Source: Planctomyces sp. (GTDB taxonomy: Bacteria > Planctomycetota > Planctomycetia > Planctomycetales > Planctomycetaceae). Taken from it: a stretch of 64,000 nt of DNA. Below, one piece after another: positions 1-64,000 of this stretch. Position 1 is the stretch's first letter; every line of letters begins with the position of its first letter. A program made the translations under genes and the position numbers. The stretch covers positions 186,001 through 250,000 of the forward strand of contig JAHBXW010000005.1 in the NCBI GenBank assembly GCA_019636235.1, given 5' to 3'. The notes under the pieces were generated by a model. The model saw nothing but the letters and a program-made list of their open reading frames with translations, had not been told where the DNA came from and did no database searches.

Positions 1-1
1 C

Positions 2-256
2 GCGGGCATCGCCATGACGCTCGAAGACTCCTGGGGGGGCGACATCGCCACGGCGGCGATCGCCCATCTGGCGCAGAGCACCCCCCCGGAACTGCTGTTC
101 ACGACGACCGACTTCAACAGCTATGTGACGGTCAGCACGGCGGACGGAGCGCCGCAGCGGCGCGCGGGGCGAATGGCGGCATCGACGCGGCCGGGATTGG
201 GCATCGAGCCCCGCTGGGATGTCCTGGGCGACGCCGTCGTCGACATCCGCGGCTGA
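2..256 (+). CDS. Enolase-superfamily dehydratase/racemase, C-terminal fragment
   Basis: The reading frame is open from the window edge and stops at 254-256, so only the last ~84 residues are present. The sequence [15 protein letters not shown] followed by [12 protein letters not shown] and a [12 protein letters not shown] tail is typical of the C-terminal barrel end and capping segment of mandelate racemase/muconate lactonizing enzymes, especially 3-hydroxyproline dehydratase-like members. The metal ligands and catalytic lysines lie upstream of the window, so the substrate cannot be named. It converges on the sugar ABC importer and ends 10 nt from that operon's last gene. Family assignment is fairly firm; substrate is unknown. 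Confidence 0.7.
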
Positions 257-266
257 TCCAGCGGGA

Positions 267-1808
267 TCACGCCGGCTGCAGGGCGGGACGCAGCGTCGCC
301 AGTTCCATGATCCGCTGTTCGGTCAGTTCGCTGCGTCCCAACTCCCCGGTCAGCCGCCCTTCGCACAGCACCAGCACGCGGTCGCAAAGGGTGATCAGCT
401 CCGGCAGCTCGCTGGACGTCACGATGATGCCCAGGCCCGTTTTGCACAGCTCGTCGATCAGCCGATACAGCTCGGCCTTGGCGCCAACGTCCACGCCCCG
501 CGTCGGATCGTCGAGCAGCAGCACGCGGGGCTGGGTCCGCAGCCAGCGGGCGATGATGCACTTCTGCTGATTGCCGCCCGACAGGCTGGTGATGGCCGCT
601 TCGGGCCCGGACGTTTTGACGCCCAGCCGGGCGATGGAGTCGGTGGCGGCTGAACGCTCGCGACGACCGCTGACGACGCCAGCGGTGGACGAATCCGGCA
701 GCGTGCAGATGGTGATGTTTTCGCGGACCGTCATCTGCGTGAACAGCCCGTAGCGTTTGCGATCTTCCGTGACCATCGCCACGCCCGCGGCCTTGGCCTG
801 CGAAGGATGCCGGAAGCGGACCTCGCGGCCGTCCAGCCGGATCGTGCCCTGCACCGGCGCCGAGGCCGAACCGAACAGACACTCCAGCAGCTCGGTGCGC
901 CCGGCGCCCATCAGCCCGGCGATGCCCAGCACCTCGCCCCGGCGAAGTTCGAACGAGACGTCCTCCAGCCGCCACCGCCGGGCGTGCCCCGGCCAGGGCA
1001 GCGACAAATGTTCCACCTGCAGCACGACGTCCTGGGCGTTCCGCCCGCCACCCAGGTCGAACGCCTCGATCTCGCGGCCGACCATCAGGTGCGCGATCTC
1101 GCGCGGGTTCGTCGCCGCGCGGTCCAGCGTCCGCACGACCTTGCCGTCCCGAAGTACTGTGATGCGGTCGGACAGCCGGAACACTTCGTCCATCTTGTGG
1201 GAGATGTACAGGATCGTCACGCCCTGCCGGCGGAGAAGCTCGATGACCCGGAACAGCCGCTCGACTTCCGTTTCGGTGAGCGCGGACGTCGGTTCGTCCA
1301 TGATCAGCACGTCGGTCTTCAGCGCGATGGCCTTCGCGATCTCCACGAGCTGCTGATCCCCGATGCGGAGCTCCGAAACGAGCGCGTCCGGGCGGATCTG
1401 GCAATCGAGCTGCTGGAACAGGTCGGCCGCGGCGCGTTCCATCGCCCGGTCGTTGAGCAGTCCCAGGGGGCTGCGGAGCTCGCGTCCCAGAAAGATGTTG
1501 GCGGCGGCGGACAGCTGTTCGACGAGATTCAGTTCCTGGTGAATGATGCTGATGCCGGCCTCTTCGGCGTCCCGCGTGCGTTTGAAGGCGACGGGCGTTC
1601 CGCGAAGGACGATCTGCCCCTCGTAGTCGGTGATGACCCCCGACAGGATCTTCATCAGCGTGCTTTTGCCCGCGCCGTTCTCCCCGCAGATGGCGTGAAA
1701 CTCCCCCTGCCGGACGTTGAACGACACGTCGCTGAGCGCGACCACGCCGCCGAAGCGCTTGGCGACGCCACGGAAGTCGATCAACGGCTCGCTCGTCTGG
1801 TCGCTCAT
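267..1808 (-). CDS. Sugar ABC transporter ATP-binding protein (RbsA/MglA type)
   Basis: A 513-residue tandem ATPase energising carbohydrate import. The N-terminal half has Walker A GENGAGKST, a degenerate signature LRIGDQQLVEIAKA and Walker B VLIMDEPTSAL. The C-terminal half has the atypical P-loop GLMGAGRTELL, the signature LSGGNQQK and VLLLDDPTRGVDVGAK, which is the standard asymmetry of RbsA/XylG/MglA proteins. The Met at 1808 was chosen because an earlier start would overlap the upstream permease and add 18 unconserved residues; the family average is about 500. It is the last gene of the binding protein-permease-ATPase operon. The substrate is probably a monosaccharide or polyol; not provable from sequence. 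Confidence 0.93.
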   Translation of the reverse strand: MSDQTSEPLIDFRGVAKRFGGVVALSDVSFNVRQGEFHAICGENGAGKSTLMKILSGVITDYEGQIVLRGTPVAFKRTRDAEEAGISIIHQELNLVEQLSAAANIFLGRELRSPLGLLNDRAMERAAADLFQQLDCQIRPDALVSELRIGDQQLVEIAKAIALKTDVLIMDEPTSALTETEVERLFRVIELLRRQGVTILYISHKMDEVFRLSDRITVLRDGKVVRTLDRAATNPREIAHLMVGREIEAFDLGGGRNAQDVVLQVEHLSLPWPGHARRWRLEDVSFELRRGEVLGIAGLMGAGRTELLECLFGSASAPVQGTIRLDGREVRFRHPSQAKAAGVAMVTEDRKRYGLFTQMTVRENITICTLPDSSTAGVVSGRRERSAATDSIARLGVKTSGPEAAITSLSGGNQQKCIIARWLRTQPRVLLLDDPTRGVDVGAKAELYRLIDELCKTGLGIIVTSSELPELITLCDRVLVLCEGRLTGELGRSELTEQRIMELATLRPALQPA

Positions 1809-1845
1809 GATTTGGATTCCCGTCTCACGGGCCCGCGATCCGCCG

Positions 1846-3090
1846 CTATTTCCGCTCGGCAATCCGTTCCAGCACCGCCTTGAACATCAGCAGGACCAGC
1901 ACGCACCCCCCCGCGATCAGGCCGTTGCGCAGCTTGTCCTCGCTCGACGTCACCCCCGTAATCAGCCCCGCCAGTCCCGACAGGATGCCGACGTTCAGCC
2001 AGCCCAGCACCCCGGGGAAGAATGGCCGCCGCCAGCCGCTCGTGCTCCGCAGCTCGTTGAACGCCACCGCCAGGATGACCAGCGCGCCGACGACCTGCCC
2101 CTCGAACAGGTCGGGCCGCGAGGCGAAGGACTTTTCCACCGAGTCGATGACGACGCGCAGAAACAGCGCGCCCAGCATCACGCCCGTGACCGTCCCGACG
2201 CCCCCGGCCAGGCTGCATCCGCCGACGACGGACGCTGCGATCGCGTTGAGTTCGTACCCCATGCCGTCCCGGCTGGGATCAGCCGTGCCGATGTAGCAGG
2301 TGTACAGGATGCCGGCGATCGCCGCCGTCGTCGTGCTGATGCAGTAGGCCAGCCACTTCAGCTTTTCGGTCTGGATGCCGCTGAGCCGCGCGGCCTGTTC
2401 GTTGCCGCCCATCGCGTACAGGTGGCGGCCAATCACCGTCCGGCTGAGCAGAATCCAGAGCGCCACGGCCAGCGCGAACCAGATCACCACGGGAATCCAC
2501 CAGCCGCCCCGTTGCCCCACGGACAACAGCGCCTCGTTGTCCAGGGTGATCGTCGACTTCCCCTGACCATGCGACACCGACGTGATGTTCTGCACGACGA
2601 CCTTCGCCAGGCTCCGCAGGCCCACCAGCGAAGCCAGCGTCGCCACGAACGGGGGCAGCCGCACGATCGTGATCAGCCACGCATGAAACGAACCGATCAG
2701 CAGCGCCGCCAATAGTGTTCCGGCGATCGCCGTCACGATGATCCAGGCGTCCAGGTCGGACGTCACCGGCAGCTTGCGATCGTTCTGCGGCGCCAGCAGC
2801 ACAATGATGCCCGCGAACAGCATCCCGCTGAACGCGATCACCGCCCCGGCGGAAAGATCGATGCCGCCGGCGATGATCACCGTCGCGGCGCCGAACGCGA
2901 AGATCCCCAGCAGAGCCGTCACCCGGAGAATCTTCTGGACGTTCTCCCCCGGCCGCTCCACGTACGACTCGTTGAAGAAACTCGTCACGATGATCACCGC
3001 GAACGTGGCGATCAGCAGGCCGATTTCATTTCGGTAGCGCCTGAGAAACCCGCCTCCTGCCAGGTTCAGTGATGCATCCGCGGAGGACAT
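1846..3090 (-). CDS. Sugar ABC transporter permease (RbsC type)
   Basis: A 414-residue polytopic inner-membrane protein of the BPD_transp_2 family. The segment TVIIAGGIDLSAGAVIAFSG (about residues 87-106) is the hallmark of RbsC/XylH/AraH permeases, and hydrophobic helices alternate through the protein. It is longer than typical RbsC (~320) because of two loops, including one around residues 115-125 and a soluble stretch around 175-195. It lies between the binding-protein gene (124 nt upstream) and the ATPase gene (37 nt downstream) on the same strand, as expected for one transcription unit. It forms the membrane channel that the ATPase drives. Confidence 0.92.
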   Translation of the reverse strand: MSSADASLNLAGGGFLRRYRNEIGLLIATFAVIIVTSFFNESYVERPGENVQKILRVTALLGIFAFGAATVIIAGGIDLSAGAVIAFSGMLFAGIIVLLAPQNDRKLPVTSDLDAWIIVTAIAGTLLAALLIGSFHAWLITIVRLPPFVATLASLVGLRSLAKVVVQNITSVSHGQGKSTITLDNEALLSVGQRGGWWIPVVIWFALAVALWILLSRTVIGRHLYAMGGNEQAARLSGIQTEKLKWLAYCISTTTAAIAGILYTCYIGTADPSRDGMGYELNAIAASVVGGCSLAGGVGTVTGVMLGALFLRVVIDSVEKSFASRPDLFEGQVVGALVILAVAFNELRSTSGWRRPFFPGVLGWLNVGILSGLAGLITGVTSSEDKLRNGLIAGGCVLVLLMFKAVLERIAERK

Positions 3091-3214
3091 GGTCGATACG
3101 CATCCCGGAACACGACGGAGATGGAGAACGGCTGCTCGGATTGCGCCGGCGGGCGAATGCTGCGCGATGGCGGGCTCGCGCCCCGACCGCCGCGGCCCGC
3201 CGGGCTGCGAATGC

Positions 3215-4345
3215 CTACGAGGACACCAGGCCGCGATCGGCCAGCCACTTCCGGAACTCGTCGAGGGGCATGAACACGGTCCCCTCTTCGAACAGTTCCG
3301 CGCTGATCGGGCTGTCGGCGTTCGGCACGACGACGCGAAGGTCCGTGCGGAAAATGTCCCGCACCCCCTCCTGCGCGTAATCGGGATACATCTCTTTCAC
3401 CTGCGCATCGTCTTTCTCGGCGAGCGCCACGAGCAGCCGCACGCCGTCGTAACCCATCTGGAACGGGTTCTGGACGACCATCACGTCCACGTTCCCGGCT
3501 TCCATTTCGCGGATGCTGGCCTCCGCCGCGTCGAAGCACAGCACTGAAACGGCGTCACGAATCCGCCGGTCCTGGACGACGCTCACGATCTGCGGCGTGT
3601 TGTAGGCCCAGATGCCGACCAGCGCGTTCAGTTCCCGATGCCGGTCCAGCGCGCTCTCGACATTCTGCCGGGCCTTGGGACGATCGGCCCCGTCCTCGAG
3701 ACGCTCGATCTCCTGGAAGCTCGCCCCCGCCCCCTCGTTGAACCCTTCCATCCGGGCTACGGCGTTGTCCGCCGTCGTGCTGCCGACGAAGAACACGTGT
3801 TTGCCGTCGGGCCGCAGCGCGGCGGCCGATTTCCCCAGCTCACGGCCGGCCACGATGTTGTCCGTGCCGATGTACGCGTAGCGGGCGTCCCGGAACTTCT
3901 CGCGGTTCAGGTCGCCGTCGATCGTGACGACCTGCACCCCCTTCTGCTGCAGCTGCCGCAGTTCTTCCGTGACGGCCCGGCTGTCCGGGTTGAACACGGA
4001 GATTCCCACGCCGGCGATGTCGCGCTGCAGGTTGTACTGCTTGAGCTTGTCGATCTGTCCCTGGTCGGTGAAGTCGGCCCGTTCGAAGGCGACGCGGAAG
4101 CCCTTGGACGCCAGGTCCAGGTCCTTCTCGGCCTGTTTCGCCCCGGCCTCGCACGCGTCCCAGAACGGGTCGTCCCCGTTCGTCAGGATCACGATCCGTT
4201 TGGCCCCGCCCGAGGCCCCGCCGCCCGATCCGCCCGCACCGGAACCCGCTCCCGGAGTCTCCCCTTTGCACCCCGCGAACGCGACGCACAGCGCCGCGAG
4301 ACAGCCACCCAGCAGTCGAGAACCAGAGCGCATCGGTCGCCTCAT
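3215..4345 (-). CDS. Sugar ABC transporter substrate-binding lipoprotein (RbsB type)
   Basis: A 376-residue periplasmic-binding-protein-fold lipoprotein. The N-terminus has a signal peptide ending in the lipobox VAFAGC (Cys at about residue 26), then a Gly/Ser/Ala-rich tether, then the type I fold starting IVILTNGDDPFWDACEAGA. DPDSRAVTEELRQLQQKGVQVVTIDGD and YIGTDN match the ligand-cleft segments of RbsB-like proteins. Two Met codons (4345 and 4333) are possible starts; the first gives a better basic N-region. It is first in the importer operon, so it should deliver the sugar to the permease. The DNA upstream (4346-4534) has no clear operator. Confidence 0.9.
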   Translation of the reverse strand: MRRPMRSGSRLLGGCLAALCVAFAGCKGETPGAGSGAGGSGGGASGGAKRIVILTNGDDPFWDACEAGAKQAEKDLDLASKGFRVAFERADFTDQGQIDKLKQYNLQRDIAGVGISVFNPDSRAVTEELRQLQQKGVQVVTIDGDLNREKFRDARYAYIGTDNIVAGRELGKSAAALRPDGKHVFFVGSTTADNAVARMEGFNEGAGASFQEIERLEDGADRPKARQNVESALDRHRELNALVGIWAYNTPQIVSVVQDRRIRDAVSVLCFDAAEASIREMEAGNVDVMVVQNPFQMGYDGVRLLVALAEKDDAQVKEMYPDYAQEGVRDIFRTDLRVVVPNADSPISAELFEEGTVFMPLDEFRKWLADRGLVSS

Positions 4346-4534
4346 GGGACGAGGTCGGAATCTTCGGCGGACCGCGAAAATACTGCGGACCCGATAAGCA
4401 GAGCCAACTTACGGCTGCGTTCCCCCCAAGTCAACGACCCGCCGCAACCGTCGCGCGGCCGACCGCATTGACAGTCCGGACCCGGGGACGTGAAGCGTCC
4501 CGGCCCGCGCGACGCCGTCCGGGCTCCCGACCGC

Positions 4535-5095
4535 TCAATCCTCCAGCACGAACTCCTTTTCGTCCGCCGCCTTCGCGCCGAACAGCCCCCGCATCGCATC
4601 GGACTGCGCCGTCACCGTCTTCTCCGGACCGGTCAGCTTGAAGAAGTAATTGCCCCCGGTCTTCGGCGTGTAAATCACGCCGTACATCCGGTAGCCCGGA
4701 GCGGGCGACGTCTTCTGCAGCACCGGCGGTCCCATCGGCTTCAAATACGTCCCCTTCAGATCAACGAGGATGTACTTGCCCTCCGGCGTCGTCCCCTGCG
4801 TCATCTCCACCTTCCGCCCCTCCGCCTCGAACTGCCCGATCCAGCGCTTGATGTTCTCCTTCGCGGTGCCGCCGAACGGCGGGAAGATCACCAGCTCTGA
4901 AGGCTCCTCATCCCCCTCGACCGCCGGAATCTCGAACTGCGCCAGTCGCAGGCTGCTGGTCGGTTCGGACTGCTTCCAGCTCTCCGGAGCGGTCAGCTTC
5001 AACTTTTCGACGGACACCTGACGCGTGGCGTCCTCAGCCAGCGCCGCGGATGCGGCGCAGACGAAACAGGATGCAATCAGAAGATTCCGAGGCAT
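4535..5095 (-). CDS. Secreted protein of unknown function
   Basis: A 186-residue protein with a clear signal peptide (MPRNLLIASCFVCAASAALA, cleavage after ALA-E). The mature part reads LTAPESWKQSEPTSSLRLAQFEIP and later GNYFFKLTGPEKTV, a small beta-rich fold resembling proteins that planctomycete genomes encode many times, with a predicted domain around a PESW motif. No catalytic motif is recognisable. It sits 62 nt downstream of the leuB stop on the same strand and may be cotranscribed or independent. The function is not known; a periplasmic location is the only supported inference. Confidence 0.8.
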   Translation of the reverse strand: MPRNLLIASCFVCAASAALAEDATRQVSVEKLKLTAPESWKQSEPTSSLRLAQFEIPAVEGDEEPSELVIFPPFGGTAKENIKRWIGQFEAEGRKVEMTQGTTPEGKYILVDLKGTYLKPMGPPVLQKTSPAPGYRMYGVIYTPKTGGNYFFKLTGPEKTVTAQSDAMRGLFGAKAADEKEFVLED

Positions 5096-5157
5096 GTCAG
5101 ACCAATCGTGAACGGAACGTCGTAAGGCGGCCCCCGCCGCAGGATTCTACCGCATCT

Positions 5158-6237
5158 TCAGCCTGAGAGCGCCTCGATCACCAGATCGCCCATCCGGGTC
5201 GTCGAGACCCATTGTTCGCCGCTGCGAGCGATGTCCTTCGTCCGGGCCCCCGTTTCCAGGACGCCCGCAACGGCCCGCTCGATGTTCGCCGCCTCCTCCT
5301 CCAGGCCCAGCGAATGCCGCAGCAGCATCGCCGAGGCCAGAATCGTCGCCAGCGGATTCGCCAATCCCTGACCCGCGATGTCCGGCGCCGACCCATGGAT
5401 CGGTTCGTACAGGCCCGGCCCCCCGTCGCCCAGCGACGCCGAAGGCAACAACCCCAATGAGCCGGGCAGCATCGCCCCCTCGTCCGTCAGGATGTCCCCG
5501 AACAGGTTCTCGGTGACGACCACGTCGAACGCCGACGGCCGCGCGATCAGATGCATCGCCATCGCATCGACCAGCACCACGTCGTAATCGAGTTCCGGGA
5601 ACTCGGACTTCACCAGTCGCTCGCTGACCCGCCGCCACAGCCGAGAGGCCTCCAGCACGTTCGCCTTGTCGACCATCGTCAGCTTCTTCCGCCGCTGCAT
5701 GGCCGCCTTCGCAGCCAGCCGCACGACGCGTTCGATCTCCCCCGTCGTGTAGGTCATTGTGTTGAAGGCCAGCTCGCTGCCGTCCGGCAGCCCCCGCAGG
5801 CCCGAATCCCCGAAGTAGATGCCACCCGTCAGTTCGCGGACGAACAGGATGTCGGTCCCCTCGACGATCTCCCGCCGCAGGGGCGATGCGTCCAGCAGGC
5901 TCGGCTGCGGGCGGATCGGACGCAGGTTGGCGAACAGCCCGAGTTCCTTGCGGATCCGCAGCAGCCCCTGTTCGGGACGGATCTTGGCGGTCGGGTCATC
6001 CCACTTCGGACCGCCGACGGCGCCCAGCAGAATGGCCTGCGACTCGCGGCAGGCGTTGATCGTGTCGGGGGGCAGCGGGTCGTTGACGGCGTCGATCGCG
6101 CAGCCGCCGATGAGGTGCGTCTGAAAGGCGAAGTGATGGCCGAACCGCTCGGCGATTCGCTGCAGGACGCGGTGCGCTTCGGCGGCGACTTCCGGCCCGA
6201 TGCCGTCACCGGGAAGCAGAACAATCAGTGCATTCAT
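5158..6237 (-). CDS. leuB: 3-isopropylmalate dehydrogenase
   Basis: The enzyme oxidatively decarboxylates 3-isopropylmalate with NAD+ in leucine biosynthesis, in the cytoplasm. Diagnostic segments are [11 protein letters not shown] at the N-terminus, [43 protein letters not shown] (catalytic Tyr), [13 protein letters not shown] (catalytic Lys), [21 protein letters not shown] with metal-binding Asp residues, and [14 protein letters not shown] near the end. The start at 6237 gives 359 residues, the usual LeuB length; the frame is open further upstream but codes unconserved sequence. No other leu genes are in the window, so the pathway is scattered here. Confidence 0.96.
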
Positions 6238-6702
6238 GTCGGCAGGCGCCATGCGGTCCGGGGTCGACGCCCGTCGATGTCGCCGCAGAACAGTTTCGAG
6301 GGCGGAGCCGCGCGCTGCCGCGGACGCATCTGCGACGGGCCGGCTGAGCCGTGAAGCGTCTCCGCGCCGCCGATCAGCGTCAAGGCTTGCGGCCGCGGCC
6401 TGCGTCGACCCGTCGTGTGCCACTGGCTTTGCCAGTGCAGCGCGCGAACCATTCCGCACCGCAGCCTCGACGAATCCAGAGGAAGCTGGTCAGTTCGTCT
6501 TGACAAGTCGGGACTCGGGCAGCGTATTCTCTCGACCAGAGTCGGCAAGCTGCGCGGCAGGGAATGTCCGCGCGTCTCCTGTGACGCTCGACAAGATGTC
6601 GGGCGCTTGCCTGCGGCGGCACTTGGAAGTGCTGTCTGCGGGCAACTGGTCCTCATGGTTGAGGAGCGCCTGAATCAGGCGTCCAGCAAAGGAGTTTCTG
6701 CG
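6238..6702. other. Intergenic region between divergent leuB and the csrA fusion
   Basis: No gene is supported here. A possible promoter for the rightward csrA-receiver gene is TTGACA at 6500-6505 with TATTCT at 6525-6530, but the 19-nt spacer is longer than ideal. The Shine-Dalgarno AAAGGAG at 6688-6694 fixes the csrA start at 6703. Nothing resembling a leucine leader peptide was seen in front of leuB. Confidence 0.4.
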
Positions 6703-7467
6703 ATGCTTGTGCTCTCGCGAAAAGAAAACCAGCGGATCGTTTTTCCGAACCTGGGCATTGCCGTCGAAATCCTGCGGATCTCCGGCAATTCGGTAAAGGT
6801 GGGCGTCGACGCGCCTCCGCAAATCCGCGTGTTGCGTTCGGAGGTCCAGGATGACGGTCACTCGTCCGCTCCCGAAACCGACTCCCGCAGCCTGCGGCAC
6901 GCCCTGCGAAACCGTCTGAACACCGCCACGCTGGCGCTGCACCTGATGCAACGGCAGATGGAGGCGGGGCTGCTGGACGATGCCGAACAGACGTTGCATG
7001 CGACGATCTCCGACCTGAGCGCCCTGGACGTGCTGGCCGGTTCGCTGCAGCCGGCAGGCGCTGCTGACGCCTGTCCCCGCTGCCATCGGCGGGCGCTGCT
7101 GGTTGAAGACGACGCGAACGAGCGGGAGCTGCTGGCGGGCCTGTTGCGGCTGAGCGGTTACGAGGTGGACGTCGTCGAAGACGGCCTGGCGGCGATCCAG
7201 TACCTCGCGGGACATGCCCGGCCGGACTGCGTTCTGCTCGACATGCAGATGCCGCGCATGGACGGTCCTCAGACGGTGGCGGCAATTCGCGAGAATCCGG
7301 AGCTGTCCGGGATCAAAGTCTTCGCCGTCACGGGCCTCGACCCCGATCTCGCGCAGGTTCCGATCGGCGATCGCGGCGTGGACCGCTGGTTCGCGAAACC
7401 GCTGCGTCCGTCGGAGTTCGTTCGCGACCTCGACGCCGAGTTCAGCCCGCACGCCACGGTCGTCTGA
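6703..7467 (+). CDS. CsrA domain fused to a response-regulator receiver domain
   Basis: A 254-residue two-part protein. Residues 1-48 (MLVLSRKENQRIVF...IRVLRSEV) are an intact CsrA/RsmA RNA-binding domain that keeps the L4, R6 and R45 positions used for RNA contact. Residues 62-115 are helical, and LRHALRNRLN resembles a kinase dimerisation helix. Residues 130-250 are a receiver with acidic E135/D136/D137, phospho-acceptor D180 (CVLLDMQMP), T210 and K232. AAAGGAG lies 8 nt before the start. CsrA normally controls mRNA translation; here phosphorylation of D180 could gate RNA binding or dimerisation (inference). It converges, with a 12-nt gap, on a hybrid histidine kinase that is a plausible partner. 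Confidence 0.9.
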   Translation: MLVLSRKENQRIVFPNLGIAVEILRISGNSVKVGVDAPPQIRVLRSEVQDDGHSSAPETDSRSLRHALRNRLNTATLALHLMQRQMEAGLLDDAEQTLHATISDLSALDVLAGSLQPAGAADACPRCHRRALLVEDDANERELLAGLLRLSGYEVDVVEDGLAAIQYLAGHARPDCVLLDMQMPRMDGPQTVAAIRENPELSGIKVFAVTGLDPDLAQVPIGDRGVDRWFAKPLRPSEFVRDLDAEFSPHATVV

Positions 7468-7479
7468 GGCCCGGAGGCC

Positions 7480-11205
<3,726 letters not shown>

Positions 11206-11259
11206 GACTCCCCCTTTTTCGGAATTGACAGGGACTGGGATGTCTGGCGAGGCGCTCAT

Positions 11260-11751
11260 CACTCCATGTAGGTGTCTCAGCCCGACACGACAATGCCCCC
11301 GCCGTTTGCAACGCCCGTGCCGGCGCGCGGACGATCGCAAGAACGCATTGTGGTGCAAGCACTTGCGCGCATGTTCCGGTCGCCAGCAGGCCAGCCTGGC
11401 CGAGCAGCGATCAACCCGACGTCAGGCGGAAAGCGCGACTTCTGGGATCGCCGGATGCGGATCGGGAGTCAGAATTCGGCCCGCGCGTCGGCAGGCGCCT
11501 GGCCCGGCGGTGTCCCGTCGCTCGCGGGGGAGAGAGGCTGCGGCGACGAAAGGGCTTATGACGCGGCCGATCGATCCAATTCCACGCCGGCCTGCGACGT
11601 CCTCAGGCGGCGCGTCACCGCCCCTCCTCTTCCAGCTCCTTCCGGGACCGGATCGTTTCCGGGACCAGAGACTTCGCATGCCTCTTCGAATCGATCACCC
11701 AGAACCGTCCCACAGGCGAGTTTGAGTCCCAGTCACTGCGAGGAGGAATTC
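11260..11751. other. Long non-coding stretch upstream of the hybrid kinase
   Basis: About 490 nt between the leftward kinase gene and a small rightward ORF. A weak reading frame crosses it but shows no recognisable protein. The only strong signal is the Shine-Dalgarno AGGAGG at 11741-11746 belonging to the next small gene. No promoter, repeat or RNA structure was convincing. Confidence 0.35.
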
Positions 11752-11922
11752 ATGGGTCTGAAGTGCATCGCGTGTTTGCAATTGGCCTTCGTGCTCGGTT
11801 GGGGACAGGTTTGCCTTGCGAAGGACGCGCTTCAACACGTTCCCGTGATCAGCTTGATCCAGTCATCCCACCGGGGCTACGCTGAGATGGTGTGCGATTG
11901 CCTTAAATGTCATGTCAACTGA
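11752..11922 (+). CDS. Small secreted Cys-rich peptide candidate
   Basis: A 56-codon frame that starts at ATG 11752, 5 nt after a near-perfect AGGAGG, the strongest ribosome site in this area. The N-terminus (MGLKCIACLQLAFVLGWGQVCLA) is a plausible signal peptide, and the short mature part ends with Cys clustered as CDCLKC. Base composition is less GC-rich than in neighbouring genes. No family is recognised. The stop at 11922 lies just before the DUF1801 gene, so the two may be cotranscribed. It could be a genuine microprotein or a chance frame behind a good ribosome site. Confidence 0.45.
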   Translation: MGLKCIACLQLAFVLGWGQVCLAKDALQHVPVISLIQSSHRGYAEMVCDCLKCHVN

Positions 11923-11936
11923 GGCGTGTTCTGACC

Positions 11937-12287
11937 ATGTTTGCTGATCACGACGCCTACATCGCTGAGGCTCCTGAGAACCTCCGCCCGCTGCTGGTTC
12001 AATTGCGCGCTCAACTCGCGGATGCACTACCCGACGCCGAAGAAGTCATCGCCTATAAGATGCCGGGGTTCAGGATCGGTCAATCCATCATCGCGGGCTA
12101 TGCGGCGTTCAGCAAGCAGTGCGGCCTCTATTTGTCTCCATCCGCAATCCAGTCGCATGCCGACGACATTGCCGCAGCGGGACTCAAGTCCACCAAAACT
12201 GGCGTCACCTTCTCGCCGAGTCAGCCAATCCCTGACGCGCTCGTCAGAAAACTCGCATTGGCTTCTAGAAGGGATCAAAATCTCTGA
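11937..12287 (+). CDS. DUF1801-family protein
   Basis: A 116-residue cytoplasmic protein. The sequence YIAEAPENLRPLLVQLRAQLADALPDAEEVIAYKMPGF and later CGLYLSPSAIQ, with a C-terminal Lys/Leu-rich helix, matches DUF1801 (YdhG-like/iron-chaperone-like) proteins. These are small single-domain proteins of about 110-120 residues, so this one is complete. An in-frame ATG at 11907 would add ten residues and overlap the preceding small ORF; 11937 fits the family better. The function in bacteria is unsettled; frataxin-like folding has been proposed for relatives. Confidence 0.8.
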   Translation: MFADHDAYIAEAPENLRPLLVQLRAQLADALPDAEEVIAYKMPGFRIGQSIIAGYAAFSKQCGLYLSPSAIQSHADDIAAAGLKSTKTGVTFSPSQPIPDALVRKLALASRRDQNL

Positions 12288-12411
12288 AAGTCTGTTGGAA
12301 CTCCGAATGCCATTCGGCGTCCCCTGTTGCCCGGGGTTCAGTTAACCTCAACCTTTGCGCGCCGGTTCAAGTTCCCGCCTGCCAGACCGCCGTGCTGCCA
12401 GTTGAGTCAGT

Positions 12412-13545
12412 CTACAACCCCCGCAACCGTCCCACGACCCCCGCGATCCGCTCCGCCGCTTCATCCACATCCGACTCCGTCGTCGTCCAACCCACGCTCA
12501 GCCGCAGCGACGACTTCAACACTTCCGGAGGGCAGCCCAAAGCCGTCAGGATCGGCGCCGGATCGGACGATCCGCTGGCACACGCGCTTCCCAACGACGC
12601 ACACACGCCCGCCAGGTCCAGCGCCACCAGGAGCGCTTCCCCGTCGCAGCCCGGAAACGCGATGTTCAGCGTGTTCGGCAGCCGTGGCGCGCCGGACCCA
12701 TTCACCACCGCCGGCGCGCAAGCCTCCAGCAACGCCCCTTCCAGCCGGTCCCGCAGTCTCGCGAGCCGCGCGGCATACGCCGCCCGTTCCCGGTCCCACA
12801 GCTCCAGCGCCGCCGCCATGCCGGCCGCCAGCGCTACGCTTTCCGTGCCCGGTCGGCGTTCCGACTCCTGGTGCCCGCCGAACATGGCCCGCTGCAGCCG
12901 GACGTCCTCGCGGATCAGCAGCGCGCCGATTCCCCTCGGCCCGCGGAACTTGTGAGCGGCGATCGACATCGTCGCTGCGCCGCTGGCCCGGAACCGCACA
13001 GCGATCCGCCCCGCCGCCTGGACCGCGTCGAGATGCAGCGGCACGCCCCGGGCGCCGCAGAACTCCGACAGCCGGTCCAGGTTCTGGATCACGCCCGTCT
13101 CGTTGTGGGCGACGAGCGCTGTCGCGACGGCCGCCCGATCCCAAGGAGCATCATCCAGGGCCGAGTCGACGATCCGGCCCCGCGCGTCGATCGGAATCGA
13201 CCACCGTTCGAAGCCCCGCGCCGTCAGGTGCTGAATGGTCTGTTCGGTGGCCGGATGTTCGCCGGGGGGGGCAAGCACGACCCCCTGACGACCGGCGCAC
13301 AGTCCCAACATCGCGAGGTTTGTCGCCTCGGTTCCGCCGCTGGTGAACACGACATTTGCTGGGCTGGCATCCAGAACGCGGGCGACGGTGTCCCGCGCCT
13401 GTTCCAGAACCTTCCGCGCCTGCCGGCCGGCGGCGTGGCGGCTGCCCGGGTTGCCATACGCCTCACTTGAGACTCGAGCGACAACGTCGATGACCTCCGG
13501 CGCGGGAGGCGTCGAGGCGTTGTGATCGAGGTAGATCGGCGTCAA
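12412..13545 (-). CDS. Cysteine desulfurase (NifS/IscS family)
   Basis: A PLP enzyme that removes sulfur from cysteine for Fe-S clusters or thio-modification. It has IYLDHNAST at the start, FTSGGTEATNLA for cofactor phosphate binding, the PLP-lysine segment AAHKFRGPRGIG, and a mobile catalytic Cys in CASLGSACASGSSDP. Its length of 377 residues is normal. It starts with TTG at 13545, and that codon overlaps the stop of the upstream Hsp20 gene by 4 nt (TTGA), with AGGTGA upstream, so translation is probably coupled. No IscU/SufU scaffold is adjacent, so the sulfur acceptor is unknown. Confidence 0.93.
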   Translation of the reverse strand: MTPIYLDHNASTPPAPEVIDVVARVSSEAYGNPGSRHAAGRQARKVLEQARDTVARVLDASPANVVFTSGGTEATNLAMLGLCAGRQGVVLAPPGEHPATEQTIQHLTARGFERWSIPIDARGRIVDSALDDAPWDRAAVATALVAHNETGVIQNLDRLSEFCGARGVPLHLDAVQAAGRIAVRFRASGAATMSIAAHKFRGPRGIGALLIREDVRLQRAMFGGHQESERRPGTESVALAAGMAAALELWDRERAAYAARLARLRDRLEGALLEACAPAVVNGSGAPRLPNTLNIAFPGCDGEALLVALDLAGVCASLGSACASGSSDPAPILTALGCPPEVLKSSLRLSVGWTTTESDVDEAAERIAGVVGRLRGL

Positions 13546-13931
13546 TCGGTCTTCACCTGAATGCGGCGCGGCTCCGGCTGGGGCGCTCGCGGCAGAACGA
13601 CTTCCAGCACGCCGTTGGTCAGCTTGGCGCTGATGCGTTCGTGGTCGACGTCCTCGCTGAGAATGAACGACCGCAGGTAATCGCCGACGCGGTATTCCTG
13701 GTGAATCAGCCGCGCGCCTTCGGGGGCCTGCGGGACCACCCGGCCGAACAGCGTCAACTTGTTGTCCTGAACCTGCAGTTCCAGAGAGTCGCCGGACACG
13801 CCGGGCAGATCGGCGCGGAGCACCAGGCCCTCGCCGTTGTCGAAGATGTCGATGGGCGGAGTGCAGACCCAGCGCTGCGTCGGGGGCGCGGGAGGCTGCG
13901 GCGCCCCTGGAAGCTCATGCTCGCGGCTCAT
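13542..13931 (-). CDS. Hsp20/alpha-crystallin small heat-shock protein (second copy)
   Basis: A 129-residue ATP-independent holdase chaperone. The alpha-crystallin domain runs from IDIFDNGEGLVLRADLPGV through the late strand NGVLEVVLPRAP, with a short N-terminal arm. It lacks the usual C-terminal IxI/V tail, ending instead in PEPRRIQVKTD, where RIQV may play that role. Its ATG overlaps the stop of the preceding Hsp20 gene (ATGA) and its own stop overlaps the cysteine desulfurase start. The operon layout suggests matched synthesis of two partner sHsps. Confidence 0.9.
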   Translation of the reverse strand: MSREHELPGAPQPPAPPTQRWVCTPPIDIFDNGEGLVLRADLPGVSGDSLELQVQDNKLTLFGRVVPQAPEGARLIHQEYRVGDYLRSFILSEDVDHERISAKLTNGVLEVVLPRAPQPEPRRIQVKTD

Positions 13932-14374
13932 GACGTTCCCTCGCTGATCGGGATCTGACGCGGCTGCGTCGACGGGGCCTTCGGCAGGTGGACCTTCAGG
14001 ACGCCGTTGACGAACTCGGCGCCGAGCTGGTCATCGCGGATCCGGTCGGGCAGGGGAATGACTCGCTCCCAGCGGCCATGCCGGCGTTCGCTGCGGCGAT
14101 AGCGTTCTTCGGGCAGCGGCTGAGGGTCCGACCGCTCGCCGCGGAGGACGAGGTGACCGTTCGAGACGCTGAGTTCGAGATCCTCGGTGCGCACGCCGGG
14201 CAGTTCGGCCGTCAGCAGGAACTCGTCTTCGAGCTCGTAGACATTGACGGGGGGATGCGGGCGTCCGATCCGCAAGCCCTCGAACGCCAGGTCCATGTTG
14301 CGCAGGACGCGATCCATTTCGCGTTCCATGTCGCGAAAGGCGTCGAGTGCGGAACCCCAGCGAAACACAGCCAT
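13928..14374 (-). CDS. Hsp20/alpha-crystallin small heat-shock protein (first copy)
   Basis: A 148-residue small heat-shock protein. It starts MAVFRWGSALDAFRDMEREMDRVL, a typical Hsp20 N-terminal helix, followed by PPVNVYELEDEFLLTAELPGV, a central strand block and VNGVLKVHLPKA. The C-terminus PRQIPIS supplies the IxI motif used for oligomer assembly. The start at 14374 was chosen because the N-terminal helix begins there and GGAG lies about 10 nt upstream; the open frame extends upstream without conservation. It is first in a three-gene overlapping operon. No CIRCE or HrcA site was seen in front. Confidence 0.9.
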   Translation of the reverse strand: MAVFRWGSALDAFRDMEREMDRVLRNMDLAFEGLRIGRPHPPVNVYELEDEFLLTAELPGVRTEDLELSVSNGHLVLRGERSDPQPLPEERYRRSERRHGRWERVIPLPDRIRDDQLGAEFVNGVLKVHLPKAPSTQPRQIPISEGTS

Positions 14375-14628
14375 GGGTCGAGATCTCCGGGCGGAAGTCC
14401 GCGAGTCGAAAATTCCGATCCGCGTCGGAAATCGAGGTGGGCAAACGTCATACCGTCGCCAACCAGGGGCGGGCGGCGGCGGGTTCCGGAACGTCATTCG
14501 AGACGCGCCGGATGCGATAACCTGAATTATGGTTTCGCTTTACGGAGCGGACTGAGCGGCCGGGCGCGGCTCCGGGAAGTCCTCCGAGCTTTGCCGATTT
14601 GGCAGCGACGCCCGGACCGCACTGCCTG

Positions 14629-14979
14629 TCATTTCGATCGAGCTGAGCGTTTGAATTTGAGGTCGCGGATGGATTCCCCGCGACGGCTCTTGAGCCCCTC
14701 GAGCAGATTCTCGCGGTGGAACGACGACAACTCGCTGAGCAGCGGCGACGAGTCGACGCCGATCGTCAGCACGCCGTTCTTCAGCCCCATCACACGGGTG
14801 GACTTTGCGATCCGTTCCCCCGCCACGTCCCGCCACAGCGTCTGGAGCTGTGCATCGGCCTGGACACGCCCGTAGCCCCGGGCGGCGAACAGACGCGACA
14901 GGACCGCGCCCAGGGCCTCCGGTCCCGCGGGCGTGCCCCGAGCGCCGGCGCCCTCCGGTTGAGGTCGTCGCTGGACCAT
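14629..14979 (-). CDS. dciA: DUF721 protein, DciA-like helicase loader
   Basis: A 116-residue protein whose core, LGAVLSRLFAARGYGRVQADAQLQTLWRDVAGERIAKST followed by LKNGVLTIGVDSSPLLSELS, is the DUF721 (DciA) fold. DciA loads the replicative helicase DnaB in bacteria lacking DnaC/DnaI. It is 5 nt downstream of the dnaN stop and two genes from dnaA, a location that supports a replication role. The C-terminal tail is Lys/Arg-rich (LKFKRSARSK). The gene name rests on family and context rather than a catalytic motif, as the family has none. Confidence 0.78.
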   Translation of the reverse strand: MVQRRPQPEGAGARGTPAGPEALGAVLSRLFAARGYGRVQADAQLQTLWRDVAGERIAKSTRVMGLKNGVLTIGVDSSPLLSELSSFHRENLLEGLKSRRGESIRDLKFKRSARSK

Positions 14980-14984
14980 GGTCG

Positions 14985-16097
14985 TCAGTCGTCCCGGGCC
15001 AGCGGCATGACCACGTACTGGTAGTTCTCTTCGGCCTTCAACAGCGCCGCGCCGTTGGGGTCGTTCAGCGCCAGCGAAACCGGGGACGCGCCGTCGAACA
15101 CCTTCAGAAAGTCGGCCACGAACTTGGGATCAAACGTCACGGTGATCTCTTCGCCGCCGTAGCTCACCGGCAGCTCGACCCGCGACGAGCCCACATCCGA
15201 GCCGACGCTCGACAGCGTCAGCGTATCCCCCGAGAACGCGAAGTCGACGCCGCGGCTCTCTTCGTTCGTCACGATCATCGCCTGGCGAACGGCCGACAGG
15301 AACGGCCCGGCCACCAGCTCGATCCGATGTTTGCCGTCCTTGGGGATCACATCCTGGTACCTCGGGAACCGCCCCTCGACGAGGCGGCTGTAGATCGTGG
15401 TGTTGCCGCACAGCACGACGACGTCGTTGCGCGTCGCTGCGATCTGCACGTTCTCGTCCGGGTTGGCGATGTTCCTTTCGATCAGCGACATGGCCTTGGA
15501 AGGCACGATGGGCTGAATGCCTTCGGGGATGGCCTCTCCCTGAAGCGAACATGGCACGCGGGCCACGGCGAGCCGCCGGCTGTCCGTCGCCGCCAGAGTC
15601 AGCTCTTCCCCGCTGACGTCGAGCAACAGCCCCCCCAGGGCATAGCGGGTGCTTTCCACGTCCGCGGCGAACACAGTCCGCTGGATGGCGAGCTTCAACG
15701 CCCGCCCCTGCACGGAGACGAAGTTCGTTGCGTTGAAGGCCGCGACGTCCGGGAACTCCGACGGGTCGATCAGCGACAGCTTGAACTCGCTGCGGCCGCA
15801 GCGGATCCAGAGCGTGTCCGAGGCGACTTCGATTTCCACGCGGTCATCCTGGACTTCGCGCAGGATGGCGGCCACGCGCTGCGTGGGCAGCAGCACCTCG
15901 CCGGCCGAGTCGGTCTCGACTTCCGGGATCTGGCATCGCAGGCCGACTTCCTGGTCGGTCCCGACGAGCGTGCCCCGGCCGTCGCCGACGACGAGCTTGA
16001 CGTTCTTCAGGATGTCCTTGGGCGTCCGGGAGGGGACGACGCCGCTGACCGTCTGAAACGCGGCAGCCAGCGTGGTCCGAGGGCAGGTCAGTTTCAT
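14985..16097 (-). CDS. dnaN: DNA polymerase III beta subunit (sliding clamp)
   Basis: A 370-residue ring-forming processivity clamp. The start MKLTCPRTTLAAAFQTVSGVVPSRTP at 16097 is the canonical N-terminus, although the frame is open upstream. Three clamp domains follow in order, with LLPTQRVAAILRE at about 100, TDSRRLAVARV at about 185 and a C-terminus ending YQYVVMPLARDD, the usual beta-clamp terminus (MPMRL-like). It lies between dnaA (374 nt upstream) and dciA on the same strand, the common origin-proximal arrangement, though recF and gyrB are missing. Confidence 0.96.
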   Translation of the reverse strand: MKLTCPRTTLAAAFQTVSGVVPSRTPKDILKNVKLVVGDGRGTLVGTDQEVGLRCQIPEVETDSAGEVLLPTQRVAAILREVQDDRVEIEVASDTLWIRCGRSEFKLSLIDPSEFPDVAAFNATNFVSVQGRALKLAIQRTVFAADVESTRYALGGLLLDVSGEELTLAATDSRRLAVARVPCSLQGEAIPEGIQPIVPSKAMSLIERNIANPDENVQIAATRNDVVVLCGNTTIYSRLVEGRFPRYQDVIPKDGKHRIELVAGPFLSAVRQAMIVTNEESRGVDFAFSGDTLTLSSVGSDVGSSRVELPVSYGGEEITVTFDPKFVADFLKVFDGASPVSLALNDPNGAALLKAEENYQYVVMPLARDD

Positions 16098-16471
16098 GGA
16101 GAACTCGTCCGTGCGTCGAAAGCGATGTCGCGTTGGTGAAGCGGCATCGTCGCCTGTGCCGACGGCGTGGCCGTTCCGGCTTTCTGATTCATTAATGACA
16201 GCAGCAGCAGTAACAGGGACCCGGGTCCGTCTGTGGACAGTCGGAGTCGGCCGGCGAAAGTCTACGTCTCCCAAGATGTTGTTTCAAAGCACCGGCCGCG
16301 GATCCGTTTCGATAACCTGTTGGGCGGCTGTCGCGCCGCGCCCGAACGCGCGTGCATGGCCCGGCCCCCTGGGACCGCTCCGGCCGCGCGTGTGGGAAAC
16401 CGGCCCTCGCGAATCGGATTCTCCCCACCGCGTCGACAACTTTTCGACGCGGCGTCCGGGGTCGCGTCCCC
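16098..16471. other. dnaA-dnaN intergenic region
   Basis: A 374-nt spacer between the dnaA stop and the dnaN start. It has no canonical DnaA box TTATCCACA. Two weak matches, TGTGGACAG at 16232-16240 and TGTGGGAAA at 16391-16399, each agree at 7 of 9 positions with the complement. A strong hairpin lies close to the dnaA end (listed separately). The spacer could carry the dnaN promoter or an origin element, but nothing here proves it. Confidence 0.35.
16428..16452 (-). terminator. Hairpin just downstream of dnaA
   Basis: Perfect 9-bp inverted repeat CCGCGTCGA (16428-16436) and TCGACGCGG (16444-16452) with a 7-nt loop, starting 20 nt beyond the dnaA stop. In dnaA mRNA it would form a stable GC-rich hairpin. 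There is no T-run, so it is either a Rho-independent-like pause site, an mRNA 3' stabiliser, or a protein-binding palindrome. Confidence 0.4.
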
Positions 16472-17506
16472 TCATGATCGACGCTCCAACTTCCGCAACT
16501 GGCGGCACACCTGGTCCCGCTGCAGCCGCAGCGTTTCGTCCTGCTTCATCTGCCGCGCGATTCGCCGGCAACCATGCAGCACCGTCGAATGGGTGCGTCC
16601 GCCGAAGTAGTCGCCGATCGCCCCGTACTGCGCATCGCTGATTTCGCGCATCAGGTGCATGGCCAGTTGTCGCGGCACCGCCAGGCGGCGGTCGCGAGCA
16701 TCGGACCGCAGATCGCTGAGACGCGCGCCAAACACCGATGCGACGGCTTTCGCGATTTCGTTCAGCGATGGCTGTTGTCGCGAGGGCTGGTCTCCCAGCG
16801 CCTGGTCGATCGCGGCCCCCAGTTCGAGCGACGGCCGCGTGCGGATGCGCATGCGGATGTCGGTCACCAGGCCCTGCAGTTCATGGCCGTTGCCGGCGCC
16901 CGAGGCCGCCAGCCGCCGCAACTGCTCCTGCGTCAGCGGCAATTGCGCCGACTGGGTGAAATGCCCCAGCAGCCGCTCGCGGCTCGCCGCGCCATATCGC
17001 GCAATCCCCACGCAAACCCCGCCGAGCAGCCGGTTGACCAGCCGGGGATTCAAGGCCCGCAGTTCGCCCGGGGGACGGTCGAGCGTCACGAGAATTCGAC
17101 TCTGACGGGCGACGAGCGCATTCCAGATCGCGATCAGTTGCTCCTGCGTCTCGCGTCGTCCGTCGAGCGCCTGCAGATCCTCGCAAATGAACAGCCCGGC
17201 CGGCGTCCGGTACTTGCGGACAAACGCCGCGAGTGATTTTTCAGCCGAGGCCTCAGCGAACTCCTCGGCAAACTGTCCGGCGGTCAGGCTCTGCACCCGT
17301 TCCTGCGGATGTCCCTCGTGGTACAGCCGTTGCGCATGTCGCACGAGCTGGGACTTGCCCATCCCGCTGGGGCCATAGATCACGACGGGGGGCGCCGGAG
17401 TCCGCGTCGATGTGGAGCCAAACTGGCTCACGGCGGCGAACGCCAGCCGGTTCTCGCGAAGCACGAGAAACGACGGGTCGTCACGGGAAGCGGATCGAGC
17501 CGACAT
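16472..17506 (-). CDS. dnaA: Chromosomal replication initiator DnaA, short form
   Basis: An AAA+ ATPase that opens the origin. Walker A is GPSGMGKSQLV, Walker B is GLFICEDLQALDGRRETQ (usual LLIDDIQF), and the C-terminal DNA-binding domain carries the DnaA signature YGAIGDYFGGRTHSTVLHGCRRI, preceded by AVPRQLAMHLMRE. From Met 17506 the protein has 344 residues against a usual 440-470, because it starts almost directly at the AAA+ domain (FLVLRENRLAFAAV). The DnaB-interacting domain I and linker are absent; a start at 17548 would add only 14 residues. Adjacent dnaN and dciA support the identification. Confidence 0.88.
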   Translation of the reverse strand: MSARSASRDDPSFLVLRENRLAFAAVSQFGSTSTRTPAPPVVIYGPSGMGKSQLVRHAQRLYHEGHPQERVQSLTAGQFAEEFAEASAEKSLAAFVRKYRTPAGLFICEDLQALDGRRETQEQLIAIWNALVARQSRILVTLDRPPGELRALNPRLVNRLLGGVCVGIARYGAASRERLLGHFTQSAQLPLTQEQLRRLAASGAGNGHELQGLVTDIRMRIRTRPSLELGAAIDQALGDQPSRQQPSLNEIAKAVASVFGARLSDLRSDARDRRLAVPRQLAMHLMREISDAQYGAIGDYFGGRTHSTVLHGCRRIARQMKQDETLRLQRDQVCRQLRKLERRS

Positions 17507-17626
17507 GAGTCCGGAACCGGGGCCATCGACAGCACGCGGGACCCGCATTCCAGACGCCCGGGCCTGAAAATGCAAACCCTCAACCGTCGCGAGCCCGCCG
17601 CGACCCATTTCGGCCGGCGGATCGGC

Positions 17627-18598
17627 TTACGAGGACCGCAACAGTTTCGTCGCGAACCACTCCGCCGTTTTCGGCAGCCCGTTCGCCAGCGAGACCGTCG
17701 GCGCCCAGCCCAGCACGCGGCGGATCGAGTCGTACGAGACCAGGTTCGTGCGCAGGTCCCCGGCCCGGGGCGGTCCGTAGCCGCAGGCCGGAACCGTGGT
17801 TCGCGAACCCCGCCGCGCCAGTTCCGCCTGGCAGGCGTCCCGCAGCGCCTCCGCCAGCTGGTTGACGTCCGTCGGCACGGAGGTCCCCACGTTGAACGCC
17901 GCAAACGGCGGCAGCTCGCTGGCCTCCAGCGCCAGGACGTTCGCCCGGGCGACGTCCGAGACCTCGACATAGTCGCGGATGTAGCGGCCATCCCCGTTGA
18001 TCGTCGCGGCCTCCCCCTGAAACATCTTCGTGCAGAAGATCGCCACGACGCCCGCCTCGCCGTGCGGATTCTGCCGCGGGCCGTACACGTTCGCGTAACG
18101 CAGCGCCGTGCAGCGCAGGTTGTGTTCCCGCGAATAGAACTGCAGGTATCGTTCGCCGACCCACTTGGCGATTCCGTAGGGAGAAATCGGGTTCCCGGGC
18201 GCATCCTCCTGCACCGGCCCGCTGACCTCCCCATAAATCACGCCGCCGGACGAGGCGAACACGAACCGTTCCACGTTCTGCGCCACGGCCGCGTCCAGCG
18301 CGTGGATCAGGCCGAGGACGTTCACTTCCGCATCGAACCGGGGCTCTCGAACCGACCGGCTGACCGACATTTGCGCCGCCTGATGCGACACGGCGTCCGG
18401 CCGCACTTTCTCGAACACGCCTCGCACGGCGTCGGCGTCGCGGACATCCGCCTCGTAGAACGGCACATCGGCGGGGAGGTTTTCGCGGCTGCCCGACGAC
18501 AAATCGTCCAGCACCGCCACCTCATGGCCCGACGCCAGAAGCTGGTCCACAAGGCAACTGCCAATGAATCCGGCCCCGCCGGTGACAAGCACGCGCAT
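17627..18598 (-). CDS. NAD-dependent sugar epimerase/dehydratase (GalE-like)
   Basis: A 323-residue extended short-chain dehydrogenase. It has the Rossmann motif TGGAGFIG at the start, an Asp after strand 2 (VLDDLSSG), the active-site Ser block FASSGGVIYGE, and the catalytic YGIAK (Tyr-x-x-x-Lys). The later ALRYANVYGPRQNPHGEAGVVAIF is typical of UDP-glucose 4-epimerase-like proteins acting on nucleotide sugars for cell-surface glycans. Length and motifs are complete. It is upstream of dnaA on the same strand with a 120-nt gap. The exact sugar cannot be assigned. Confidence 0.9.
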   Translation of the reverse strand: MRVLVTGGAGFIGSCLVDQLLASGHEVAVLDDLSSGSRENLPADVPFYEADVRDADAVRGVFEKVRPDAVSHQAAQMSVSRSVREPRFDAEVNVLGLIHALDAAVAQNVERFVFASSGGVIYGEVSGPVQEDAPGNPISPYGIAKWVGERYLQFYSREHNLRCTALRYANVYGPRQNPHGEAGVVAIFCTKMFQGEAATINGDGRYIRDYVEVSDVARANVLALEASELPPFAAFNVGTSVPTDVNQLAEALRDACQAELARRGSRTTVPACGYGPPRAGDLRTNLVSYDSIRRVLGWAPTVSLANGLPKTAEWFATKLLRSS

Positions 18599-18810
18599 CG
18601 TTGTCCGTCCCCCGATCGGTGGAGATCCGGACGAAGGGCCGCCTGAAACCCCGCGTTCGGGGCGATCGGCGCGCTCGTCCGTCTGGACCGCATCGCCGAA
18701 TGTAGGCCAGGCTGCCGCGAAGACAACCCGAAAACGCGCGGCCGGTCCCGCAGGAGCGTTCCGCCGGTTCGGCGGCGCCGGTTGTCGCGACGGCGAAACC
18801 GCCCGGGCGG

Positions 18811-20040
18811 TCAGCGGAATCGCAGCTCGCCGCCCACCATCATGCCGTGCACCACGACGCTCTCGCGATCCTTGGTCAGCCGGATCAGCGGCGGGTCAGT
18901 GACCACCAGCGGCGCGTTGTAGTCGATCTGGCTGCCCGGGCGCGTCACGTTCGTCAGCACCAGCAGCTCGTAGCCGGCGAACAGCGAGAAGTTTCGCGAC
19001 AGGTGCAGCTTGCCGTAGGCCGAGAGGTCGAACACCGGGGCGAAATCGGTCGCATTGTCGTGGCTGCGGGCCGAGTTGGTCGGATCCAGAATCTGCTCCG
19101 CCGCGACGCTGTCCTCGTGCCGGTTGATGCCCAGCATGATCTTCGGCTCGATGCCCAGCGAGATCCACTTGCTGTCGAGTTGCCCGCGGAGTCCGAACTG
19201 CGGGCCGACGAGATTGTTGTTCGCCTCCGAGCGGATGCGGGGGTTCGTGCCCGTCTCCGAGTCGATGCCCCGGATCTGCAGCTCCTCGTCGAACCGCACG
19301 TACCGGATGCCCAGCAGCGGGCGCAGCGAGGCGCCCTGCTCGGGAGTGACCGGGTTGAACACGAAGTTGGCCTGCGCGCCGAACAGGTTCGACCGCCACT
19401 CGTGGCGGTAGTCGGTGTCGAACAGGACCATTGTCGAGTCGCTGGGCAGACCGACGCTTTCCAGCGAGATCGCGGGAATGATCGTCGCTCCTGTCTGGAA
19501 ATTGATGGCGGGGCGAATTCGCGTGGAATCCGCAGCCTGGCCCAGCGCCCAGGCGTCCGCCTCGAACACGCCCAGCAGCGTGGGGATGCCGACCGTGCCG
19601 CGAATGCCGTTCAGGTTGTTCAACTGCACATCGCCCAGATCGGGCACGAAGGCTTCAACGCCAATTCGCGGGATGTTGCCCGGATCGATCGCCGGAAAGC
19701 CGTCCCGCGCGTCCTGCGTCGCCAGGGGCGCGCCCAGCAGCTTGTTGCCCGGCCGCTGGATTTCCCAGTTGAGATACTCCAAACGGAACCACGAGTGGCG
19801 AACCGTCTCCCGGAGGATCATGTCGACGCGGGAATCGTCGTCATACAGCCAGCCTCCCTGTTCGCCCACCTGCTGCGGAGCGCCAGGCGCCATGCCCGGA
19901 GGGCAATCGTACGGCAGGCCCTGGGGTCCGTAAGAGGGGGTCCAGCCCGGAGCGGCGTAGCCGGGCGCCTGCGCCACAGCCGAACCGCCGGTTGCTGCCA
20001 GGAGGAGTGTCGCCAGGCTGAGGATGAACCGCCAAGGCAT
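18811..20040 (-). CDS. BBP7-family outer-membrane beta-barrel protein
   Basis: A 409-residue secreted protein. Signal peptide MPWRFILSLATLLLAATGGSAVA, then a Pro/Gly/Tyr-rich linker, then alternating amphipathic strands up to the terminal GGELRFR, ending in an aromatic residue followed by Arg. Segments WFRLEYLNWEI near the start, LLGIRYVRFDE in the middle and LFAGYELLVLTNVTRP near the end fit the BBP7 family, which is expanded in planctomycetes and thought to form outer-membrane barrels. The start at 20040 is the Met of the signal peptide. Function (porin, structural) is unknown. Confidence 0.85.
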   Translation of the reverse strand: MPWRFILSLATLLLAATGGSAVAQAPGYAAPGWTPSYGPQGLPYDCPPGMAPGAPQQVGEQGGWLYDDDSRVDMILRETVRHSWFRLEYLNWEIQRPGNKLLGAPLATQDARDGFPAIDPGNIPRIGVEAFVPDLGDVQLNNLNGIRGTVGIPTLLGVFEADAWALGQAADSTRIRPAINFQTGATIIPAISLESVGLPSDSTMVLFDTDYRHEWRSNLFGAQANFVFNPVTPEQGASLRPLLGIRYVRFDEELQIRGIDSETGTNPRIRSEANNNLVGPQFGLRGQLDSKWISLGIEPKIMLGINRHEDSVAAEQILDPTNSARSHDNATDFAPVFDLSAYGKLHLSRNFSLFAGYELLVLTNVTRPGSQIDYNAPLVVTDPPLIRLTKDRESVVVHGMMVGGELRFR

Positions 20041-20456
20041 CGTTGTGATCCCTGCTTGAGCGCCGGCGGCCTTTCCCGCGGGAGGCAACCGAACGCTCGA
20101 AATCTCAACAGGACGGGGACTTGCGGCATGTGGACGCGCGGACGATGCGCCCGGGCGGCACTCACGGATCGTGGCCGTATCAGCTTTATCGGTCGCAGGG
20201 GTCGTCCGCTCTCGCGAAACTGGGTGGAATTGCGAGAATATGCGGACTCTGCCGGTCGTAACGAAAAACCGGCCCCCACAGCCCGTTTGGGGTTGAGTCG
20301 ACGCCAATGTCCCCGGGGTCTGCGAGCAGGGGAGCTCGCTGCGGGATCAATGTTCGTATCGCTATCGCGAGGCCGTACAATCCCGGCGGGAACCAGTTTT
20401 CGTGATGGGCTGTCCATACACGCTGCCACGCGGCGATCTCATGCGTGGTTCTGGTG
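20041..20456. other. Divergent promoter region between BBP7 and a membrane-protein gene
   Basis: About 415 nt separating a leftward barrel gene from a rightward small membrane protein. It must contain both promoters, but no convincing -35/-10 pair or operator was found. No gene is supported. Confidence 0.3.
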
Positions 20457-20912
20457 ATGGATGACGCGAGCGGGGCATCGACCGCTTTGTCCGTCCGCGA
20501 GGGCGAACCGACGCGCCCCATGTCTTCGCGCATCTTCGGTCACCGGGAAGCGGGGTGCCTGACTGTGCTCGCCACGCTTGGGTGCTGGTGGTTTTTTCTC
20601 ATGGGCGCGGCCGCGTCCCTCGCGGATCTGTTCGGTGGTCCGCCGCCGCCGATTTCGTACTTTTATTTTGGCTTGTCGCTGACGGCCGGGCTGATGGCGA
20701 TGAGCCTGCAGTTCGCTTATGCGCGCCGTTGCTTGGGGATCGAGAACACGCGAGGCACGTTGGCGCTTTCAGTCCTGGTGCTGTTCGGGTGTCTCGCGAA
20801 CATTGTCCCGATGTCGCTCTCAGCGCTGAGCCTGAGCGAATGGGTACGAGATGAAGCGGTCATCGAATTCGGCGACGAAGTCGATATTGCGGCTCCAGCG
20901 GACTCGCACTGA
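20457..20912 (+). CDS. Small membrane protein of unknown function
   Basis: A protein of about 151 residues with three likely membrane helices: AGCLTVLATLGCWWFFLMGAA, ISYFYFGLSLTAGLMAMSL and ALSVLVLFGCLANIVPMSL. The C-terminus is acidic (EFGDEVDIAAPADSH). Start candidates are 20445, 20457 and 20520; none has a strong ribosome site. The codon composition and hydrophobic pattern suggest a real gene. No family is recognised and the neighbours give no clue. Confidence 0.6.
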   Translation: MDDASGASTALSVREGEPTRPMSSRIFGHREAGCLTVLATLGCWWFFLMGAAASLADLFGGPPPPISYFYFGLSLTAGLMAMSLQFAYARRCLGIENTRGTLALSVLVLFGCLANIVPMSLSALSLSEWVRDEAVIEFGDEVDIAAPADSH

Positions 20913-20998
20913 TTCGTGACGGACCGCGCCGGCTGATGACTTGCCCCAACGGGGCTCTTGGAAATGGCGGCATCCCGGCGAGGGCGCTCGCGTGGAAT

Positions 20999-21685
20999 TC
21001 ACGATGCCGTAGAAGTAAAAGCGGTCCAACGGGTGCGCAGAGATTCTTCGATCATCGGGTGTTCAAACTTCTGATGGGGGTCGGACAAGACCATCAGCAG
21101 GAACTGGCGGACGGCGTCGCGCTGGGCTGCTGACAGGGCGTCGAACCTAGAGTCGGTACCACCCGCCATGCAGGTCAAATGGAACACGATGCTGGCGGTG
21201 TCCAGTTGGTCTTCGAGTTCGGCGATCAGGTAGGCGGGCAGATGGAACCGCATCCCCTCGGCGTCGAAGAAGCTCAGGCCGCAGCAGTGCCGGTTTAGGT
21301 CCGCCGCTGGAATCGCTGACCAGTCGCGCTTCTCGTCCTGGGCACGGTACGCTGCGAGCGTCCGTGCATCGGCATAGTCGTCGAGACCGTCGGCCTCGCG
21401 AAGGCCACGTCCCTCTCCGAGAGCGACGCCCTGAAAGGCGCGTCGGACCAACCCCAGCAGCCGAATCTTCTCGGCCGCGATCTTCCGCTGGTCCGCGGGG
21501 AAGATCTCGACGAAGCCGAGCGCCTGCAGGTCGGCCCAGGCCTGTTGCCATGCATCGGGACCGAGGATGGATTCCTCGTTGTCCCTCACAATCCAGACGG
21601 TGTCGGCATGTCGAATCCACTCCACTCGTTCCACGCGACCGTCGATTTCGCGCGTGAGAATGATCTTGCTGCTCGGCGTCCGCAT
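20999..21685 (-). CDS. DUF6714-like protein
   Basis: A 228-residue soluble protein. The C-terminal two thirds contain LREADGLDDYADA, a central WSAIPAADLNRHCCGLSFFDAEGMRFHLPAYLIAEL and a terminal helix, the pattern of DUF6714 proteins. Residues 1-60 form an additional N-terminal unit (KIILTREIDGRVERVEWIRH...). The start at 21685 follows GAGGAG with about 9 nt spacing; the frame is open further upstream without support. Proteins of this kind often occur singly in planctomycetes and proteobacteria and have no known activity. Confidence 0.75.
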   Translation of the reverse strand: MRTPSSKIILTREIDGRVERVEWIRHADTVWIVRDNEESILGPDAWQQAWADLQALGFVEIFPADQRKIAAEKIRLLGLVRRAFQGVALGEGRGLREADGLDDYADARTLAAYRAQDEKRDWSAIPAADLNRHCCGLSFFDAEGMRFHLPAYLIAELEDQLDTASIVFHLTCMAGGTDSRFDALSAAQRDAVRQFLLMVLSDPHQKFEHPMIEESLRTRWTAFTSTAS

Positions 21686-21887
21686 CCGGGGTGCTCCTCG
21701 ACGAACCTGGTGATTCGCGAACAGTGAACGCACCGAGAATACCCGCAGCCGTCTCGGGTCAGCGAGCCGACGAACGTGGATGCGGCTGACGTTTGCTGTC
21801 CGGCAGGCTGAGGGTTCCCCACCCGCCTTTCCAAATCGCACTCTTCAGTTGTCGATTTGCAGTTTGCAAAGACCGCCCGTCGCGCGG

Positions 21888-21915
21888 CCGAGGGGATCAA
21901 CCTCCCGGCTCAGGG
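21888..21915. repeat. Palindromic intergenic repeat, degenerate copy A
   Basis: Left arm CCGAGGGG at 21888-21895, loop ATCAA, degenerate right arm CCTCCCGG at 21901-21908, followed by CTCAGG. It shares arm, loop and 3' flank with the copies at 34.5 and 40.0 kb and lies between two leftward genes. Confidence 0.6.
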
Positions 21916-22022
21916 GGCAATCGGCGCCCGATCGTTGACGGATTGTCCCCGGGGCTTCCGACGCTGCGCTCCGTACCGCTCCAGCCGCACGGGTTCGCTC
22001 CGGGCGCGAAACAGCCCGCGTG

Positions 22023-22436
22023 TCAGCGGCGTTCCATGAGTCGCAACGACGTCGCGCACAACTGGCCGGCGGTCGGCGTGGAGGCGGGAGCATCCGCCAG
22101 GATTCTCAGCCAGACGCGGCAGCCGCCGTAGCGGCCCACCAGGCTGACATGCGCGCCCAGGTCGTCGTCGTCGCCCAGCCGCACCGACTGCCAGGTCAGG
22201 CTGTCGACGGCATCGAGCACGTCCGGCAGCGCCGCCAGGTCCAGGTAAAACGGCGGCGTGACCTGCTGGCCGTCCCGTCCGCCGCCGAAGACTTCGACGC
22301 GCATCAGAAACAACGAGATTTCCCAGCAGTCCTCGGCGCGATGGACGTGACAGCCAAACGGGGCCTCTTCGTGCGCCCACAGACGCGTGGCGACTTCGTG
22401 GACGAGCTGGTCAACCCATTCGGGGACTTGGGACAT
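22023..22436 (-). CDS. Conserved hypothetical protein
   Basis: A 137-residue soluble protein beginning MSQVPEWVDQLVHEVATRLW, continuing with HRAEDCWEISLFLMRVEVFGGGRDG and VTPPFYLDLAALPDVLDAVDSLTWQ. The alternating helix-strand pattern and lack of low complexity suggest a folded protein of about 130 residues of the type common in planctomycetes, but no named domain is recognised. ATG 22436 is used; a TTG four codons upstream has no better ribosome site. The upstream DNA is pyrimidine-rich, so translation initiation may be leaderless or weak. Confidence 0.65.
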   Translation of the reverse strand: MSQVPEWVDQLVHEVATRLWAHEEAPFGCHVHRAEDCWEISLFLMRVEVFGGGRDGQQVTPPFYLDLAALPDVLDAVDSLTWQSVRLGDDDDLGAHVSLVGRYGGCRVWLRILADAPASTPTAGQLCATSLRLMERR

Positions 22437-22840
22437 GGAGGAACTCAACGGCCCTGGGCGTGCAACGGATCGAATGTGGGGCCGCTGCGTGGGCGTCGTG
22501 GTCGGGCGTCAGAATCCGAAGACTCGGCACGTCCGTCGGCGCAGGGCGTCACACTCCCGGGAGTTGCAACCGCAGTGCCGCTGCCGGGCGGAAGCGGACC
22601 GGCCTGCCGCGAGGTCGTTGAAACACGGGGAATTCGCGAATTCCGCCGCAGCGGCGCGCGAGATCGAAGCGGAGCCCGTTCAGGCGATGAAACACATCGC
22701 TCAGAATTCTGAACAGCGCGGCAGGACGCGTGGAACCGGGACGACTGTCGCAGCCCGAGCGCGCGGGGCGCGGTTTCGCCAGGCGGCGAAGCGGGTCAAA
22801 CCCAGCCGATCGAAACGGGCCGCCGTCCCGGCGAACGCGA
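22437..22840. other. Spacer downstream of fliF-fliG with a perfect palindrome
   Basis: About 400 nt without a supported gene. It contains the perfect 16-nt palindrome GGAATTCGCGAATTCC at 22629-22644, which could be a binding site for a dimeric protein. Otherwise the sequence looks like GC-rich non-coding DNA. Confidence 0.35.
22629..22644. promoter_or_regulatory. Perfect 16-nt palindrome
   Basis: GGAATTCGCGAATTCC is its own reverse complement. It lies about 190 nt upstream (in leftward direction) of the conserved hypothetical gene starting at 22436, so it could be an operator for it. No regulator can be named. Confidence 0.3.
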
Positions 22841-24550
22841 TCAGGCGTCCGACAGCAGCAGCCGGGCCGACAGCAGGATCCGCTGCTGGGCCGCTTCGAT
22901 GTCGCCCAGCCGGGGAGAAGCTCCGGCGTCCAGCGCCTGCGTGAGGGCCGCGCGCTCCGGCTCCTCGAGGCCGTTGAGCGCCGCGCGGCGGAGTTGCTGC
23001 GACGCGCCCCGCAGCGCGCAGCTCCAGACGTCGGGCGGACATTCGGGGAACAACGTTCGCCAGGCGTCGTCCGACAACTGGATCAGGTCTTCAAACTCGA
23101 GCGCGTCGTGCGAGCAGCCGGTCGGCGGGGGCGTTTCCGGCGCCAGCGCGACGGATTCCGGGATGCCGGTCCAGGCTGCGGCGGTCTGCCATTCCGCCGA
23201 TCCCGGCGCGGCGTCCTCGAGCGCGGGGACAGATCGCTGAAACGCGCGGGACAGCACCCAGGCGCCCAGCAGGCAGGCGCCCAGCGCGCCGCCGAGGAAG
23301 AAGAAAGGGTCGATCGTTGCGGGGGCGGGCAGGTCGGCGAGGACGGCCTTGGACGTTTTCGTGGTCGGGGCGAGGTGTACGGCGATGGCCGCGGGGACCG
23401 ATTCGCGGTTGTAGCGGCCCATGACGGACTCGACGGTGCGGCGGATGGCGGCGGCTGTGGAGGCCGGCGTGCGCCCCGAGCGCCCGGCGTCGCGGCGGCG
23501 AAACGAGGCTTGGATGACGCCGTTCTCGGAATCGGACTCGCTGGAATCGTCGTCATCCGCCTCGTGTTCGACAGCCCAGCGTTCGGCTTCGTCCTCCGGA
23601 GCGCTGACCGTGATGTCAAACCGGGGCGAGTGGGCGTCGAGTTCGTCGAGGTCGAACTCAGCAGCCGGCGACAGACGGTTGCTGACCAGCGACATGCGCT
23701 GGTTGGGGCCGCCGTGTGCGACCGGCGACAGGGAGACGAGGGGCTCCTCGGCGAGTGGCGGCCGCCACGAAACGGCGACCGACACGCGGACGCCCTTCAC
23801 GGGCCGCAGCGCGCTTTCGATGTCCCGCTGGATGTCGGCCGTCTGACGTTCGGCCAGGATTCTTCGGGATTCGTCGACGCCGGCGGGAACCGCGCCGAAC
23901 GATCGCATGCGATCGAGATCCATGACGACGATGTCGCCCGGCGCCAGGTTCTTCTTGCTGCCGGCGACCGCCTGCCGGACGGCCTGCGCGACGTCGGGGG
24001 TGATTTCGCTGCCGGGGCGTGGGCGGAGATAGACGGTGCAGCGGGTCTTCTGCGGCTGCCGCCAGCCGGCGGCCTCTTCTTCGTCCCAGATGACGTCGGC
24101 CTGCAGGATGCCGGGCATCTGGCGAAGCAGTCGTCCGATCATTTTGGCGCGGGTGATTTCGCGGGCGGCGTCGCGTTCGCGGTTCCCGGAGAACTGGCCG
24201 AGCTGCGAATTCGATTTCTCCCACTCGTCGGCCCAGGTGGAGGCGGAGGAGTCGAGTTCGGCGAGCCAGCGGCGGGCTTCGACCAGCCGGTCGGCGGGGG
24301 CGCGGAGGTTGCCGTGCTCGTCGAGCCGGGCGTCCCGAAGTCCGCGCTCGTGCAGGTGGGCGAGCGCGGCGGCCGGCAGGACGTCGCGATTCAGCGGCAG
24401 GACGGCGTCGGCGGTCCGTCCGCGGCTGGCGATCCAGGCCGCGAACAGCACGACGAGTCCGATGGCGACGGGGAGGGCGCGTCGAGCGGGTTCCGGGAGG
24501 CGTTGAAGCCAGTCGCCGATTCCCGCGGGAGCGTCAGGAGTGGTATTCAT
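22841..24550 (-). CDS. FliF-type flagellar MS-ring protein fused to a FliG C-terminal domain
   Basis: A 569-residue inner-membrane protein. TM1 (LPVAIGLVVLFAAWI) is followed by the YscJ/FliF ring-building domain (REITRAKMIGRLLRQMPGI, then AQAVRQAVAGSKKNLAPGDIVVMDLDRM), a second periplasmic region, and TM2 (FFFLGGALGACLLGAWVL, about residues 420-440). Instead of the usual short FliG-binding tail, the last ~85 residues read FEDLIQLSDDAWRTLF, CALRGASQQLRRAALNGL and RLGDIEAAQQRI, matching the FliG C-terminal domain that contacts MotA. FliG N and middle domains are missing. The start at 24550 gives the usual short cytoplasmic lead. Only a regulator gene is adjacent, so other flagellar genes must lie elsewhere. 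Confidence 0.82.
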   Translation of the reverse strand: MNTTPDAPAGIGDWLQRLPEPARRALPVAIGLVVLFAAWIASRGRTADAVLPLNRDVLPAAALAHLHERGLRDARLDEHGNLRAPADRLVEARRWLAELDSSASTWADEWEKSNSQLGQFSGNRERDAAREITRAKMIGRLLRQMPGILQADVIWDEEEAAGWRQPQKTRCTVYLRPRPGSEITPDVAQAVRQAVAGSKKNLAPGDIVVMDLDRMRSFGAVPAGVDESRRILAERQTADIQRDIESALRPVKGVRVSVAVSWRPPLAEEPLVSLSPVAHGGPNQRMSLVSNRLSPAAEFDLDELDAHSPRFDITVSAPEDEAERWAVEHEADDDDSSESDSENGVIQASFRRRDAGRSGRTPASTAAAIRRTVESVMGRYNRESVPAAIAVHLAPTTKTSKAVLADLPAPATIDPFFFLGGALGACLLGAWVLSRAFQRSVPALEDAAPGSAEWQTAAAWTGIPESVALAPETPPPTGCSHDALEFEDLIQLSDDAWRTLFPECPPDVWSCALRGASQQLRRAALNGLEEPERAALTQALDAGASPRLGDIEAAQQRILLSARLLLSDA

Positions 24551-24617
24551 GTCGCACAACTCAACAGTGCGGCGGGCGTCGTTGGAGGTGCAGAAACGCC
24601 GTGGTCCGGGAAACGCA

Positions 24618-24639
24618 ACGCCCACGCAAGCGTGGGCGT
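24618..24639. terminator. 10-bp perfect inverted repeat between regulator and fliF
   Basis: ACGCCCACGC (24618-24627) and GCGTGGGCGT (24630-24639) with a 2-nt loop, 43 nt beyond the regulator stop and 68 nt before the fliF start. It may act as a transcription attenuator or processing hairpin; there is no T-run. Such CCACGCAAGCGTGG palindromes can also be dispersed repeats. Confidence 0.4.
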
Positions 24640-24681
24640 CGGCTGCGGTTCAGCGGCAGCGCCGCCTGATCCGGGGCGGGA

Positions 24682-26058
24682 TCAGGCCGCGCGGGATTCG
24701 CGGTTCGAGCCGGGTCCGCCGCGCGGCGGGTAGCCGTACTCGCGGAGCTTTCCGGACAGCGTCCGCAATCCGATCCGCAGGGCCTTGGCGGTCAGTTCGC
24801 GGTTGCCGTTGAACCGGTTGAACGTGGCCTCGATCAGTTTCCGCTCCATCTCCCGGAGCGTCAGGCCCGGTTCGGAGGGATCGTCCGTCGCCGCACGTTC
24901 CAGCCAGGGTTCGACCATTTCGGCCGTGAGGACCTGGCTGGTCGTCAGCGAGCAGCAGCGGGAAATGACGTTCTGCAGTTCGCGGCAGTTCTCCGGCCAG
25001 TGATACCGCCGAAGCCGGTCGAGGGCCTCGGGGCTGATCTTGCGGACCGGCTGGCCTTCGCGAACGGCGCACTCGGTGAGGAACTGTTCGGCGAGGGTGG
25101 AGACGTCTTCGAGCCGATCGCGGAGGGGCGGCACGGGGATGACGTCCATCCGGAAGTGCCGGAGCAGTCCGGGGTGGAACTTGCCGGCCGTCGTGAGGGC
25201 GGCCAGATCGGCGTGCGTGGAGGCGATGATACGGACCTGCAGCGGGACGGGGAGGTCGCTGCCGGTCGGCTTGAACTGCTTGTCTTCCAGGACGCGGGCG
25301 AGTTGCTCCTGGACGGGCAGGGCCAGCGCCTCGATGTCCTCGAGGAGCAGCGTGCCGCCCTGGGCGGAGGCCAGCCGTCCGTGGGTGCGCCCGTCGCCGA
25401 ACAGTTCGGCATGCACGACGGCGGCGGACAGGACTTCGCAGCAGACTTTGAGGAAGGGACGGCGGCCGCCGCAGCGCGCAAGGTGCACGGCGCGGGAGAC
25501 GATCGACGTGCCGCTGCCGGCTTCCCCGACGACGAGCACAGGGCGTTCATGCTCGGAGGCTTCGCCGACTTTGCGGCGGAGCGTTTCCATCGGCTCGCTG
25601 TGTCCGACGAGGTCCTCGAACATCCGGCTTTCGAGGCGCCGCTTGAGCTGCAGGTTTTCGGCGAGGAGCCGCGAGCGTCCGACGGCAGCGAACAGCGAGC
25701 GTCCCAGGCGTTCGGCGGTCTGCGGGGGTTCGAGGACGTCGCAGATGGGTCCGCCGAAGGCCAGGCTGCGGGCGTTCAGCGAAGGCAGGACGACGAACTG
25801 GGTGGGATGTCCGCCCTGGCGCGCCGCTTGCTCCATCTGGCGGACGGCGTCGGGGCTTTCGGGTTCGTCGAGGACGCAGGCGGAGAAGGGACCTGTCGTG
25901 AGGCCGGCCCGCAGGAGGTCGATCGACGCGAATTCGACGGCCTCGTAGCCGTTCTGCTGGACGGCGAGGGCCAGACGGTTTCGCGCCCGTTCGTCTCGGG
26001 ACCAGACCGCGACGCGGCCGGTAAGCCGGATGGTGGCGGACGAAGCAGCGTCACTCAT
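24682..26058 (-). CDS. Sigma-54-activator-like AAA+ regulator with degenerate motifs
   Basis: A 458-residue protein with the layout of NtrC/FlrC regulators: a receiver-like domain (1-120) lacking an obvious conserved Lys, an AAA+ domain (about 150-375) and a Fis-type helix-turn-helix (FNRFNGNRELTAKALRIGLRTLSGKLREYG) at the end. The AAA+ domain departs from type. Walker A reads GEAGSGTS, with Thr in place of the invariant Lys; the GAFTGA loop that contacts sigma-54 is deleted (ELFGDGRTHGRLASAQGG); Walker B is LLLEDI. It probably binds DNA but cannot remodel sigma-54 holoenzyme in the usual way. Upstream of fliF-fliG on the same strand, it is a candidate flagellar regulator. Confidence 0.85.
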   Translation of the reverse strand: MSDAASSATIRLTGRVAVWSRDERARNRLALAVQQNGYEAVEFASIDLLRAGLTTGPFSACVLDEPESPDAVRQMEQAARQGGHPTQFVVLPSLNARSLAFGGPICDVLEPPQTAERLGRSLFAAVGRSRLLAENLQLKRRLESRMFEDLVGHSEPMETLRRKVGEASEHERPVLVVGEAGSGTSIVSRAVHLARCGGRRPFLKVCCEVLSAAVVHAELFGDGRTHGRLASAQGGTLLLEDIEALALPVQEQLARVLEDKQFKPTGSDLPVPLQVRIIASTHADLAALTTAGKFHPGLLRHFRMDVIPVPPLRDRLEDVSTLAEQFLTECAVREGQPVRKISPEALDRLRRYHWPENCRELQNVISRCCSLTTSQVLTAEMVEPWLERAATDDPSEPGLTLREMERKLIEATFNRFNGNRELTAKALRIGLRTLSGKLREYGYPPRGGPGSNRESRAA

Positions 26059-26486
26059 GGCGGACTCCTCCCGTACCCGCACGGGGGCGTCGTCCGCCGA
26101 CGCGCGAACCACGATCCGGGGACGAGGGCGCCAGTCGCCAGCGACTGGAAACGCTCGAACGCCGTACGCGGACCGCCGTCGGGGAAACGCTGGAACCCCG
26201 CGGGATGCGTGACCGGGATGTCAGTGGGGGGAAACGAAAACGGTGGGAAGTGAGAGGTGAGTCTCGAAGAGGTCCGGGTGATATCGGCGAGCCGCAAAAT
26301 GTGTCAAGCGGTTTTTGCAGGTTTGACATTCCGGCGGTGAAAAACTTTCAAGTTCGAGTCGTTTGCGGCCGAATGCGGCGGCGCGGCGAACTGACACCGG
26401 CGAAACCCGCCGGTCGCGGTATGCTGTCCCCCGTCGACGACGCCCGGCCTCGCTCCCGCCGGCGATCGTGAGACAGTCCCCAACCG
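26059..26486. other. Divergent spacer with an inverted repeat
   Basis: About 430 nt between the leftward regulator and a rightward oxidoreductase, with no gene seen. TGTCAA (26302-26307) and TTGACA (26323-26328) form a spaced inverted repeat, and the second half could also serve as a -35 element for the oxidoreductase gene with a weak -10 (TTTCAA) 17 nt on. This stretch is less GC-rich than its flanks. Confidence 0.35.
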
Positions 26487-28028
26487 TTGAGACGCTCCGT
26501 GAGCCGCGCCTTCCCCGAGTCGGCCCCGTTTCCGCCGCTCGATCCCTATGACGACGCCAACCAGCGACTCGAAGCGGCCGTGCATCCGCGCGACTGGACA
26601 AACCCGCGTCCGCAGCCGCGCTATCATCTGGTCGTGATTGGCGGGGGCACGGCCGGCCTGGTGACGGCGGCGGTCGCGGCTGGTCTCGGCGCCCGGACGG
26701 CGCTCGTCGAACGCGCGCTCCTCGGCGGGGACTGTCTGAACGTCGGCTGCGTGCCGTCGAAGGCCCTGTTGAGCGCCGCCCATGCCGCGGCGCAGATTCG
26801 CGAGGCGGCGGACCTGGGCGTGCAGGCCGATGCCGTTCGAGTCGACTTCCCGGCCGTGATGCGGAGGATGCGCGAACTGCGGGCCGGCATCGCCCCCCAC
26901 GATTCGGCAGCCCGGTTTCAGGGGCTGGGAGTGGACGTCTTTCTCGGGACGGCGACGTTCGCCGGTGCTGATCGGATCGAAGTCGCCGGCGCCGGCCTGC
27001 ATTTTCAGAAGGCCGTCATCGCGACGGGCGGGCGGGCCGCGGCGCTCGATGTTCCGGGCGCGCGGGAGGCGGGCTGCCGGACGAACGAGACGGTGTTCTC
27101 ACTGACCGAGCTGCCGCCGCGGCTGGCGGTGATTGGCGGCGGGCCGATCGGCTGCGAACTGGCGCAGGCGTTCGCGCGGTTCGGGTCGCGGGTGACGCTG
27201 CTGCAGCGCGGGGCGCGATTGCTGCCGCGGGACGATCCGGAGGCGTCGGAGATTGTGCGCCAGGCGCTGCTGCGCGACGGCGTCGAGGTCGTGACGGACG
27301 CGGCCGTGCGGCGTCTGGATCGGACCGGAAACGTGCGGCGGATTGAGTACGACGCGGCGACCCGGACGCGGACGCTGGAATGCGACGAAGTCCTGTGCGC
27401 GATGGGCCGGACGCCGAACGTGGAGTCGCTGGACCTGCCAACGGCGGGCATCGAGTTCGACCTTCGCCGGGGAGTGATCGTCGACGATCGGCTGCGGACG
27501 ACGAATCCCAGCGTGTACGCGGCGGGGGATGTCTGCAGCGAGGCGAAGTTCACGCATGCGGCCGACTTCATGGCCCGGCTGGTCGTCCGCAACGCGCTGT
27601 TTCGAGGGCGCGGACGGTTCAGCCGGCTGGTCATTCCGCACTGCACGTATACGTCGCCCGAAGTCGCGCACGTCGGTCTGACGGCCGAGGCCGCGGAGCG
27701 GCAGGGACTTTCGGTGCGGACGCTGACGGTTCCGCTGGCGGACATCGACCGCTGCCGTCTGGCGGGTCGAACGGAGGGCTTCTTTCGTGTGCGGGCGGCC
27801 GCACGCGGCGATCGGATCGTCGGCGCGACGGTCGTGGCCGACGGCGCGGGGGACCTGATCAGCGAGGCGGCGCTGGCCATGACTCATGGCCTGGGGCTGA
27901 AAGCGCTGGGTTCGACAATCCACCCTTACCCGACGGTCGGCGAGGCGTGGCGGAAGCTGGGGGACAGGTACAACGCAGGACGCGTGTCGCCGCTGGTGCG
28001 GCGGCTCCTGAAGCTCTGGTTCCGATGA
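26487..28028 (+). CDS. FAD-dependent pyridine nucleotide-disulfide oxidoreductase (mercuric reductase-like)
   Basis: A protein of up to 513 residues. An N-terminal lead (HPRDWTNPRPQPRY) is followed by the FAD motif VVIGGGTAGL, the redox disulfide in GGDCLNVGCVPSK, the NAD(P) motif AVIGGGPIGCELAQAF, the second FAD motif NPSVYAAGDVC and a dimerisation domain ending HPYPTVGEAWRKLGD. The C-terminal Cys pair of true mercuric reductases and the MerA N-terminal heavy-metal domain are absent, so Hg(II) reduction is doubtful. No ATG fits: TTG 26487 or GTG 26499 must start it. Substrate unknown; family firm. Confidence 0.88.
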   Translation: MRRSVSRAFPESAPFPPLDPYDDANQRLEAAVHPRDWTNPRPQPRYHLVVIGGGTAGLVTAAVAAGLGARTALVERALLGGDCLNVGCVPSKALLSAAHAAAQIREAADLGVQADAVRVDFPAVMRRMRELRAGIAPHDSAARFQGLGVDVFLGTATFAGADRIEVAGAGLHFQKAVIATGGRAAALDVPGAREAGCRTNETVFSLTELPPRLAVIGGGPIGCELAQAFARFGSRVTLLQRGARLLPRDDPEASEIVRQALLRDGVEVVTDAAVRRLDRTGNVRRIEYDAATRTRTLECDEVLCAMGRTPNVESLDLPTAGIEFDLRRGVIVDDRLRTTNPSVYAAGDVCSEAKFTHAADFMARLVVRNALFRGRGRFSRLVIPHCTYTSPEVAHVGLTAEAAERQGLSVRTLTVPLADIDRCRLAGRTEGFFRVRAAARGDRIVGATVVADGAGDLISEAALAMTHGLGLKALGSTIHPYPTVGEAWRKLGDRYNAGRVSPLVRRLLKLWFR

Positions 28029-28240
28029 TGCCGGGACGCAACACGGACGGCGGCCGGAGATTCGGCAGAAACCGCGCTCCCGCTGTGGCTGGTCCGGCGG
28101 TTCCTGCAGAGGGGGCGGTTGCAGGCCGGTCCGCGTTGACCCTTTCCGAAACGGGGACTTAGAGTCGAATGTTCGCGGCCGCGTCAGTGGCGTTTTCGTG
28201 GTCGCGTGGCCGCTGCCCCGCCGTGTTCGCGTCGACATCC

Positions 28241-28939
28241 ATGAACCGCAACTTCGTCTCCGGCCGATCGACCGCGCCCGTCTGTTCGCACATTGCGGCG
28301 GCGGCGGCCTGGCTGGCTGTCGGAGCGGCCCTGCTGCCAGCGGCGCTGACCGGCTGCGGGCAGGCGAACGGAGACGGAGGCCGGTCGGGTTCGCGATCGG
28401 ACGCCGCGAGCGATGCCGCTTCGGAAGATGTGGAACTGGCGGCCGCGCAGGGGCCCGCGCGGAAGCCCGCGCGTCTCCGCCAGGCGTGGACGCCCACAGC
28501 GTCGTTGAAGCCCTGGCGCACAATCGTCCTGCATCACACCGCCACCGAAACGGGCAGCGTCGAAAGCATTCACGCCGAGCACGTCCAGCGGCGCGACGCC
28601 GAAGGCAAGCCCTGGCTGGGCATCGGTTATCACTTCGTGATCGGCAACGGCCACGGAATGGTCGACGGCGAAGTCCAGCCGACGTTTCGCTGGAACGATC
28701 AACTGACCGGCGCGCACGCCGGCTCGCGCGACCACAACGAGACGGGCATCGGCATCTGCCTAGTCGGCAACTTCGACGACGCGCCGCCGACCGACGCTCA
28801 GCAGGCGGCCGCCGCGGCGCTCGTCGCCGAGCTGCAGTCGCGGTTCAAGATTCCTCGCGACCGAATTCTGCGACATGGGGAAGTCCGGCCCACCGCCTGC
28901 CCCGGACGGCTGTTTGAAGTCGATTCCCTGCTTCCCTGA
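28241..28939 (+). CDS. N-acetylmuramoyl-L-alanine amidase-like lipoprotein (PGRP/Amidase_2)
   Basis: A 232-residue secreted lipoprotein. A long signal peptide ends in the lipobox LPAALTGC, then an Asp/Ser-rich linker, then the amidase_2 domain: IVLHHTAT with the first zinc His, GYHFVIGNG, HAGSRDHNETGIGICLVGNFD, and RHGEVRPTACPG with the second His and the Cys ligand. It should cleave the amide bond between muramic acid and the stem peptide in the periplasm. The start at 28241 sits at the signal peptide. Peptidoglycan turnover in planctomycetes makes this biologically reasonable. Confidence 0.88.
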   Translation: MNRNFVSGRSTAPVCSHIAAAAAWLAVGAALLPAALTGCGQANGDGGRSGSRSDAASDAASEDVELAAAQGPARKPARLRQAWTPTASLKPWRTIVLHHTATETGSVESIHAEHVQRRDAEGKPWLGIGYHFVIGNGHGMVDGEVQPTFRWNDQLTGAHAGSRDHNETGIGICLVGNFDDAPPTDAQQAAAAALVAELQSRFKIPRDRILRHGEVRPTACPGRLFEVDSLLP

Positions 28940-29002
28940 CGGCTATAATCCCATTGCGATCGACCTGCCCGAGGGTGGGTCCCCCACTGAACAGGACGCT
29001 CG

Positions 29003-29764
29003 ATGATGGACTGGCACGGACTGCCTACGCCGACGGACATTGGCTTCGGCACGGAGTGGGCTCGCACGGAGCACGAAGACGCGCTGGACGCGTGGTGCGA
29101 TCTCGACGCGCCGCGGATCGTGACGATCGGCCGCACGGGCGCGGAGCGCGAGGCCTGCCTTCCCGCGCACTATGAGCCGGGGTACCGCTATCCGCTGATC
29201 GTCTGGCTGCAGTCTCCGGACAGGGCCGGTCGGATGGAAACCTGGCTGCCGCGGATCAGCGAGCGCAACGCGGTGAGCGTGGCGGTCGAGGGCCCCGTGC
29301 TGTCGCCGGGCGGGATGGGTCATCGCCGCTGGTCGGGGGAGGCCTCGGCTGTGGCGGCTGCCGCCCGGCGGATCGACGAGGCCGTCGCCGCGGCCTGCGA
29401 GGAGTTCTCGATCCATTCGGAGCGGGTGTATCTGGCGGGGGCTGGGACCGCCGGCGCGATGGCGCTGTCAGTCGGCATGACCAGCCCGCAGACGTTCGCG
29501 GGCGTCGCCGCGATTGATCCCGGTCCCGTGCAACTGCTGCTGCTGTTGAGGGACTTTCGCCGGATGCGGGGCCGTCGGGCCTGTCTGGCGGCGGTCGAGA
29601 GGGCGCCCTCGCCGCATGCGACGATTGAACTGGCGGACCTGCTGGAGACGGCCGGCGTCGAACTGGAGCATGTTGATGCCCATGCCGCGGACGATCCGCA
29701 TCGGCGGGCCGCGTCGGCTCTCAACGCCTGGATGATGCGTCACATCACGGCAGCGGCGGCGTAA
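29003..29764 (+). CDS. Alpha/beta-hydrolase-fold protein, probably catalytically inactive
   Basis: A 253-residue protein. It shows PLIVWLQSPDRAGRMETWLPRISERNAVSVAVEG, then HSERVYLAGAGTAGAMALS, the layout of esterase/phospholipase-type hydrolases in which the nucleophile elbow is GxSxGG. Here that elbow reads GAGTAG: the serine is a glycine. The late segment AAIDPGPVQLLLLLRDFRR and terminal helices fit the fold. Loss of the nucleophile suggests a binding or structural role. Two Met codons (29003 and 29006) can start it. No partner is evident from the neighbours. Confidence 0.7.
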   Translation: MMDWHGLPTPTDIGFGTEWARTEHEDALDAWCDLDAPRIVTIGRTGAEREACLPAHYEPGYRYPLIVWLQSPDRAGRMETWLPRISERNAVSVAVEGPVLSPGGMGHRRWSGEASAVAAAARRIDEAVAAACEEFSIHSERVYLAGAGTAGAMALSVGMTSPQTFAGVAAIDPGPVQLLLLLRDFRRMRGRRACLAAVERAPSPHATIELADLLETAGVELEHVDAHAADDPHRRAASALNAWMMRHITAAAA

Positions 29765-29784
29765 CGGTCGGCGGAATGCAAAGA

Positions 29785-29818
29785 CGGCGGGCGCAGGGAC
29801 AACGCCCAGCGTCCGCCG
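29785..29818. terminator. Inverted repeat between convergent genes
   Basis: CGGCGGGCGC at 29785-29794 pairs with GCGTCCGCCG at 29809-29818 at 9 of 10 positions, loop 14 nt. It lies between the stops of two convergent genes (29764 and 29860) and could terminate both, although it lacks a T-run on either side. Confidence 0.4.
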
Positions 29819-29859
29819 CGACTGCGCTCGACTCCGTTGTCGCAGAGCCGCTCCGTCGA

Positions 29860-30141
29860 TCACCAGTACACGCCGACCGGGCCGACGTTGACGCCGCGGC
29901 GCGGGCCCCAGCCGCCACGCCAGCCGCCGCGCCAACCGCCCCCCCAACCGTAGCGCGGACCCGGAGCGCGATGCCAGCCCCGCATGTTGCTGCGGTAGCC
30001 GCGATTGAATTGCCGGTAGTTCCGCTGTGCCTGCCGCCGCCACACGTTCGCCTCCGCCTCAGGCATCGCGCCCGCCGGGGCGAAGACCATCATCATGGCC
30101 ACCGCGCAGCAGCCCAGCACCATTTTTTTGAGCATCGACAT
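29860..30141 (-). CDS. Small secreted Trp/Arg/Gly-rich protein
   Basis: A 93-residue protein. Signal peptide MSMLKKMVLGCCAVAMMMVFAPAGA, then a basic aromatic mature part with NYRQFNRGYRSNMRGWHRAPGPR and the repeats GGGWRGGWRGGW, ending GVNVGPVGVYW. The gene starts at 30141 behind AGGAG (10 nt). Such short Arg/Trp/Gly repeats recall secreted basic glycine-rich proteins that planctomycetes encode in numbers. Net positive charge suggests binding to anionic surface polymers or nucleic acid; this is inference only. Confidence 0.7.
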   Translation of the reverse strand: MSMLKKMVLGCCAVAMMMVFAPAGAMPEAEANVWRRQAQRNYRQFNRGYRSNMRGWHRAPGPRYGWGGGWRGGWRGGWGPRRGVNVGPVGVYW

Positions 30142-30653
30142 TGTTGCGTCACTCCTCGAACTGAGAACCAGGAAAGTGGAAAAGGGCGCGCACGGCGACC
30201 TGTGCCGCGCATCGCGCGCCGCGTCTGGAAGACCTGACGACTCCGCGCCGGTCATCACCAATGGGCGGCCTCGCCGTGAGAATCGAGCCGCGGCATCCTG
30301 CGCCGCGTGGCAAGGCCTGGGCGCCCGGCGCGTCCGAAGACATGCGGGCATTGCGTTTCCCCTTCAGCAGCCAGCGTTCCACGCGGGCCGAAACGCCCCG
30401 ATTGAATCGAAATTGCCCCAAACGCCCCATTCGCGGCGGCGCGACCGTCGACGCGATGCATGCCAAGGGGGCGCGGTGCGCGGGCAGCCGCCACGCTCCA
30501 CGCGCGCGGCCGCCGCGCAACGTCTGACAGTCGCGCGCGGAACATCTAAGATGCGCACCGTCGTCCCGGGATGGGACGCCCGTTTCGTCCGGCCAGCCGC
30601 CGGACGCTGGTTGAACCGTCGTGCCTCACTCGACACGATCCGAAGGAGTTGAA
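30142..30653. other. Divergent spacer upstream of the S46 peptidase gene
   Basis: About 510 nt between a leftward secreted-protein gene and the rightward S46 peptidase gene. No coding frame is convincing. The Shine-Dalgarno GAAGGAG at 30642-30648 belongs to the peptidase. No repeat or RNA gene was recognised. Confidence 0.35.
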
Positions 30654-32726
30654 ATGTCGCGGAACTGTCTGGCCCGTCTCGGCGTCGCGCTGCTGCTGTG
30701 GACGACCGTGGGAATGGCAAAGGCCGATGAGGGGATGTGGCTGTTCACGTCTCCGCCTGAAGGAATCCTCAGAGAACGCCATTCGTTTGCGATTCCGGAA
30801 GGCTGGCTGGACCACCTGCGGGAATCGGCCGTCCGCTTCCCCGGAGGGTCGGGCTCGTTTGTGTCGAAGGACGGCCTCGTGCTGACGAACCACCACGTCG
30901 GCGCCGATGTCGTCGATCAACTGTCCACCGCCGAAAAGAACTACCTCAAGGACGGCTTCTATGCGCGGACCCGCGACGAGGAGCTGAAATGCCCCGACCT
31001 TGAACTCAACGTGCTGGCCAGCATTGAGGACGTCACCGCGCGCGTGAACGGGTCGGTCCCCGCGGAGGCCGACCTGGCCGCCGCACAGCGGGCCCGGCAG
31101 GCCGAGATCAACACCATCGAAAAGGAATCGCAGGAGTCGACCGGCCTCAAAAGCCAGGTCGTCACGCTGTACCACGGCGCCCAGTACCACCTGTATCGCT
31201 ATCGCCGTCACACCGACGTGCGGCTGGTGTTCGCGCCCGAACAGCAGATCGCGTTCTTCGGCGGCGACCCGGACAACTTCGAGTATCCGCGCTACTGCCT
31301 CGATGTCTGTTTCTTCCGAGTCTACGAGAACGACCAGCCGTTGCAGGTCCAGCACTTCCTCGACTGGCGCGAAGATGGCGTGAACGATGGCGAGCTGGTG
31401 TTCCTCGTCGGCCATCCGGGGCGCACGAACCGGCTGAACACCGTCGCGCACCTCGAGTATCTGCGGGACGTCAACACGCCCGAATTCATCGACATGATCC
31501 GGCGGCTGGAGGTGGCGCTGAGCGCCTGGGCCAACCGCAGCCCCGAAAACGCGCGCCGCGCGCAGGACGACCTGTTCGGCATTCAGAACGAGCGGAAGCG
31601 CCGCATCGGCATGCTCGAAACGCTGCAGGATCCGGCCTTCATGAAGGCCAAGCGCGAATCCGAGCGCGACCTCCGCGCGAAGGTCGCCGGCGATCCGAGT
31701 CTCGCGGCCAGCGCCGCCGCCTGGGACGAAGTCGCCGAGGCCACCAAGGCCTGGCGGGGATTGAAACGCGAGTACAACCTGTACGAACGCGCCGAAGGGT
31801 TCCAGAGCCGGATGTTCACCTTCGCCCGCCAGCTCGTCCGGTATGCCGAGGAAACCGCCAAGCCCAACGCCGAACGGCTCCGTGAGTATTCCGACTCCGC
31901 GCTCCCCTCGCTCAAGGAAGGCCTGACGGCGGACGTGCCGATCTATCCCGACCTGGAAGCCGTCAAGCTGCGCTCCTCGCTGGTGTCGTGGTTGTCCCGC
32001 GCGGGGTTCGAGGAGCCGCTGGTCGTCGACGTCCTGGATGACAAGTCCCCCGTGGACCGGGCCGCGCAGCTGATCAGCGGATCGAAGCTGCACGACGCTG
32101 CCTATCGCAAGCAGTTGCTGGACGGGGGCGCGGAAGCCATTCAGGCCAGCCAGGACCCCTTGATTCAACTGGCCCGGCTGGTGGACGGCCGCGCCCGGCA
32201 GGCCCGGAAGGCGTACGAGCAGCAGGTCGAGGAGCGGCTGCGGCAGGCTTACGCGAAGATCGCGGCGGCGCGGCTGGCGACCGGCGGGAATAACGTGTAT
32301 CCCGATGCGACGTTCTCCCTGCGGCTGGCGTTCGGCGTTGTGAAAGGTTACCAGGAGGGGACGGCGACGATCCCCGCCTTCACGGAGTTCCGCGGCCTCT
32401 ACGAGCGCTCCGAACTGCACTCCGGCAAGCCCCCGTTCGACCTGCCGCAGCGCTGGGTCGACGCCCGCGACCGCCTTGACCTCAGCGTCCCGTTCAACCA
32501 CGTGGCGACGCTGGACCTGATTGGCGGCAACTCGGGCAGCCCGGTGGTCGACCGCGAGGGGCGGTTTGTGGGGATCGCCTTCGACAGCAACATCTATGGG
32601 CTGGCGAACGACACCGGCTACACGGACGTGCAGAACCGGTGCGTGAACGTGGACGCCCGGGGGATCATCGAGGCGCTGCGCAGCGTGTATGACGCGCAGC
32701 CGCTGCTGGAGGAGTTGTTGAAGTGA
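30654..32726 (+). CDS. S46-family dipeptidyl-peptidase (DPP7/DPP11 type)
   Basis: A 690-residue secreted serine peptidase. Signal peptide MSRNCLARLGVALLLWTTVGMAKA is followed by EGMWLFTSPP and a chymotrypsin-like fold split by a helical domain. The catalytic triad is visible: His in LTNHHVGADV, Asp in FFGGDPDNFEYPRYCLD, and Ser in LIGGNSGSPVVDREG. The length matches the family (700-720). It releases dipeptides from the N-terminus of oligopeptides in the periplasm or at the surface. Start at 30654 is 5 nt after GAAGGAG. Specificity (Asp/Glu versus broad) cannot be read safely. Confidence 0.92.
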   Translation: MSRNCLARLGVALLLWTTVGMAKADEGMWLFTSPPEGILRERHSFAIPEGWLDHLRESAVRFPGGSGSFVSKDGLVLTNHHVGADVVDQLSTAEKNYLKDGFYARTRDEELKCPDLELNVLASIEDVTARVNGSVPAEADLAAAQRARQAEINTIEKESQESTGLKSQVVTLYHGAQYHLYRYRRHTDVRLVFAPEQQIAFFGGDPDNFEYPRYCLDVCFFRVYENDQPLQVQHFLDWREDGVNDGELVFLVGHPGRTNRLNTVAHLEYLRDVNTPEFIDMIRRLEVALSAWANRSPENARRAQDDLFGIQNERKRRIGMLETLQDPAFMKAKRESERDLRAKVAGDPSLAASAAAWDEVAEATKAWRGLKREYNLYERAEGFQSRMFTFARQLVRYAEETAKPNAERLREYSDSALPSLKEGLTADVPIYPDLEAVKLRSSLVSWLSRAGFEEPLVVDVLDDKSPVDRAAQLISGSKLHDAAYRKQLLDGGAEAIQASQDPLIQLARLVDGRARQARKAYEQQVEERLRQAYAKIAAARLATGGNNVYPDATFSLRLAFGVVKGYQEGTATIPAFTEFRGLYERSELHSGKPPFDLPQRWVDARDRLDLSVPFNHVATLDLIGGNSGSPVVDREGRFVGIAFDSNIYGLANDTGYTDVQNRCVNVDARGIIEALRSVYDAQPLLEELLK

Positions 32727-32994
32727 CGGGGTTTGTGCGTTGAGGCCTCGAGGCGGCGGCGCGTGTCGGTCGAACGATGATCGACGTGCGCCGCCGTGCT
32801 GGCTTCTGTGAAACTGGTCCACGCGGCTGGCTCGAAGCGGGTGGAACGCGATTGCGCCGCGGGTTAGATTGGGGTCATGTGAGACCTTTGGTCATGCGGG
32901 CGGCGGGGTTCTGTCGGGCAGTCAACGAAGTGAGGGAGCGGACTGAGTCGTCGATATCGATTCCGTGGCGCGGTTGTGACGAGAGGGCGGGCTG

Positions 32995-33753
32995 TTGCCT
33001 CGAACGGATTGGACACGCGAGCAGTTGGTGCCGACGCTGCGGCTGTATCTGACGCTGCCGTTCGGCAAACTGCATTTGCGGAACCCGGAAATCATCGCGC
33101 TCGCGAAGGCCATCGGTCGGACGCCATCGGCCGTGGCGATGAAGGCCTGCAATTTCGCGAGTCTCGACCCGCAGCACCTCGCGCGGGGTCGCAAGGGGCT
33201 TTCAGCGGCGAGTCGCGCGGACCGGGCCTTGTGGGACGCGTTCTCCGCCGATTCGGAGGGCTTCGCCAACGAGGCGGAAGCGGAGCAGGAGCGCCTGGAG
33301 TTGCCCCGTGCGGCCGGCGACGAGTCGACGCTTGTGATTCCTGACGGACCGACGGAATCCCAGCGGCTGGTTCGCGCTCGGCGTGTGCAGTCGTTCTTTC
33401 GCCGCGCGGTGTTGACGTCGTACGAGTCACGCTGCGCGATTTCCGGAATAGCGGAGCCGGGGCTGCTGGTCGCGAGTCACATCATCCCGTGGACCGAGTC
33501 GGTGGAGCGGCGCGCGGACCCGACGAACGGCCTGTGCCTCAACGCGTTGTTCGACCGCGCGTTCGATCGCGGCCTGTTGACGGTCGACGAGAAACTCCGA
33601 GTGCGGGCGTCGAAACGGCTGCGGGATGCAGTGAAATCGGCGGCGCTGGCGTGTTCGCTGTTGGACGCGGACGGCCGTGAGCTGGCGCTGCCGTACCGCT
33701 TCCAGCCCGATCCCACGGCGTTGGAATGGCATCGGAGAGAGGTGTTTCAGTAG
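32995..33753 (+). CDS. HNH endonuclease
   Basis: A 252-residue protein. The C-terminal half has RAVLTSYESRCAISGI, then ASHIIPWTESVERRADPTNGLCLNALFDRAFDRGLLTVD, the HNH active site of the predicted restriction endonuclease group (COG3440). The N-terminal half is helical with a GRTPSAVAMKACNF segment, perhaps DNA-binding. The start is TTG at 32995 (no ATG suits), preceded by a GA-rich stretch. No methyltransferase is next to it, so it is not a standard restriction-modification pair. It opens a run of small accessory genes. Confidence 0.85.
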   Translation: MPRTDWTREQLVPTLRLYLTLPFGKLHLRNPEIIALAKAIGRTPSAVAMKACNFASLDPQHLARGRKGLSAASRADRALWDAFSADSEGFANEAEAEQERLELPRAAGDESTLVIPDGPTESQRLVRARRVQSFFRRAVLTSYESRCAISGIAEPGLLVASHIIPWTESVERRADPTNGLCLNALFDRAFDRGLLTVDEKLRVRASKRLRDAVKSAALACSLLDADGRELALPYRFQPDPTALEWHRREVFQ

Positions 33754-33785
33754 GCCGGTCAAATCAGCAAGAAGGAGCACGATCA

Positions 33786-34157
33786 ATGAGTCATACTCCG
33801 GGTCCATGGGAGATTGATTCCAACAGCGGCATCGGCTATCTCATTTCGCATGATCCTGCGCCGCATGATCCGCCAGGTCGGGGGGCCGATACGATCTTTC
33901 CGGTCATCGTTTGTGAAGTGTGGGATGAAGGGCTGGGGGACGAGTGCACGATCGCCAATGCTCGGTTGATCGCAGCGGCGCCGATGTTGTTGCGGGCGTG
34001 CCGGCTGGCATTGGAAGTGCCGGGAATAGAACGCACGATGGCGGGGATCCTGTTGGAAGATGCACTGCGAGCCGCTGAAGTGCCCCGGCGCAAGCATTCG
34101 CCCGAGGCTGGCGGGGCAGCGGCTCCCGATCGTGCGTTCCGACTTGAGGGCCCGTGA
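33786..34157 (+). CDS. Phage-type hypothetical protein (SHTPGPW/NARLIAAAP motifs)
   Basis: A 123-residue protein. It begins MSHTPGPWEID and has the motif CTIANARLIAAAPMLLRACRLAL, a pairing common in small phage and prophage proteins of unknown role. It starts at 33786 behind AAGAAGGAG. Its stop codon overlaps the ATG of the next gene by one base (TGATG), indicating translational coupling. The tail is Pro/Arg-rich. A phage or mobile origin is plausible (inference). Confidence 0.72.
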   Translation: MSHTPGPWEIDSNSGIGYLISHDPAPHDPPGRGADTIFPVIVCEVWDEGLGDECTIANARLIAAAPMLLRACRLALEVPGIERTMAGILLEDALRAAEVPRRKHSPEAGGAAAPDRAFRLEGP

Positions 34158-34444
34158 TGAAATCCGAAGACATTCTGCTGCACCTGCTGATCTTCGGTCT
34201 GATTGCCGCCGTGTGCGGGCAGTCCAAAGGCTGGAAGACGGCGCCGTCGTTCTTCGTCGGATTCGTGCTGGGCCCCGTGGGCGTGCTCATCACGCTGATC
34301 GGCGGGCGGAACGAGGCCGTGCTGGAACGCATGGCGATCGAAAGCCGCCAGCGGAAACGCTGCCGCTCCTGCGGGGAGCTGATCCGCATGGAGGCCGTGA
34401 AATGCCGGCACTGCGGGGAGCCTGTCGCCGCCGAAACGGCCTGA
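34157..34444 (+). CDS. Small membrane protein with C-terminal zinc ribbon
   Basis: A 95-residue protein with two hydrophobic helices (ILLHLLIFGLIAAVCGQ and APSFFVGFVLGPVGVLITLIGG) followed by a cytoplasmic zinc ribbon CRSCGELIRMEAVKCRHCGEPV with two CxxC pairs. It starts at the ATG sharing a base with the upstream stop, so it is coupled to the preceding gene. Zinc-ribbon membrane microproteins of this kind occur widely without an assigned role. Confidence 0.75.
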   Translation: MKSEDILLHLLIFGLIAAVCGQSKGWKTAPSFFVGFVLGPVGVLITLIGGRNEAVLERMAIESRQRKRCRSCGELIRMEAVKCRHCGEPVAAETA

Positions 34445-34530
34445 CGCAGGAGGAGCGTGGCGAACGGCGCTCCGGTGGGCAACGTCGATCGACGCCCGGG
34501 CCACGCCCAGCGCTGCGCTTCCCGGTCGGC

Positions 34531-34560
34531 CCCGAGGGGATCAACCCCTCGGCTCAGGCG
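34531..34560. repeat. Palindromic intergenic repeat, copy B
   Basis: CCGAGGGG (34532-34539), loop ATCAA, CCCCTCGG (34545-34552), then GCTCAGGCG. The full 30-nt unit is the exact reverse complement of copy D at 40.0 kb. It lies 87 nt after the zinc-ribbon gene stop. Confidence 0.8.
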
Positions 34561-34631
34561 CGGCGCTTGACAAGACAAGACTCGACTCGATCAGAAGTAC
34601 GCGACATCCACTATCCGCCTTGGAGGCAGAC

Positions 34632-34916
34632 GTGCATCAGCTACCGATTCCTGATTCAGCCGCGGCCGATCAGGACGCCCGCCAGGTGCTCAGCATCTGG
34701 TCTACGAACGAAGGGACACAGGTTGCTCTCGATCCCTGGATTTACGACGATCCGGGATGCTGGGGCCTCCTGCTGGCGGACCTGGTGAAGCACGTTGCAA
34801 GGGCATACGAGGCAAGCACAGGTGCGGACTCGATCCGCGTCGTCGCACGTGTTCGCGAGCTGTTCGATGCGGAATGGGAGCACCCGACAGATACGCCAAC
34901 AGGCGGACTTGAGTGA
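34632..34916 (+). CDS. DUF5076-like protein
   Basis: A 94-residue soluble protein. The block RQVLSIWSTNEGTQVALDPWIYDDPGCWGLLLADLVKHVARAYE matches DUF5076 proteins, which have an Asp-Pro-x-x-W/C-Gly-x-x-L-x-D-L core. The likely start is GTG 34632, placed 5 nt after GGAGG at 34622-34626; a TTG at 34620 is within the ribosome site and unlikely. The composition is less GC-rich than in core genes. Function unknown. Confidence 0.75.
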   Translation: MHQLPIPDSAAADQDARQVLSIWSTNEGTQVALDPWIYDDPGCWGLLLADLVKHVARAYEASTGADSIRVVARVRELFDAEWEHPTDTPTGGLE

Positions 34917-34992
34917 AGAAGTGTGTCGAGGCTGCGGCCTGAATTGATCGGACAAGGGCCTCGGAGCGGGAATACAAAACAGGAGCGCTGTC

Positions 34993-35433
34993 ATGGCCCA
35001 ACTGATCTGGATCGCCGGGTTCAATGCTGTCGGCAAGCAACACATGCTCAGCCGGTTGCTCGTAAATGAGAAGCTCTGCGAGCAATTCGAGATCTCCAAC
35101 GATCGTGTCCCATGCGGTCTCGACCTCCAAGCCATCTGCACGGAACTCGATTCGCATGCGGCAGTGATCGTGAAATGGCAGTACAATGAACGTGAGTTGG
35201 TTCAAAAAGTTTGCGAAGATCGGCCGAACGATTCACACACAGTCATTCATTTGCACAGAGATCGAGAGGAACAGTTCCAAGCATATCGGGCGAGGCCAGT
35301 TCGCGGCTCTCGGCAGCAATTCCTGGAATGGGGCCAAACCTGCAAGCGTGCGGTCGAAGTGTATCGTGCCTGCAATCTTCCCATCACCTTCATCGATGTC
35401 GTCGCGATCGAGGATCAGTACATCATCATCTGA
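34993..35433 (+). CDS. P-loop-like protein of unknown function
   Basis: A 146-residue protein starting MAQLIWIAGFNAVGKQHML after AGGAG (7 nt). The GFNAVGKQ segment looks like a Walker A loop in which the usual Ser/Thr after Lys is Gln, so nucleotide binding is uncertain. Later it has VIVKWQYNERELVQ and TVIHLHRDREEQFQAY, as in small nucleoside/shikimate-kinase-like folds, and a C-terminal ITFIDVVAIEDQYIII. Codon use and lower GC match the adjoining accessory genes. It might be a degenerate kinase or an immunity-type protein; no firm assignment. Confidence 0.6.
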   Translation: MAQLIWIAGFNAVGKQHMLSRLLVNEKLCEQFEISNDRVPCGLDLQAICTELDSHAAVIVKWQYNERELVQKVCEDRPNDSHTVIHLHRDREEQFQAYRARPVRGSRQQFLEWGQTCKRAVEVYRACNLPITFIDVVAIEDQYIII

Positions 35434-35513
35434 TGGTGCTCCATCGCAGGCCCGTAGGCCGGGCCTTGGCCCGGCGAGCCGCCGCGGACCAGCGTCCCGT
35501 TCGGAATCACAAT

Positions 35514-35546
35514 CCCGAGGGGATGAACCCGTCGACTCAGGCGCGG
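35514..35546. repeat. Palindromic intergenic repeat, degenerate copy C
   Basis: CCGAGGGG at 35515-35522, loop ATGAA, degenerate right arm CCCGTCGA, then CTCAGGCGCGG. It shares the 3' flank of copy B, showing common descent, and lies 80 nt beyond the P-loop gene stop. Confidence 0.65.
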
Positions 35547-35692
35547 TCGGACAATCGATCGCAGCGACCGTCGCTGACGCTTCCGGCTCGTGCCGCGGAA
35601 TCCGGTGGGTCATCGCCGGCTCGCCCTCCGGGCTCACCCGGCTCGACGCCACCCTACGGCCCGTGGCGTTCACCCGGGATGGATGACCCCAC

Positions 35693-35721
35693 AAAAAAAG
35701 ACCGGGCGTTGAAGCCCGGTC
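35693..35721 (-). terminator. Rho-independent terminator of ppdK
   Basis: On the minus strand, stem GACCGGGC/GCCCGGTC (8 bp, plus-strand arms 35700-35707 and 35714-35721) with a 6-nt loop is followed by seven U residues (plus-strand A-run 35693-35699). It sits 35 nt past the ppdK stop. This is the best terminator in the window. Confidence 0.92.
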
Positions 35722-35755
35722 TGCCCTGTTCTTCAATCGGTCTCCCGATCGGAAA

Positions 35756-38488
<2,733 letters not shown>

Positions 38489-39371
38489 GGACCTGTCCTG
38501 AAACCGACGTCCTCGACGAGACGCCAACTGAAGGGAGGCTGCGGTCGCCGCGTGGAACTGCGCCCCGCCATCGCAGCGCAGACGATCAGCGCTCTCCCGA
38601 CCTCACGGAAATTGAAGCGAAGAGGCTAACACCGGGGGGAACCGCCTGCAACCGACTCATTCCGGTGGAAAAATGGCCCGGACGGCCCCGTGTCGCAGCA
38701 TCGCAGCGGGCCGGTCCGCAGACCCGCGACACGTCGGGCGACTGCCCGTCACGAGCGGCCCCGGGGGGCCCGTCGGGCTGCGCACTCGTCGATCCCCGGC
38801 CGAGCGAACCCGCCGCCGGGCTTGTCCCAACCGGGAAACCCGCGATAGAGCGCTTCCACGGACGCCGCCCGACACAGCACCTGCTGGCAGTTGACCACAA
38901 TCGCGGGGGACGTGTTCGCCGTCTTGCTCAGGGTCACCTGGAATCCTGAGTCCAGCTCAACAACGTCCCACGCCGACATGCGACGCTCATGCCGGCGCGG
39001 CGACACGCACAATGCGCCGCCGCGATCGCCCCGCCCACGATCGCCAGTTCCAGCAACGTCTGGCCGACGGTCGGACATTCGTCGCCGTGATCGACAGCAC
39101 GACCAGCGCCAGAAACAGCAATGCGAACTCGCGACTCCTCCGCAATCGCCTCCCGGCGGACAATTGCGGTGATCCGTGCCGCTGGCTGCGACGTTGTGCA
39201 CGCTGACTGCCCGCGCGGGACGGCGTTCGGCGCGGCATCCGGCATCGACAAGCGGCGCCCGGACAGGCATCCTCCCCCAAGTCGGGCCGTGCTGCAGGCC
39301 CCTCTGGGGAACGGGATGGCGGACGGGCTGCCGTGGATTCACAGATTTCTGACACTCCTGGGAGCGGTTGC
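38489..39371. other. Long gap, possible decayed minus-strand gene
   Basis: About 880 nt without an intact convincing gene. On the minus strand around 38750-39200, three different frames in succession show protein-like pieces: FALLFLALVVLSITA (a membrane helix), VGQTLLELAIVGGAIAAA (another), and AWDVVELDSGFQVTLSKTANTSPAIVV with CRAASVEALYRGFPGWDKPGG. This looks like a small membrane protein broken by frameshifts, but chance in GC-rich DNA is not excluded. Confidence 0.35.
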
Positions 39372-39983
39372 ATGACGAACACGAAGAAGCAGGGGATGAG
39401 CACGTTCGCGAAGGTGCTCATCGGCATGCTGGTCGCCGGCGTGCTCGTGGTCGTCGTGACGTGCGGGGGGCTGTACTGGTTCGCCAGGAACGCATTCAAA
39501 CCGACTCAGGATCCCGTGGAGATCGCCGCCCTCAAGGACTCGATGATCAACATCGAGATTCCGGAGACCTATCGCCCGGTGGGGGGCATGACGATGCAGA
39601 TGGGCTTCTCGATGAAGATGGCCATGTACGCCCGGAACGGCGACGAGAAGTCCGGCGGAGCCGTGATGCTCATGCAGATGAACATTCCCGGCGCGGGCGA
39701 TCAGCAGACCCGGCAGAGCTTCGAAGATCAGTTGCGCCAGCAGGGGCACAACAGCAATCTGAAAGTCGCAACGCGCGAGACGCGCTCGGTCGACATCGAC
39801 GGCAAGGCGTACGATTTCGAGTTCCTGACCGGCACGCGTGAGGGGGCGGACACGAAGCTGCACGAAGTCATCGGCCAGTTTCCCGCCAAGCAGGGGGTCG
39901 GGTTCCTGATGATCACGGACTCCGACGAGCACTGGGACGAAGCTGCCGTGATGCGGATGCTCGAGTCGATTTCGACGAAGTGA
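39372..39983 (+). CDS. Single-pass membrane protein of unknown function
   Basis: A 203-residue protein. A short cytoplasmic lead (MTNTKKQGMSTFAK) is followed by the membrane helix VLIGMLVAGVLVVVVTCGGLYWF and an extracytoplasmic domain with ALKDSMINIEIPETYRPVGGMTMQMGF, a stretch rich in Met, and FLMITDSDEHWDEAAVMRMLESI. The mature region resembles small planctomycete proteins tested for consistency of IPxxY motifs, without a named domain. The start at 39372 follows GGGAGCGG. It is followed by a palindromic repeat that may terminate it. Confidence 0.72.
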   Translation: MTNTKKQGMSTFAKVLIGMLVAGVLVVVVTCGGLYWFARNAFKPTQDPVEIAALKDSMINIEIPETYRPVGGMTMQMGFSMKMAMYARNGDEKSGGAVMLMQMNIPGAGDQQTRQSFEDQLRQQGHNSNLKVATRETRSVDIDGKAYDFEFLTGTREGADTKLHEVIGQFPAKQGVGFLMITDSDEHWDEAAVMRMLESISTK

Positions 39984-40339
39984 TCGTCGGCACGTCGACG
40001 TGCATACGTCATGCGCGCCTGAGCCGAGGGGTTGATCCCCTCGGCTTTTGCGCTGCCGTTGGGAAATGCCGGTCGGCGGCTCGCCGTGCCGAGACCCGGC
40101 TGCAAGCCTGAAATTGACCGAACGAAGTGGCGAGTGGGGGACCTCGATCCCCTGGGGGGCGGCATTTCCTGGTGGGTGTCGCCCGGCACGCCGCCGCCGT
40201 GCAGCGGCAATCCAAGTCAATTCGAACGCCCTCTCGCCCTTCGGTGGTTGCCGCGCCAATCGGGTGATAGCATCGGCGGTTTGATCGCGTCGACTGCCGC
40301 GCAGTCCGCCCCAGACCTTTGCACCTCCGCCTGAATCCC
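39984..40339. other. Intergenic region holding palindromic repeat D
   Basis: A 356-nt gap. The only clear content is the repeat at 40022-40050 close to the upstream stop; the rest shows no gene. The LRR lipoprotein gene begins at 40340 with no strong ribosome site visible. Confidence 0.45.
40022..40050 (+). repeat. Palindromic repeat, copy D, terminator-like
   Basis: AGCCGAGGGG (40022-40031), loop TTGAT, CCCCTCGGCT (40037-40046), then TTTTG: a 10-bp stem followed by a short U-run, 38 nt after the preceding stop. It reads as the reverse complement of copy B and could work as a Rho-independent terminator for the rightward gene. Confidence 0.75.
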
Positions 40340-41653
40340 ATGCGTTTCCGCATTCTCCTGATCGCGCTGCCGTGCCTGGCCCTGGCGGCCGGATGTCAGA
40401 AGCCGGCCTCCCAGACCGCGCCCCCGTCCGACACGGGGACCACCGGCGCCAAGAAGTCCGACTCGGACACAGCCCCACCGCCGACCACGACTCCGCCTGA
40501 GGCATCCGCGCCCCGGACGCCGCCGCCGCCCCCCGCGGAACCGGACGACGCCAGCGCCGTCTCCCAGCTCGAAGAGCTCAAGGTCCTGTTGACGAAGAAC
40601 GCCGCCGGCAATGTCGAACGCGCTGACGCCAAGAACGCGGAACTCACCGACGAGCAGCTCCCGCTGTTCAAGGGCCTGCCGTCGCTGACGTCCCTCAGCC
40701 TGGAGAACGCCCGCGTCACCAACGATGGGCTGAAGACCCTCGCGGATCTGCCGCAGCTCAAAACGCTCAGCCTGCGCCGCTGCAGCCAGCTCACCGACGA
40801 GGGGCTGATCCATGTCGCCGCGTTGCCGAACCTCGAACAGTTGCTGCTGCTGTACACGCGAGTCACGGACGCCGGCATGGAGCACGTGGCGAAGCTCAAG
40901 AAGCTGCGGGCGCTCGATCTGCGAGGCTGCATGCAGATCGGGGACGGCGCGCTGGAGCACATCAAGGCCTGCGAGAATCTCGTGGATTTGAAGCTCCGCA
41001 CGTACTCGATCACGGATGCCGGGCTGTCCCATCTCGCGAACCTCAAACTGCGATCGTTCGAGATCGAGGACGCCAATCAGATCACCAGCGCCGGGCTGGC
41101 CCCGCTGGCCGGCATGACAGACCTGCAGCGGCTGAACCTGATGCGGACGCGGATCGACGATGCGGGACTGGAGCATTTCAAGAACTGCACGCAGCTCAGG
41201 GATGTGCGGCTTCGCGGGACGTCGATCACCGGCTCGGGACTGGCGGCGCTGCACGGGTCAAAGGCCGCGCTGCGCTATCTGGACATCAGCGAGACGGCGT
41301 TCGGTTCCGATTCCATGTCGCTGCTTGAGCCGCTGACCGCGCTCGAGACGCTGGAAATGTGGTTCGCCACGATCAATGACGACGACCTGGCCGCGCTGGC
41401 CGGCATGACGAAGCTTCGCGAACTGAACCTGGAACAGTGCGTCGGCGTCACCAGCGCCGGCATGCCGCATCTCGCGAAGCTGCCGTCGCTGGAGGTGCTG
41501 AATCTCAAGCAGACGCGCATCCGCGACGAAGGTCTGGCGACTCTGGAGGCCGCTCCGAAGCTGAGGTCGCTGGATCTCAGCAACACGTCCGTCAGCGACG
41601 AGGCGATTGAGAAGTTCCAGACGGCCAAGCCCGACTGCCAGGTGAAGTACTGA
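40340..41653 (+). CDS. Leucine-rich-repeat lipoprotein
   Basis: A 437-residue lipoprotein. Signal peptide with lipobox LALAAGC, then a Pro/Thr/Ser-rich linker to about residue 75, then roughly eleven leucine-rich repeats of the cysteine-containing/GALA-like type (LxxLxLxxTxITDAGLxHL), e.g. LEQLLLLYTRVTDAGMEHVA and LRSLDLSNTSVSDEAI at the end. Such proteins are numerous in planctomycetes and probably mediate protein binding outside the cytoplasm; no enzymatic domain is present. It precedes apgM by 28 nt and may be cotranscribed. Confidence 0.88.
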   Translation: MRFRILLIALPCLALAAGCQKPASQTAPPSDTGTTGAKKSDSDTAPPPTTTPPEASAPRTPPPPPAEPDDASAVSQLEELKVLLTKNAAGNVERADAKNAELTDEQLPLFKGLPSLTSLSLENARVTNDGLKTLADLPQLKTLSLRRCSQLTDEGLIHVAALPNLEQLLLLYTRVTDAGMEHVAKLKKLRALDLRGCMQIGDGALEHIKACENLVDLKLRTYSITDAGLSHLANLKLRSFEIEDANQITSAGLAPLAGMTDLQRLNLMRTRIDDAGLEHFKNCTQLRDVRLRGTSITGSGLAALHGSKAALRYLDISETAFGSDSMSLLEPLTALETLEMWFATINDDDLAALAGMTKLRELNLEQCVGVTSAGMPHLAKLPSLEVLNLKQTRIRDEGLATLEAAPKLRSLDLSNTSVSDEAIEKFQTAKPDCQVKY

Positions 41654-41681
41654 GTTCGTTTCCGCTGACCGACCCACACGC

Positions 41682-42890
41682 ATGCCTGACATTCACGATC
41701 TGACCCGCGCGCTTCAGAAAGACAACGGCTCCCGCATTGTGATGCTCGTCGCCGACGGGCTGGGCGGCCTGCCCCTCGAGCCAGGCGGCAAGACGGAACT
41801 GGAAGCCGCGAAGACGCCGCACCTCGACGCGCTCTCGGGGCGTTCGTCGCTGGGGCTGACCGTGCCCGTGCTGCCCGGCATCACGCCCGGCAGCGGTCCG
41901 GGGCACCTGGGGCTGTTCGGCTATGACCCGCTGCAGTACCAGATCGGCCGCGGCGTGCTGGAGGCGCTGGGGATCGACTTCGATCTCGGTCCGGACGATG
42001 TGGCGATCCGCGGCAACTTCTGCACGCTCGACGCCGCCGGCCACATCACCGACCGCCGCGCCGGACGGATCGACAGCGATCGCGCCGCGCCGCTGTGTGC
42101 GAAGCTGGACCAGATCCAGTTGCCCGGCGCCGAAGTGTTCGTCCGGCACGTCAAGGAATACCGACTGGTGATCGTGCTCCGCGGCGCGGGTCTGGGCGGC
42201 GATGTCGACGACACCGATCCGCAGAAGACGGGCGTGGCTCCTCTGGCGCCGAAAGCGAAGGCCGCCGGATCGGAAAAAACTGTCGCGCTGCTCACCGAGT
42301 TCCTCAAGCAGGCCCGCGAGATTCTCAAGGACGACGCGCCGGCCAACTTTCTGACGCTCCGGGGAATCGACAAGAAGCCGACCATCCCGACCTTTGAGGA
42401 AGTCTACGGCGTCAAGCCGGCGGCCATCGCCGTCTATCCCATGTACCGCGGCCTGGCCCGCCTCGTCGGCATGAACATCCTCGACGCCGGACAGACGCTC
42501 GCCGACCAGTGCAGCCGGCTCGAAGCCGCCTGGAACGACTACAGCTTCTTCTTCATGCACTTCAAGTACACCGACAAGGCGGGCGAGGACGGCAAGTTCG
42601 ACGAGAAGGTCCGGCAGATCGAAGCCCTCGATGCCGCCATCCCCCGCATCACAGCCCTCAAACCCGATGTGCTGATCGTCACGGGCGACCACAGCACGCC
42701 CAGCAAGATGCAGTCGCACAGCTGGCACCCGGTGCCGACGCTGCTGTCGGCCGAGTTGTGCCGCTACGACGCGGCCGGAAAGTTCGGCGAGCAGGCCTGC
42801 CGGGGGGGCTCGCTGGGGCAGTTTGAGGCCAAGCACCTGATGCTGCTCGCGCTGGCGCATGCCGGCCGGCTGGAGAAGTTCGGCGCGTGA
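41682..42890 (+). CDS. apgM: Cofactor-independent phosphoglycerate mutase, archaeal type
   Basis: A 402-residue alkaline-phosphatase-superfamily enzyme interconverting 3- and 2-phosphoglycerate. It has IVMLVADGLGGLP (metal Asp), PGSGPGHLGLFGYDP (catalytic Ser region), the C-terminal metal site VTGDHSTPSKMQSHSWHPVP and an interposed helical domain, all as in the aPGAM/ApgM family (about 400 residues). It is complete. The context (LRR lipoprotein, MFS transporter) gives no special clue. It supplies the glycolytic step shared with gluconeogenesis, alongside ppdK. Confidence 0.94.
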   Translation: MPDIHDLTRALQKDNGSRIVMLVADGLGGLPLEPGGKTELEAAKTPHLDALSGRSSLGLTVPVLPGITPGSGPGHLGLFGYDPLQYQIGRGVLEALGIDFDLGPDDVAIRGNFCTLDAAGHITDRRAGRIDSDRAAPLCAKLDQIQLPGAEVFVRHVKEYRLVIVLRGAGLGGDVDDTDPQKTGVAPLAPKAKAAGSEKTVALLTEFLKQAREILKDDAPANFLTLRGIDKKPTIPTFEEVYGVKPAAIAVYPMYRGLARLVGMNILDAGQTLADQCSRLEAAWNDYSFFFMHFKYTDKAGEDGKFDEKVRQIEALDAAIPRITALKPDVLIVTGDHSTPSKMQSHSWHPVPTLLSAELCRYDAAGKFGEQACRGGSLGQFEAKHLMLLALAHAGRLEKFGA

Positions 42891-42947
42891 TCGGACGTCG
42901 CCCGGGAGTCTCGAGCCCCGGGGTTCCATTTTGAACGAGGTCGTTGC

Positions 42948-44741
42948 ATGACGCAGGCGATCCCCATCCGCTATCGCGTCGTCTTCCTCTCGTTCCTCGT
43001 TTCCGCGCTGCTGTACATCGACCGGTTCGTCCTGACGTACGTGCAGTCGTACGTCCGCGACGATCTGGGCCTCACGCGCCGCGAGACGGGCTGGCTGCTG
43101 TCCGCGTTTTTCTGGTCCTATGCGCTGGCGCAGGTCCCCTCGGGCTGGCTGACCGACCGTTATGGTCCACGGCGGATGCTGACGCTGTACATCGTCGCCT
43201 GGTCGGCGGGGACAGCGGCGATGGGTTGGGTTCACGGCTTCGCGATGCTGCTGCTGACGCGGCTGGCGATCGGCATCGCGCAGGCCGGCGCGTATCCCGC
43301 GTGCGCGTCGGTCGTGGGACGCTGGGCCCCGATGTCCGGGCGGGGCATCGCCAACGCGATCGTCACGTTCGGCGGCCGGCTGGGAAGCGGGATCACTCCG
43401 CTCGTCACGGCCGCCCTGCTGATGCTGTATGCCGGGCGATCAACATCGCCGGACGTCCAGCCGCGGGACATCCTCGTGCCGCACCACCTGGCGGTTCAGC
43501 TCTCGGCGGCCCGGGAGCTGGCCGATTCCGACGACCTGGATGAGGAAGCGGCCGCACGGCGGGACGTCCTGCTTCGCGTCGTGTCCGGAATGTCGCCGGA
43601 AGAGATCTCCGAGCTCGAGCGACTGGCCGCGGAAGCCGCCGGGGCGTCCAACGTGTCCCGCCCCTCCGCGCGGGACCGGCTCACTGGGCTGCCGTCGGAC
43701 GTCGCCCGCGCCACCCCGCTGGCCGTTCAGCCACGGGACCGCGAGTTCTGGGCCGCGCTCCTGACCAGGACCAGCCGCGGACCGCTCCTCGCGAGCCCCG
43801 AGCAGCTCCTCAGTCTGCCGGTCGAACGCGAGGTCCGCCGCAGCTACGCCGCCGGAGACATCCCCAGCTCGGAGCATCCGCGGCTCAACCGGCTGATCCT
43901 CGAATCCGCGCTCCCGGGCTCGCTGCGGTCGATGTACGCCGCCGGCTGGCGTCACGTGATGATGATCTTCGGCGCGGGCGGCCTGGTCATCGCGGCGGGC
44001 TACTGGATTGTCGTCAGAGACCGTCCGGCCGAACATCCCCGCGTCACGCGGGAAGAACTCGCGACGATCAACGAGGGGCGCTTGCCGCTCGCGTCGACGG
44101 GCGCCCCCGGACGCCTGCCGATCCGCGCCATCGTCGCCAGCCCCAGCCTGTGGCTGATCAGTTTTCTGCAGTTGTGCACAAATATCGGCTGGACGTTCCT
44201 GGTCCTGCAGCTTCCGGAGTATCTGCAGAAGGTGCAGAACTGTTCGCTGGAGACGCGGAGCTTCCATGCGTCGATCCCGATCTGGGCGGGGTGGGTGGGG
44301 ATGTTTCTGGGGGGCTGGTTCACGGACTGGTGCACGCGGCGGTTCGGATTGCGGCTGGGCCGGATGGTTCCGCTGTCGGGGACGCGGTTCGTGGCGGCGG
44401 GAGCGTTCCTGATGATGATGTTCGAGCCGTCCCTGTGGACGGCCACGGCGATGTTTTCGCTGGTGGCGTTTTCAACGGATGTCGGCGTGCCGGCGGTGTG
44501 GGCGTACAACCAGGACGTCGGGGGCCGGTACATCGCCTCGGTGCTGGGCTGGGGCAACATGTGGGGCAACATTGGTTCGGCGCTGTCGCCGCTGATCGTC
44601 GTCGAGGCCCTGGAGCGGTTCGGCGACTGGAGCGTGCCGTTCGGGATTTGCGCTGGCGCGTTTGCCGCGGCGGGCGTGTGCGGGCTGTTCATTGACGCGA
44701 CGCGGCCGATTGACGAGGCGTCGGCCAGCCCGCGGGGATAA
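42948..44741 (+). CDS. MFS transporter with a large soluble insert
   Basis: A 597-residue inner-membrane transporter. Helices 1-5 include YIDRFVLTYV and WLLSAFFWSYALAQVPSGWLTDRYGPRR (the MFS signature between helices 2 and 3). Between helix 5 (residue ~160) and helix 6 (residue ~330, HVMMIFGAGGLVIAAGYWIVVRDRPAEHP) lies about 165 residues of charged, soluble sequence not found in normal ACS/ExuT-type anion:cation symporters of about 430 residues. Helices 7-12 are standard. The stop codon lies inside a palindromic repeat. It probably moves an organic anion (sugar acid); the insert's role is unknown. Confidence 0.88.
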   Translation: MTQAIPIRYRVVFLSFLVSALLYIDRFVLTYVQSYVRDDLGLTRRETGWLLSAFFWSYALAQVPSGWLTDRYGPRRMLTLYIVAWSAGTAAMGWVHGFAMLLLTRLAIGIAQAGAYPACASVVGRWAPMSGRGIANAIVTFGGRLGSGITPLVTAALLMLYAGRSTSPDVQPRDILVPHHLAVQLSAARELADSDDLDEEAAARRDVLLRVVSGMSPEEISELERLAAEAAGASNVSRPSARDRLTGLPSDVARATPLAVQPRDREFWAALLTRTSRGPLLASPEQLLSLPVEREVRRSYAAGDIPSSEHPRLNRLILESALPGSLRSMYAAGWRHVMMIFGAGGLVIAAGYWIVVRDRPAEHPRVTREELATINEGRLPLASTGAPGRLPIRAIVASPSLWLISFLQLCTNIGWTFLVLQLPEYLQKVQNCSLETRSFHASIPIWAGWVGMFLGGWFTDWCTRRFGLRLGRMVPLSGTRFVAAGAFLMMMFEPSLWTATAMFSLVAFSTDVGVPAVWAYNQDVGGRYIASVLGWGNMWGNIGSALSPLIVVEALERFGDWSVPFGICAGAFAAAGVCGLFIDATRPIDEASASPRG

Positions 44742-44797
44742 ACCCCGCGGCTCGGCGCGGCGTGTGTTGGCCCTTCGAGACAAACCCCGCGGCTCGG
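44730..44797. repeat. Palindromic repeat, copy E (GC-only variant) plus partial copy
   Basis: CCGCGGGG (44730-44737), loop ATAAA, CCCCGCGG (44743-44750), followed by CTCGGCGCGG. A second half-copy ACAAACCCCGCGGCTCGG lies at 44780-44797. The loop TAA is the stop codon of the MFS gene, so the repeat forms the gene's last codons. Confidence 0.7.
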
Positions 44798-44949
44798 GAT
44801 TTGGCCGCGTTCTCGTTTCGCCTAAGATGCCGCCCGACATTCCGGCCGCCGCGGAATCCGGCGATCCCCGCCCCCGGCCGGGGTGTCCCAGGCACAGCAC
44901 AGTCTCTGCGCGGCCCATCCGCCCGCAGTTCCGTTTTCTTGAGGACCAC

Positions 44950-46422
<1,473 letters not shown>

Positions 46423-46524
46423 GCGCGTGCATCGGCGCCGCCCATCCCTCGCGGACGATCCGCCGAACCGCCCGCTCCAGCGTGCCGGAAGTACGAGCCT
46501 GCGGCCAACTACGGAGAGCAGTCG

Positions 46525-47634
46525 ATGATTGTCGGACTTCCCCGCGAGATCAAAACGGATGAGTACCGCGTGGCCATGATTCCCTCGGGAGTCGACGAAC
46601 TGACGCGGTCCGGCCATACGGTGCTCGTCGAGCAGGGCGCCGGGGTCGGTTCGGGCATCTCCGACCAGGAATACGTCGACGCGGGGGGGACGATCGTCGC
46701 TTCCCCGGCGGACGTGTTCGGCGCGGCCGAGCTGATCGTCAAGGTCAAGGAGCCGCTGGCCGCCGAGTGGCCTCTGCTGCGGCCCGGGCAGATGCTGTTC
46801 ACGTACATGCACTTCGCGGCGGATGAGGAGTTGACGCGGCGCACGCTGGCGACGGGTTGCACGGCGCTGGCCTACGAGACGCTGCGGGGCCGCGCGGGGG
46901 ATCTGCCCTGCCTGACGCCGATGAGCGAAGTCGCCGGGCGGATGAGCATCCAGGAAGGGGCCAAGTATCTCGAGCGCCCGCAGGAGGGACGCGGGATTCT
47001 GCTGGGGGGCGTGCCGGGCGTTCCCCCCGCTCACATTCTCGTGCTGGGGGGCGGCATCGTCGGCAAGAACGCCGCACGGATCGCCGCCGGCTTCCAGGCG
47101 GACGTCGTCATCGCCGACATCAATATGGAACGGCTGCGCTACCTCGACGACATCATGCCGGCCAACGTGAACACGGTGTTCAGCGACCGGCACAACATTC
47201 GGGAGGAGCTGCGGCTGGCCGACCTGGTGATTGGGGCGGTGCTGATTCCCGGGGCCCGGGCGCCGCGACTGGTGACGCGCGAGGACCTTAAGCTGATGAA
47301 GCCGGGCGCGGTGATCATCGACGTCGCCATCGACCAGGGGGGCTGCTTCGAGACCAGCCGGCCGACGACCCATTCCGAGCCGACTTATATCGTCGAAGGC
47401 ATCGTGCACTACTGCGTGACCAACATGCCGGGCGCGGTCGGGCGGACCAGCACGTACGCGCTGTGCAATGTGACATTCCCGTATGTGCTGGAGCTGGCGA
47501 CGCACGGACTGGCGGGGGCCTGCGCGCGGCATCCGGGCTTGGCGGAGGCCGTGAACATGTACGGGGGGCACGTCACGAACCGGGCGGTGGCTGAGACGTT
47601 CGGGCTGCCATATGTGGAGTTCCGCGCGGCGTGA
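46525..47634 (+). CDS. ald: Alanine dehydrogenase
   Basis: A 369-residue NAD-dependent enzyme interconverting L-alanine with pyruvate and ammonia. It starts MIVGLPREIKTDEYRVA, contains the catalytic Lys in VKVKEP and the His in YMHFA, the NAD motif VLGGGIVGKNAARIA and the C-terminal GACARHPGLAEAVNMYGGHVTN. Length is standard (370). The start ATG has GGAGA about 8 nt upstream. It precedes, on the same strand, a lower-GC accessory cluster from which it is separated by about 195 nt. Confidence 0.96.
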   Translation: MIVGLPREIKTDEYRVAMIPSGVDELTRSGHTVLVEQGAGVGSGISDQEYVDAGGTIVASPADVFGAAELIVKVKEPLAAEWPLLRPGQMLFTYMHFAADEELTRRTLATGCTALAYETLRGRAGDLPCLTPMSEVAGRMSIQEGAKYLERPQEGRGILLGGVPGVPPAHILVLGGGIVGKNAARIAAGFQADVVIADINMERLRYLDDIMPANVNTVFSDRHNIREELRLADLVIGAVLIPGARAPRLVTREDLKLMKPGAVIIDVAIDQGGCFETSRPTTHSEPTYIVEGIVHYCVTNMPGAVGRTSTYALCNVTFPYVLELATHGLAGACARHPGLAEAVNMYGGHVTNRAVAETFGLPYVEFRAA

Positions 47635-47689
47635 TGCGCGCGGCGGCAGCGCTGGGCACATCGGCGGCAGACCGCGACGACTCGCTGTC

Positions 47690-47718
47690 TTGACAAATCA
47701 ATTTCCGCTCCGTACCGT
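47690..47718 (+). promoter_or_regulatory. Possible sigma-70-type promoter of the accessory cluster
   Basis: TTGACA at 47690-47695 (perfect -35) with TACCGT at 47713-47718 (weak -10) and a 17-nt spacer, about 110 nt before the first gene of the cluster. The -35 is exact but the -10 matches at 3 of 6 positions only. Confidence 0.4.
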
Positions 47719-47775
47719 CGACAATCGCGGTCCAAACAAAAACTCGTGCGAGCCAACCTACAGGGGTTTTCCGAT

Positions 47776-47792
47776 CCGAACATGCTGTTCGG
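47776..47792. promoter_or_regulatory. Inverted repeat upstream of the accessory cluster
   Basis: CCGAACA (47776-47782) TGC TGTTCGG (47786-47792): a perfect 7-bp inverted repeat 38 nt before the 47830 start, placed where an operator or a short RNA hairpin would act. Confidence 0.4.
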
Positions 47793-47829
47793 GCGCTAGC
47801 TTTCCACCGTATGAACGTGAAGGCTTGTC

Positions 47830-49026
47830 ATGTCACGGCCCTTGCTTCATCGCGCTCTGGTGCGTTCGGCGTCTGCGGCCGGATTTCTTCCCTTTGCGCA
47901 TTTCCTCAGATGCTTCCTGCTGACCTGGGGACTGCTCGGTGCGAGCTGCTCTTTCGAGCGGATTGCGTCTGCCACGACGCCCGCCCTGATTCGCTCCTCG
48001 CTCGCTGACCGCGTCCAGAGAATTCGGCAAGTGCGTGTCGTCTATCGCATTCGGTATGTCGGCGCGCCAGGCGAAAAGTCGCCCTCCCCCGCCGAATTGC
48101 ATTACGACTGGGGATGGGGAAACGGCCAGGAGTATCTGCGGACCTTCGGAATGGACGCTCAGCCCGACTCGGGCGCCACCTCATTCGCTTGGGCGTTTGA
48201 CGGCAAACGCAAGTTCAAATTCCCGATGGACGATTCTGGCAGAATGCTTCAGCTACAGATCCAGAATTCCCATTCGAGCAGCGATCGGCAGGAGTCCGAG
48301 GCCGCGAATTTGATGGGCTTACGAGTCAGTTGGATGCACGAAGACCTTTCGGAACTGGCGGCGATTCCAGACTGCCGGTTTCTCGACTCGGTCGCCATCG
48401 GGTCGGCAAACTATCCCGGGTTCGAGGTGACCACCAAGGGCATCTCGCGGAGAGGACTCGTCCGCGTCCTTGCAGGCCTGGATCCGGATCGTGACTGGGT
48501 GCCCGTCCTGATCCAATGTGAGCAACTGGACGAACGGGGCGATCCGGTTGTCAGGACGCGGCTGGAAGTCGATGCTTCGATGGAAGTCCCCGAAGGCGCC
48601 GATCGGAGCCTGGGGAGCCTGATCGTGCCAAGTTTGGCCAGGCGCACGAGCGAAACCACTGCCGACGGCATCAGGGGCCGCACCGAGATCCATGTCGAAT
48701 CTGTTGCGCTGAACGTGCCCCTGCCGCCACAGTTTGTCGCGCCAGTTATTCCCGACGGAATCACTGTGGATGAGCCCCCATCGAAGCCTGGGGGATTCCC
48801 GATCACATACATCTCAGGGGGTCAAGAGGCCGAATTGGCGGTGCTGGCGTTGCGTGCGCAAGAAATCGAAGCTGAACAACAGAAGGTTCTTGGAAAGTAC
48901 GGCGCACTCGATGCCAGCCCGTTGGCCGGCTCAAGTGCCGGACGGATTTTCGCTGCAATCGCTATTGGCCTTCTGTTGGCCGCCACAGTTGTGTTTTGGT
49001 TGCGACGGTCGCGACTGGATGGTTAA
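47830..49026 (+). CDS. Membrane-anchored secreted protein, first gene of the accessory cluster
   Basis: A 398-residue protein with an N-terminal signal or anchor (HFLRCFLLTWGLLGASC), a beta-rich extracytoplasmic region (VRVVYRIRYVGAPGEKSPSPAELHYDW, later FEVTTKGISRRGLVRVLAGLDPDRDWVPVLIQCEQLD) and a C-terminal helix AAIAIGLLLAATVVFWLRRS followed by a basic tail. The central part resembles lipoprotein-sorting LolA-like folds only in general strand pattern. GAAGG lies 6 nt before the start. The 26-nt gap to the peptide gene suggests one operon. No function can be assigned. Confidence 0.7.
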   Translation: MSRPLLHRALVRSASAAGFLPFAHFLRCFLLTWGLLGASCSFERIASATTPALIRSSLADRVQRIRQVRVVYRIRYVGAPGEKSPSPAELHYDWGWGNGQEYLRTFGMDAQPDSGATSFAWAFDGKRKFKFPMDDSGRMLQLQIQNSHSSSDRQESEAANLMGLRVSWMHEDLSELAAIPDCRFLDSVAIGSANYPGFEVTTKGISRRGLVRVLAGLDPDRDWVPVLIQCEQLDERGDPVVRTRLEVDASMEVPEGADRSLGSLIVPSLARRTSETTADGIRGRTEIHVESVALNVPLPPQFVAPVIPDGITVDEPPSKPGGFPITYISGGQEAELAVLALRAQEIEAEQQKVLGKYGALDASPLAGSSAGRIFAAIAIGLLLAATVVFWLRRSRLDG

Positions 49027-49051
49027 TTTTCCGTGTTAGGAGAAGCATTCA

Positions 49052-49492
49052 ATGAAGATCTCGCAGAGCATGCTCATTGCGGTGTCGAGCGTCGCCGGAG
49101 TGGTGGCCCTCACAATGACGACCCACTCGGCGCCCGCCAATCGTCGTGTATTAGCGACTGAACTGGCCGCAATTCAAGGCGGCGTCGTCCAGGTTTGCGT
49201 CTTTCCGCTTGTCGATGGCGACGCCGTTCATTGCAGCACTTGCCTTCCGGATGGCAACAATCAGTACGTGCGATGCGACGACGGGATCAGCTACAAGTTC
49301 GGCCCCTATACTCCGGGATCGCAATACCGCACAGTCCTCGACACGACCGCTTGCGGTGGCCAGGCGTTGACCTATTGGGACTCCTTTTGCGATATCCAAG
49401 ACACCTCGGTCAGTCCCAAGTTTTGCTACCGAACTCATTTCAAGTTCAACACCACACAGTCAGGATATGACTATGGCCTGACGTGCAACTGA
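49052..49492 (+). CDS. Cys-rich secreted peptide with a double-glycine leader motif
   Basis: A 146-residue precursor behind AGGAGA (8 nt). Residues 1-29 look like a Sec signal peptide (MKISQSMLIAVSSVAGVVAL...SAPA). Residues 33-44 read VLATELAAIQGG, matching the ELxxIxGG core of bacteriocin/RiPP double-glycine leaders cut by C39 peptidases. The part after GG (about 102 residues) holds eight Cys, enough for four disulfides, with many Tyr, Asp and Thr. The gene is followed by a hairpin and then by a C39-like peptidase gene. Role suggested: substrate of that peptidase; toxin, signal or surface peptide are all possible. Confidence 0.72.
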   Translation: MKISQSMLIAVSSVAGVVALTMTTHSAPANRRVLATELAAIQGGVVQVCVFPLVDGDAVHCSTCLPDGNNQYVRCDDGISYKFGPYTPGSQYRTVLDTTACGGQALTYWDSFCDIQDTSVSPKFCYRTHFKFNTTQSGYDYGLTCN

Positions 49493-49504
49493 CTCTGCCG
49501 ATGC

Positions 49505-49537
49505 GGCTCGACGTCGAGCGACGTCGAGCCTGTCTTT
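49505..49537 (+). terminator. Strong hairpin after the peptide gene
   Basis: GGCTCGACGTC (49505-49515) and GACGTCGAGCC (49520-49530) form a perfect 11-bp stem with a 4-nt loop, followed by TGTCTTT, 13 nt beyond the peptide stop. It probably terminates or attenuates transcription, keeping the peptide in excess of the downstream peptidase, as in many bacteriocin operons. Confidence 0.7.
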
Positions 49538-49550
49538 GGACCGTTCCGTC

Positions 49551-49568
49551 CATTGACGCCAGTCAATG
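49551..49568 (+). promoter_or_regulatory. Short inverted repeat before the C39-pilin gene
   Basis: CATTGAC (49551-49557), loop GCCA, GTCAATG (49562-49568): perfect 7-bp stem ending 25 nt before the ATG at 49594. It could be an operator or an mRNA hairpin affecting translation. Confidence 0.4.
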
Positions 49569-49593
49569 ATGCGCAAAGTCGCAGAGGTTTACC

Positions 49594-51213
49594 ATGGCAA
49601 GCGGCGCTTGTTTGATGCTCGTGGCGGCTGTCGTGGGTGTCGAGCACGACGTAAACCATAACGACAATCGTTGCGGCGCGCGTGCGTTGGCCGTGTGCGC
49701 CGCAACATGCGGCGTGACGAGCAGTATCTTCGAATTGGACTTGCGAGCTGGAAGCAAGGGAGCTCAGACAAGTCTCTTGGACCTCACTCGAGCGGCGGAG
49801 GCAACGGGGCTGCACACGCTGGCAATCGAGTGGAATCCGCGCCTGGATGTCTCGACCCAATGGACCTGCAGCGGCATATTGCGAGTGCTCTCAAAAAGGG
49901 GCGAGGGGCATTTCGTCGCGGTGCACGCGTGCGATCGTGGCAGGATGTTGATATTGGATTTTCCGCGCCAATTGGAGTGGGTCGAAGCCGCCGTGTTGCG
50001 TGATCGGTGGCAGTGGGATGGGACGATACTGCATATCGCTTCGACTCCCAATGACTTGGCCGGTCTGGACGTCAAACGGCAAGGAATGGCCTCGTTGCTC
50101 TTTGGCGTCGCGTCGTTCTTGATTGGCGGCTGTTTCATTTGGATTGCCACTCATTGTTCCGAGAGTCGTGCAGCGTGGTCCAGAGCCAAAGTCTCGCAAC
50201 TGGCGTTTCGCCAGCTGCGGCTGATGGACAGGAAGTCGCTGAAAGCGGGCCGACGCGGGCTCACGCTTCTCGAAACGTTGGTCACGATGGGAATCATTTC
50301 GCTTCTGCTTTCACTGATTGTTCCGGCCGTGCAGTCGGCGCGGGAGTCGGCGCGACGCGCGGCCTGTTTGAATAATCTGCGGCAGATCGGGGTCGCCTGC
50401 GCGGCGTTCGAATCTTCAGAACGGAAGTACCCCTCTGGGGGGACCCTCGCGGTCGATAGTTCTGGAAAGCAATTATCATTAAACCTTTCCCCGCACGTAC
50501 AATTGCTTCCATATCTGGACCAGTCGGCCATCCACTCGCAGTTCAACATGCTGGAGACAGGCGACGGCGAAGGCGCTGACCCGCCCGTCAGCAAGTGGAA
50601 TCAGACATTGATTTCGACGACGATTCCAATCTTTCAATGCCCGTCTGACAACTTTCCGGCCCCCAGGAGCAACTATCGCGTTTCATGCGGGACGTCGCCT
50701 GGATGGCATGGAACCAAGGATCGCGGACCGAACTCGGCTCGCCCGGGCTTTCGAAGCCTGTACGGGCAGCGGGACTCGGCGTTTGTTGACGGAAAGTCGC
50801 AAACGGCCGCATTCTGCGAACGCGTCACCGGGGATCGCGAACGAGACTGGCTGACGCCATCACGGGATGCTGCGATCGTGAATGGCGTGATGATCATCCG
50901 CCCGGACGACGCTGTGGACGCATGCCGGACTCCGCTTGATCCAACTCGCACCCATTACTCGTTTCTCGGATACACCTGGGCGCTCAGTGGATACCATCAC
51001 ACATGGTATAATCACGTGTTGCCACCCAATTCCTCCACCCCAGACTGCAACGTCGGCAATGGAGCCGTTACGGCGAGGTCTCTTCACCCCGGCGGTGTGA
51101 ACATATTGATGGCCGACGGAAGCGCGCGTTTTGCAAACTCGAACGTCGCGCTGGAAGTCTGGCGGGCGATCGGCTCGATTGACGGCCAGGAGTTCGAAGC
51201 ATCAGAGTTCTGA
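49594..51213 (+). CDS. C39-like peptidase fused to a type IV pilin-like DUF1559 domain
   Basis: A 539-residue two-part membrane protein. Residues 20-150 fit a C39 cysteine peptidase: Cys27 in NDNRCGARALAV, His106 in GEGHFVAVH, Asp122 in LILDFP, and a closing WDGTILHIA. A membrane helix follows (168-187), then a basic segment (190-221), then a prepilin motif RRG-LTLLE with Gly222 and Glu227, a hydrophobic helix and a DUF1559 domain (LNNLRQIGVA) ending in H-x9-DG (His498, Asp508, Gly509). The basic segment between the helices suggests a cytoplasmic loop, placing both domains outside the cytoplasm. It starts after AGAGG. Likely to cleave the upstream GG peptide. Confidence 0.82.
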   Translation: MASGACLMLVAAVVGVEHDVNHNDNRCGARALAVCAATCGVTSSIFELDLRAGSKGAQTSLLDLTRAAEATGLHTLAIEWNPRLDVSTQWTCSGILRVLSKRGEGHFVAVHACDRGRMLILDFPRQLEWVEAAVLRDRWQWDGTILHIASTPNDLAGLDVKRQGMASLLFGVASFLIGGCFIWIATHCSESRAAWSRAKVSQLAFRQLRLMDRKSLKAGRRGLTLLETLVTMGIISLLLSLIVPAVQSARESARRAACLNNLRQIGVACAAFESSERKYPSGGTLAVDSSGKQLSLNLSPHVQLLPYLDQSAIHSQFNMLETGDGEGADPPVSKWNQTLISTTIPIFQCPSDNFPAPRSNYRVSCGTSPGWHGTKDRGPNSARPGFRSLYGQRDSAFVDGKSQTAAFCERVTGDRERDWLTPSRDAAIVNGVMIIRPDDAVDACRTPLDPTRTHYSFLGYTWALSGYHHTWYNHVLPPNSSTPDCNVGNGAVTARSLHPGGVNILMADGSARFANSNVALEVWRAIGSIDGQEFEASEF

Positions 51214-51225
51214 AAGGTGGCTTCC

Positions 51226-52293
51226 GTGACGGCGCAAAAGTACCGACACCGCTGCTGGATTGCAATCGCTGCGGCGGCCGTGAGCATTGTCGCCATGATG
51301 GCGCGGCGGCCAGTGGCAAGCGTCCACGAAGTCATTTCAGTGACGCCACCGCAGATTGATGTCGAGGCGGTCAGCGATGCTCACGTCGCTGCAACAGTGA
51401 CGATTAGGAACATCAGCGCGAGGGAGATTCGCATCGGAGGAGTGGAGGCATCATGCTCATGCACGGCGGCGGCTCCGCTGGCGACGCATGTCCTACGCCC
51501 AGGCGAGGAGACATCGATTACGCTTCGTTTGACGCCTCCTAAGACCGGCATCCAGCAGACGCGAGTCAGCATCCTGCTGGAGGACCCGCACTCCAGATTC
51601 GATATTCCTGTTCGGATGCAAGGTCGACGCGTCGAAGCACCTGCAGTCGTGCTTCAGCCTCCGGAGATATTCGGAGTTGCAGTTACTGGAGAACCCTTCG
51701 AGACTTCGTTTGAAGTGCAGACGTTGGAGCATATTGGAACAGAGTGGCTTCTGGGATTTGACTGTGAGTTACCTGACGTGATCGTCGGGCAGCCATTGCT
51801 GGTTCATAGCGTGAAGGCGGACAGCACAGTGTTGGCTCGCCACTACAAAGTCTCTCTCACGATACATGGGGCAGATCTGAATTCTCGGAAGCTGGCGACT
51901 ACGCTGACGCCGAGGGTCGCATCGACGCCTACCCGCGACGTGCCGGCGATTCGCTGTGTTGTCGACTGGAAGCCAGCATTGCGCGCCTATCCCTCGGCGA
52001 TCGTTGTCGATCCTGGTCGTCATCAGGTCTGGCCAGTGGTCCGGCGAATAGTGATTTCAGGTGCCGATGGACGTGGCTGGGATGTGCAACAGGTCAAGTG
52101 CGAACCTGATTGGTTGAAGGGTGAAGTCGTCCAGTCGGAAACGGAAGGCGCGGTTCGCATTATCGATGCCTATGTGAGCGCTCCGGATGATATGCGCGGG
52201 GTTGATTTGCACGGGACCATCGAGATCAGAACCGGCGTTGAACGGCACCCTCTGATTTCAATCCCCGTGACCGTGATGAGCCGCGGCGGGTGA
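51226..52293 (+). CDS. DUF1573-containing secreted protein
   Basis: A protein of about 355 residues beginning near GTG 51226, with AAGGTGG just upstream; GTG 51217 is possible but would sit on the ribosome site. A signal/anchor helix (CWIAIAAAAVSIVAMMA) precedes a DUF1573 domain: VAATVTIRNISAREIRIGGVEASCSCTAAAP...LRPGEETSITLRLTPPKTG, with the characteristic CSCT. A second, weaker beta-sandwich region follows. DUF1573 is an Ig-like extracytoplasmic domain. It starts 12 nt after the C39-pilin stop, so it belongs to the same operon. Its function in the cluster is unknown; a binding or chaperone role is a guess. Confidence 0.78.
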   Translation: MTAQKYRHRCWIAIAAAAVSIVAMMARRPVASVHEVISVTPPQIDVEAVSDAHVAATVTIRNISAREIRIGGVEASCSCTAAAPLATHVLRPGEETSITLRLTPPKTGIQQTRVSILLEDPHSRFDIPVRMQGRRVEAPAVVLQPPEIFGVAVTGEPFETSFEVQTLEHIGTEWLLGFDCELPDVIVGQPLLVHSVKADSTVLARHYKVSLTIHGADLNSRKLATTLTPRVASTPTRDVPAIRCVVDWKPALRAYPSAIVVDPGRHQVWPVVRRIVISGADGRGWDVQQVKCEPDWLKGEVVQSETEGAVRIIDAYVSAPDDMRGVDLHGTIEIRTGVERHPLISIPVTVMSRGG

Positions 52294-52413
52294 CCTCTAG
52301 TCGTCCGTGAAACGGTGCACGAGAATTCTCGCTTCGATAGGGCGTCCTGCGATACCATCACGTTCATGTGGCGGGAATGCCTCGCACGCTTCGATGGACA
52401 CCTTGGAGGATTC

Positions 52414-53541
52414 ATGAATACGTTTCGCGGAGTGTTCGGCAGGGCTGCGGCGGCCGCCCTGGCCGGGGTTCTGATCAGCAGCCCGGCACTGGCTCAGGCT
52501 CCCGCCGATCCAGACCTGCAGGTGCATGAGGACGACCGCTCGATCAAGATCGAAACCGACCGGCTCGAAGCCGTGATCCCCAAGCGCGATCCCAAGCACT
52601 GGATGACGGGCATCGAGAAGGGCACGTTTCTCGACAAGGCGACCGGCTTTCGCGAGGTCGGCGACGGGCTGATGGTCATCGACTGGCTCATGGAGGCGGG
52701 CAGCGACGAGGCCTGGGCCGAGCAGGTCATCGCCCCCGATGGCGACGGCGTGGGCCGTTACACCTGGTACGAGAACGAAACGGATCCCGCCCGCCGCGAA
52801 TACGCGCGCATGGCTCACGGCTCCAGCCATCGCAAACGGATGGTGGAGGGGCCGCAGCTGTGCCACCGGATGAAGCCCGTCCAGCCGGAAGTGATCCGCG
52901 GGAAGGACTTCGTGGCCGTGCGGACGACCTACCAGTACGAGTATGCGGCGCCCGGACGCAAGCCGGGTTCGACCTGGACGCAGCTGATCGTGTTTCCCAA
53001 AGGGGAGCGCTACTTCGTGCTGATGGACCGGATTGACAGCGTGAACGATTCCGAGGAGATGTTCCTGCGGAACGACACGCCGGGCTGCGTGCGGCACACC
53101 GAGGGGGACAAGTTCAGCGAGATGTACCTGAGCTATTTGAGCGGCCCGGAAGGCGTGCGGATTCCGTCGAGCGAGTTCTTCACTCCGTTCCCGCCCGACC
53201 TGAAGTTCGGCTATCGGCGGGACCTGCAGCGGACTCCCGAGCGATTCATTCGGGCGTACCGGCTGCGGGATCCGGAGACGGGAGGCGAGGGTCCCTGGCT
53301 GGGGGGGCTGACGCTGGAGCCATCGGTGGTGTACGAGGCGTGGTGCAGCCAGCGTCCGGGGGGGATCATCGTGATGATCGAGGAGGTCCATGGGCGGCCG
53401 GTGCGGGCGGGGGAGTCGTTCAGCGCGGCGCACATCGTGGGATACTTTGATTCGATCCAGGAGATGCAGGCGACGTACGACCGCTACCGGGGGCACACGC
53501 GGCTGGTTGCGGACGAGAGCGGCTGGCGGCTGGAGAAGTGA
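52414..53541 (+). CDS. Secreted protein of unknown function (DUF-like, planctomycete type)
   Basis: A 375-residue secreted protein. The signal peptide (MNTFRGVFGRAAAAALAGVLISSPALA) follows GGAGGA by 4 nt at 52404-52409. The mature part has IKIETDRLEAVIPKRDPKHWMTGIEKGTF, a long beta-rich body with YVLMDRIDSVN-type segments and EAWCSQRPGGIIVMIEEVHG near the end. Aromatic and acidic residues recall carbohydrate-active beta-sandwich proteins, but no catalytic motif is certain. It returns to the high-GC composition of core genes and is separate from the preceding cluster. Confidence 0.75.
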   Translation: MNTFRGVFGRAAAAALAGVLISSPALAQAPADPDLQVHEDDRSIKIETDRLEAVIPKRDPKHWMTGIEKGTFLDKATGFREVGDGLMVIDWLMEAGSDEAWAEQVIAPDGDGVGRYTWYENETDPARREYARMAHGSSHRKRMVEGPQLCHRMKPVQPEVIRGKDFVAVRTTYQYEYAAPGRKPGSTWTQLIVFPKGERYFVLMDRIDSVNDSEEMFLRNDTPGCVRHTEGDKFSEMYLSYLSGPEGVRIPSSEFFTPFPPDLKFGYRRDLQRTPERFIRAYRLRDPETGGEGPWLGGLTLEPSVVYEAWCSQRPGGIIVMIEEVHGRPVRAGESFSAAHIVGYFDSIQEMQATYDRYRGHTRLVADESGWRLEK

Positions 53542-53550
53542 CGGGGGGGC

Positions 53551-53718
53551 TTATCTGTCGCACTCAAAGTTGACCACCTTGCCATTCGTGGAATAGGCTT
53601 TCGTTGTGCCGACGTCGCACAAACAGACAATGGAGCCCATCCGTGTAAGATTCGACCATAGCTTCGCGCGAACGGCGCAATTACCGCCTTTCGTCTTGAC
53701 CAAACAGTCGCCGGGCCC
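53551..53718 (-). pseudogene. Remnant of a Cys-rich secreted protein
   Basis: On the minus strand a frame open from a stop at 53719-53721 to the stop at 53551-53553 encodes GDCLVKTKGGNCAVRAKLW, then SIVCLCDVGTTKAYSTNGK and VVNFECDR. The spacing of five Cys and the polar composition look like the end of a real small secreted peptide. No ATG start is present; TTG 53703 is possible. The lower GC of this stretch and its position next to an insertion sequence favour a truncated gene. Confidence 0.4.
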
Positions 53719-53730
53719 TTAGATCCCTCC

Positions 53731-54066
53731 ATGTCCACTCGATCTGCAAAGCGATTCTCCGGTGCCTACATTGATGTACGTCAGAAGACTCGCAGCTTTC
53801 TGCTCACAAAGATGCCCGCATCTGTGTTGACAGACATCTCGTACACGGCTGTGCGAAATATCGATGACGAAGAAGGTGCGGTTCAACGTATTCTGGATCG
53901 GGGGAGAATTCGCGACGTCACGAAGTTCACGCTCGGCGGTGGCGACTTTCCGGCATCCGTGATCCTGAATTGGGTTGCGAACGACCGCCCCATCGAGACT
54001 AAGAAGCGGACCAAAAACCTCGGCATGGAATTTGCGCCAGGGAGCGGGAATCTGTTCCCGTTTTAG
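53731..54066 (+). pseudogene. N-terminal fragment of a DGQHR-domain-like protein, interrupted by IS
   Basis: Residues 10-83 (YIDVRQKTRSFLLTKMPASVL, then DDEEGAVQRILDRGRIRDVTKFTLGGGDFPASVILNW) resemble the start of DGQHR-domain proteins such as DndB. The native frame runs to 54000, where the IS inserts at TAA; the last 21 codons to 54066 come from the IS left end. Joining the flanks without the IS gives stop after eight more codons, so the gene was already short or frameshifted. Its lower GC suggests foreign origin. Confidence 0.6.
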
Positions 54067-54922
54067 GAGCCGCCCCATGGCCAGCGCCCGGATGCCCGAG
54101 GAGTTCTTTGACATTGTCGCCCATCACCTGCCGCCCGATGAACCCGTCGGTCCCGACGGCGGTCGGCCGCGAGTCTCCAACCGCTGCGTCATGAAGGTCC
54201 TGTGGTATGTCCTGGCCACTGGATGCCGCTGGAGAGACGTCCCAACCGAGATGGGCTGCTGCGGGGAAACCGCCCGCTCCCGGCTCAGGCTCTGGGAAGA
54301 GGCCGGCATCTGGGCCCGGCTGCATGTCGATCTGCTGGGACTGCTGCGGCGCGATGGAGAACTGGAGCATGACACCGCCATCGTGGATGCCGTCCTGATC
54401 CGTGCCCATGGCGGCGGGGACAAGACCGGCCCGAATCCCGCCGACCGCGGAAAACCCGGCACGAAACAGACATTGATGGTCGACAAAGGCGGTGCTCCCC
54501 TGGCGATCCGGACGGCCGGCGCCAACGCCAGCGACCACACCCAGATCCTGCCGCTGGTGGCATTGGCGTTCCCACAGGTCGCTGGTCGACCGGGCCGACC
54601 TCGAAAGGCTCCGGACACGGTGTACGCCGATGCGGGGTACGACAGTGAAGCGACCCGCAGCCTGCTCAGACATCTGGGGATTGAACCGCGAATTCGCCGC
54701 CGCGGGACAGTTCATGGGAGCAGGCTGGGAAGGATCCGCTGGGTGGTGGAACGGACGATCAGCTGGTTCAAGGGCCTGCGGCGGATGCGGGTGCGCTATG
54801 ACCGCTCCGAGGACATCATGGAGGCTTGGAAGTCGCTGGCGATGAGCGTGATTACCTTCCGACTCTGGCATCATGATCTGGCCCCGGCCAGTTGATTCAA
54901 CCGGCGGTTTCTGGTCCGCCTC
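54003..54922 (+). mobile_element. IS5-family insertion sequence (920 bp) with inverted repeats and TAA target duplication
   Basis: Ends are defined by terminal inverted repeats: left GAAGCGGACCAAAAACC from 54003, right (reverse strand) GAGGCGGACCAGAAACC ending at 54922, 15 of 17 identical. Both sides carry TAA (54000-54002 and 54923-54925), a 3-bp target duplication as in the IS427/IS1031-like groups. It encodes one intact transposase. Only one copy is seen in this window. Confidence 0.85.
54077..54895 (+). CDS. IS5-family DDE transposase
   Basis: A 272-residue transposase. The N-terminal helix-turn-helix region (VSNRCVMKVLWYVLATGCRWRDVPTEMG) is followed by the DDE catalytic set: Asp in DTAIVDAVLIRAHGG, Asp in TVYADAGYDSEATR, and Glu in RIRWVVERTISWFKGLRRMRVRYDR. 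The start at 54077 has AGGAG 7 nt upstream. It has a single frame without the frameshift seen in some IS427 members and no stop codons inside, so it may still be active. It lies wholly within the 920-bp element. Confidence 0.93.
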   Translation: MASARMPEEFFDIVAHHLPPDEPVGPDGGRPRVSNRCVMKVLWYVLATGCRWRDVPTEMGCCGETARSRLRLWEEAGIWARLHVDLLGLLRRDGELEHDTAIVDAVLIRAHGGGDKTGPNPADRGKPGTKQTLMVDKGGAPLAIRTAGANASDHTQILPLVALAFPQVAGRPGRPRKAPDTVYADAGYDSEATRSLLRHLGIEPRIRRRGTVHGSRLGRIRWVVERTISWFKGLRRMRVRYDRSEDIMEAWKSLAMSVITFRLWHHDLAPAS

Positions 54923-55189
54923 TAAGCAACAATCGCATCCGATTCGCTGAATTCATAGTCGTTTACGTCGATTTCGACCAGATCGTCAGCTTGACGACGG
55001 CACGCGCGACCACCGTTCCCGCCCCAGGGGTCGCGCGGCGGCGTGTTGCAGCCACTCACGTTTACCGTCGCGCGACCACCCGTTCCCCCCGTCCCGTGAC
55101 CACACCCGTCGACTCGCCGCAACTTCCGTCGCCCGACCGCTCGCGATACGCTCATCGCGCTGTCCCAAGTCCCCTGTGATGAGCCCGCC

Positions 55190-56587
55190 ATGCCGACTTC
55201 GCCGTTCTCGCCCCGCCGCCTGTTCCCGCTGGTCGTCCTGTGGCTGCTGACCGGCCCGGCCCTCGCTCAGGACGTCCCGGCGCCGCTGGCCAAACTCGAA
55301 CTCGAAGACGGCGACACCCTGGTGTTTCTGGGGGACAGCATCACGCACCAGGGGCTGTACACGCAGTACGTCGAGAGCTACTTCCTGACGCGGTTCCCGG
55401 CGAAGACCATCCGGTTCCACAACGCGGGCGTCGGCGGGGCCCGGTGCTGGGACGCCCTGCAGCGGTTCGACCGCGACGTCGCCGCGTACAACCCGAAGTA
55501 CGTGACGGTGCTGCTGGGAATGAACGACGGGGGCTACACGCCCTTCAACGACTCGATCTTCCAGACGTACCGCAAGGACATGCTGGAGGTGCTGGAGCGG
55601 ATCGAGGCGACGGGTGCGACGCCCATTCTGATGACGCCGTCGATGTTCGACGCCCGCGCGGCCCGGCTGGGGCGGAGCTGGCTGAACGAAGAGGGCAAGA
55701 CGTACTACAACTCGGTGCTGGCGTATTACGGCGCGTGGCTGCGGGACGTGGCGACGGAGAAGGGGTACGGCTTCGTCGACATGTGGAGCCCGATGAACGC
55801 CATCACGTTCGAACAGCGAAAGTCCGATCCGAAGTTCACGATGATTCAGGATGCCGTGCATCCGGGTCCGGCGGGACAGGTGGTGATGGCGGCGGCCATT
55901 CTCAATGACCTGGACGTGCCGCGCGGGCTGTCGTCGATCCGCATTCGCCGCGATCGGCAGGGGCGGATTCACGGAGACCGCTCGCAGGGGGGCGCTCTGG
56001 CCGACCTGACGCACGCGGACGATGCCGTCAGCTTCACCTGGACGGCGGAGAGCCTGCCGTGGGCGGTGCCCGAGGAAGCCGCGCTGGGCGCGGAACTCAC
56101 GAACCTGGCGAACCGCTGGAATGCCGAGACGCTGGAGGTCCAGGGGCTGGGCGCGGGGACGTATGCGTTGACGATCGACGGCGAAGAGGTGGGCCGGTAC
56201 CCGGCTCGGGCGCTGGCGCGGGGCATCCGGCTGCAGGGGAACACGAAAACTCCGCAGTACCGCCAGGCGCTGGACGTCGCGACGATCAATCACCACAAGT
56301 CGCGCGGGCCGGTCCAGCACCTGCGGGACGCCTGGGGGCAGTTTCAGACGTACGGCCGCGTCCGGCAGGCTTCGGAAGGGAACCCGAACGACGAGAATCT
56401 CAAGGAGCAACTGGCGAACCTCGAGAAGGCCGTTGCCGACCTCGATGCGCGGGTCGAGCAATTCAACGCCGCGATCCAGGAGGTCGACCGGGAGCTGCAG
56501 GAGAAGCGTCAGCCCAGGCCGCGACGGTACGCGCTGTCGAAGGTTGACGGAGCGGCGCCCGCGGAAGACGAGAACTCGGCGGAGTGA
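55190..56587 (+). CDS. Secreted SGNH/GDSL-type hydrolase
   Basis: A 465-residue secreted esterase-like enzyme. Signal peptide (LFPLVVLWLLTGPALAQ) and SGNH blocks: Ser in LVFLGDSITHQG, Gly in HNAGVGGARCWD, Asn in LLGMNDGGY, and Asp/His in DAVHPGPAG. Substrates of secreted planctomycete SGNH enzymes are often acetylated sugars. The last 150 residues (NHHKSRGPVQHLRDAWGQFQ and a long Glu/Lys-rich coiled coil from about 395) are an extra C-terminal region. Start ATG 55190; no strong ribosome site. Confidence 0.88.
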   Translation: MPTSPFSPRRLFPLVVLWLLTGPALAQDVPAPLAKLELEDGDTLVFLGDSITHQGLYTQYVESYFLTRFPAKTIRFHNAGVGGARCWDALQRFDRDVAAYNPKYVTVLLGMNDGGYTPFNDSIFQTYRKDMLEVLERIEATGATPILMTPSMFDARAARLGRSWLNEEGKTYYNSVLAYYGAWLRDVATEKGYGFVDMWSPMNAITFEQRKSDPKFTMIQDAVHPGPAGQVVMAAAILNDLDVPRGLSSIRIRRDRQGRIHGDRSQGGALADLTHADDAVSFTWTAESLPWAVPEEAALGAELTNLANRWNAETLEVQGLGAGTYALTIDGEEVGRYPARALARGIRLQGNTKTPQYRQALDVATINHHKSRGPVQHLRDAWGQFQTYGRVRQASEGNPNDENLKEQLANLEKAVADLDARVEQFNAAIQEVDRELQEKRQPRPRRYALSKVDGAAPAEDENSAE

Positions 56588-56758
56588 GTCCCTGCGTGGC
56601 CGGCGTTCTGTCGCAGCGGAGGGAGACTGGGCAGTTCGCGGCGTTTGGTGCGGCCGCATTTAGGCGTCGGCCGGCCGGGACGTCCATGGCACGGACGTTT
56701 CCTCGCCCGGGGAACGGCAGCGGCGGGCGTTACTTACAGGGAATTGCAGACTTAGGGC

Positions 56759-57505
56759 ATGTCGACCGAGAAGTCCGACGCACTCGTCATCCGGCTCGCC
56801 GATTTCAGCGAGTCGAGCCGCGTCGTCACGCTGTTCACGCGCGAGCAGGGGAAAGTGGCAGCTCTTGCCAAAGGGGCCAAGCGCCTGCGGGGTCCGTTCG
56901 AGGCTGCTCTTGACCTGCTTTCTTTCTGCCGCGTAGTGTTCATCCGCAAGTCGTCCGGTGGCTTGGATTTGTTGACGGAAGCCCAGCTCACCCGGCGATT
57001 CGCGCCCCCCGGTCGAGACCTGAATGCGCTCTACGGCGGCTACTACGTCGCGGAGCTGCTGGATGGCCTGACCGAGGAGCATGACCCCCATCCCGACCTG
57101 TTCGATGCGGCGCTCCGGACGCTCGATGCGATTGCCTCCGGCTCCGACCCGCGCCTCCCCATCCTCCAATTCGAGCTGACTGTCCTGAAGGAGGTCGGCC
57201 GCCTGCCGGAACTCGACGCCTGCTGCGCCTGCCATCAGCCCCTGGAGCTGGGCGCCGCCGCACGCTTCTGGGTCTCGCAGGGCGGCTTGATCTGCCCGGC
57301 GTGCAGTCGTCCGGAATACCAGCACAGCGAAATCCAACCGGGAACCGTGGCGCTGCTGCGGGCCCTGGCCGACGACGACAGCACGCTGGCCCAGCGACTG
57401 TCGATCACCCCCCGGCAATACCAGGAGTTGCGACGCACGTTGACGTCCGCGATCAGCCACACGCTGGAGCGACGTCCCAAGATGCTGGCCCTGCTCAAGT
57501 TTTGA
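56759..57505 (+). CDS. recO: DNA repair protein RecO
   Basis: A 248-residue mediator of RecFOR recombination that loads RecA on SSB-coated DNA. The N-terminal OB fold (SDALVIRLADFSESSRVVTLFTREQGKVAALAKGAKR) is followed by a helical domain and a zinc ribbon: CCACHQPLELG and LICPACSRPE. Length and layout are normal. It is followed 60 nt later by a TPR lipoprotein gene, possibly in the same transcript. RecF and RecR were not seen. Confidence 0.93.
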   Translation: MSTEKSDALVIRLADFSESSRVVTLFTREQGKVAALAKGAKRLRGPFEAALDLLSFCRVVFIRKSSGGLDLLTEAQLTRRFAPPGRDLNALYGGYYVAELLDGLTEEHDPHPDLFDAALRTLDAIASGSDPRLPILQFELTVLKEVGRLPELDACCACHQPLELGAAARFWVSQGGLICPACSRPEYQHSEIQPGTVALLRALADDDSTLAQRLSITPRQYQELRRTLTSAISHTLERRPKMLALLKF

Positions 57506-57565
57506 GCGGGGCGATCCGGCGGCAGGGATTGCCCCGGGCGTTCCGAAGTCCCGCGAGTCCTCGGC

Positions 57566-59050
57566 ATGATGCCGTCCTCCCATCCACCGGCTTTGCGGCG
57601 CGGCATCCCGTCCCGGGAGGCGCGCTGGCTGCTGCTGTCGCTGGCCGCCTGCCTGCTGGCCGGAGGTTGCAGTTCGCTGTCGATGGGGCGTTCCCGGCGC
57701 GGCCCCGATCGCACCAATCTGGCGGAGATCGGCGGGCGGAATCCCGGCAAGATCGCCGGGCCGACCGAGCGCAAGCTGAGCGCCGGCCTCTGGGCCAAAG
57801 AGAAATCACGCGGCGGGGACACCCCCGACATGGCGCAGGCGCTGGCCCGGTATGACGCCGCCTGCGCGCTGTACGAACAGAAGCGGTATTCCGAGGCGGA
57901 GAAGTCATTCAAGCAGTTGGCCAAGGATCGCCGCGCCACGTACGAGTCGTTCGCGATCCGCTGGCAGCGCCGCTGGGGCTTCAAAGACGCGAAGGAAACG
58001 GACCCTTACGCGCAGTACGGCGATCCGGTCGAAGAAGACGCGATGTTCATGATCGCGGAGTCGCAGTTCGCACAGCAGAAATACTCCTGGGCTCAGGACA
58101 GCTACGACTCGCTGCTGGAGCGCTACCCCTCGACGCGGCACATGGAGCCGTCGACGCAGCGGCTGTTTCGCATCGCCATGTACTGGCTGGAGTTCTCGCG
58201 CGAGGTCGGGGACCTGGGGGACGTGCAGCTCACGAAGCATGAGAGCATCGATCCGGCGAAGCCTCCCAAGGCGCCGAGCACGCCGCGGCTTGCGATCATC
58301 CCCAACGTGACCGATCGCAGCCGTCCGGTGTTCGACACGCATGGCCGGGCGCTGCAGGCGCTGCGTTCGATCTGGCTGCACGACGCGGCCGGCCCGCTCG
58401 CGGACGACGCACTGATGCTGTCAGCCAACCATCACCTCCGAACAGGCGATCCTGTCGAGGCGGCGCGGCTCTATAAGCTCCTCCGGGAGCAATACCCGGA
58501 CAGCCCGTTCTTCCAGGACGCGCACCTTCTGGGAGCGTATGTCACGTATGCCAGTTATGAAGGTCCGCAGTACGACGGCCGCGCACTGCAGGAGGCGAAG
58601 GAACTGAAGACTGTCGCCCTTCAGCTGTTTCCGAATCTGACGGAGGACGAGCGGGAACGCCTGCAGAAGGACGTCCAGAAGCTTCGCAACGCCGAGATCG
58701 CCCGGCTGTGGGACCTGGTGGACTTCTACAAATCCAAGAATCAGCCGGACTCCGTCGCACTGCACTGCCAGTTGATCATCAACCGGTTCCCGGACTCTCC
58801 CTATGCCGAGAAGGCCCGCGCCGAACTTGCGAAGGTCCAGCCCAGGCCGGCGAAAGCGACGCGGAAACCCGCTCCCAAACCCGCAGAGTCCCCCGCCGCC
58901 GCCGACGACGACGGCGACGATGACAACCAGGAATTCGACTTCGGCAACGGGCCGTACCGTGCTACAACCCCCGCCCCGCAGCAGTTCCCGGACGTCGACG
59001 CCAACCCCGTCGAACTCCCCGGGCACATCGAGATCGACGAAGACTCCTGA
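57566..59050 (+). CDS. TPR lipoprotein (BamD-like or tetratricopeptide scaffold)
   Basis: A 494-residue lipoprotein with lipobox CLLAGGC, an N-terminal linker and then TPR-like helical pairs: ARYDAACALYEQKRYSEAEKSFKQLAK, then AMFMIAESQFAQQKYSWAQDSYDSLLERYPSTRH and HHLRTGDPVEAARLYKLLREQYPDSPFFQDA. The pattern LLERYPxS is that of BamD/YfiO-type proteins. The tail from about 425 is acidic and Ala/Pro/Glu-rich. It is longer than BamD (~245). The next gene is an LptE-like lipoprotein, so an outer-membrane assembly role is reasonable but not proven. Confidence 0.8.
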   Translation: MMPSSHPPALRRGIPSREARWLLLSLAACLLAGGCSSLSMGRSRRGPDRTNLAEIGGRNPGKIAGPTERKLSAGLWAKEKSRGGDTPDMAQALARYDAACALYEQKRYSEAEKSFKQLAKDRRATYESFAIRWQRRWGFKDAKETDPYAQYGDPVEEDAMFMIAESQFAQQKYSWAQDSYDSLLERYPSTRHMEPSTQRLFRIAMYWLEFSREVGDLGDVQLTKHESIDPAKPPKAPSTPRLAIIPNVTDRSRPVFDTHGRALQALRSIWLHDAAGPLADDALMLSANHHLRTGDPVEAARLYKLLREQYPDSPFFQDAHLLGAYVTYASYEGPQYDGRALQEAKELKTVALQLFPNLTEDERERLQKDVQKLRNAEIARLWDLVDFYKSKNQPDSVALHCQLIINRFPDSPYAEKARAELAKVQPRPAKATRKPAPKPAESPAAADDDGDDDNQEFDFGNGPYRATTPAPQQFPDVDANPVELPGHIEIDEDS

Positions 59051-59086
59051 CCGTTCGCGGCCGCGACGCCGACGAACGCCCCTCGG

Positions 59087-59602
59087 ATGCAACGCAGGTC
59101 CTTCCTGGCCGTCCTCTGCGGCCTGCCTCTGGCGGGTGGGTGCGGCTATGCGGTCGGACCCGCGTACGGACCGGAGATTCGGACCGTCTACATTCCCGTG
59201 TTCACGTCGGAATCGTTCCGCCGCGGCTTCGAGCTGCAGTTGACCGAAGCTGTCCAGAAGCGCGTCCAGGACAGCACCACGTTTCGACTGGCGCGGGGGC
59301 CGTCCGCGGACACGGTGCTGTACGGCCGGATCGTCGAGATCACCAAGCGGCTGGAGAACCAGAACCGCTACGACGACCCGCGCGAGCTGGAACTGGGCAT
59401 CGCCGTCGAGGCCCGCTGGGAGGAGGCGCGGACCGGCCGGGTGCTGGCGGAACAGCGGTTCGCGATCGCGCCGCGGTTCCAGCAGGCCATCTCACAGACG
59501 AGCTTCGCACCCGAGACGGGTCAGTCGCTGGCCACGGCGACGAAGGACGCCGTCGACCAGTTGGCCGAGGAGATCGTCCACCTCATGGAAGCGCCCTGGT
59601 AA
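59087..59602 (+). CDS. LptE-like outer-membrane lipoprotein
   Basis: A 171-residue lipoprotein. Signal with lipobox LPLAGGC followed by GYAVGPAYGPEIRTVYIPVFTSESFRRGFELQLTEAVQKRV, a DUF-LptE type alpha/beta fold, and terminal helix TATKDAVDQLAEEIVHLME. LptE plugs the LptD barrel that inserts LPS in the outer membrane. The length fits (LptE 170-190). No lptD is adjacent. Assignment rests on fold pattern, since LptE is poorly conserved. Confidence 0.72.
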   Translation: MQRRSFLAVLCGLPLAGGCGYAVGPAYGPEIRTVYIPVFTSESFRRGFELQLTEAVQKRVQDSTTFRLARGPSADTVLYGRIVEITKRLENQNRYDDPRELELGIAVEARWEEARTGRVLAEQRFAIAPRFQQAISQTSFAPETGQSLATATKDAVDQLAEEIVHLMEAPW

Positions 59603-59655
59603 GGACGGCGAGCCGCAGCCGCAGGGACGGCATCGCCGGCGCGTCGCCGCGGAAT

Positions 59656-59691
59656 GGGGGCGCATCGCCAAGTTGCCGGCAACGCGCCCCT
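59656..59691. terminator. Hairpin between convergent lptE-like and esterase genes
   Basis: GGGGCGC and GCGCCCC arms (starting 59656-59662 and ending near 59690) flank a loop that itself holds TTGCCGGCAA. It lies between the convergent stops at 59602 and 59712 and could terminate both transcripts. No T-run, so moderate support. Confidence 0.35.
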
Positions 59692-59711
59692 CGCTCCCGC
59701 CGCCAGGTCGC

Positions 59712-60884
59712 TCAGTCGTCCTGGAACAGGAGCGGCGCGAAGTCCCGCAGGTAGTCTCGCCATATCGGCCAGGTGTGGCCCCCATCGGTCTCATCGTAAG
59801 TCACTGAGAAGCCGTGCTTCTCCAGCGCCTTGACGGTGCCCCGGGTCGTTTCGAGCAGGAAGTCCTCTCGCCCGGTCGCGAACCAGACGAGCTTCAGGTC
59901 GTCCTTGAGCGCCGCATCATCGAGGACGGCTGCGTTGCGCTCCTCCCAGGAGGGTCCGCCCGCCGTGAACGGCCCGCCCGCGATTCCGAACACGCCCGAG
60001 CTGAACACCCCCAGGTAACCATAGTCCTTGAGGTTCGCGATCGCGATGTCGAGCGTCTGTGCGCCGCCCATCGACAGACCCGCGAGCGCCCGGCTGCCGC
60101 GGTCCGTCTTCACGCGGTAGGTCCGCTCGATGTGCGGGCGGATGTCGTTGGCGAAGTCCTGAGCGAAGTCCCTCATCTGGCGCTCGAACGAGTTCTCGCC
60201 GGGAGGGCCGAACCGGAACGGACCGGTGTGTCCGTGCGGCATCACAACGATCATCGGCTTCGCTTTGCCGTCGGCGATCAGGTTGTCGAGGATCACGCCA
60301 GCGCGACCGACCGTCGACCAGGAGTCGTCGCTGTCCATCGCCCCATGCAGCAGGTACAGCACCGGGAATGCGCCTTCGCCGCTCTCATAGCCGGGCGGCG
60401 TGTAAACATGCATCCGACGGAATCGGCCCAGCGTTTCCGAGCGATACGCGACCTCCGCGAGGGCGCCGTGCGGGACGTCGCGTACGTCGCAGAACTCTGA
60501 GCCGGGCACGATCAACAGGCTCCAACTGTTGCCGTTGGATTCGCTGGTGGCGGGGTTCGCCGGATCGACCGTGGCGACGCCATCGACGACCAGGTGATAT
60601 CGATAGGCGCCCGGAGCCAGCGGTCCCGCTTTCGCCTCCCACACTCCCTGCTCCCCTTGGACGAGGTTTCCCGCGTCTCCGAGGTTTCCGAGATCGCCCG
60701 ACAGGCGGATCTCCTCAGCCTTCGGCGCGTAGATGCGGAACGTGACTGTTTGATCCGCCGCGACCTCCGGTGAAATGACAACGGGCGGCGGGGTGAATCC
60801 TCCGCGGCGCTCCTGGGCATGCACATCGACCGCGGCGGAAAGGAGGCAACTCGTCGCAGCGAACAGCAACAGGCGTCGAGACAT
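59712..60884 (-). CDS. Secreted esterase with N-terminal beta-sandwich (Fes/EstD type)
   Basis: A 390-residue secreted enzyme. A signal peptide (MSRRLLLFAATSCLLSAAVDVHA) is followed by an Ig/CBM48-like domain (VTFRIYAPKAEEIRLSGDLGNLG ... GAYRYHLVVDGVATVDPANP) and an esterase domain: VLYLLHGAMDSDDSW, catalytic Ser in LAGLSMGGAQTL, and a late His in DGGHTWPIWRDYLRDFAPLLF. This matches glycoside-acting or feruloyl/xylan esterases paired with a starch-binding-like sandwich. Start 60884; upstream is a MarR gene on the same strand. Confidence 0.9.
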   Translation of the reverse strand: MSRRLLLFAATSCLLSAAVDVHAQERRGGFTPPPVVISPEVAADQTVTFRIYAPKAEEIRLSGDLGNLGDAGNLVQGEQGVWEAKAGPLAPGAYRYHLVVDGVATVDPANPATSESNGNSWSLLIVPGSEFCDVRDVPHGALAEVAYRSETLGRFRRMHVYTPPGYESGEGAFPVLYLLHGAMDSDDSWSTVGRAGVILDNLIADGKAKPMIVVMPHGHTGPFRFGPPGENSFERQMRDFAQDFANDIRPHIERTYRVKTDRGSRALAGLSMGGAQTLDIAIANLKDYGYLGVFSSGVFGIAGGPFTAGGPSWEERNAAVLDDAALKDDLKLVWFATGREDFLLETTRGTVKALEKHGFSVTYDETDGGHTWPIWRDYLRDFAPLLFQDD

Positions 60885-60921
60885 GGCAAACCTCGAAAAC
60901 AGGGACAGAAACCGCACACCG

Positions 60922-61440
60922 TCAGAGATCTTTGAGTTCTGCTCCCGCGGCCGCCGACCGGTGCGCTGGGCCGCGGCGGGAGGATGAGGAGGCGCCCTTT
61001 CCGTCGTGGCTCATGACGGCCGCGGTCCGCACGAGCAGACGTTCGAGCGTCCGCCGCTCATCGTCGTCGAATTCCGTCAACAGGCGGTCGCGGACGGGAT
61101 CGGTCAACCGCCATAACGAGGGCAACAGGTTCCGCCCCTGTTCGGTCAGCGAGACCTGCCAGGCCCGCCCGTCCGTGGGATGCCGCTGACGGGAGACCAG
61201 GCCCTTGCCCTGAAGCGCGACCAGCATGGCGCGGACGGTGTTGGGATCCGAGGAGGCCAGGTCGACAAGCTCGCGCTGCGTGACGGCCGGTTGGTCGGAC
61301 AGCAGCGTCAGGAGGACAAACTGGCTGGCCGTCACGCCGTGCGCCTGGAGGCTGGCGTCGGTTTGGCGGTGCAGCGTCCAGTAGGCGGATCGCAGGGCGA
61401 GCGCCAGGTCGTGCGCCGACTTTGTACGTATACGTACCAT
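60922..61440 (-). CDS. MarR-family transcriptional regulator
   Basis: A 172-residue winged-helix regulator. Recognition and wing: VTASQFVLLTLLSDQPAVTQRELVDLASSDPNTVRAMLVALQGKGLVSRQRHPTDGRAW, with flanking dimerisation helices. The Ser/Arg/Ala-rich C-terminus is disordered. Start ATG 61440; its second to sixth codons coincide with a perfect palindrome, suggesting self-control. It precedes the esterase gene on the same strand (37 nt) and faces a membrane-protein gene on the other side, one of which may be its target. Confidence 0.92.
   Translation of the reverse strand: MVRIRTKSAHDLALALRSAYWTLHRQTDASLQAHGVTASQFVLLTLLSDQPAVTQRELVDLASSDPNTVRAMLVALQGKGLVSRQRHPTDGRAWQVSLTEQGRNLLPSLWRLTDPVRDRLLTEFDDDERRTLERLLVRTAAVMSHDGKGASSSSRRGPAHRSAAAGAELKDL
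61424..61437. promoter_or_regulatory. Palindrome GTACGTATACGTAC overlapping the marR start
   Basis: A perfect 14-nt self-complementary sequence inside codons 2-6 of the MarR gene, directly after its ATG at 61440-61438. MarR proteins bind palindromes of this size. Binding would block the regulator's own transcription and perhaps that of the divergent 61576 gene 140 nt away. Confidence 0.6.
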
Positions 61441-61575
61441 CACGACGAGCGTACCGTCCCGCTCCCGGGAATGCCAGTCGCTGGAAGTTGCCGCGACTTG
61501 CGGCCCCCGTCGTTGCTGCGGTCAAATTCTCAAGCGCTCGGGGACCGTCCCCCGCGCCCCGCCTGCGGACGTTCC

Positions 61576-62349
61576 ATGATCGCCCAGTTCACTTTGCGAC
61601 TGATCTTCGGCATGGCACTCACGTGGTGCTGGATGCCGCGCAGCGAGGTGACCTGCGGCTTCTTCCGGATTCAGATGCTGGTTGCCGTAGGGCTGGGCGT
61701 GCTCGGGCTGCTGGAAGTCGGCTCGCTGCCGGCGGTGGAGTCCGCAACGTCGCTGCTCGGCCCGATGGCGCTCAGAATCCTGTGCGGGGTGGTCGTCGTC
61801 GCGTCGTTTCTGGGATCGGTGTACTGGACGCTGGCGCGGCGCGCCGGCGGGGCGATTTTGTGCGGCGTGGTGCTGTTCGCCTCGGGCGCCGCTCTGGTGG
61901 GGGGCATTTCGCGGGAGCTGTTTCGGACGACATCGTCCGGCGCCCTGGCGGTGGGATCGGAACTCGCGGCCGGCTGGCTGATCGGCGGCGCAGTGACGGC
62001 CATGCTGCTGGGGCACTGGTACCTGACGGCGCCGATGATGAAGCTGTCGCCGCTGCAGCGATTGAACCTGGGGCTGGGAGGGGCGGCGCTGGTCCGGGGC
62101 GCGATCGCGGCCGTGGCCTGGGCGACGCTGGACCGTCTGGCGGCGTCGTCGACGCATGACCTGTGGCTGGCCTTGCGGTGGCTGTGCGGGATCGCCGCGC
62201 CGATCATCATGGCGGTCCTCGTGCGTCAGATCCTGCGGTACCGCAACACGCAGTCGGCGACCGGCGTGCTGTTCGCGGCCGTGATTCTCGTGTTCATTGG
62301 AGAGACGACGGCGGCGGTGCTGTCGCGCGATCTCCGCTGGCCCCTGTAG
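61576..62349 (+). CDS. Integral membrane protein of unknown function
   Basis: A 257-residue polytopic protein with about eight hydrophobic helices, for example LLGPMALRILCGVVVVASFLG, GAILCGVVLFASGAALVGG and GVLFAAVILVFIGETTAAVL. RxxDLRWPL at the C-terminus and QRLNLGLGGAALVRG are recognisable family-like stretches, but no named transporter family is certain. It is divergent from marR and followed 22 nt later by a zinc-ribbon membrane protein, so the two probably form an operon. Start at 61576. Confidence 0.75.
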   Translation: MIAQFTLRLIFGMALTWCWMPRSEVTCGFFRIQMLVAVGLGVLGLLEVGSLPAVESATSLLGPMALRILCGVVVVASFLGSVYWTLARRAGGAILCGVVLFASGAALVGGISRELFRTTSSGALAVGSELAAGWLIGGAVTAMLLGHWYLTAPMMKLSPLQRLNLGLGGAALVRGAIAAVAWATLDRLAASSTHDLWLALRWLCGIAAPIIMAVLVRQILRYRNTQSATGVLFAAVILVFIGETTAAVLSRDLRWPL

Positions 62350-62371
62350 ACGGGCATGGTGTCGACGTTCC

Positions 62372-62830
62372 ATGCGGATTGACCTGAACTGCCCGGCGTG
62401 CGGGCGACCTGTGCGAAGCCACGTGTCTCCGGTGGAGCGGACGATCGCCTGCGACTGCGGCTGGCGACGCGCGGTCCGGTCGGACGAACTCGAGGGCTCA
62501 GCGCCCCGGGTCTGCCTGGCCTGCGGCAACGAAGACCTGTGGCGACAGAAGGATTTCCCGCAGGCGGCCGGCCTGGCGGTGATCGCGGTGCAGATCGCCG
62601 TCAGCACGACGTTCTGGTACCTGCACCGCCCGATCTGGACCTACATCACGCTGGCCGCCTTCGCGGTGCTCGACATGCTGCTGTTCGCGCTGCTGCCCGA
62701 CGTGCTGGTGTGTTATCGCTGTCGAACGCGTCATCGGATGGCCGCGGGGGAACCGTCGCGGCATGGGTCGTTCGACCACGAGCGGGCGGAACGGTATCGT
62801 CAGGAGCGCCTGCGCGCCGCCGACAAGTGA
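62372..62830 (+). CDS. Membrane protein with two zinc-ribbon-like Cys clusters
   Basis: A 152-residue protein. N-terminal Cys set (CPACGRP then CDCGW), a second (CLACGNEDLW), two membrane helices (GLAVIAVQIAVSTTFWYL and ITLAAFAVLDMLLFALLPDVLV) and a final CYRCRTRHR, with a basic C-terminus. It sits right after the polytopic membrane protein. Predicted to bind zinc at both ends; partner and role unknown. Confidence 0.78.
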   Translation: MRIDLNCPACGRPVRSHVSPVERTIACDCGWRRAVRSDELEGSAPRVCLACGNEDLWRQKDFPQAAGLAVIAVQIAVSTTFWYLHRPIWTYITLAAFAVLDMLLFALLPDVLVCYRCRTRHRMAAGEPSRHGSFDHERAERYRQERLRAADK

Positions 62831-62948
62831 CCGGTTTGCGAGCGCGCGTCCCCCTGACTGAAGGCGTTCCGTTCGCGAGCGCCAGGGGCGCTCATCGCGC
62901 CCCGTCGTCCCGAGTTTCCCGCGTCAATTCCGACCCTGACAGCCGCTT

Positions 62949-64000
62949 GTGGACGACCAACAGCAGCGCGTTGCCGAAGACCTCGCCGGGACGTTCGCCG
63001 GAGAGCTGCTGTTCGACGCCCTGACCTGTCTGCAGTACGCGACGGACGGCAGCCTGTACCAGGTGCGTCCGCTGGGCGTCGCCTGCCCCCGGTCCCGCGA
63101 AGACGTCATTCAGCTCGCCCGGTACGCACACGAGAACCGGATTCCCCTGATTGCCCGGGGCGCCGGAACGGGCCTCGCCGGCGGCTGCCTGGGCCGCGGA
63201 CTGGTCATCGATTTCTCCCGGCACATGCGGGAGATTGAAAGCGTCGACGGCAACACCGTCCGCGTCCAGCCAGGCGTCGTCCGCGACGTGCTGAACCGCC
63301 GGCTGCGGGAGTTCGAGCGGTACTTCCCTCCGGATCCCAGCAGCTCGGCCGTGACGACAATCGGCGGAATGCTGGGGGTCGACGCCGCGGGTTCGCACGC
63401 CATCCGCGTCGGCTCGACGCGCGATCATGTGCTCAGCCTGGAGGTCGTCCTCGCGGAGGGCTCGTGCATCGAGGCGGGACTCGAACCGATCGTGCCCCCC
63501 GCGCCGCAGGCCCGCACGGGGGATGAGATCGAATCCCCCTCGGAGTATCGCCGCCGTGATCCCAAACAGGCCCTCATCGAGCCGCTCGCCCGGCTGCTCC
63601 GGGATCATCAGGGGCTGATCAGGGAGTACCAGCCCCCGCTGATCCGCAACGTGGCGGGCTACCATCTCCGAACCGTGCTCGGCCGGGACGAAATCAACCT
63701 GCCGCGGCTGCTGACGGGTTCCGAAGGGACGCTGGGGCTGTTCACGGCGGCGACGCTGCACACCTCGCCGCTGCCGGCGCACCGGGGCGTCGCGCTGTTG
63801 CTGTTCGGACAACTGGAACCGGCCGTGCGGAGCGTGCCGGTGATCGCCGAGCAGCAGCCCAGCGCCTGCGACCTGCTGGACCGTCGGCTGCTGTCGCTGG
63901 CCCGGGAGACGACCGAGAAGTTCGAACTGCTGATTCCCAAGTCCGCCGAGGCGGCGCTGCTCGTCGAGCAGACGGGATTCACACGGCAGCAGGTGCAGGA
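62949..64000 (+). CDS. FAD-linked oxidase (GlcD family), N-terminal part
   Basis: Open to the window edge with no stop, so at least 350 residues are shown. Starts at GTG 62949 just after an in-frame stop (62937-62939). The PCMH-type FAD domain is clear: ARGAGTGLAGGCLGRGLVIDFS, then VRVQPGVV, PPDPSSSAVTTIGGMLGVDAAG (flavin pocket) and LRTVLGRDEINLPRLLTGSEGTLGLFT. D-lactate/glycolate dehydrogenase relatives and planctomycete FAD/Fe-S fusion proteins begin this way. The C-terminal half, which would show any Fe-S domain, is outside the window. 5' hairpin at 62877-62893 lies between it and the preceding gene. Confidence 0.9.
   Translation, partial: MDDQQQRVAEDLAGTFAGELLFDALTCLQYATDGSLYQVRPLGVACPRSREDVIQLARYAHENRIPLIARGAGTGLAGGCLGRGLVIDFSRHMREIESVDGNTVRVQPGVVRDVLNRRLREFERYFPPDPSSSAVTTIGGMLGVDAAGSHAIRVGSTRDHVLSLEVVLAEGSCIEAGLEPIVPPAPQARTGDEIESPSEYRRRDPKQALIEPLARLLRDHQGLIREYQPPLIRNVAGYHLRTVLGRDEINLPRLLTGSEGTLGLFTAATLHTSPLPAHRGVALLLFGQLEPAVRSVPVIAEQQPSACDLLDRRLLSLARETTEKFELLIPKSAEAALLVEQTGFTRQQVQ

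Follow-up and report, generated by a model that had tools for sequence, protein, structure and literature searches.

Background

Double-glycine leaders are understood to be signals for ABC exporters that are equipped with a peptidase. The PCAT enzymes ComA, PCAT1 and LahT150 are the closest described relatives of the C39 domains reported here, with which they share the peptidase fold and a Cys/His/Asp triad, and their substrates carry the leader type E-8, L-7, I/V/L-4, G-2, G/A/S-1 that is also found in B, a Cys-rich protein encoded in the same gene cassette as the C39 domain. Unlike PCAT systems, the cassette has no ABC transporter, an N-terminal signal and a C-terminal helix are predicted to place the C39 domain outside the cytoplasm, the putative substrate B has a Sec signal before its GG leader, and the oxyanion Gln is missing. 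Class II bacteriocins and microcins come with an ABC exporter and an immunity gene and have no Sec signal, whereas the cassette contains neither gene and a Sec-type signal is present. C39-like folds outside the cytoplasm have precedents. One is the periplasmic domain of EpsAB/GspA (PDB 4g54), which matches the model of our C39 domain more weakly (E 9e-4) and for which we know of no double-glycine substrate; EpsA stands next to pseudopilin machinery. Another is Peptidase_C39_2 (PF13529), described as single-domain peptidases (PMC10318531), a family that was not called in the cassette.

The DUF1559 genes of planctomycetes are known to have been massively expanded, and their neighbours often encode a type I or II signal peptide (PMC8567305). 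These pilin-like proteins share a prepilin signal, the SBP_bac_10 domain and the H-X9-DG motif with gene C of the cassette, and the section consulted says nothing of C39, of GG leaders or of a partner rich in Cys. Secreted proteins with GG motifs have been given a non-antibiotic surface role in Synechococcus biofilm, with neither a Sec signal nor an outward C39 described in the abstract (PMC4997328). Our literature search, outside which subscription journals largely lay, returned no paper on C39 with DUF1559 or DUF1573, or on a Sec-exported GG peptide in planctomycetes. The parts are thus known, but the arrangement of an outward C39 with a Sec-exported GG protein seems undescribed, as an original prediction made from the sequence of the locus had supposed of its layout. 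The GG recognition module has seemingly moved outside the cytoplasm and been combined with Sec, which would uncouple export from leader removal. Leader and peptidase behave as a removable pair and so offer a natural experiment on leader function, and the cassette is a testable entry to the expanded, unexplained DUF1559 pilins, DUF1573 proteins and Cys-rich secreted proteins of planctomycetes.

Results and discussion

A four-gene cassette in a planctomycete genome

The window, the 64,000-nucleotide stretch of Planctomyces sp. DNA analysed here (genome G000, contig C41), contains a four-gene cassette, A-B-C-D. The original prediction covered 49052-51213; genes A, upstream, and D, downstream, are two further partners outside that range. 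The features are as follows.

47830..49026, + strand: gene A, secreted protein of 398 aa with a predicted LolA/LolB-like fold and a C-terminal membrane helix
49052..49492, + strand: gene B, Sec-exported Cys-rich protein of 146 aa with eight Cys
49052..49138, + strand: predicted Sec signal peptide of B, residues 1-29, putatively cut after APA (from sequence)
49139..49183, + strand: second propeptide of B, NRRVLATELAAIQGG, 15 residues, ending in GG (43-44); leader profile 13.9 bits
49184..49489, + strand: Cys-rich part of B predicted to be the mature domain, its first Cys four residues past GG (homology to leaderless B)
49505..49530, + strand: strong hairpin in the B-C gap, with a stem of 11 bp (49480-49593 folds with z -2.9)
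49594..51213, + strand: gene C, C39-TM-DUF1559 fusion of 539 aa
49594..49641, + strand: N-terminal hydrophobic signal/anchor of C (hydropathy 2.8)
49654..50052, + strand: C39 peptidase domain of C, residues 21-153, with Cys27, His106 and Asp122 (PF03412, AF2 model)
50086..50154, + strand: predicted transmembrane helix of C (about residues 165-187, from sequence) with a basic loop behind it; net charge rises from 0 before the helix to +3 after it
50242..50308, + strand: prepilin signal of C, KAGRRG/LTLLETLV, predicted cut after Gly222, Glu at +5 (PF07963, TIGR02532)
50332..51153, + strand: DUF1559 (SBP_bac_10) pilin-like domain of C with H-X9-DG motif (PF07596 138.9 bits; TIGR04294)
51217..52293, + strand: gene D, DUF1573/HYDIN-like Ig-domain exported protein, whose start may be 51226 (PF07610 2.5e-8, PF22544 3.4e-7)

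The genome has 59 DUF1559 matches as against one significant C39 match, which is gene C. The strong hairpin that had been noted between B and C is borne out by its stem and folding score, and it may set the expression of B above that of C. The B-C gap of a related cassette (L041, 7203-7340) also holds a strong hairpin; in two others (L009 and L036) the gap is small or none. A transposase-like ORF, IS5-type by eye, lies just downstream of the cassette at 53975-54895.

Protein B carries a double-glycine leader behind a Sec signal

The N-terminus of B is hydrophobic, ELAAIQGG occupies residues 37-44, no Cys precedes the GG, and eight Cys fall within the 102 residues after it; on both counts, a secreted precursor with its own Sec signal and a GG motif upstream of a Cys-rich core, the sequence agrees with what had been predicted, the hydrophobic N-terminus preceding the GG. 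The stretch TELAAIQGG has the E-8, L-7, hydrophobic -4, G-2 and G/A/S-1 of double-glycine leaders and scores 13.9 bits with a profile made from characterised bacteriocin leaders only, the 99th percentile of shuffled sequences being 8.6. The candidate C39 substrate peptide from B is NRRVLATELAAIQGGVVQVC.

Profile searches of B against Pfam and NCBIfam gave nothing useful. By blastp, B of the window matches its counterparts in L036 (2.3e-10) and L041 (3e-4), and B of L041, which has both leader and C39, matches those of L098 (2.5e-5) and L099 (8e-6), which have neither. Judged by these similarities, the predicted mature domain of B is homologous in proteins with and without the leader, at one or two steps. 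The spacing from GG to the first Cys is near-constant in the window type of B, and in cassettes that lack C39 (L098, L099, L100, L108, L109 and others) the Cys core follows the signal peptide directly, with no GG leader. Genes were called with a simple home-made caller, and the ORF taken as B was chosen, in part by eye, for its richness in Cys, its hydrophobic N-terminus and its position. One cassette (L278) encodes two different Cys-rich forms of B (6238-6606 and 9637-10014) whose leaders are nearly the same, which suggests duplication with diversification of the core.

The C39 domain keeps its triad and lacks the oxyanion Gln

The N-terminal half of C matches PF03412 with E 5.7e-8 (33.1 bits, cut-off 22), and an AF2 model of the domain (pLDDT 82) resembles ComA (Z 15.7) and PCAT1 (Z 14.9). 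Residues 22-151 of the model align to residues 12-141 of ComA with a constant shift of 10, so that Cys27, His106 and Asp122 fall on the ComA triad, Cys17/His96/Asp112. The match and the alignment thus bear out the triad originally read from the sequence, and the membrane helix (about residues 165-187) and pilin-like half claimed with it were also recovered, the latter as DUF1559/SBP_bac_10 (PF07596, E 4.3e-40). The prepilin N-methylation motif of C falls just below the Pfam cut-off for PF07963 and above the NCBIfam cut-off for TIGR02532; C thus combines the prepilin signal and SBP_bac_10 domain that define DUF1559 pilin-like proteins.

Conservation of the triad among homologues had been named as a check. 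The catalytic Cys is kept in 34 of the 36 cassette C39 proteins scored, and Cys, His and Asp are all present in 30 of the 34 Cys-bearing ones, Asp being replaced by Asn or Glu in the other four. ABC-type controls all (19/19) have an oxyanion Gln six residues ahead of the Cys. The cassette proteins, in contrast, lack this Gln, so that their activity may be altered or lost, and its absence leaves room for a docking or ligase role. Papain-like families without the canonical oxyanion residue are known, most of them toxin-type acyltransferases, deamidases and transglutaminases (PMC10318531). A C39 domain tree separates the cassette group from the ABC type by a weakly supported branch. The Gln before the Cys is kept in further small planctomycete C39 proteins, L219, L220, L221 and L224, which are not in a cassette with A. 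Two cassette members are degenerate: the C39 of L104 (4988-5632) has no catalytic Cys and stands with a B without leader, and that of L124 (4354-4923) has neither Cys nor Asp and stands with a B that keeps the motif ..EEGQQINGS.

Predicted topology and the pilin fusion

A hydrophobic stretch precedes the C39 domain in 46 of 49 cassette C39 proteins and a strong helix follows it in 35 of the 49; net positive charge is higher after the helix than before (mean 2.9 vs 1.1, p 2e-4). Because of the N-terminal hydrophobic stretch and the positive-inside helix after the domain, the cassette C39 peptidase very probably faces out of the cytoplasm, which is the orientation first proposed as a possibility. 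In L059 the C39 domain is joined straight to a DUF1573 domain with no helix between, and this agrees with an outward C39, since the DUF1573 domain is exported.

In C, the basic loop is followed by a prepilin site (RRG/LTLLE) that is kept in L009, L036 and L041, and the genome itself encodes prepilin peptidases. In several DUF1573 fusions, what comes after the post-helix loop is another helix or a stretch resembling a lipobox. Since the downstream halves have sorting signals of their own, the C39 fusions look like neighbouring genes run together, and the C fusion is probably split after translation at the prepilin-peptidase site. The proposal that cleavage of B is tied to pseudopilin assembly is not supported as it stood: the fusion is confined to the window and three relatives, and with an intact prepilin site between the halves no specific tie is indicated.

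C39 is an optional module of a wider cassette

A protein search of 398 genomes of the class returned further C39 proteins, some of which are ABC exporters, and the genes around them were identified by means of a simple gene caller together with home-made profiles. More loci were drawn with a profile of a DUF1559 sub-region, and cassettes lacking C39 also came in this way. The order A-B-C39/DUF1559-D recurs in L009, L036 and L041, which with the window are the only carriers of the C39-DUF1559 fusion; in L037, C39 and DUF1559 are separate neighbouring genes of the cassette. Elsewhere (L038, L039, L040, L042, L052, L059, L061, L101 and L208) C39 is free-standing, at about 200 aa, or fused to DUF1573. 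Thus, of the linkage originally foreseen, the joint conservation of B and C39 stood, whereas the fusion to DUF1559 proved to be a local variant. C39 is an optional module, mostly free-standing and sometimes fused to DUF1573, of a larger unit of A, B, DUF1559 and DUF1573, looser versions of which occur in several planctomycete families; carriers include a Schlesneria MAG, Singulisphaera sp. GP187, and Isosphaeraceae, Planctomycetaceae and Pirellulaceae MAGs.

Protein A gave no convincing Pfam match in a profile search. Its AF2 model (pLDDT 78) has LolA3, LolA and LolB as best PDB matches (Foldseek 2.7e-9; Z 13.1 over 225 residues against LolA/LolB-type structures), so that A is, by predicted fold alone, a LolA/LolB-fold, lipoprotein-carrier-like protein. 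It shares this modelled fold with the LolA/LolB/RseB superfamily and differs from it in having no Pfam sequence match, a C-terminal helix tether and a place in the cassette. The A family has members in 135 of the 298 class genomes searched and adjoins B, C or D homologues at many loci, and many A copies among the neighbourhoods read have no C39 beside them. The A tree joins L041 (with C39 and GG) and L098 (with neither) as sisters, with support of 98/86, and on this tree the C39 label changes about eight times, at least two of these changes being forced. The genome of the window has further pairs of A and DUF1559 (G000:C45:35348-37458 and G000:C8:65440-67887; L185 and L226), which are without C39 and without a recognised B.

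Leaders go with C39 across cassettes

A simple rule asked for [LIVFYM].G[GAS] in the part of B that lies past its hydrophobic core and ahead of its first Cys. This rule was matched in 22 of the 34 cassettes with a Cys-bearing C39 and in one of the 14 without (p 3e-4); three of the 22 matches lie off the expected place, and p is 0.003 when these three are dropped and 0.033 when well-supported clades are collapsed. A leader profile was built solely from 13 characterised bacteriocin leaders of the literature. It exceeded the 95% shuffle level in 14/34 cassettes with C39 and 1/14 without (p 0.037), or 0/12 when the comparison is limited to cassettes free of any C39 gene (p 0.009). A motif finder blind to the C39 label returned the pattern L-7, V/I/L-4, G-2 (L..[VIL].G); its presence parameter was saturated, and scores alone were compared. 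The first motif regex, applied with the signal peptide unmasked, was blunt (p 0.0075 strict, 0.078 relaxed).

With the rules frozen, 59 further loci fetched later served as a held-out set, in which the rule was matched in 4/7 cassettes with C39 and 1/17 without (p 0.014), and leader profile scores also separated the two (p 7e-4). In the pooled data the rule is matched by 26 of 41 cassettes with C39 and two of 31 without (Fisher p=5e-7), and the linkage of GG leaders to C39 that was to be checked is therefore present. The A tree yielded just two supported independent pairs, a number too small for significance. About one third of the B proteins beside C39 lack the simple motif, some having variants only (AG, GL, GR).

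Proposed mechanism and alternatives

We consider it probable that B is exported by Sec and then cut after the GG by C39 outside the cytoplasm, a reading that draws on gene linkage, motif association, the triad, the fold and the predicted topology. B would be exported by Sec and signal peptidase would take off residues 1-29; the 15-residue propeptide ending in ELAAIQGG would then be recognised by the outward C39, held at the membrane by its own helix, and cut after the GG. Comparative genomics suggests that the product would be a mature B with its first Cys within about four residues. A prepilin peptidase would cut C after Gly222, to judge from the site, and free the DUF1559 pilin from the C39-TM half. 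Mature B would act at the cell surface or in the periplasm with A, D and the DUF1559 pilin, which appear to form the constant part of the cassette. Lineages without C39 would arrive at a mature B of the same kind with an ordinary signal peptide only. Where the second propeptide is present, it may prevent B from being active, folding or assembling before release by C39.

A cytoplasmic C39 that acts like those of bacteriocin exporters, trimming B or some other GG peptide ahead of export, would fit a fold and triad that are those of ComA and PCAT1. It is nevertheless hardly credible for this locus: the Sec signal of B sits upstream of the GG, so that a cytoplasmic cut would strip B of its export signal, and 46/49 cassette C39 proteins have the N-terminal hydrophobic stretch, with a positive-inside helix usually after the domain. 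As originally stated, no ABC exporter is fused, C having no ABC domain; none is adjacent either, and a scan of the genome for C39 found no significant match besides gene C. The leader and Cys-rich core of B also resemble class II bacteriocins and microcins, so that B might be an antimicrobial of the bacteriocin kind, with the cassette serving to export this toxin. That reading is very improbable given that the cassette has no ABC exporter and no immunity-like small gene, that its constant partners are envelope proteins (LolA fold, DUF1573, DUF1559) and that many cassettes have a B without GG leader; no antimicrobial role of B is indicated.

Loss of the oxyanion Gln across the whole cassette clade, replacement of Asp by Asn or Glu in four members and retention of the motif beside the Cys-less C39 of L124 would suit a non-proteolytic docking domain, like the C39-like domain of HlyB, that holds the leader of B at the membrane or passes B to a secretion machine. 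We hold this to be doubtful, since docking alone would not require the Cys (34/36) or the Asp (30/34), and in L104 loss of the catalytic Cys coincides with loss of the B leader. Single motifs are short and degenerate, and the GG-like motif might be a chance feature of a linker, the substrate of C39 being something else, e.g. the pilin; this is unlikely, since the motif goes with C39 in each of two separate data sets, for one of which the rules had been fixed in advance, and since the distance from GG to first Cys is near-constant in the window type of B. There is, finally, a small chance that the cassette C39 domains are outward transpeptidases that cut B after the GG and join one side to the pilin, the DUF1573 protein or the cell wall; if so, a sortase-like assembly route would have arisen from a bacteriocin-leader peptidase. 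Extracytoplasmic cleavage of B by C39 remains the reading we prefer.

Probable acquisition of the cassette

In a congener (G001), the gene ald, which is the upstream neighbour of the cassette in the window, is 85% identical and has no cassette beside it, and that genome gave no C39 match of the cassette type. The cassette (47830-52293) has a GC content of 0.589 as against 0.66-0.675 in its flanks, and a GC3 of 0.63-0.69 as against about 0.88 in neighbouring genes. The lower GC and GC3, together with the ald locus of the congener, indicate that the cassette was probably acquired, and the acquisition is likely to have been recent.
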